Assembly (NCBI GenBank): GCA_013695705.1
Contig: JACCZX010000245.1
Location: forward strand, 1 to 33,938
Reading direction: 5' to 3'
Origin: Burkholderiaceae bacterium
GTDB lineage: Bacteria; Pseudomonadota; Gammaproteobacteria; Burkholderiales; Burkholderiaceae_F
Length of the DNA stretch: 33,938 bases
The translations under genes and the position numbers were made by a program. Below the pieces are notes generated by a model. It searched no databases, was not told where the DNA came from, and saw nothing but the letters and a program-made list of their open reading frames with translations. Below, one piece after another: positions 1 through 33,938 of the stretch (positions within the stretch are counted from its first letter, which is position 1; every line of letters starts with the position of its first letter).

Positions 1-2
1 GC

Positions 3-536
3 CATTATCGACGGCTCACCGGCTACGTCGAGCAGGCACGCGCGGCGGGCGCGACGATCGTGCCGTTGTTCAATGGCGCCGATCGCAACGACGGCAAGCA
101 TCGGCTCGCACCGGCCCTTTTGGTCAACCCGTCGCTGACCCTCGACGTGATGCGAGACGAAATCTTCGGCCCGCTGTTGCCCGTGATTCCGTACGACGAA
201 GTAAAGGAAGCGATTGCGTTCGTCAACGCGCAGCCGCGCCCGCTTGCGATGTACTGGTTCGACAACGACGCTCGGCGCGCGGAATCAGCTTTGAAAAACA
301 CGCACGCCGGCGGCGTGTGCTTCAACGAAACTTTGATGCACGTCGCGCAGGAGGACCTGCCGTTTGGCGGCGTCGGCCCGTCGGGCATGGGTCATTATCA
401 CGGCCGTTGGGGATTCGATACGTTCAGCAAGCTGACCCCGGTGTTTCGCCAGTCGCGCTTTAACGCGATGAAACTGTTCCTGCCGCCGTACCGGCCTCAT
501 GTGGCGAGGATGTTGCGATTGATGAAGCGGTTTTGA
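3..536 (+). CDS. Aldehyde dehydrogenase (coniferyl aldehyde dehydrogenase-like), C-terminal part, 5' truncated by window edge
   Basis: Frame is open from base 3 (HYRRLTGYVEQARAAGATIVPL...), continuing into the listed ORF; ALDH motifs DEIFGPLLPV, NETLMHVAQEDLPFGGVGPSGMGHYHG. Confidence 0.88.
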   Translation, partial: HYRRLTGYVEQARAAGATIVPLFNGADRNDGKHRLAPALLVNPSLTLDVMRDEIFGPLLPVIPYDEVKEAIAFVNAQPRPLAMYWFDNDARRAESALKNTHAGGVCFNETLMHVAQEDLPFGGVGPSGMGHYHGRWGFDTFSKLTPVFRQSRFNAMKLFLPPYRPHVARMLRLMKRF

Positions 537-553
537 TCGCGCAAACGATGCAA

Positions 554-1138
554 TCAATCAGGATTGCGCGCGCTCTTGACGGTAATCGACAACGTATTGA
601 TGTTGGCAAACGCACTGGCGTCGTCGAAGTCCACCGCCACCACATCGAGCGATTCGAGCCAACGATGCAGCGCGCGCTCGCCGCGCGCGATTAGCGAGGC
701 AAGCGGTTCGACCGCGCTGGTATTCACCAGCGCAAATACCGGCTGCAGCCGTTCGCATACGCGAGCACACCCCGCAACGGCGGATGCCGCGAGTGTCACG
801 CTCGCCAGGCGCTGCACCAAGTCGATTGGTAATGCCGGCGCATCACACGACACGATTGCTACCCATTCGGTGCGCGCGCGCCGCAATCCACTCAGCACGC
901 CGATCAGCGGCCCTGCATACTGCTCTGCGTGCGCTTCGTCCTGCACGACCGTGCCGAGCGCTGCATAGCGTTCCAGGTTGCGATTGGCCGAAATCAGCAG
1001 CGGCCCAACCTGCGGCGCGAAGCGCTCGACTACGCGAACGATCAGTGGAATGCCGTCGTGCACGACCCAGCCTTTGTCGGCACCGTCCATTCGCTCACCG
1101 CGTCCGCCGGCAAGGATCAGGCCGGTGATGTCGGGCAT
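554..1138 (-). CDS. mobA: Molybdenum cofactor guanylyltransferase
   Basis: MPDITGLILAGGRGERMDGADKG nucleotidyltransferase motif; next to moaA; internal ATG at 1138 preferred over the ORF start at 1246, which would overlap moaA. Confidence 0.88.
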   Translation of the reverse strand: MPDITGLILAGGRGERMDGADKGWVVHDGIPLIVRVVERFAPQVGPLLISANRNLERYAALGTVVQDEAHAEQYAGPLIGVLSGLRRARTEWVAIVSCDAPALPIDLVQRLASVTLAASAVAGCARVCERLQPVFALVNTSAVEPLASLIARGERALHRWLESLDVVAVDFDDASAFANINTLSITVKSARNPD

Positions 1139-1155
1139 TCTGTTGGTGCGTGCGC

Positions 1156-2271
1156 TCAGCCGCCGATGTACGACATCTCGACTTTCGGCGTCGTCACGGT
1201 CGCTTCGCTGCGCTGCTCCGAGTACCGGTCTGCGCGGCCGCTCCATATGTGGGCGATGGTGGAGTCGATCTGTCGATCCGCGGACGACGCTGGTAGACCA
1301 TTGCCGCGCAGCAGCGCGCGCAAGTCGTGACCGTGGTTAGCAAACAGACAAAGATAAAGCTTGCCCTCGGTCGACAGCCTCGCGCGCGTGCAATCACGAC
1401 AGAATGCGTGCGACACACTGGAGATGACGCCGATTTCGCCCTGCCCATCGCGATAGCGCCAGCGCTCAGCGACTTCACCGGGATAGTTGGCGCCGATTGG
1501 TTCGAGCGCAAAGTCGGCGGCGATACGTTGCACCACTTCTGCCGAAGGCACCACCTCATCCATGCGCCAACCGTTCGACGTGCCGACGTCCATGTATTCA
1601 ATGAATCGCACTATGTGGCCGCTGCCCCGGAAATGGCGCGCCATAGGGACGACCTCATGCTCGTTGACGCCGCGTTTGACCACCATGTTGATCTTGATCG
1701 GCGACAGGCCTGCAGCGGCCGCTGCGTCAATGCCCGAGAGAACGTCGCGCACCGGAAAATCGACGTCGTTCATGCGCCGGAATATCGTGTCATCGAGTGC
1801 GTCGAGCGAAACGGTAATCCGCTTCAATCCCGCTGACGCCAGTTGCGCAGCCTTGCGCGCGAGCACCGAGGCATTGGTCGTGAGCGCTATGTCGAGTTCG
1901 ACACCGTCGTGAGTCTTTATCGGCGCCAGCATTGCAATCAACTTGTGCAAATCCTTGCGCAGCAACGGCTCGCCGCCGGTTAATCTGATCTTTTCAACGC
2001 CGTGACGCACAAACGAACGGGTCAGCTGTGCAATTTCCTCAAACGTGAGCAAGTCGGCGTGTCGCATGAAACGATAGTTCGAATCAAACACTGCCTTCGG
2101 CATGCAATACGTGCATCTGAAGTTGCAACGGTCGGTGACCGAGATGCGCAGGTCGCGAAGCGGACGACCGAGCCGGTCCGCGACTTCGCCGTGGGCAAGT
2201 AGTTCGCCGGGCATGCGCGGTGGCAGCAGCGTAGTGCGAACATCGATCAGTGGAATGACACGGCCTGTCAT
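1156..2271 (-). CDS. moaA: GTP 3',8-cyclase (radical SAM)
   Basis: [10 protein letters not shown] radical SAM motif, C-terminal [20 protein letters not shown] and terminal GG; ORF can extend to 2304. Confidence 0.95.
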
Positions 2272-2393
2272 GCAGGTGATGTTACCGGTTGAGGCATTCG
2301 GCAATCGCTGCCTGTCGCAATGTGCTGAGCCGGCGGACGCCCTATGTGGGTGTCGCGACCGGCTGCGGGCTGTAGGGTTACTGGTAACGCTGT

Positions 2394-5270
2394 CTAGGCA
2401 TTCGCGCGATCCTGCTTGCCGCCCTGGGTTTCGATCTGCACCAGAGGCGCCTCCTCAAGCGGTGGCAGCACCGGCCGTTCGCGCGCTGCGCGTTTCGGCG
2501 TTGACTGCGCCGCCATTTTCGCCTGCGCATCGGCATGTTTCTCGCTCGCGGTTTGTACCAGCATCAGGCCCGCGCTTTCCAGAACGGATTCCAGTTCATC
2601 GATCGGCAGCGGCGCCGGTTGCACCACCGGCAGAGAAATGATGATCGGCGCAGTGACCAGCGGCGGCATGCGCACTGCGGTGATGTTGGTCACGACGATC
2701 TTTTCCGCCGGCGCATCGGTTGCAGGAAACGACACTTCTGCAGTCTGCATGTCGGTAGCTGACATTAGAGACGGTTGATGTTGCGGATGACTTAGCAACG
2801 CTTGTTCCACCGGCTGTGCGTCAGCGCGATCGTCTGCATCGCTTATCTCAGTGTGGTCGGCGCCGTTAGTGGTTGAAGCTGCAACAGACCCCGAGTCGCC
2901 GTCGCCAGTCTCGCTGCGAGTACCGCGGCCACGCCGGCGCCGTCTGCGACCGCGCTGTTCTTTCTGTCCTTCAGCGCCTCCTGTATCGGGCACAACTGCA
3001 TCCGAGGTAATCATGGTGTCGGCAGACACCACTGACGGCGAAGGACCGATGTCCTCTGGCATCGTGACGCGCTCGGCTGGCTCAGCAACGACCGGCCTGT
3101 CTCTTTCCGGCCGATTGCGCGACCTGCGCTTGTCGCCCGATTCGTCCACCGCACGCACTTCCTCCGGCGCACGCTCGGAACGTCTCTTGTTATCAGTCTT
3201 CGACACCCCGGTTGCGGTGCGCGGCTCACCACGGCGTTTCGAATCGACCTCACCGTTACGCCCGTCACCATCTCGCTTGCCTTCGCGCGGTTCACTCGTC
3301 TTGCCGTCACGCCGACCATCACGCCGACCATCACGGCGCCCGTCGCCATTGCTGCGGCCGCCGCGCCGGTGTTCAGACGGACGATGTTCGTTCCGAGTGG
3401 ATTTCTCCCGCACCGGCGCAGCGGGCACTACGATCGGCGCGGGCTCTGACACATCGCTGCCGGTGAAGAATGCAACGATGCGGTCCCACAGACTTATGGT
3501 GTTCGACGCCAGCGCAACCGGAACCGCAGTGACGATTTGTACCGGTACCGGCGCGGGCGTTTCGGGCACGATGCCCTTGACTACCGCTTCCTGCCGCGTA
3601 CGGGCGCGCTCATCGTCAGCTTTGCCACCTAGATAAGGCGTGTCGGTGCTCGGCGCGAGTTCGGCCGCGCGCTCAAAGCTCGCCTTGGGCACTTCGAGCC
3701 GTGCATCGTCATGCCGCAAACGCTCGATGTGATAGTGCGGTGTCTCGATGAACTTGTTCGGGATCAGCACGACCGATAGTCGCAGGCGCGCTTCAATCTT
3801 TGCAATGTCGGTGCGCTTTTCATTCAGCAGGTAGCTGGCAACCTCGACCGGCACCTGCGCATGAACTGCCGCGGTGCCTTCCTTCATGGCTTCTTCCTGC
3901 AGGATGCGCAGGATGTGCAGCGCAGAGCTCTCGGTGTCGCGTATCACGCCGACACCGTTGCAGCGTGGGCACGTCACATGACTGCCTTCATTCAACGCGG
4001 GACGGATCCGCTGGCGCGACAGCTCCATTAACCCGAAGCGCGAGATCTTGCCCATCTGCACGCGGGCACGGTCGTAATGCAGCGCATCCTTCAAACGGGT
4101 TTCTACCTGGCGCTGATTTTTCAAATCCTCCATGTCGATGAAGTCGATGACAATCAGCCCGCCGAGGTCCCGCAGGCGCAACTGCCGCGCCACTTCGTCA
4201 GCCGCTTCCATATTGGTTCGCATCGCGGTTTCTTCGATGTCCGAACCCTTGGTGGAGCGTGCGGAGTTGACGTCGACCGACACCAGCGCTTCGGTGTGAT
4301 CGACCACGATCGAGCCACCGGAAGGCAGCGGCACCTGGCGCGAATATGCGGTCTCGATCTGATGCTCGATCTGAAAGCGCGAGAACAGCGGCACGTCGTC
4401 CTGATATCGCTTCACGCGCTGCAGGTTGTCTGGCATCACGTGCGCCATGAACTGCCGCGCCTGTTCGTAGATGTCGTCAGTGTCGACCAGGATCTCGCCA
4501 ATTTCCGGATGGAAATAATCGCGAATCGCGCGAATCACCAGATTTGATTCTTCGACGATCAAAAACGGAGCAGGATTGGCGCGCTTCAGTCGCTGGCCGT
4601 CGGGTCCGTTGACGCTGTCCACATACGTGTTCGTCTTGGTGCCGTCCGCGCCCGTCACGGGCAGTTCGAACTGCGCATGGCCTGCGCCTTCGATCGCACG
4701 CCAAAGCTTCATCAGGTAGTTCAAGTCCCACTGCAGCTCTTCCACCGTGCGGCCGATACCCGCGGTGCGCGCAATGATCGACATGCCCGTTGGCAGATCG
4801 AGTTGGTCCATCGTCTCGCGCAACTCCTGCCGGTCTTCGCCCTCTATGCGGCGCGATACCCCACCACCGCGCGGGTTGTTCGGCATCAGCACCAGGTAAC
4901 GCCCCGCCAGCGAGACAAACGTCGTCAGCGCCGCGCCTTTGTTGCCGCGCTCCTCCTTCTCGATCTGAACGACGAGTTCCTGGCCCTCTTTCAACGCATC
5001 CTGAATGCGCGCGGTACGCACGTCGACGCCGTCGCGGAAGTAAGTCTTGGAGACCTCTTTGAAGGGCAGAAAGCCGTGGCGTTCCTCGCCATAGTCAACG
5101 AAGCACGCTTCCAGGCTGGGTTCGACGCGCGTGATGACAGCCTTGTAGATGTTCGACTTGCGCTGTTCGCGTCCGGCAGATTCGATATCGATGTCGACCA
5201 GCCGCTGGCCGTCGACGATTGCCACGCGCAACTCTTCTGCGTGCGTGGCATTGAATAACATGCGTTTCAT
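2394..5270 (-). CDS. rne: Ribonuclease E
   Basis: [25 protein letters not shown]-terminus, S1-domain region, [12 protein letters not shown] zinc-link motif, long low-complexity Arg-rich C-terminus. Confidence 0.95.
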
Positions 5271-5625
5271 CAGCACTCCCTGCGCCTTCGGAGTTCATCC
5301 TGGCGCTGTTGTTGTGCTGAAACGAAGCGAACGCGAAACTAGAGTTTCAGGTCTGGAAAACGCAGGCCGCCGGCGTCGCAAATGCGCGGGCGGGCAGCTT
5401 GTGCAGTGTGCATAATTAAACGACGCGCGGTCACCCATCGGCCGGCGCCAGCAAGGCGCGGCTTGAACTTGTCAACGTGGGGGGCGGATCGCATGGAGCA
5501 CTGTTCCGGAGGCCTGGTCTCTTTGTTCTGGTCCGAACGACTCGTTTCAGCAGATCCGGCACAGCGCCGGACCGAGTGCAGCCGCCGCCATCATCAACAA
5601 GACAAAGCAGCGACTGCGAATTCAA

Positions 5626-5641
5626 GAGGTGAAACCACCTC
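5626..5641. other. Perfect 6-bp stem/4-nt loop hairpin in the rne/rluC divergent intergenic region
   Basis: GAGGTG-AAAC-CACCTC. Confidence 0.5.
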
Positions 5642-5736
5642 GACATGCCGTGGACGCTGAGCGTCGGCCGGCGCCTGTGCGCAATGAGCGCAGCTACAAT
5701 TTCCGCGTGCGGGGGTTATCGGAAGGTTTCTTCTAG

Positions 5737-6801
5737 ATGTCCCACCGCGCGAGTATAGGCAAGATGGGCATTGCACGTAAAACTGGAAAATCAGGGTTAA
5801 ACGAGTCGGAGCCGGATGCGGGCGCCACTGACCTTGCTTCATACCGCGCGTCGTATCGAACGATCGGGCCCGAGTCTGAGGGCCAGCGGCTCGACAATTA
5901 TCTGATCCGCATCGCCAAGGGGGTGCCCAAGAGCCACGTTTACCGCATCGTGCGGCAAGGTGAGGTAAGGGTAAACAAAGGTCGGGCATCGGCCGACTAC
6001 CGCCTCGCGGCGGGGGACCAGGTGCGAATCCCGCCGCTGCGGATCGCGGAGCAGGCGCCGACACGCAACTTCGCTTTTTCGGGTGCTGCCATGCCGCCGA
6101 TTCTGTTTGAGGACGAGCATGTGATGGCGGTCGACAAGCCCGCCGGGCTTGCTGCGCACGGCGGCAGCGGCATTTCTTATGGGTTGATCGAGCGTGTGCG
6201 CGGTGCGCGTCCGAACCAGCCTTTTCTGGAGCTGGTACATCGACTCGATCGTGAAACATCTGGCATCCTGCTGCTTGCCAAGTCGCGCCGCGCTCTGCTT
6301 TCACTGCACGAAGACCTGCGCGAGGGCCGGCTCGAAAAGCGCTATTCGGTGCTGGTCAAGGGCGATTGGGTCAATGGCCGGCAGCACGTTCGCTTGCCGC
6401 TCATCAAATATGTGAACGGGCACGGCGAGCGCAGAGTGATCGTCGACGCCGAGGGCATGGAATCGCATACGGTCTTCAGTTTGACCCGGCGCTTCGGAAA
6501 TTTTTCATTGCTCGAAGCCGACCTCAGGACCGGCCGCACTCATCAAATTCGGGTCCATCTTGCTCATCTTGGATTCCCCGTGCTGGGCGATGACAAGTAT
6601 GGAGACTTTGAGTTGAACAAGCGCGTTGGCCGCGGAGGCGTAGCGCCTGGCCAGCCGCGTCTAGCGCGTATGTTCCTGCATGCTGGCAGTGTGCAATTCG
6701 CACACCCTGTAACGGGCTACCCTATGTTGCTTAAGGCGCCGCTGCCCGTCGAATGCTCGGATTTTCTACAAGGGTTGCAAGGGCTCGATGCGCCGCTTTG
6801 A
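5737..6801 (+). CDS. rluC: 23S rRNA pseudouridine synthase RluC
   Basis: S4-like N-terminus (RLDNYLIR...VYRIVRQGEVRVN) and HRLDRETSGILLLAK motif; divergent from rne as in many proteobacteria. Confidence 0.93.
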   Translation: MSHRASIGKMGIARKTGKSGLNESEPDAGATDLASYRASYRTIGPESEGQRLDNYLIRIAKGVPKSHVYRIVRQGEVRVNKGRASADYRLAAGDQVRIPPLRIAEQAPTRNFAFSGAAMPPILFEDEHVMAVDKPAGLAAHGGSGISYGLIERVRGARPNQPFLELVHRLDRETSGILLLAKSRRALLSLHEDLREGRLEKRYSVLVKGDWVNGRQHVRLPLIKYVNGHGERRVIVDAEGMESHTVFSLTRRFGNFSLLEADLRTGRTHQIRVHLAHLGFPVLGDDKYGDFELNKRVGRGGVAPGQPRLARMFLHAGSVQFAHPVTGYPMLLKAPLPVECSDFLQGLQGLDAPL

Positions 6802-7441
6802 TCTGATCGTGTTCGATTGGGACGGCACGATCGTCGACTCGACTGCGAAAATCGCGGCGTGTATTCGCAGCGCTGCGGCCGATCTCGCACTAACGGTGCC
6901 AACGTTGGAACAGGCAAGCCATGTCATCGGTCTGGGACTTCTCGATGCCTTGTCGCATGCGGTGCCCGGTTTAGCTACCGAGCGCGCCGAAGAGTTTTCG
7001 GCGCGCTATCGCCATCATTATCTGGCGTGCGAGCCCGGGATCGTAGTGTTCAAAGGCATGGAGGCGATGCTTGACGCGCTTGTCTCAAGCGGTATTTCGT
7101 TGGCAGTGGCGACCGGAAAAACGCGTCGCGGATTAACGCGCGGCTTTGAGTCGACCGGCCTGGGTTCCCGGTTCGCATCGTCGCGCTGCGCGGACGAAGC
7201 GCAATCGAAGCCGCATCCTGCGATGTTGCTCGAACTTGCGAGCGAGTTCGACATTCCGGTTCAGCGGATGCTGATGATCGGCGATACCACGCACGATTTG
7301 CAGATGGCGGCGGCAGCTGGGGTCAGCAGCGTTGGCGTGACCTACGGCGCGCATCTGCACTCGCATCTGGAGCCGCACACGCCACTTGCGCTGATGGGGT
7401 CGGTGGCAGATCTGCACTCATGGCTGATAGCGAATCGTTAA
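6788..7441 (+). CDS. HAD-superfamily hydrolase, phosphoglycolate phosphatase-like
   Basis: FDWDGTIVDS motif I, ATGKTRRGL motif II, MIGDTTHDLQMA motif IV. Confidence 0.9.
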   Translation: MRRFDLIVFDWDGTIVDSTAKIAACIRSAAADLALTVPTLEQASHVIGLGLLDALSHAVPGLATERAEEFSARYRHHYLACEPGIVVFKGMEAMLDALVSSGISLAVATGKTRRGLTRGFESTGLGSRFASSRCADEAQSKPHPAMLLELASEFDIPVQRMLMIGDTTHDLQMAAAAGVSSVGVTYGAHLHSHLEPHTPLALMGSVADLHSWLIANR

Positions 7442-7806
7442 TCGATATTTGCGAGTCATCCGCGTTGCTTAACGGTGGGCGTGGCGTTCGCTTCGAAGTC
7501 GATGTTGGAGGGCGTAATGCGCCGGCGTTTGCGGTGCGCTACGGCGGTCGCGCATTCGCCTATCTAAACCGCTGCGCGCACGTTTCGATGGAGCTCGACT
7601 GGCTGCCGGGAATGTTTTTCGATTTCGATGCCGAGCACCTGATGTGCGCAACGCATGGTGCGTTCTATGACCCGGTGACCGGCGCTTGTCGCGGCGGCGC
7701 GTGCGCGGGTTATGGCGGATTGCGTACGTTGGTGGTCGTCGAGCGCGACGGCCGCGTGCTGTGGCAGCCCGACGGCTATGCCGAACCGCTGCGTTTAGCT
7801 GACTAG
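7420..7806 (+). CDS. Small Rieske [2Fe-2S] domain protein
   Basis: Two Rieske ligand motifs: CAH (in NRCAHVS) and CATH (in MCATHGAFYDPVTGAC); overlaps the HAD gene end. Confidence 0.85.
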   Translation: MADSESLIDICESSALLNGGRGVRFEVDVGGRNAPAFAVRYGGRAFAYLNRCAHVSMELDWLPGMFFDFDAEHLMCATHGAFYDPVTGACRGGACAGYGGLRTLVVVERDGRVLWQPDGYAEPLRLAD

Positions 7807-8516
7807 GCGAGCAGGCAAAACACCGCGGGCCGCTTCGCCAACGGCGGGCGCGCATCGTCGCGCATGGCACGCCACTCGGCGATTGCGCATTGCTGAACCC
7901 GCTCGTCGCCGCCGCTAAGGTCAATCGACAGCGACAGACGCGTGGCCGGCGCACAGTGGTCCAGCAGCGCGCTAAACAGCGATTCGTTGCGATACGGTGT
8001 TTCGATGAAGATTTGAGTTTCGCCGCTCTTTGATTCACGCTCGAGCGCCTCGATCGCGGCTGCGCGTGCCTCGGCGGCGATTGGCAGATATCCGTGGAAA
8101 CGAAAACGCTGACCATTGAGACCGGACGCCATCAGCGCCAGCACAATCGACGCCGGCCCAACCAGCGGTTGCACTTTCCAGCCATTGCGGTGCGCTGCTG
8201 CGACCAGGCTGGCGCCGGGGTCTGCGATCGCCGGACAGCCTGCCTCCGAAAGCACGGCAACGTCGACGCCGCTCTTTAATGGCGCCAGCCAGTCGGAAAT
8301 TTTCGCCGCATCGGGGGCGGGGCCGATTTCGACGATCGACAATTCACGCAAGGTCTTCGGATGGCCGAGCTTTTTCAGAAATGCACGCGCAGACTTTGCG
8401 TCCTCCACCAGAAAGTGTTCGACGCGTTGCGCAATCCGAATGACATCGGCTGGCAACGCGAATTGAATCGGCGCGCTTGATATCGGCGTCGGCAACAAGT
8501 AAAGCGTGCCGCTCAT
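7803..8516 (-). CDS. SAM-dependent methyltransferase, tetrapyrrole methylase (RsmI-like) family
   Basis: MSGTLYLLPTPISS..., VLSEAGCPAIADPGASLVAAAHRNGWKVQPLVGPASI; internal ATG at 8516 chosen (overlaps end of maf) rather than ORF start 8744. Confidence 0.85.
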   Translation of the reverse strand: MSGTLYLLPTPISSAPIQFALPADVIRIAQRVEHFLVEDAKSARAFLKKLGHPKTLRELSIVEIGPAPDAAKISDWLAPLKSGVDVAVLSEAGCPAIADPGASLVAAAHRNGWKVQPLVGPASIVLALMASGLNGQRFRFHGYLPIAAEARAAAIEALERESKSGETQIFIETPYRNESLFSALLDHCAPATRLSLSIDLSGGDERVQQCAIAEWRAMRDDARPPLAKRPAVFCLLA

Positions 8517-9109
8517 GATCGCGCCAGCACTTGAATGCCGGCTTCGGCGAGCATCGAAGTCAAGCGTATCAACGGCAGCCCAATCAGCGCCGTGGGGTCG
8601 TCCGATACGGCGCCTTCGATCAGCGCGATCCCGAGCGACTCTATTTTGGCCGAACCGGCGCAGTCGTAGGGTTGGTCGGAGTGCAAATATGTGTCGAGCT
8701 GGTGCTGCGAAAGTTTGCGAAAAGTTACGGTCGTCGGCACACAAGCGATTTGCATCTGACCGGCGCTAGGTCCGACCATCGCGAGCGCGGTATAAAACAC
8801 AGCGGTGCGGCCTTGTAGCACCGACAATTGCGCTAATGCCGCCTGATGAGACAGTGGCTTTCCGAGCAACACGCCATCAAAATCGACCGTTTGGTCCGAG
8901 CCGATCACCACGGCGCTCGCGAAGCTTGCTGCGACTTGCAATGCCTTGCTGCGTGCCAGCCGCAGCGCGGTATCGCGCGGCACTTCGGTCGGCAACGCGG
9001 CTTCGTCAACCTGAGGCGCGTGAATTTCGAACGGTAGCCGCAATCGCTGCAGCAATTCGCGGCGGTAACGCGACGTCGACGCGAGTACGATCAGCGGACC
9101 AGCCATCAC
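8513..9109 (-). CDS. maf: Maf-like nucleotide pyrophosphatase
   Basis: VLASTSRYRRELLQRLRLPFE N-terminal motif, VIGSDQTVDFDG, DCAGSAKIESLG. Confidence 0.92.
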   Translation of the reverse strand: MMAGPLIVLASTSRYRRELLQRLRLPFEIHAPQVDEAALPTEVPRDTALRLARSKALQVAASFASAVVIGSDQTVDFDGVLLGKPLSHQAALAQLSVLQGRTAVFYTALAMVGPSAGQMQIACVPTTVTFRKLSQHQLDTYLHSDQPYDCAGSAKIESLGIALIEGAVSDDPTALIGLPLIRLTSMLAEAGIQVLARS

Positions 9110-9140
9110 TTAAGTGTAGCGGCGCCAGAATTCACTCGCG

Positions 9141-9668
9141 ATGTCCGAGCCGTCAATCACGATCGACAGTTTTGAACTAGCACGCTCGCTGCAGCGGATA
9201 ACGGGCGAGGTTGCCGTTGCGCGTTTGCAGCGATTGTCTGACATGCTGGCGCAGTCGGATGGGAAGCTGCGCTATCAGATCGACGGCGTCATCGAGCAAG
9301 AGGGCAGTCCCGCGGCCGATTTACGCGTCAACGGACGGCTCTATTTGGTCTGTCAGCGCTGCAATGGGTCACTCGAGTTTGATTTCGATCGAACCGCGCG
9401 CTTCCGGTTTGTCGCCAACGAGGAGGTGCTGAACTCGCTGCCAATCGAAGATGACGAAGTCGATGCCATCGTTGGTTCACGCGCGATGAACGTATATGAC
9501 TGGGTCGAAGACGAAGTGATTCTCTCTTTGCCCCTGGTGCCGCGGCATGACGAATGTTCTGCGCCGGTTACTAACGAGCGAAGCGTGGTTGCGGCCGCGG
9601 CCCCGAATCCCTTTGCAGTTCTGGCAGCGCTGCGAAACGACGGCGACGATAGTGAGCGGCGCAGTTAA
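9141..9668 (+). CDS. yceD: YceD family (DUF177) protein
   Basis: LVCQRCNGSLEFDFDR motif; position directly upstream of rpmF. Confidence 0.88.
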   Translation: MSEPSITIDSFELARSLQRITGEVAVARLQRLSDMLAQSDGKLRYQIDGVIEQEGSPAADLRVNGRLYLVCQRCNGSLEFDFDRTARFRFVANEEVLNSLPIEDDEVDAIVGSRAMNVYDWVEDEVILSLPLVPRHDECSAPVTNERSVVAAAAPNPFAVLAALRNDGDDSERRS

Positions 9669-9721
9669 TCGTGCGGTTGTCAGCAACAGCGGGGGCGTAG
9701 CTGCAAGCGCTTCCCCTCGGG

Positions 9722-9727
9722 TATAAT
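9722..9727 (+). promoter_or_regulatory. Putative -10 box upstream of rpmF
   Basis: Perfect TATAAT 25 nt upstream of the rpmF ATG; no convincing -35 identified. Confidence 0.45.
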
Positions 9728-9751
9728 CGCCGCCTTTTCGCGGGGTTAGCC

Positions 9752-9934
9752 ATGGCTGTCCAGCAAAACAAGAAGTCATCGTCAAAGCGCGGAATGCATC
9801 GCTCGCACGATTTCCTGACCAATCCTGCGACGGCGATCGAGCCCACCACGGGCGAGATCCATCGGCGTCACCATATCAGCGCCACCGGTTTCTACCGCGG
9901 CAAAAAGGTTATCCAGACCAAGAGCGACGAGTAG
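9752..9934 (+). CDS. rpmF: 50S ribosomal protein L32
   Basis: [22 protein letters not shown]...[20 protein letters not shown]. Confidence 0.97.
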
Positions 9935-9970
9935 GTCGCGGCGCGCATAGGTTGGCCTGAACGATTCGCT

Positions 9971-11029
9971 GTGACAACGCGAATCGCCGTTGATTGCATG
10001 GGTGGTGACCATGGTTGCTCGGTCACTGTGCCCGCTGCGCTTGCCTTTGCCGAACTTCGATCCGATGTACACATGCTACTGGTCGGGCGTCGGGCGGACC
10101 TCGAGGCTGCATTGCGCAGCCCGCGTCCGGATCGCATCGAGCTGGTGCATGCGGACGAAGTCGTTGAAATGGACGATGCCCTGGTCGTTGCAATGCGAAC
10201 CAAGCGCAACTCGTCGATGCGAGTTGCCATCAACCTGGTGAAAGAAGGCCGCGCCGACGTGTGTGTCAGCGCCGGCAACACCGCCGCGCTGATGGCCATT
10301 GCGCGATTCGTACTGAAGACGCTTGACGGCATCGATCGTCCGGCGATTGCAGCGGTGTTGCCGAATCAGAAGGGCGGTGTCACCACCATGCTCGATCTCG
10401 GCGCTAATGTTGATTGCACTGCCGAACATCTGCTGCAATTTGCGGTGTTGGGCAGCGCACTAGTGGCGGCGGTCGAGGACATTGATCGTCCTACGGTCGG
10501 TTTGTTGAACATCGGCGAAGAGTTGATCAAGGGTAATGAAGTAGTAAAACAGGCCGCTGAGATGCTGCGCTTGAGCCCGCTCAATTTCGTTGGCAACGTT
10601 GAAGGCAATGATATTTTCAAGGGTACGAGCGACGTTGTCGTGTGCGACGGCTTTGTCGGCAACGTTGCACTGAAAACTTCCGAGGGCCTGGCATTCATGC
10701 TGGCTGGATTCGTGCGGGAGGAATTCACGCGCGGCGCGCTGTCGCGCCTGCAGGCGATGGCTGCTTTGCCGGTTCTGCGTCGGTTCAAGCGCAGGGTTGA
10801 TCATCGCCGACACAACGGCGCGAGTCTGCTGGGGCTGCGTGGACTGGTCATAAAAAGCCATGGTTCTGCCGACGCGGTCGCCTTTGAAAGCGCGCTCAGG
10901 CGCGGTTATGAGCAAGCGCGGCATCATGTGCTCGATCGCACGGTCGTTGAGATGCGGCCGGTGGTTGCGAAACTGGCGCAAGCTAATCGCGAAAAACATC
11001 CTGCTGCGGATCATCCTGCCGCCGCATGA
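9971..11029 (+). CDS. plsX: Phosphate acyltransferase PlsX
   Basis: [21 protein letters not shown] motifs; GTG start; between rpmF and fabH. Confidence 0.95.
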
Positions 11030-12018
11030 CCCTTGCTGCTTTGCGCACTTATTCCCGCGTGATCGGTACCGGCTCCGCGCTGCCGGGCAACGCGGTGTCC
11101 AATGATGAGCTGGCGCGCGATCTCGCCACGCGCGGTGTTGAAACCTCCGATCAGTGGATCGTTGAGCGCACCGGCATTCGACAACGCTATATCGCCGCGC
11201 CCGGCAGCACGACCGCCGATCTCGGTGTGCGCGCGGCCCAGGCCGCGCTGCAGGCGGCAGGGCGCAGCGGCAAGGATATCGATCTGATCATTGTCGCTAC
11301 CTCGACACCCGATCAGATATTTCCCAGCACCGCTTGCCTGATTCAGGCGCAGCTTGGCGCCAACGGGTCCACGGCGTTCGACGTTCAGGCGGTGTGCAGC
11401 GGGTTTGTGTACGGACTCGTGATCGCCGACGCAATGATTCGCAGCGGCACCAATGCGCGCGCGCTCGTCATCGGCGCCGAGCTTTTTTCGCGCATTCTCG
11501 ACTGGAGCGACCGCGGCACGTGTGTGCTGTTCGGTGACGGAGCCGGCGCAGTAGTGCTCGAAGCGTCGAGCGAGCCCGGAATACTGGCGTCGGAGTTGAA
11601 GGCCGACGGCTCGCACGCGGGCGTGCTGTGCACTGCCGGGCGTGTGTCACAAGGCAAGGTCGAAGGCCATCCGTATTTGACGATGGACGGGCCGGCGGTG
11701 TTCAAGCTCGCGGTCAACGTTCTCGGGGCTTCCGCCATCAAGGTGCTGCAGCAAGCCGGTCTCGAGGTTTCGCAACTTGACTGGCTGATTCCGCATCAGG
11801 CAAATGTGCGGATTCTGAATGCGATCGCCAAGAGGGTCGGCGTGCCAGAGGAAAAAATGGTGGCGACGGTGGACCGCCACGGCAATACCTCGGCCGCTTC
11901 GGTGCCGCTCGCGCTCGACGTTGCCGTGCGCGACGGCCGCATCAAAAGCGGGCAGCACGTGATGCTGCAAGGCGTCGGCGGCGGGTTCACCTGGGGCTCC
12001 GCCTTGCTTCGCTGGTGA
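11026..12018 (+). CDS. fabH: 3-oxoacyl-ACP synthase III
   Basis: [28 protein letters not shown] active-site Cys region, [16 protein letters not shown]-terminus; ATGA overlap with plsX. Confidence 0.97.
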
Positions 12019-12950
12019 TGAAAGTCGCGTTTGTATTCCCTGGGCAGGGCTCGCAAGCCGTCGGCATGCTTGATTCATTTCGCGCCAACGCTGCTGTGCA
12101 ATCGATCGTTACACGCGCGTCCGGGGCGCTCGGCCAGGACATGGGCGCGTTGATCGAACACGGTCCCGTTGATGAATTGAATCTCACTGTCAATACACAG
12201 CCGGCGCTGTTGACGGCGAGTTACGCGATTTACGCCGCCTGGCGCGAGGCGGGGGGCGCTGAGCCCGCGCTGGTCGCTGGACACAGCTTGGGCGAATACA
12301 CCGCGCTGACAGTCGCTGACGCAGTTGAGTTGGAAGACGTGGTGCGTTTGGTGCGGTTTCGCGCACAGGTTATGCAGGAAGCGGTACCCGTGGGTGAAGG
12401 CCAAATGGCAGCGATTCTCGGCTTGACCGATGACCAGGTACGGCAAGCCTGCAACGAGGCGTCGCAAAATGAAATCGTTGAAGCGGTCAATTTTAACGCG
12501 CCCTCACAGGTCGTTATCGCCGGACATCGGCGCGCTGTTGAGCGCGCGTGCGAAGTGTGCAAGCGGATGGGCGCGCGGCGCGCATTGGTGCTGGCAGTTT
12601 CCGCACCATTTCACTCGTCGCTGCTGCAGCCCGCCAGCGAGCGCCTGCGCGAGCGCCTGGCGCAGGCGCCCGTGCGCAATCCTCGCATCGAGCTGATCAA
12701 CAATGTTGACGTAGCAATCGAGTCGGAGCCCGCGCGTATCGCCGATGCGCTCGCGCGTCAAGCCGCGCGCCCGGTGCGCTGGGCCGAGACGATTCGCAGC
12801 ATGCTCACCTACGGTGTCACGCATGTTGTGGAATGCGGGCCTGGCCGGGTGCTATCCGGGCTGACCAAACGGATCGCGCCGGGGCTCGAAAGCTTCGCCG
12901 TCAACGATGGCGCTTCGCTGGCAGAAACGATCGCGGCGCTTGATCGATGA
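12018..12950 (+). CDS. fabD: Malonyl CoA-ACP transacylase
   Basis: [29 protein letters not shown] active site; TGATG overlap with fabH. Confidence 0.96.
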   Translation: MKVAFVFPGQGSQAVGMLDSFRANAAVQSIVTRASGALGQDMGALIEHGPVDELNLTVNTQPALLTASYAIYAAWREAGGAEPALVAGHSLGEYTALTVADAVELEDVVRLVRFRAQVMQEAVPVGEGQMAAILGLTDDQVRQACNEASQNEIVEAVNFNAPSQVVIAGHRRAVERACEVCKRMGARRALVLAVSAPFHSSLLQPASERLRERLAQAPVRNPRIELINNVDVAIESEPARIADALARQAARPVRWAETIRSMLTYGVTHVVECGPGRVLSGLTKRIAPGLESFAVNDGASLAETIAALDR

Positions 12951-13708
12951 ACGTGTTTCATGCGAACTGCCTGCAAGGCGACGTTGCACTCGTCACCGGC
13001 GCAACGCGCGGCATTGGGCGCGCCATTGCCGAACAACTAGCGCGCGCCGGCGCCACGGTGATAGGTACCGCGACGTCCAATGAGGGCGCCGATCAAATTT
13101 CGCAGCGCTTGTTGGGTAGCAGCGCGCCTGGGCGGGGTGCGTTGCTCGATGTGCGCGATGTCTCGGCGTGTGAAGCGCTGATCGAATCTATCGGCAAGGA
13201 GCACGGCAAGCTGTCGATCCTGGTGAACAACGCCGGCGTCACGCGCGACGCGCTTGCCATGCGAATGAAGGACGATGACTGGTCGGCCGTAATCGATACC
13301 AACCTGTCGGCCGTGTTCAGGCTGTCGCGCGGGGTGCTGCGTGGCATGATAAAGGCGCGCCATGGACGCATCATCAACATCACGTCGGTAGTCGGCGCCA
13401 GTGGCAATGCAGGACAAGCCAACTACGCGGCCGCCAAGGCGGGCGTTGCAGGCATGACGCGTGCACTCGCGCGCGAATTGGGAAGCCGCAACATCACCGT
13501 CAACTGCATCGCACCGGGCTTCATTGACACCGACATGACGCGTGCACTCGACGATGAGCAGTCCCGATCGCTGCTGGCGCAGATTCCACTCGGAAGACTA
13601 GGAGGCGTCGACGATATTGCTGCTGCAGCAGTTTTTCTGGCGTCACCTGCGGCGTCCTATATTTCAGGCGCTACGCTGCATGTGAATGGCGGCATGTACA
13701 TGACGTGA
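12947..13708 (+). CDS. fabG: 3-oxoacyl-ACP reductase
   Basis: VTGATRGIGRAIAEQL, NNAGVTRD, S...YAAAK catalytic motifs; ATGA overlap with fabD. Confidence 0.96.
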   Translation: MNVFHANCLQGDVALVTGATRGIGRAIAEQLARAGATVIGTATSNEGADQISQRLLGSSAPGRGALLDVRDVSACEALIESIGKEHGKLSILVNNAGVTRDALAMRMKDDDWSAVIDTNLSAVFRLSRGVLRGMIKARHGRIINITSVVGASGNAGQANYAAAKAGVAGMTRALARELGSRNITVNCIAPGFIDTDMTRALDDEQSRSLLAQIPLGRLGGVDDIAAAAVFLASPAASYISGATLHVNGGMYMT

Positions 13709-13755
13709 ATGTGCGGCTGTTAGAATTCGCGCGCTTTTTTGCTTTGGAGGAGTGA

Positions 13756-13995
13756 ATGGAAAATATCGAACAACGAGTCAAAAAGATTGTCGCAGAGCAA
13801 TTGGGCGTCAATGAGGCAGACATTAAAACGGAATCCGCATTCGTCGAAGACCTCGGCGCTGATTCACTCGACACAGTGGAGCTCGTAATGGCACTTGAAG
13901 ACGAGTTCGAATGTGAAATTCCGGATGAAGAAGCCGAAAAAATTCGCACGGTGCAGCAAGCGATCGATTACGTTAATAGCCATCAGAAAGTCTGA
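13756..13995 (+). CDS. acpP: Acyl carrier protein
   Basis: [30 protein letters not shown] phosphopantetheine site; GGAGG SD upstream. Confidence 0.98.
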
Positions 13996-14022
13996 TCGTC
14001 TGCGACAGCTATTCTTAGGAGC

Positions 14023-15255
14023 ATGCAACAGCGACGAGTCGTAGTTACTGGCCTCGGGATGGTGAGCCCAGTGGGCAACGACGTTGCGACTTCCTGGGAC
14101 GCGATGCTGGCAGGGCGTTCCGGCATTGACCGTATTACCCGATTTGACGCATCCGGTTTGCAGTGCCGTATCGCCGGCGAGGTCAAAGGCTTCGATGTCA
14201 CGCAATACCTGCCGGCGAAAGAAGCGCGCCGGCTCGACACGTTCATTCATTATGGTGTCGCTGCATCAGCGCAGGCAATCAAGGACTGCGGCCTCGAAAT
14301 CTCGGACGCCAATCGCGAGCGGATCGGATGCGTGATCGGCTCGGGCATCGGCGGCCTGCCGATGATCGAAGACAATCACACGGAGCTGATGAATCGTGGA
14401 CCGCGCCGCGTTTCTCCGTTTCTGATTCCAGGGTCGATCAGCAACATGATCGCGGGCGCGGTATCAATTCAGTATGGGTTGCAGGGACCGAACCTCGCGA
14501 TCGTCACCGCGTGCACTACCGGGCTGCACTCGATCGGCAACGCGGGCCGCATGATCGAGCACGATGATGCCGATGTGATGGTTGCCGGTGGCGCCGAAGC
14601 GACGATCTCGCCGCTCGGCATCGGCGGGTTTGATTCGATGAAGGCGCTGTCGACGCGAAACGATGATCCGGCGACTGCCAGTCGGCCGTTCGACCAGGAT
14701 CGCGACGGCTTCGTGATGGGTGAGGGCGCCGGCATCATGGTGCTTGAAGAGTACGAACACGCGAAGCAGCGCGGCGCGCACATGTATTGCGAGCTAATCG
14801 GATTCGGGATGAGCGCCGACGCGTTTCACATGACCGCGCCCGACATGAACGGCCCGCGCCGCTGCATGCTCGCGGCGTTGAAAAGCGCGCGCATCAATGC
14901 CGACCAGCTGCAGTATCTGAACGCACACGGTACGTCGACGCCGCTGGGCGACATCAACGAAACCAAGGCGATCAAGGCCGCGCTCGGTGACGCCGCGCGC
15001 AATATCGTCGTCAACTCGACCAAGTCAATGACGGGACATTTGCTCGGCGGCGCCGGCGGTGTCGAGTCAGTCGTTACCGCGCTTGCCATTCAGCACCAGA
15101 TCTCGCCGCCAACGATCAATATAATCAATCAGGATCCGGAGTGTGATCTGGACTACTGCGCCAACACGGCGCGCGACATGCGCATCGACTTCGCGCTGAA
15201 AAATTCGTTCGGCTTTGGCGGCACGAATGGCACCCTGGTGTTCAAGCGCATCTGA
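14023..15255 (+). CDS. fabF: 3-oxoacyl-ACP synthase II
   Basis: VVVTGLGMVSPVGNDV, TACTTGLHSIGNA, NAHGTSTPLGD, SFGFGGTNG. Confidence 0.97.
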   Translation: MQQRRVVVTGLGMVSPVGNDVATSWDAMLAGRSGIDRITRFDASGLQCRIAGEVKGFDVTQYLPAKEARRLDTFIHYGVAASAQAIKDCGLEISDANRERIGCVIGSGIGGLPMIEDNHTELMNRGPRRVSPFLIPGSISNMIAGAVSIQYGLQGPNLAIVTACTTGLHSIGNAGRMIEHDDADVMVAGGAEATISPLGIGGFDSMKALSTRNDDPATASRPFDQDRDGFVMGEGAGIMVLEEYEHAKQRGAHMYCELIGFGMSADAFHMTAPDMNGPRRCMLAALKSARINADQLQYLNAHGTSTPLGDINETKAIKAALGDAARNIVVNSTKSMTGHLLGGAGGVESVVTALAIQHQISPPTINIINQDPECDLDYCANTARDMRIDFALKNSFGFGGTNGTLVFKRI

Positions 15256-15266
15256 GCAGGCGCCAA

Positions 15267-15749
15267 GTGCTGGTTCCGTGGACGGCCCTGCGCCCGTCGC
15301 TGCAATCCCTGCGGTGGCGCCGGGCGGGAATCGGCATCGCGCTCCTGACCGCAGCCGCGTTGGCTGCCGCCGCAATGGCTTCCGCGCCGTCGAGTGTGCG
15401 GCAGGGGAGTTTGGCTATTTTGGCCGTCCTCACCGGCGTATTTGCATGGATCGCATCCCGTAGGCGGCCCGCCCGCCCGTGGGAGATCGGCGTTTCAACG
15501 AAGGGCGAAGTCGAGCTACGCGGCGTTGAGCCAGCCAGTCAATCAGCGCGGCCGTTTCAGCTCGCCTTCGCTGCGCCGTGGTTGATAAGCTTGCGTAGCG
15601 GCACCATGTTTATCCCGATTTGGCCCGATTCTCTGCCGCAATCCGTCTATCGGCGACTTTGGGTCCACCTGCGTTGGAAGAAGGCTGGGCGAAGCGACGA
15701 TGAGCAGCGATCGACATCAAGGGGCAGTGCCAGATTTGAGGATCGCTGA
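15267..15749 (+). CDS. YgfX-like small membrane protein (putative)
   Basis: Hydrophobic N-terminal segments (GIALLTAAALAAAAMA, LAILAVLTGVFAWIA) followed by an IWPDSLPQSVYRRLWVHLRW tail resembling YgfX; between fabF and rpoE. Confidence 0.6.
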   Translation: MLVPWTALRPSLQSLRWRRAGIGIALLTAAALAAAAMASAPSSVRQGSLAILAVLTGVFAWIASRRRPARPWEIGVSTKGEVELRGVEPASQSARPFQLAFAAPWLISLRSGTMFIPIWPDSLPQSVYRRLWVHLRWKKAGRSDDEQRSTSRGSARFEDR

Positions 15750-15780
15750 CGCGTGCCGTGCATGAATATCGGCCAGCGCC

Positions 15781-16380
15781 ATGTCTGATCGGGAAATCGA
15801 CCAGCAGCTGGTGGAGCGCGTGCAACGCGGCGACAAGGCCGCCTTCGATCTGCTCGTCGTCAAGTATCAGCGCAAGATTTTTCGTCTGTTATCGAGATTG
15901 ATTCGCGATAACGCCGAGATCGAAGACGTTGCGCAGGAGGCCTTCATCAAAGCGTACCGGGCGCTTCCGAATTTCCGCGGCGACAGCGCGTTTTATACGT
16001 GGCTGTACCGGATTGCAATCAACACCGCAAAGAATTATCTGGTCTCGCAAGGCCGCCGCGCGCCGACCTCGACGCCCTCTGATATTGAGGAGGCGGAAAC
16101 TTTTGACGACGGCGACCACCTAAGAGACCTGAATACACCGGATTCCATGCTGGTGACCAAGCAGGTGGCTGAAGCGGTCAATCGGGCGATCGATCTGTTA
16201 CCCGAGGATCTGCGAACCGCGATTGTGCTGCGCGAGCTTGAGGGGTTGAGCTATGAGGAAATTGCCGAGTCGATGCAGTGTCCAATTGGAACGGTGCGCT
16301 CGCGCATTTTTCGCGCCCGCGAAGCGATTGCCTTGGAATTGAGGCCGATTTTGGACACTGCGAAAGACAAGCGTTGGTAG
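15781..16380 (+). CDS. rpoE: RNA polymerase sigma-E factor
   Basis: ECF sigma regions: VAQEAFIKAYRALPNFRGDSAFYTWLYRIAINTAKNYL, LEGLSYEEIAESMQCPIGTVRSRIFRARE. Confidence 0.96.
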   Translation: MSDREIDQQLVERVQRGDKAAFDLLVVKYQRKIFRLLSRLIRDNAEIEDVAQEAFIKAYRALPNFRGDSAFYTWLYRIAINTAKNYLVSQGRRAPTSTPSDIEEAETFDDGDHLRDLNTPDSMLVTKQVAEAVNRAIDLLPEDLRTAIVLRELEGLSYEEIAESMQCPIGTVRSRIFRAREAIALELRPILDTAKDKRW

Positions 16381-16420
16381 GGATTGGCGTAAGGGTAAGA
16401 GTGAATCAATCGAGAGCACG

Positions 16421-16999
16421 ATGAATCAAACTGCGAAAAATCAAGCGGCGGCGACAGGGGCGGGCGAGCGCATATCCATTTTGCTCGACGGCGAGATGGA
16501 TCGATCCGAAGCCGAAGCGTTCATTGCATCCGTATGCGCCGACGCCGCCCTGCGACGGCAATGGCACGAGCTTCATCGTGCCGGTGATGCGTTGCGTTCG
16601 AACGAAGTCGGGGCGTGCGACGCGGCAGGTTTTTGTGCGCGAGTGACCGCCGCCATAACATCCGAGCCGACGGTCCTCGCACCGCGCTCAGCCCGCAACC
16701 CAGCAGGCGTGCGCCGCTATTGGATACCGGGTCTGGCGGTCGCCGCCTCGATCGCAGCGGTCGGTTTTGTCGCGATCCCTTTGCTGCGTACTCCTGACAC
16801 TACTTCGTTGTCAAAAAGCAGCGTGCCAATGGAAGTCGCTGTGATCGAGGCGGGCGCGCGCAAGGCGCTGCCGACGATTGTCAACGCACGCGAGCTCAAC
16901 GCCTCATTTAACCCGTACCTGGCAGCGCACCGCGAGCTGATCGGAAATTCGGTGGTTCCGCGTGCCGCTGTTTATCTGCGCTCCGCCGAGGATCGTTGA
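16421..16999 (+). CDS. rseA: Anti-sigma-E factor RseA (MucA)
   Basis: N-terminal ISILLDGEMDRSEAEAFIASV...LRRQWHELHRAGDALRS and single TM segment; directly after rpoE. Confidence 0.9.
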   Translation: MNQTAKNQAAATGAGERISILLDGEMDRSEAEAFIASVCADAALRRQWHELHRAGDALRSNEVGACDAAGFCARVTAAITSEPTVLAPRSARNPAGVRRYWIPGLAVAASIAAVGFVAIPLLRTPDTTSLSKSSVPMEVAVIEAGARKALPTIVNARELNASFNPYLAAHRELIGNSVVPRAAVYLRSAEDR

Positions 17000-18066
17000 T
17001 CGTGCAGGCAGTCGTATCAAGAGAGTTGATCGAGGCAGCAGCGAGCCGAGCTCGCAACATCGCGACAGCGTTCGTATTGACCACCGGCACGTTGTTTACC
17101 AGCGCAACGCCGGCGCAGGAGGCGCGTGCGCGCACGGACGTGCAATGGATTCAGGCGGTGCGTCAGGCGGCGCATCGGGTGAACTATCAAGGTACCGTTG
17201 TTTATCAGGCTGGCGGCGAGATGCGTTCCTCCAGAGTGACGCATATGTTCGACGGTTCGTACTCGCACGAGCGGATTCAAACGCTTGACGGCAAACCGCG
17301 CGAATATATTCGCCGCCGCTCCGAAGCGAACGATGAAGTGCAGTGCCTGATTCCGGAAACGCGCCGGATCGTGATCGAGCAGCGCAAGGTCGAAGAATCT
17401 TTCCCAGGACTTTCCAACGCATCGCCCGAAGAAATACTCGAGCGCTATACGTTAAAAGTGGGCGAGGTGGAGCGCGTGGCGGGTATCGATTGCCAGTTGC
17501 TGACGCTCGAGCCCAAAGATAACGCGCGCTATGGCTACCGCTTGTGGATTGACCGTGCCAGCGGGCTGTTGCTTAGAGCGCAGACGCTCAACGAGCGGCG
17601 TGAGGTCATCGAGCAGATCGCGTTTTCCGACGTGAAAATCGGTGAACGAATCGATCGTGCAAAGCTGCGGCCGTCGTGGTCGACCGAGGGGTGGTCGGTC
17701 GAGCGTAGCGATCATCGAAAGGCCGATTTATCGCAACACGGATGGATCGTTCCGTCCCCCGCTGGGTTTCGCAAAACGCGTGAAGTGTCGCGCCGCATTG
17801 CAGGCTCAGACGCGATGCAGGCCGTGTTCTCCGATGGGTTGGCGACGGTTTCGGTGTTCATAGAGCCGCACGCGCTGTTGAACCCGCCGGCGTCCCTGTC
17901 GGGTAGCGGCTCACCAGCGCCGTCAGTCGACGCGTTGCAGATACACGGCCCGACGTCAGCGTTTTCGCGTCGCGTCGGCGATTCGCTGGTCACGGTCGTG
18001 GGCGAAGTGCCGCCGTCAACGGTGCGCGCAGTCGCAGGGTCGGTCGAGTTTCGCGGTGCGCGATAG
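16996..18066 (+). CDS. rseB: Sigma-E regulatory protein RseB/MucB
   Basis: NYQGTVVYQAGGEMRSSRVTHMFDG, YRLWIDRASGLLLRAQTL; after rseA; TTG (16996) or GTG (17002) start. Confidence 0.9.
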   Translation: MIVQAVVSRELIEAAASRARNIATAFVLTTGTLFTSATPAQEARARTDVQWIQAVRQAAHRVNYQGTVVYQAGGEMRSSRVTHMFDGSYSHERIQTLDGKPREYIRRRSEANDEVQCLIPETRRIVIEQRKVEESFPGLSNASPEEILERYTLKVGEVERVAGIDCQLLTLEPKDNARYGYRLWIDRASGLLLRAQTLNERREVIEQIAFSDVKIGERIDRAKLRPSWSTEGWSVERSDHRKADLSQHGWIVPSPAGFRKTREVSRRIAGSDAMQAVFSDGLATVSVFIEPHALLNPPASLSGSGSPAPSVDALQIHGPTSAFSRRVGDSLVTVVGEVPPSTVRAVAGSVEFRGAR

Positions 18067-18094
18067 TCGCGCGCCTAACTTTTATTTCTAAGGA

Positions 18095-19579
18095 ATGAGC
18101 ATGATTCGCAAGTTCGCTGTTGCAGTATTCGTTGCGATTCTGGGAGCGCTGGCGGTTACATCGGTGCCTCAATTCGCGTCCGGTGTTTCGGCCCAGCCGA
18201 ATGTCGGCTCGGGGCCGACTCAGGTGTTGCCCGATTTTGCAGACCTCGCTGACCGTGCGGGTCCGGCGGTGGTCGGCATTCGCACCACCGCGCGCGCGGG
18301 TGCTGCTCAGAACGCGCTGCCGTTTCCGGACATCGACGAAAACGATCCGATGTTCGAGTTCTTTCGGCGCTTTTTTCCGAATCCACCGCAACAGCCGCAG
18401 CCGCGCCAGGGTCCGCAGCAACCCGCGCCGCGGCGCGACGTTCCGCGCGGGCTCGGTTCAGGATTCATCCTGTCGCCCGACGGTTACATCATGACCAATG
18501 CGCATGTGGTGCGCGGCGCCGATGACATCACGGTCACCACCTCCGACCGGCGCGAGTTCAAAGCCAAGGTCATCGGTACCGATACGCGCACCGACGTCGC
18601 GCTGATCAAGGTCGATGCAACTGGATTGCCGGCGGTACGTATGGGCGACCCGAACAAGTTGCGGGTCGGTGAATGGGTGATTGCGATTGGTTCTCCATTC
18701 GGTTTGGAGAATACGGTGACGGCGGGCATCGTCAGTGCTAAGTCGCGCGACACCGGCGACTATCTGCCGTTCATTCAGACGGACGTAGCGGTGAATCCCG
18801 GGAATTCCGGCGGGCCGCTGATCAATATGCGCGGCGAGGTAGTCGGGATCAATTCGCAGATCTTCACTACGTCGGGTGCTTTCAACGGCATTTCGTTCGC
18901 GATCCCGATCGACGAGGCGAACAACGTGCAGCAGCAGTTGCGCACGTCGGGGCGAGTGATCCGCGGCCGCATCGGCGTCGGCATCGAAGCCGTATCGCGC
19001 GATGTCGCCACCGCGATCGGACTGGCCAAGCCGCAAGGCGCGATGGTGAACAACGTCGACAAAGACGGCCCAGCGGTAAAGGCCGGTGTCGAAGCAGGAG
19101 ACATCATTCTGCGGTTCGATGGTCGCCCTATTGACCGTGCGAGCGATCTGCCGCGCATCGTCGGCGGCACCAAACCCGGCGCGACGGTCAACATGACAGT
19201 GTTTCGCAAAGGAAACCAGCGCGAACTGCCGATCACCGTGGTTGAATTGCCGGCTGAACGGGTAGCGACCGCACGCGGTCAAGGCGAAACGCCGAAGCCA
19301 ACTGTTGCCGCCAACGTGCTAGGTCTCGCGGTATCGGATATTCCAGCGGAGCGGATCAAGGAATTCGGCCTGCGCGGCGGCGTACAGGTAGACGGCGCAG
19401 AAGGCCTGGCGGCTGGGTCGGGGGTGCGCACCGGCGACATGATCCTGCAATTGAACAACGTCGACGTCCAGAACGCGCGGCAATTCAACGACGCTGTTGC
19501 CAAGCTCGATCCTAAGCGCGATGTCGCGGTCCTAGTGAAGCGCGGCGAAGCGACCCGCTTTGTGATGATTCGTCGATAG
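18095..19579 (+). CDS. mucD: Periplasmic serine endoprotease DegP/MucD (Do family)
   Basis: GSGFILSPDGYIMTNAHVV, GNSGGPLIN catalytic Ser, two PDZ domains. Confidence 0.95.
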   Translation: MSMIRKFAVAVFVAILGALAVTSVPQFASGVSAQPNVGSGPTQVLPDFADLADRAGPAVVGIRTTARAGAAQNALPFPDIDENDPMFEFFRRFFPNPPQQPQPRQGPQQPAPRRDVPRGLGSGFILSPDGYIMTNAHVVRGADDITVTTSDRREFKAKVIGTDTRTDVALIKVDATGLPAVRMGDPNKLRVGEWVIAIGSPFGLENTVTAGIVSAKSRDTGDYLPFIQTDVAVNPGNSGGPLINMRGEVVGINSQIFTTSGAFNGISFAIPIDEANNVQQQLRTSGRVIRGRIGVGIEAVSRDVATAIGLAKPQGAMVNNVDKDGPAVKAGVEAGDIILRFDGRPIDRASDLPRIVGGTKPGATVNMTVFRKGNQRELPITVVELPAERVATARGQGETPKPTVAANVLGLAVSDIPAERIKEFGLRGGVQVDGAEGLAAGSGVRTGDMILQLNNVDVQNARQFNDAVAKLDPKRDVAVLVKRGEATRFVMIRR

Positions 19580-19605
19580 CACGATTCAACAGCGCTGCAG
19601 CGCGG

Positions 19606-19611
19606 TAAAAT
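19606..19611 (+). promoter_or_regulatory. Candidate -10 box (TAAAAT) upstream of lepA
   Basis: cgcggTAAAATccgcg in the mucD-lepA gap; weak -35. Confidence 0.35.
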
Positions 19612-19627
19612 CCGCGCCCAGCACCGA

Positions 19628-19657
19628 GGGGGTGTCCTTATGGCACCCCTTTTTCTT
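19628..19657 (+). terminator. Rho-independent terminator-like hairpin between mucD and lepA
   Basis: GGGGTG-tccttatgg-CACCCC followed by TTTTTCTT. Confidence 0.8.
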
Positions 19658-19678
19658 GGCGCTTTTCATTTGGACCGC

Positions 19679-21472
19679 ATGCAGCACATCCGCAACTTTT
19701 CGATCATTGCGCACATCGATCATGGCAAATCGACGCTAGCCGATCGCCTGATACAGCGCTGTGGTGGCTTGAGCGACCGCGAGATGGAAGCGCAGGTGCT
19801 TGACTCGATGGACCTCGAGCGGGAGCGCGGTATCACAATCAAGGCGCAAACCGCGGCGCTTGAATACACCGCGATCGACGGCGGCAAGTACAACCTGAAT
19901 TTGATCGACACTCCAGGCCACGTCGATTTTTCGTATGAAGTAAGCCGCTCGCTTTCTGCCTGCGAAGGTGCACTACTGGTGGTCGATGCAACGCAGGGGG
20001 TCGAAGCGCAAACGGTAGCCAATTGCTACACCGCGCTCGAGCTCGGCGTCGAGGTGCTGCCGGTGCTGAACAAAATGGATCTGCCGTCGGCAAATCCTGA
20101 TCAGGCCGCCGCCGAGATCGAGGACGTGATCGGTATCGACGCCAGCGATGCGCTGCGCATCAGTGCCAAGACCGGGCAGGGTATCGAGGAAATTCTGCAG
20201 CGCATTATCGAACGGGTGCCGCCGCCGAAGGGCGATGCAGCTGCGCCGTTGCAGGCTTTGATCATTGATTCGTGGTTCGACAACTACGTTGGCGTCGTTG
20301 TGCTGGTACGGGTGGTCAATGGGATATTGAAGCCGCGCGACAAGATCCTGCTGATGGCGAGCGGCGCACTGCATCTGGTTGAGCAGGTCGGCGTCTTTAC
20401 GCCGAAGACGCGCGCGCGCGAGGTACTGTCGGCCGGTGCGGTGGGCTTCGTCATCGCCGGCATCAAGGAGCTGCGCGCCGCGCACGTCGGCGACACCATC
20501 ACGCACGCTGCGAAACCTGCTGCTGCGCCGCTCCCCGGCTTTAAGGAAGCGAAGCCGCAGGTCTTTGCCGGGCTCTTTCCGATCGAAGCCAATCAGTACG
20601 AGGCGCTGCGCGATGCGCTTACCAAGCTGCAGTTAAACGATTCCGCCTTGCACTTCGAGCCGGAAGTGTCGCAGGCGCTCGGCTTCGGGTTCCGCGCCGG
20701 ATTTCTGGGACTGCTGCACATGGACATCGTGCAGGAGCGGCTCGAGCGCGAGTACGACATGGACCTGATCACCACCGCTCCATCGGTGGTGTACCAGGTT
20801 GCATTGCGCGATGGCACCGTGATCTCGATCGAGAATCCGTCGAAGCTGCCTGATCCCGCGCGCATTGAGGAGATTCGCGAGCCAATCGTCAGCGTGATCA
20901 TCTTCGTGCCGCAGGAGCATGTGGGATCAGTGATCACACTGGCCACCGGCAAGCGCGGCGTGCAGACCAACATGGCGTATCACGGCCGTCAGGTGCATCT
21001 GACTTACGATCTGCCGCTCGCAGAAATCGTTCTCGATTTTTTCGATCGGCTCAAGTCGGTATCGCGCGGTTACGCTTCGATGGACTATGCATTCAAGGAA
21101 TATCGTGCTGCCGACGTGGTCAAGGTCGACATGCTGATCAATGGCGATCGCGTCGATGCTTTATCGGCGATCGTGCATCGAGCCAATGCGCCGTATCGCG
21201 GCCGCGAGATTGCGGCAAAAATGCGCGAACTGATTCCGCGTCAAATGTACGACGTGGCTATCCAGGCAGCCATCGGCGCGAACATCATCGCACGCGAGAA
21301 TGTAAAGGCATTGCGCAAAAACGTGTTGGCCAAGTGCTACGGCGGCGACATAACGCGCAAGAAGAAACTGCTCGAAAAGCAAAAAGCGGGGAAGAAGAGG
21401 ATGAAGCAGGTCGGCACGGTCGAGATCCCGCAGGAAGCATTTCTGGCGATCCTGCAGGTCGATGATAAGTAA
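19679..21472 (+). CDS. lepA: Elongation factor 4 (LepA)
   Basis: [43 protein letters not shown] at 19679 preferred over 19640, which lies inside the terminator hairpin. Confidence 0.96.
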
Positions 21473-21496
21473 ATGAGCAAGTAGATGAGCAAATGA
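21473..21496 (+). repeat. Tandem 12-nt near-repeat encoding two successive Met-Ser-Lys-stop mini-ORFs before lepB
   Basis: ATGAGCAAGTAG ATGAGCAAATGA; second TGA overlaps the lepB ATG (21493). Confidence 0.7.
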
Positions 21497-22386
21497 ACTT
21501 CGCGCTGATCCTTTTCGTTTTGACGGTGTTTACCGGCGTGCTTTATGCGGCGGACAAGCTCGTTTTCCGCAAGCAGCGTCGCGCGCGCGCCGCTCGATTG
21601 CTGGCCGATTTCGACGCCCGGAACCGCGCCGCCCTTGATCGCCACGAGCCGATCGTCGAGCAGGAGCGCAAGAGTCTGGAAGACGGCACCGTGCGGCAAC
21701 CCGCGTGGCTCGAGTACACGGCCAGCTTTTTCCCGGTCATTGTCGCGGTGTTCCTGCTGCGCTCGTTTCTCTTCGAACCGTTCCGCATTCCGTCGGGCTC
21801 GATGGTTCCGACCCTCGAAATTGGCGACCTGATTCTGGTCAACAAGTACGAGTACGGTATTCGGCTGCCGGTGATCAACAAGAAGGTGGTAGAGCTGGGC
21901 AAGCCGCAACGCGGCGACGTCATGGTGTTCCGCTACCCGCTGAATCCCTCGCAGGACTACATCAAGCGGGTGGTGGGCCTGCCCGGGGATAGGGTCGAGT
22001 ATGTCAACAAGCAGCTGACTATTAACGGCCAACCCGTGCCATTTGAAAAAACCGAGCCGTATTACGATTCGGAGCGGATGCGCACTTATCCGCAGTTCGT
22101 CGAACGGTTGGGGGATACCACCCACGGCGTTATTGTCGATGAGTCGGTGTCAGCCGGAATGGGCCGGGAGGCGCCTGGTAACACCCACCCGGGGGCTTGC
22201 CAATACAGTGGGAGCGGGGTGGTCTGCCGGGTACCGCCGGGGCACTATTTCATGATGGGCGACAATCGGGACAACAGCGAGGACTCCCGCTTTTGGGGCT
22301 TCGTACCAGACGAAAACATTGTGGGTCGCGCCTTCTTCGTCTGGATGAATTTTGGCAATATGGGCCGTATAGGAAGCTTTCGGTAG
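21493..22386 (+). CDS. lepB: Signal peptidase I
   Basis: FRIPSGSMVPTLEIGDLILVNKY, YIKRVVGLPGDRVEY, MMGDNRDNSEDSRFWGFV. Confidence 0.96.
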   Translation: MNFALILFVLTVFTGVLYAADKLVFRKQRRARAARLLADFDARNRAALDRHEPIVEQERKSLEDGTVRQPAWLEYTASFFPVIVAVFLLRSFLFEPFRIPSGSMVPTLEIGDLILVNKYEYGIRLPVINKKVVELGKPQRGDVMVFRYPLNPSQDYIKRVVGLPGDRVEYVNKQLTINGQPVPFEKTEPYYDSERMRTYPQFVERLGDTTHGVIVDESVSAGMGREAPGNTHPGACQYSGSGVVCRVPPGHYFMMGDNRDNSEDSRFWGFVPDENIVGRAFFVWMNFGNMGRIGSFR

Positions 22387-22429
22387 CCGCATCGGCAGAA
22401 TGCTGATTTGCTGAAAATTTGTTGGGGAT

Positions 22430-22843
22430 ATGCAAAAAAAAATGACGGGTAGGGGTAGGGCGAGGGTGCTAGCGGCGCCGCAGCGCCAACGCGGGATAAG
22501 TCTGATCGGACTTTTCCTGGTCGGCCTCATAGTGGTGGCTCTGATCGCGCTTGGCTTCAAGGTGATTCCGGCGGTGGTCGAATACGTTGCGATCGAACGT
22601 GCGGTGCAGAAGATCCGCAACGAAGGCTCGACGGTGCGTGAGATCCAGGCGGCGTTCGACCGCCATGCGACGATTGACGACATCACGTCGATCAGTAGCC
22701 GTGATCTCGACATCACCAAAGAGGGCGACCGTATCGTCGTCAGCTATGCGTATGCCAAGAAGATTCCGGTGCTCGACAACGTGTCGCTGGTTATCGATTT
22801 TTCCGGCACCACGCGCGACCGCCAGCGCAGAGACATTCCATAG
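22430..22843 (+). CDS. DUF4845 family, pilin-like N-terminal membrane protein
   Basis: RQRGISLIGLFLVGLIVVALIALGFKVIPAVVEY; conserved position between lepB and rnc; alternative in-frame ATG at 22442. Confidence 0.85.
   Translation: MQKKMTGRGRARVLAAPQRQRGISLIGLFLVGLIVVALIALGFKVIPAVVEYVAIERAVQKIRNEGSTVREIQAAFDRHATIDDITSISSRDLDITKEGDRIVVSYAYAKKIPVLDNVSLVIDFSGTTRDRQRRDIP
22447..22466 (+). other. Potential G-quadruplex motif on coding strand
   Basis: GGGTAGGGGTAGGGCGAGGG (four G-runs of 3 or more, loops of 2-3 nt). Confidence 0.7.
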
Positions 22844-22859
22844 TGCGCCACTTAGGAAG

Positions 22860-23031
22860 TAGGGCCTGCTCACACTAAAACATGAGATGCGTTGGGTCGC
22901 AATGCGGAGGGATGCGCGAAGAGCGGCGCTGTCCAATGGTGGTTCCATTTGCAAGCCGCTCGCTCATTTTGTACATGCGACTGCCGCCGCATTTTCACCC
23001 AACCCGCGTGATTTAATGTGAGCAGGCGCTA
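22860..23031. repeat. Long imperfect palindrome / MITE-like inverted-repeat element immediately 5' of rnc
   Basis: Arms 22860-22879 and 23012-23031 pair at 18/20 positions including an 11-bp perfect core GCCTGCTCACA/TGTGAGCAGGC; nested collinear pairs GTTGGGT/ACCCAAC, AATGCGG/CCGCATT, GAGCGGC/GCCGCTC, AATGG/CCATT; TA dinucleotide at both outer ends. Confidence 0.8.
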
Positions 23032-23032
23032 G

Positions 23033-23809
23033 ATGGAACTTACGGCGCTTGAAGAGCGCCTGGGCTATACCTTTGTCCAGCGCACGCTGATTGAGCAGGC
23101 CGTCACGCACCGAAGCCATGGCGCGGTGCACAATGAACGGCTCGAATTTCTGGGCGACGCCGTTTTGAACTGCGCCGTTGCGCAGCTGCTGTTCGCCAAG
23201 TACGCGCGCCTTGATGAAGGCGATTTATCGCGGCTGCGTTCCAATCTGGTCAAGCAATCTTCGCTGGCTGATATCGCCGAAAAACTGGTATTGGCGGATT
23301 TCATGCGCCTCGGCGAGGGCGAAATGAAAAGTGGTGGCTTTCGCCGGCCTTCGATTCTGGCCGACACCATGGAGGCGATTTTCGGCGCTATTTTCATCGA
23401 CCAGGGGTTCGACGCCGCGCGCACGGTCATCGGCAAGTTGTTCGAGCCAGTATTGAAAACAGTGGATCCTAAAACACTCGGCAAGGACAGCAAGACGCTG
23501 CTGCAGGAATACCTGCAGGGCAAGCGGATTTCGCTGCCGGTATACACCGTCGTCGAGACGCGGGGAGCCGCGCACAACCAGGAGTTCGAAGTCGAGTGTT
23601 CTATTCCCAAACTTGAAATCAGCGTGCGCGGCAGCGGGCGCAGCCGCCGTGCGGCGGAGCAATCTGCGGCAAAGCAGGCATGTGAGGCGGCGCAGCAGGC
23701 AATTGCCCGGCTCGGACGCCGTTCGCGCAAAAAGGTAGCCGACGCCACGGCAGTTGCAGGTTCCACGTCCGCTGATGCACCCGCGGACTCTGCAGCACAG
23801 ACCGTCTAG
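23033..23809 (+). CDS. rnc: Ribonuclease III
   Basis: [13 protein letters not shown] signature, C-terminal dsRBD; SD AGCAGG at 23021-23026. Confidence 0.96.
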
Positions 23810-23970
23810 TTCAGTGAAAGGGTCCAATCGCATCCGAGCGGCTGCGCAGCGAGGCGACAGGCCAGGCACAAAACGCAGCGATACCAGGAAGTATCGCGAG
23901 CATTTGCAACGACGCATGGCGCCACGAAGCGCAGACGAGCGGGGGCGTATTACGGCCCTTTCGCTGGACT
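23808..23970 (+). repeat. Long-range inverted repeat spanning the rnc-era spacer
   Basis: 23808-23824 AGTTCAGTGAAAGGGTC pairs with 23954-23970 GGCCCTTTCGCTGGACT over 17 bp as RNA (3 G-U wobbles); internal perfect hairpin GCGATAC-caggaa-GTATCGC at 23878-23897. Confidence 0.7.
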
Positions 23971-23973
23971 GAC

Positions 23974-24885
23974 ATGCAGGCAGAAGTAGAGGCGCCTGCA
24001 ACAGCGCGTCCGGTCGGTATGGTCGCAATCGTCGGGCGCCCCAACGTCGGCAAATCCACTTTAGTCAATGCGCTCGTCGGTGAGCGGGTCAGCATCACAT
24101 CGCGCAAGCCACAAACGACGCGCGACAAAGTGCTTGGTGTGCGTACCGATGACAACGCGCAGTACATCTTTGTAGATACGCCTGGCTTTCAGCGTCGGCA
24201 TCGCAACGCTTTAAGCCGCCGAATGAACGACACCGTGACCCGCGCGCTGCACGGCGTCGATGCCATCATTCAGGTGATCGAGGCCGGCGGCTGGACCGAC
24301 GCCGATACCGAGGTCTTGCAGCTGCTGCCACCCCAATCGACCAACGTGATACTGGCAATCAATAAATCCGACTTGTTGGCTGACCGCGACAAGATGCTGC
24401 CGCTGATGGCGGATTCAATGCAGCGCTATCAGTTTCGCGCGATCGTGCCTGTCAGCGCCGAGAAATCGCGGCAGCTCGATGATCTGCTGGAAGAGGTTCG
24501 CCCGCTGCTGCCGGAAGGGATGCTGCTGTTCGATGCGGAGCAATACACCGATCGCAGCGCGCGTTTTCTGGCCGCGGAATCGGTGCGCGAAAAGGCGTAT
24601 CGGTTGCTGGGCGATGAGTTGCCGTATGGAATCGCGGTGACAATCGACCGCTGGGACGAGTCTCGGGCGACGCCACAGATTGCTGCCACACTGATCGTCG
24701 AGCGCGACACTCACCGGCCGATCGTGATCGGAAAAGATGGCGCTAAGTTGCGCGAGATTTCACGACTAGCGCGTGCCGACATCGAACAGATGCTTGGCAA
24801 GCCAGTTTTTCTCGAGGTTTGGGTACGCGTCAAGCGGGGGTGGAACGACGATGTGCGTGCGCTGAAAAGCCTGGGTTATGACTGA
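23974..24885 (+). CDS. era: GTPase Era
   Basis: VAIVGRPNVGKSTLVNALVGERVSITSRKPQTTR, DTPGFQ, NKSD, KH domain. Confidence 0.96.
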   Translation: MQAEVEAPATARPVGMVAIVGRPNVGKSTLVNALVGERVSITSRKPQTTRDKVLGVRTDDNAQYIFVDTPGFQRRHRNALSRRMNDTVTRALHGVDAIIQVIEAGGWTDADTEVLQLLPPQSTNVILAINKSDLLADRDKMLPLMADSMQRYQFRAIVPVSAEKSRQLDDLLEEVRPLLPEGMLLFDAEQYTDRSARFLAAESVREKAYRLLGDELPYGIAVTIDRWDESRATPQIAATLIVERDTHRPIVIGKDGAKLREISRLARADIEQMLGKPVFLEVWVRVKRGWNDDVRALKSLGYD

Positions 24886-25696
24886 TAGCGCCGACGTCAC
24901 TGCGCCGTTGGCGGCGCAAGCCGCCGGGGCTGCTGTCTCAACGCCACGAAAGCGCGGCAGCACGTCCGGAATCGGATATCTCCGGATCGATCATCAGCCC
25001 GGTTTCGTGTTGCACTCATACGCATGGCGCGAAACCAGTCTAATTGTGGAGGCTTTCACACGCGAGTTCGGCCGGATCGCCGTGGTTGCCCGCGGTGCGA
25101 AGCGGCCGACGTCACAATTTCGAGGGCTGCTGTCGCCGTTCAACCCCATCGCCTTATCGTGGAGCGGTCGCAACGAGATCAAGACGCTGGTGCGTGCGGA
25201 ATGGCTTGGCGGCATGCAGCCGTTACGCGGGGATGCGTTGCTCGCTGCGTTTTACGCCAATGAGCTACTGGTGCGATTGCTTGCGCGCGGCGACGCGCAT
25301 CCGCAGACGTTCGGCAGCTACGTCGAACTTCTGCGGTCACTGGCGCGACGCGTGCGGCATGACGCCGCGCTGCGAAGGTTTGAAATCGATTTGCTGCAAG
25401 ATATCGGTTATGCGATGCCACTCGACCGCTGCACTGAAGGAAGTGCGATCGACGCGAGCGCGCAGTATGTCTTTTTCGGTGGGCAGGGCGCAAGGCGAAT
25501 CGATGCCGATATTGCGCGCGATACCGATGCCGGCACTGTCAGCGGCCGCACGTTGCTGGCGATGGCCGCGCGCGACTTTGCGCATCCGCAGGTCGCGGCG
25601 GAAAGCAAGGCGCTGCTGCGGCAGGTCATTCGCTTCCATCTTGACGGCAAGCCGCTCAACACGCGCCGCATCCTGCAGGATCTGCGGCAGTTGTAG
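24878..25696 (+). CDS. recO: DNA repair protein RecO
   Basis: VLHSYAWRETSLIVEAFTREFGRIAVVARGAKRPTS; after era. Confidence 0.93.
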   Translation: MTDSADVTAPLAAQAAGAAVSTPRKRGSTSGIGYLRIDHQPGFVLHSYAWRETSLIVEAFTREFGRIAVVARGAKRPTSQFRGLLSPFNPIALSWSGRNEIKTLVRAEWLGGMQPLRGDALLAAFYANELLVRLLARGDAHPQTFGSYVELLRSLARRVRHDAALRRFEIDLLQDIGYAMPLDRCTEGSAIDASAQYVFFGGQGARRIDADIARDTDAGTVSGRTLLAMAARDFAHPQVAAESKALLRQVIRFHLDGKPLNTRRILQDLRQL

Positions 25697-25720
25697 CGGC
25701 GAGCCGGTGATCGCGAACGG

Positions 25721-26476
25721 ATGACTGCGCTTAGCGTCAATCTGAACAAGGTTGCGCTGGTTCGCAACACCCGAGCCAACGGCATACCGAGCGTGACGCA
25801 CGCCGCCAGCTTGGTGCTCGAAGCCGGCGCCGATGGAATCACAGTGCATCCACGGCCCGACGGGCGCCACGTGCGCGCTGCAGACGTTGCCGAGCTGGCC
25901 GCGTTACTACGCCAATGGCCTACAGCCGAATTCAACATCGAAGGCAATCCGTTTCACGGCCTGTTGGATTATGTAGAGCAGGCGCGCCCTCAGCAATGCA
26001 CGTTTGTTCCTGACGAGACTGGTGCCTTCACGTCGGACCACGGTTGGGATTTTCCTGCGCAGGTCGAGTTGCTGCGGCCGATGATCGAGCAGGCGAAGGC
26101 GCTCGGTGCGCGCGTCAGTCTTTTCATGGACGCGCTTCCCGCGTCGATGCAACACGCCGCGGCCGCGGGCGCCGATCGCGTGGAGTTATATACGGAGCCG
26201 TATGCGAAAGCTTACGGAACGCCGGAACAGGCGACCACGCTGGCTCGTTACGTGACCACGGCGCAAGCTGCGCTGCGGGCCGGGCTGGGTGTCAACGCTG
26301 GGCACGATTTGAATCGCGAAAATCTGGCGGCGTTTCTGCGAGCGGTGCCGGAGGTTTCCGAAGTTTCGATCGGACACGCGCTAATTGCCGACGCGCTCGA
26401 GTTTGGACTTGGCCCTACCGTGCGGTTGTACCAAGCCGAAATTCGTAAAGCCGGAGAGGCTGGTCACCACCACTGA
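25721..26476 (+). CDS. pdxJ: Pyridoxine 5'-phosphate synthase
   Basis: LSVNLNKVALVRNTR, ADGITVHPRPDGRHV, GLGVNAGHDLNRENL. Confidence 0.96.
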   Translation: MTALSVNLNKVALVRNTRANGIPSVTHAASLVLEAGADGITVHPRPDGRHVRAADVAELAALLRQWPTAEFNIEGNPFHGLLDYVEQARPQQCTFVPDETGAFTSDHGWDFPAQVELLRPMIEQAKALGARVSLFMDALPASMQHAAAAGADRVELYTEPYAKAYGTPEQATTLARYVTTAQAALRAGLGVNAGHDLNRENLAAFLRAVPEVSEVSIGHALIADALEFGLGPTVRLYQAEIRKAGEAGHHH

Positions 26477-26491
26477 GCGTCGGATCTCGAC

Positions 26492-27376
26492 ATGCTTGAT
26501 CCACGCGCGCTCGTCGGTACCATTGCCCTTTGTCTACCGATATCGTCGATGGCAATCGATGTTGAAGCCCTGTGGGATTTCAATGAACCGGAGTTCAGTG
26601 AGCAACGGTTCCAACAGGCGCTTGCAACGGCGGACGCAGACGATGCGTTGATACTGCGAACCCAGATCGCGCGCACCCATGGCCTGCGGCGAGATTTCGT
26701 TCGAGCGCGAGAGGTGCTCTCGGATATCGATCCGCAAGTCCAGCTTGCTGGAGCGGAAGCTCGCACTCGGCATGCTCTCGAGCTGGGCCGATGCTGGGTC
26801 TCGGCGACTCATGCCCCCGAGTTGCAAACATCCGAAGCCCGTGAGCGCGCACGCTCTCTTTACATGCACGCTCTTGAGCTCGCGCAGAAGCATCAGCTTG
26901 ATCACCTCGCGATAGACGCGCTTCACATGCTGGCGTTCGTCGACACTGCGCCCGGTGAGCAGTTGAAACTGGGGCAACAAGCCCTTGCAATCGTCGCATC
27001 GTCTTCCAAAGAAGCGGCGACACGATGGGAGGCGTCGTTGCGCAACAATGTCGGCTACTCGCTGCACCAGCTCGGTAGATATCAGGAAGCGTTATCCGAA
27101 TTTAAGCGAGCTGCTGTTCTACGCGAGTTGCGAAGCGAAGTTAAGGCAACGCGCGTTGCGCATTGGATGGTTGCATGGACGTTGAGAACGCTCGGCAGGC
27201 TTGACGAAGCACTTGAAATTCAGCTGCGCCTCGAACGCGAAAACGACGCGGCCGGCGCCGCCGACCCGCATGTCTATCAGGAGCTCGAAAGCATCTACAC
27301 AGCAAAGCAGCAAACGGAACAAATCGCTGAATATGCAGAGAAGAGAAAAGCCTTGTTGTCGAAGAAACGCGAAAGA
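26492..27376 (+). CDS. Putative exported tetratricopeptide-repeat protein (annotated ORF runs on to 27565 because the expected stop is absent)
   Basis: Signal-peptide-like N-terminus (MLDPRALVGTIALCLPISSMA) and TPR-like helices (NNVGYSLHQLGRYQEALSEFKRAAVL, WTLRTLGRLDEALEIQLRL); reading frame after 27374 is out-of-frame acpS. Confidence 0.65.
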
Positions 27377-27768
27377 ACTTCGGTATCGGCATCGACGTGG
27401 TCGAAATCGAACGCATCGCCGCCAGCTACGCGCGCTTTGGTGAGCGCTTCGCGCATAGGATTCTCGGAACTCGGGAGTTCGAGCGTTTGCAAATTCGCCG
27501 CGCGCGCTCGACCCAGCGCGGGATCGCGTTCTTGTCGACGCGTTTTGCCGCCAAAGAGGCGATAGCCAAGGCGCTCGGTCTCGGCATGCGCTCGCCAATG
27601 CGCTGGCGCGCGGTCGAAGTTCTGAACGATTCATCCGGCCGGCCCGTCGTTTCGGTACACGGTGCACTCAGGCAATTCGTCGAGCACAATCGATTGCGCC
27701 TGCACGTGTCGCTGACCGATGAGCGATCGACGGCAGCGGCGTATGCCATCGCCGAAATAATTGAATGA
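27373..27768 (+). CDS. acpS: Holo-[acyl-carrier-protein] synthase; expected start codon reads AAG
   Basis: FGIGIDVVEIERIAASYARFGERFAHRIL...RFAAKEAIAKALG; the track's GTG start (27397) would drop the conserved GIGID segment; frame open from TGA at 27328-27330 with no ATG/GTG/TTG before 27397. Confidence 0.85.
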   Translation, partial: KNFGIGIDVVEIERIAASYARFGERFAHRILGTREFERLQIRRARSTQRGIAFLSTRFAAKEAIAKALGLGMRSPMRWRAVEVLNDSSGRPVVSVHGALRQFVEHNRLRLHVSLTDERSTAAAYAIAEIIE

Positions 27769-28793
27769 TGCGACTCGGTCCGATTGGAGTTGGTATCAAT
27801 GGCGTGTCGATGACGGCGCTGGATCGCAAGCGTCTGCTTCATCCGCTCGCCGGTTTCGTGGTGCTGTTCAGTTCGAACTATGAATCTCCGAAGCAGCTCA
27901 CGCGTTTATGTACGGAAATCCACGCACTGCGCGATCCGCCGTTGTTGATCGCTGTCGATCATGAAGGCGGACGAGTACAACGGTTTCGGAGCGGCTTTAC
28001 GCAGTTGCCGCCGATGCGGCGACTCGGCGAACTGTGGGACCACGATGTCATGCGTGCGTGTCGGGTCGCCACTTCGCTCGGCTATGTGATGGCCTCCGAA
28101 TTGCGCGCGCATGGAGTTGATCTAACGTTCGCGCCGGTGCTCGACCTCGATCATGGCCGCAGCGCGGTGGTCGGCGACCGCGCGTTTCACGCCGATCCTC
28201 GCGTCGTCGCCATGTTGGCTGCGCATTTGATGCACGGTTTGCTGTTGGCTGGTATGGCCAACTGCGGCAAGCATTTTCCCGGGCATGGCTGGGCCGAGGC
28301 TGACTCGCATGTAGCGTTGCCGGTCGACTCACGATCCGCCGCCGAGATCATGCAGCGCGATGCTGCGCCTTACGCCTGGCTCGGTCCGATGCTCGCCGGA
28401 ATCATGCCGGCGCACGTGGTCTATTCGCAGGTTGATGCGCTCCCTGCCGGTTTTTCGCGACACTGGATTGAAACGACGCTGCGCGAAGAGATTGGATTTA
28501 CCGGCGCTATTTTTAGCGATGACCTGCTGATGGCCGGTGCGTGCGTAGCAGGCAATATCGGCGAGCGGGCGACAGCAGCGCTTGCCGCTGGTTGCGATTT
28601 CGCCCTCGTGTGCAACGACACGACCGCTATGGACACCGTTCTGCATACCACTAGATGGCAGCGTGGCGCTGACTTCGACGCGCGCCTTGCCCGACTCCAG
28701 CCGCGCGGTGCTGCTCCACCGATGTCCGATCTGCGCGGTAGCGACCTCTATCGCAACGCGCTGGGCGATGTGAACACGCTCGTGGAACCGTAG
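27765..28793 (+). CDS. nagZ: Beta-N-acetylhexosaminidase
   Basis: LIAVDHEGGRVQRFRSGFTQLP, NCGKHFPGHGWAEADSHVALP, FSDDLLM. Confidence 0.95.
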   Translation: MMRLGPIGVGINGVSMTALDRKRLLHPLAGFVVLFSSNYESPKQLTRLCTEIHALRDPPLLIAVDHEGGRVQRFRSGFTQLPPMRRLGELWDHDVMRACRVATSLGYVMASELRAHGVDLTFAPVLDLDHGRSAVVGDRAFHADPRVVAMLAAHLMHGLLLAGMANCGKHFPGHGWAEADSHVALPVDSRSAAEIMQRDAAPYAWLGPMLAGIMPAHVVYSQVDALPAGFSRHWIETTLREEIGFTGAIFSDDLLMAGACVAGNIGERATAALAAGCDFALVCNDTTAMDTVLHTTRWQRGADFDARLARLQPRGAAPPMSDLRGSDLYRNALGDVNTLVEP

Positions 28794-28810
28794 TAGTACA
28801 ACGTTAACCT

Positions 28811-29212
28811 ATGGGCGTCCGCTGGACTCACATCACCATTCCCGTGACCGACATCGACGGATCGATCGGTTTCTTTACGGAGGTATGCGACTTATCGGTC
28901 GTGCGCGATCGTCGGCTTGAAGGGGGTACGACCGTGTGGCTCGGTCCGCGGCCCGAAGACGGCGCTGCCCCCGCCTTTGTGGTCGTGATCTATGAAGGTG
29001 ATGTGCACGAGCCGCTCGATCATTTTGGATTCCAATGCGACAGCCGCGAAGAAGTGACGGCCATCGCTGAGCGAGCCCGGACGTGCGGCACTCTCGTGGA
29101 GGAACCCACTGATGCGGGGGGAAGCGTCGGTTACTTCACCGTGGTCCGCGAACCGAGCGGGCATCTGGTCGAGTTCACGCATGGGCAGCCGCTAAAAGGA
29201 CTCGCCGCCTAA
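28811..29212 (+). CDS. VOC (glyoxalase/bleomycin-resistance) superfamily protein
   Basis: WTHITIPVTDIDGSIGFFTEV...DHFGFQC...VREPSGHLVEFTHG. Confidence 0.85.
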   Translation: MGVRWTHITIPVTDIDGSIGFFTEVCDLSVVRDRRLEGGTTVWLGPRPEDGAAPAFVVVIYEGDVHEPLDHFGFQCDSREEVTAIAERARTCGTLVEEPTDAGGSVGYFTVVREPSGHLVEFTHGQPLKGLAA

Positions 29213-29222
29213 TTCGAGCGCC

Positions 29223-29789
29223 TTACGCGCGCTCGATATAGCTCCCATCGTCTGTATTCACGCGGATTTTTTCCCCGACGTTGACGAACGGCGGCACCTG
29301 CACGCTGATACCGGTTTCAAGCTCGGCCGGTTTAAAGCTGGTGGTAGCAGTGGAGTTCTTGATGCCGGGTTCGGTATCGACGACTTCCAGTATTACGGTC
29401 GTCGGCAGCTGAATTCCGATTGCGCGCCCATTGTGAAAATTGATTTCGACCTGCAAATTGGGCAGTAGATAACCCGTTTGTCCCTCGAGAAAATCGTTGC
29501 CCAGTGACAACTGTTCGTACGTTTCGTTGTCCATAAACACGTACGCCTCGCCGTCCTGATACGAATAAGTCATGGGTCGTCGATCGATGAACGGCCGCTC
29601 GACCCGGTCATCGGTCGACAACCGCTCGTTACGCTTTTGCCCGGTTTCGATGTCCTTGATTTCGATCTGCATGTACGCGCCGCCACGGCCGCCGACGTGC
29701 ACGTGATAGCTTTTCAGCACGCGCCATACTTTCTTTTCGAGCTCGAGCAAATTGCCGACGCGGATTTCGGTCGCGAGAATCTTGGCCAT
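29223..29789 (-). CDS. efp: Elongation factor P
   Basis: MAKILATEIRVGNLLELEKKVWRVLKSYHVHVGGRGGAYMQIE...TEPGIKNSTATTSFKPAELETGISVQVPPFVNVGEKIRVNTDDGSYIERA. Confidence 0.95.
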   Translation of the reverse strand: MAKILATEIRVGNLLELEKKVWRVLKSYHVHVGGRGGAYMQIEIKDIETGQKRNERLSTDDRVERPFIDRRPMTYSYQDGEAYVFMDNETYEQLSLGNDFLEGQTGYLLPNLQVEINFHNGRAIGIQLPTTVILEVVDTEPGIKNSTATTSFKPAELETGISVQVPPFVNVGEKIRVNTDDGSYIERA

Positions 29790-29863
29790 TTAAATCCTGA
29801 TTATTTCGCTAACTTAACTTGGAAACCGGCGAACCTACAATTACCCGTTGCCGAAGGCCCGCG

Positions 29864-29869
29864 ATTATA
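29864..29869 (-). promoter_or_regulatory. Candidate -10 box (TATAAT on - strand) for efp
   Basis: Perfect TATAAT on the minus strand upstream of efp; no clear -35. Confidence 0.4.
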
Positions 29870-29877
29870 GGTGGGCA

Positions 29878-31743
29878 ATGTCGTTACCACTCGTGAGCGC
29901 ACCAACTACTACTTTCGATCCCAAGCCAGTGCTGGCTGGCTTGCCGCATTTACCCGGCGTGTATCGGATGATTGCTGCCGATGGCGCAGCGCTTTATGTG
30001 GGCAAGGCGCGCGACCTGCGCAAGCGTGTTTCCTCGTACTTCAACAAGAACGTCGGGCCGTGGACCGGCCACATGCTGGCGCGAGTCGCGCGCATCGAGA
30101 CCACGGTGACGCGCTCCGAGGCCGAGGCGCTGCTACTTGAAAACACACTAATCAAGTCGCTCGAGCCGCGCTACAACGTTGTGTTCCGCGATGACAAGTC
30201 GTATCCGTACCTCAAGTTCACGGTGCACCGGTTTCCGCGCATTGCGTACTACCGCGGCGCGGTCGATCGCCGCGCGCAGTACTTTGGCCCGTATCCGAAC
30301 GCATGGGCGGTCAAGGACAGCATTCAGCTGCTGCAGAAGGTATTTCGACTGCGCACCTGCGAAAACACTGTCTTCGCCAACCGCTCGCGGCCGTGCCTGT
30401 TGCACCAGATAGAGCGTTGCAGCGCGCCGTGCGTCGGACTGATCGAGCCCGACGCGTACGCGCAGGACATCGATCGAGCGGTGCGTTTTCTGCGTGGGCA
30501 GACCGACGACATCATGCGCGAACTCGAAGATCGCATGCAGCAACTGTCGTTGGATTTGAAGTTCGAGCAGGCAGCGGCGGTGCGCGACCAGATCAGCGCG
30601 CTCGCCAAGGTGTTGCATCAACAGGCCGTCGACACCACAGGCTCCGATGCCGACGCTGACGTGCTCGCGGTGGTGGTCGATGGCGCGCATGCGTGCGTCA
30701 ACCTGGCGATGATCCGGGGCGGCCGACATCTGGGCGACAAGCCGAATTTTCCGGCGCGCAGCGGCGACGGTACCGAGCCAGCTGAGATTCTCGAAGCGTT
30801 CATTTCACAGCATTATTTGACGCAGCCGGTACCGCCGACTCTGGTCGTCAACGCCGACGTCGATGTTGACGAACTGGCAACGATGCTGTCGGAAGCCAGC
30901 GGTCGCCGGGTTCTATTAGTGCGTCACCCGCAGGAGCAACGGCGCCGCTGGCTCGAGATGGCCGAAGCGAATGCGCGCCTGGCCATGGCACGACGCCTGG
31001 CAGAGCACGGCTCGCAAATCGCTCGCACACGAGCGCTGATTGACGCCCTTGCTCTGGAGCTCGGCGACGAAGACGCGGATAAGTTGAGAGTCGAATGTTT
31101 TGACGTCAGCCACACAGCTGGCGAAGCGACGCAGGCTTCGTGCGTCGTGTACGCCGAGCACAAGATGAGGCCGTCGGAATATCGGCGGTACAACATCGAA
31201 GGCGTTGAAGCCGGTGACGACTACGCGGCGATGCGCCAGGTACTGACGCGCAGGTTCTCGTTGGTATCGCGCGGCGAGGGCCGCCTGCCACACCTGGTGC
31301 TGGTCGATGGCGGCAAGGGCCAGGTGATGGTCGCGCACCAGGTGTTCGTCGAGCTCGGCCTCGATCCGTCGGTGTTGGTAGGAGTAGCCAAGGGCGACGA
31401 TCGCAAGGTTGGTCTCGAAGAGCTCGTGTTTCCTGACCAGCGAACGCCGCTTCTGCTCGGCCGTGAATCACAGGCGTTGATGTTGATTGCGCAGATTCGC
31501 GACGAGGCGCACCGCTTTGCCATCACCGGCATGCGCGCCCGGCGCGCGAAAACCCGCAATACGTCGCACCTCGAGGCGATGGACGGCATCGGCCCGAAGC
31601 GGCGCCAGAAGTTGCTGGCGCGATTCGGCGGCATGCGCGGCCTGGCGTCGGCGTCAATCGACGATATCGCGAACGTCGAAGGTGTTTCACGTAAGCTCGC
31701 TGAGCGCATCTACGCGCAACTTCATGGCCAGCCCACCCACTAG
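29878..31743 (+). CDS. uvrC: Excinuclease ABC subunit C
   Basis: [37 protein letters not shown] motif, UVR domain, C-terminal HhH; ATG at 29878 chosen over 29848. Confidence 0.96.
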
Positions 31744-32323
31744 CCCAGCCGTTGCCTTCAACATCCCGATGGCGCTCACCTGGGCGCGTATTGCGATGAT
31801 CCCGCTCATCGTGGGCATGTTCTACGTGCCCGATAACTGGCTGTCACCGCACCTGAAAAACGTCATGGCATGCTGGCTTTTTATTTTTGCGGCGATCACC
31901 GACGCATTTGACGGTTACGTAGCGCGCAGGTATGGCATGGTCAGCAGGCTCGGTGAGTTTCTCGATCCAGTTGCAGACAAGCTGATGGTGAGCGCGGCGT
32001 TAATCGTGTTGCTTGCGCTGGGACGCGTCGACTATTTTGTCGCGTTGGTAATAATCGGCCGCGAAATAACGGTGTCGGCGCTGCGCGAATGGATGGCAAA
32101 GATCGGCAAGTCGAGCAGCGTCGCCGTCAATTCGATGGGCAAGATCAAGACCATTTCGCAAATGACCGCGATCCCGATGCTGTTGTTTCACGATCGTTTA
32201 TTCGGCGTCATCGATCTGCATTTGATCGGCACCCTGCTGATCTACGTTGCGGCGGTGCTCACGGTGTACTCGATGTTGATTTATCTGAAGCTCGCCTGGC
32301 CGCATCTGAGCGAGCGCGGATGA
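31724..32323 (+). CDS. pgsA: CDP-diacylglycerol-glycerol-3-phosphate 3-phosphatidyltransferase
   Basis: [29 protein letters not shown]-alcohol phosphotransferase motif ([27 protein letters not shown]). Confidence 0.94.
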
Positions 32324-32350
32324 AGATTTCGTTATACTTCGCGGCCTCGT

Positions 32351-32426
32351 GCGGGAATAGCTCAGTTGGTAGAGCGCAACCTTGCCAAGGTTGAGGTCGA
32401 GGGTTCGAGACCCTTTTCCCGCTCCA
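32351..32426 (+). tRNA. tRNA-Gly (anticodon GCC)
   Basis: GCGGGAA/TTCCCGC acceptor stem, loop ttGCCaa, encoded CCA. Confidence 0.96.
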
Positions 32427-32437
32427 AGTTTTGTATA

Positions 32438-32464
32438 GGGGGAGCCGCCGCGCTCCCCCCTTTT
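32438..32464 (+). terminator. Terminator-like hairpin between tRNA-Gly and tRNA-Cys
   Basis: GGGGGAGC-cgccgc-GCTCCCCC followed by CTTTT. Confidence 0.75.
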
Positions 32465-32503
32465 GATTTTGCGGTTCAGCCGAAAGGCGGATTGAATCGC
32501 AGC

Positions 32504-32577
32504 GGCGGGGTGGCAGAGTGGCCATGCAGCGGACTGCAAATCCGCGTACGCCGGTTCGATTCCGACCCCCGCCTCCA
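32504..32577 (+). tRNA. tRNA-Cys (anticodon GCA)
   Basis: GGCGGGG/CCCCGCC acceptor stem, loop ctGCAaa, encoded CCA. Confidence 0.95.
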
Positions 32578-32589
32578 TTTCCACCGATC

Positions 32590-32680
32590 GCCGCGGTGGT
32601 GAAACTGGTAGACACAGCGGACTTAAAATCCGCCGCAAGCGAAAGCGAGCATGCCGGTTCGATTCCGGCCCGCGGCACCA
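32590..32680 (+). tRNA. tRNA-Leu (anticodon TAA)
   Basis: GCCGCGG/CCGCGGC acceptor stem, loop ctTAAaa, long variable arm, encoded CCA. Confidence 0.95.
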
Positions 32681-32687
32681 GGAAACG

Positions 32688-33137
32688 ATGAAGGTATTTG
32701 ATCTTTGTTGCGATCAAGAACACTCCTTCGAGGGCTGGTTTGCCTCGGGCGATGAATTCGATCGTCAGCTTGCCGCCGGATTGATCGAGTGTCCGCTATG
32801 CGGCAGCGCGTCGTTGCGCAAGATGTTGTCGGCGCCCCGCTTGAATATCAGCGGCGCGCTGCCGGCGCCGGAATCGTCGGCCAAGGAGCCGGTGGCAATG
32901 CCGAACGACGAATCGATGCGGTCGATGATGTTGCAGATTGCACGCCATGTCGCGGCAAATAGCGAAGACGTCGGCGAGCGGTTTCCTGAGGAGGCGCGGC
33001 GCATTCATTACGAAGAGGCGCCGCAGCGCTCGATCCGCGGCGTGGCTTCGAGAGAAGAGGCGGCGGAGTTGCGAGACGAGGGCATCGAGGTGATGCCGGT
33101 ACCGTTCGGGAATCTGCTTAAAAATCCATTGCAATGA
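32688..33137 (+). CDS. DUF1178 family protein
   Basis: MKVFDLCCDQEHSFEGWFASGDEFDRQLAAGLIECPLCGSASLRKMLSAPR. Confidence 0.88.
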   Translation: MKVFDLCCDQEHSFEGWFASGDEFDRQLAAGLIECPLCGSASLRKMLSAPRLNISGALPAPESSAKEPVAMPNDESMRSMMLQIARHVAANSEDVGERFPEEARRIHYEEAPQRSIRGVASREEAAELRDEGIEVMPVPFGNLLKNPLQ

Positions 33138-33151
33138 GGCTTGCTGATCGA

Positions 33152-33938
33152 TCACGCAGGAGCGCATTGCAGCCGCTCGATCGACTCCTGCAACGTGTTC
33201 TCCCGTTTCGCAAAACAGAATCGCACAACGCGGTTTTCAACCGGACTGTCATAGAACACCGATACCGGAATGGATGCCACGCCGTAATCGGCGATCATCT
33301 GCTTCGCAAAATCGGCTTCGGGTAAATCGGAAACCTGCGAATAGTCTGCCAGCACGAAATAAGTTGCCGCGCACGGCAGTGCGCGAAATGGCGTAGTGCG
33401 GAGGCCCGCGAGGAAAAAATCCCGCTTCGCCTGGTAGAAGTTTGGTAGCTCTACATATGGCTTCGGATTCTTCAGATATTCCGTAAACGCGTATTGCGCC
33501 GGGGTGTTGACGGCGAACGCCATGAACTGATGCACCTTGCGGATCTCGACGGTAAATGGCGCTGGTGCGCACGCGTATCCGACCTTCCACCCGGTCGTGT
33601 GAAACGTTTTTCCGAAGCTTGAAACGACAACCGTGTGCGACGCCAGCAGAGGTGAGCGCATAAGAGAGCGGTGCGGCGCACCGTCGAACACGATGTGTTC
33701 GTACACTTCGTCGGACACCAGAATGACGCCGGTATCGGCAACGATGCGTTCGAGCGCCGCGACGTCGATGTCATGCAGCACGCGGCCGGTTGGGTTGTGC
33801 GGAAAGTTGACGATGATCATCCGCGTTTTTGACGTGATCGCATTGCGCACTCGATCCCAGTCGGGCGCGTAACCGAGTGCGTGGTCGAGCGGAACAAACA
33901 CCGCCCGGCCGCCCGCGAGTTCAATCGAAGGCACGTAG
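33152..33938 (-). CDS. PLP-dependent aminotransferase (methionine aminotransferase-like), N-terminus beyond window
   Basis: NFPHNPTGRVL, SDEVYEHIVFDG, VVSSFGKTFHTTGWKVGY (PLP Lys); frame still open at window edge (...YVPSIELAGG), so the listed GTG start is probably not real. Confidence 0.9.
   Translation of the reverse strand, partial: YVPSIELAGGRAVFVPLDHALGYAPDWDRVRNAITSKTRMIIVNFPHNPTGRVLHDIDVAALERIVADTGVILVSDEVYEHIVFDGAPHRSLMRSPLLASHTVVVSSFGKTFHTTGWKVGYACAPAPFTVEIRKVHQFMAFAVNTPAQYAFTEYLKNPKPYVELPNFYQAKRDFFLAGLRTTPFRALPCAATYFVLADYSQVSDLPEADFAKQMIADYGVASIPVSVFYDSPVENRVVRFCFAKRENTLQESIERLQCAPA

Follow-up and report, generated by a model that had tools for sequence, protein, structure and literature searches.

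The long palindrome directly upstream of the RNase III gene (rnc) in a Burkholderiaceae genome is, judging from its sequence, almost certainly a copy of a multicopy non-autonomous transposable element of the MITE type. The palindrome lies in the window, that is, the whole stretch of DNA that was analysed (33,938 nucleotides; contig JACCZX010000245.1). For the whole account, in which the inserted MITE replaced and buried the Shine-Dalgarno (SD) sequence of rnc and RNase III would cut the resulting stem with incidental feedback, we estimate a probability of about 0.55. The gene order around the palindrome is lepA-lepB-DUF4845-rnc-era-recO (the flanking genes, DUF4845 and RNase III, were identified by Pfam), and the features of the locus are listed in Table 1.

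Table 1. Features of the rnc locus, with positions in the window (TIR, terminal inverted repeat)
Feature	Position	Strand	Remarks
Mobile element, MITE type, single-hairpin form (assigned from sequence)	22860..23031	+	172 bp including the TA at each end; repeat family in its own genome and in relatives; ends set by TIR pairs in ~80 copies
Left TIR, TAGGGCCTGCTCACACTAAAACATGAG	22860..22886	+	Differs at one position from the TIR pattern; six other ends in the genome match that pattern with at most three mismatches
Right TIR, degenerate, TGATTTAATGTGAGCAGGCGCTA	23009..23031	+	87% complementary to the left arm
Family core hairpin (model R1), including 12 nt that the other copies lack	22889..23005	+	77.8 bits, E 6.5e-14
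Putative displaced ancestral rnc SD region (TTAGGAAG) and target TA	22852..22861	+	Rejoined flanks read TTAGGAAG-TA-G-ATG; 19-nt gap, as in the same-genus relative G001
Putative substitute SD, AGCAGG, in the right TIR, 6 nt 5' of ATG	23021..23026	+	Read from the sequence; probability of being unpaired in the leader predicted as 0.00
rnc, RNase III: nuclease domain and dsRNA-binding domain	23033..23809	+	Pfam PF14622, PF00636, PF00035; start codon conserved in relatives
DUF4845 gene, upstream operon neighbour	22430..22843	+	Stop at 22843; PF16137, E 2.1e-23

The palindrome before rnc

The imperfect inverted repeat (22860-23031) occupies most of the DUF4845-rnc gap, with outer arms of 23 nt (22860-22882 and 23009-23031; 87% complementary) and inner arms at 22891-22917 and 22977-23003 (74% complementary). 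A preliminary description, made from the sequence alone, had reported an inverted repeat 5' of rnc, its 11-bp core (GCCTGCTCACA/TGTGAGCAGGC), an AATGG-tggtt-CCATT apex and an AGCAGG motif in the right arm, and all of these are found in the sequence where it placed them. It had also stated that the repeat stops one base before the rnc start, and a single G (23032) indeed separates the repeat end (23031) from the ATG (23033). The excess folding stability over shuffled sequences expected of such a structure was observed as well: the RNA has a minimum free energy of -80.7 kcal/mol, compared with a mean of -58.5 (sd 4.3) for shuffled sequences (z = -5.13; none of 200 shuffles was as stable). A stable stem, as would be looked for in an rncO-type leader, is therefore present before rnc. 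Reading the sequence alone could not reveal that the palindrome belongs to a repeat family, of which further copies lie elsewhere in the genome.

Copies of the element in its own genome

A search of the genome with the palindrome itself matched its left half at five other places, on both strands, with 87-96% identity; the right half is diverged, has no match elsewhere in the genome and lacks an intact close sister. The 27-nt end sequence TAGGGCCTGTTCACACTAAAACATGAG is found at seven ends in this genome with at most three mismatches (0 for the reversed-pattern control). Using the covariance model R1, we observed five clear copies, including the one in the window, and one weak copy (a seventh hit is the best copy read on the antisense strand); besides the four other core-bearing copies, the genome also contains partial ones. 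The copies have in common TIRs, which begin with TAGGGCCTGTTCACAC, a TA at the ends and a core that is a 105-nt hairpin. The longest open frame in the 172-bp element has 52 codons, so the element contains no transposase gene. It is thus short and without a transposase gene, has TIRs at its exact ends and is present in multiple dispersed copies, which are properties of MITEs.

No insertion sequence that could mobilize the family was recovered. In the 13 genomes scanned with three TIR patterns, no TIR pairs at insertion-sequence distance were found (the pairs are element-sized or shorter), nor was an autonomous insertion sequence with the same TIRs; at a contig end with a lone TIR, inspection of the ORFs by eye revealed no transposase. 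At the gathering threshold, Rfam detected only tRNAs in the window. When six copies were compared with Rfam under relaxed settings, two matches below threshold appeared, both at one locus (SAM_alpha, 26.6 bits; Bp2_287, 21.4 bits), which we treat as chance. A search of a plasmid collection gave no match.

The family across the order

The covariance model R1 identified the family in 44 out of 200 sampled genomes, representing 30 of 109 genera of the order, and some genomes contain more than 10 copies. In records that carry organism names, a pattern scan located the core in Nitrosomonas halophila, Thiobacillus, Sulfuricella, Sulfuriferula, Gallionellaceae and Nevskiaceae, and also in one Burkholderiaceae metagenome-assembled genome. 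About 80 copies are bound by TIR pairs, mostly ending in TA, and most of these copies are 165-305 bp long. The shorter copies (165-195 bp), the rnc copy among them, have one core; in most of the longer copies a second, inverted core follows about 4 nt after the first, as seen from model matches on the opposite strand.

The core shows strong covariation. In an alignment of 17 copies 95% of cells are paired (a figure that leans towards the structure, as the structure was derived from the same alignment), compared with just 29-35% for slid structures; 13 pairs have changed on both sides, and none of 500 shuffles was as high on any measure. This covariation is a property of the element family, as DNA or as RNA, and is uninformative about rnc. 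Covariation, which the preliminary description had proposed as a check, is found genome-wide in the element, and none of it belongs to rnc leaders.

At least seven different TIR sequences are found around the same conserved core in different genomes (e.g. in the copies L045, L067, L134, L135, L139, L142 and L043), with more than one in the genome G078. This variety of TIRs around one core suggests an exchange of ends between element lineages. Two genomes that carry full elements also contain pairs of the same TIR about 50 bp apart (G080:C25:3463-3514 and G179:C25:5772-5818), which form core-less, TIR-only palindromes. A description of the repeat was not found in the literature that we searched, which does not prove that none exists; the family, in which the hairpin core is conserved and often present as an inverted pair, the TIRs are interchangeable and stop-start gene junctions are preferred, may be undescribed so far.

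Placement of copies at gene starts and stops

For the 79 copies with defined ends, we compared their positions with those of control TA sites. Thirteen copies (16%) end 0-12 nt 5' of the ATG of an ORF with 150 codons or more, compared with 73 of 1565 control sites outside ORFs (5%; odds ratio 4.0; p 1.4e-4 in a one-sided Fisher test). The TA belongs to the stop codon of such an ORF in 27 copies (34%), compared with 73 of 1620 controls (4.5%; p 1.7e-15). These p-values are indicative only, because ORF calling was mechanical and some genomes contributed several copies. The insertion before rnc therefore fits the habit of the family. In the elements sited at stop codons, the terminal TAG or TAA of the element restores the stop.

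The start-adjacent copies include those before pyrD, a dnaQ-like gene and a gene for a TPP-enzyme-like protein (names assigned by inspection of the sequences). For example, a copy precedes pyrD in G057. In a congener the same site is empty and the stop and start codons overlap (TGATG), in support of the insertion as well as of the assigned start. The pyrD junction of another congener (G185:C1, between 2729102 and 2729276; L187) holds a different inverted-repeat insertion, TTGAACCGCAGAGGCC...GGCCTCCGCGGTTCAA. Two more copies were observed in G078: in a related copy at G078:C1:1408705-1409149 (L178, 1501-1945), the right TIR (ATGAGACAGGCTCTA) appears by eye to give the start and the first codons of a dxr-like gene, and in L134 (~2040-2290) the right TIR appears to give the start codon of an rlmN-like gene (MPTRPNLLDFD...; named by inspection).

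The insertion site at rnc

Among the 30 rnc loci searched with the model, a match was found only in that of the window, and the 29 relatives have no element there. The DUF4845-rnc gap is 189 nt in the window and 19-57 nt in relatives where it was measurable (two loci also permit a shorter reading). Subtracting the 172-bp element and adding back one TA gives 19 nt, identical to the gap in the same-genus relative (G001). This arithmetic fits one duplicated TA at rnc and, together with the TA at both ends, points to a putative target duplication; TA at both ends is likewise seen in most copies of the family, and the empty pyrD site of the congener has TG where the filled site has TA. The reconstructed empty site, TTAGGAAG-TA-G-ATG, carries an SD-like AGGA a few bases 5' of the start. 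Judged by this comparison, the element is inserted at a TA between the native SD (AGGAAG) and the start codon of rnc. By the same reconstruction, it parted the native SD from the ATG, and its right TIR placed AGCAGG 6 nt before the ATG.

Predicted consequences for rnc

With the element, a GC-rich hairpin of about 170 nt would enter the lepA-lepB-DUF4845-rnc-era mRNA, and the old rnc SD would be replaced by AGCAGG from the right TIR. The sole nearby SD-like sequence lies within the stem and is predicted to be fully buried, which bears out the earlier suggestion that folding sequesters it: its predicted unpaired probability is 0.00 in the full leader and 0.19-0.42 in RNAs starting inside the element, whereas the native SD of the empty site reaches 0.60. 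In RNAs truncated at the 5' end the SD is just partly freed, and in some of them the ATG is paired. According to these base-pairing calculations, the intact hairpin would leave no part of the substitute SD unpaired, and cutting the stem or removing its left arm would expose the SD in part.

The outer stem has about 19 pairs within 21 positions, and stems like this are within the substrate size range of RNase III. In Neisseria, RNase III has been reported to bind Correia elements in mRNA and then to cut or protect them (PMC2649163). Cutting at rnc is plausible, as the outer stem is long enough and Correia transcripts are reported to be cut; by this analogy, RNase III probably cuts the rnc leader transcript, which would part the upstream message from rnc, change the translation or stability of rnc and give incidental feedback on it. 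The effect of such cutting could be positive (the SD is exposed) or negative (the message is destabilised).

It may also be that the insertion is inert and tolerated: the element would be the same, any action of RNase III on it would be without consequence, and rnc would be translated before the nascent RNA folds or from a transcript starting downstream. We consider this a serious contender, at somewhat below even odds. An insertion here would be tolerated because the right end of the element supplies a usable SD, and copies frequently lie 0-12 nt 5' of the starts of unrelated genes, as described above. The rnc copy also appears to be decaying: the fold of its core has a z of -2.2, compared with -6.0 to -8.0 for five other copies, which suggests that the copy is not maintained. 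However, the SD is predicted to be entirely hidden in the folded stem, the outer stem is of a size that RNase III accepts, and the promoter and terminator scan found none of either (the promoter consensus covers sigma-70 types only). A paired difference present in both TIRs (U-A to C-G) was considered as a sign of selection for the rnc stem and dropped, as a copy in a congener (L043) has the same variant in both arms.

Beyond the incidental feedback that we favour, a stronger form of it can be imagined, in which the insertion rewired rnc. Its only usable SD would be hidden, and RNase III would have to cut the leader to license its own translation, or its cutting would destroy the message that encodes it. 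A mobile element, perhaps of an undescribed family, would then serve as operator for an enzyme by which such structures are processed. We regard this as doubtful.

A bespoke operator that evolved at rnc for autoregulation, as the preliminary description had proposed by analogy with E. coli rncO, is very improbable. A long stable stem with a buried SD does lie in the rnc leader, and E. coli rnc is autoregulated through a structure in its 5' UTR, according to PMC5371410 (citing Matsunaga 1996 and Bardwell 1989). But the palindrome arose by insertion of a mobile element that is dispersed in the genome, and as to origin the proposal is refuted by the copies elsewhere. The structure is not kept in the rnc leaders of the lineage: it is absent from the other 29 loci, and four relatives' leaders fold no better than shuffled sequences (z of -0.67, -1.05, -1.32 and +0.69). 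The decay of the rnc copy also counts against it; a function at rnc gained after the insertion is possible.

Least probable of all is a repeat-mediated misjoin that put the repeat at rnc in this fragmented assembly (483 contigs): other copies do break contigs (one contig ends inside a TIR, L155, and another inside the element, L003), but DUF4845 and rnc adjoin in relatives too, so the two sides of the insertion belong together, and the copy is not a misplaced one, as its right half has no match elsewhere in the genome.

Comparison with known systems

The insertion at rnc corrects an attractive misreading, in that a palindrome at rnc need not be an evolved operator. It exposes a repeat family that is widespread in the order and lands at gene junctions, where its ends can replace a ribosome-binding site. 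If RNase III does cut the rnc copy, the locus would offer a simple example of a gene that has gained its regulation from a mobile element.

The family resembles the Correia elements of Neisseria (CREE/NEMIS) in being short, non-coding and multicopy, with inverted repeats, in its frequent location 5' of genes and in forming a hairpin in the transcript. It differs from them in sequence (the CREE signatures CCGGTACGG and TCAGGACAA are absent within 22860-23031, allowing at most one mismatch) and in architecture, as its TIRs differ from group to group, and the 105-nt hairpin that they enclose is conserved and often present in two inverted copies. Binding and cutting (or protection) by RNase III, reported for CREE transcripts (PMC2649163), are predicted by analogy for the present element. 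Small interspersed repeats are also known as BOX and RUP in pneumococci, as outlined in PMC3049150; those belong to a different bacterial lineage, and we liken them to the present family by description, not by sequence. Like E. coli rncO, a 5' UTR structure that RNase III cuts (PMC5371410), the rnc copy places a stem-loop in the rnc leader. Unlike rncO, it stems from the insertion of a transposable element and was present at rnc in only one of the genomes examined, and it would affect translation and not mRNA decay alone, because it ends one base from the start codon and carries the SD.
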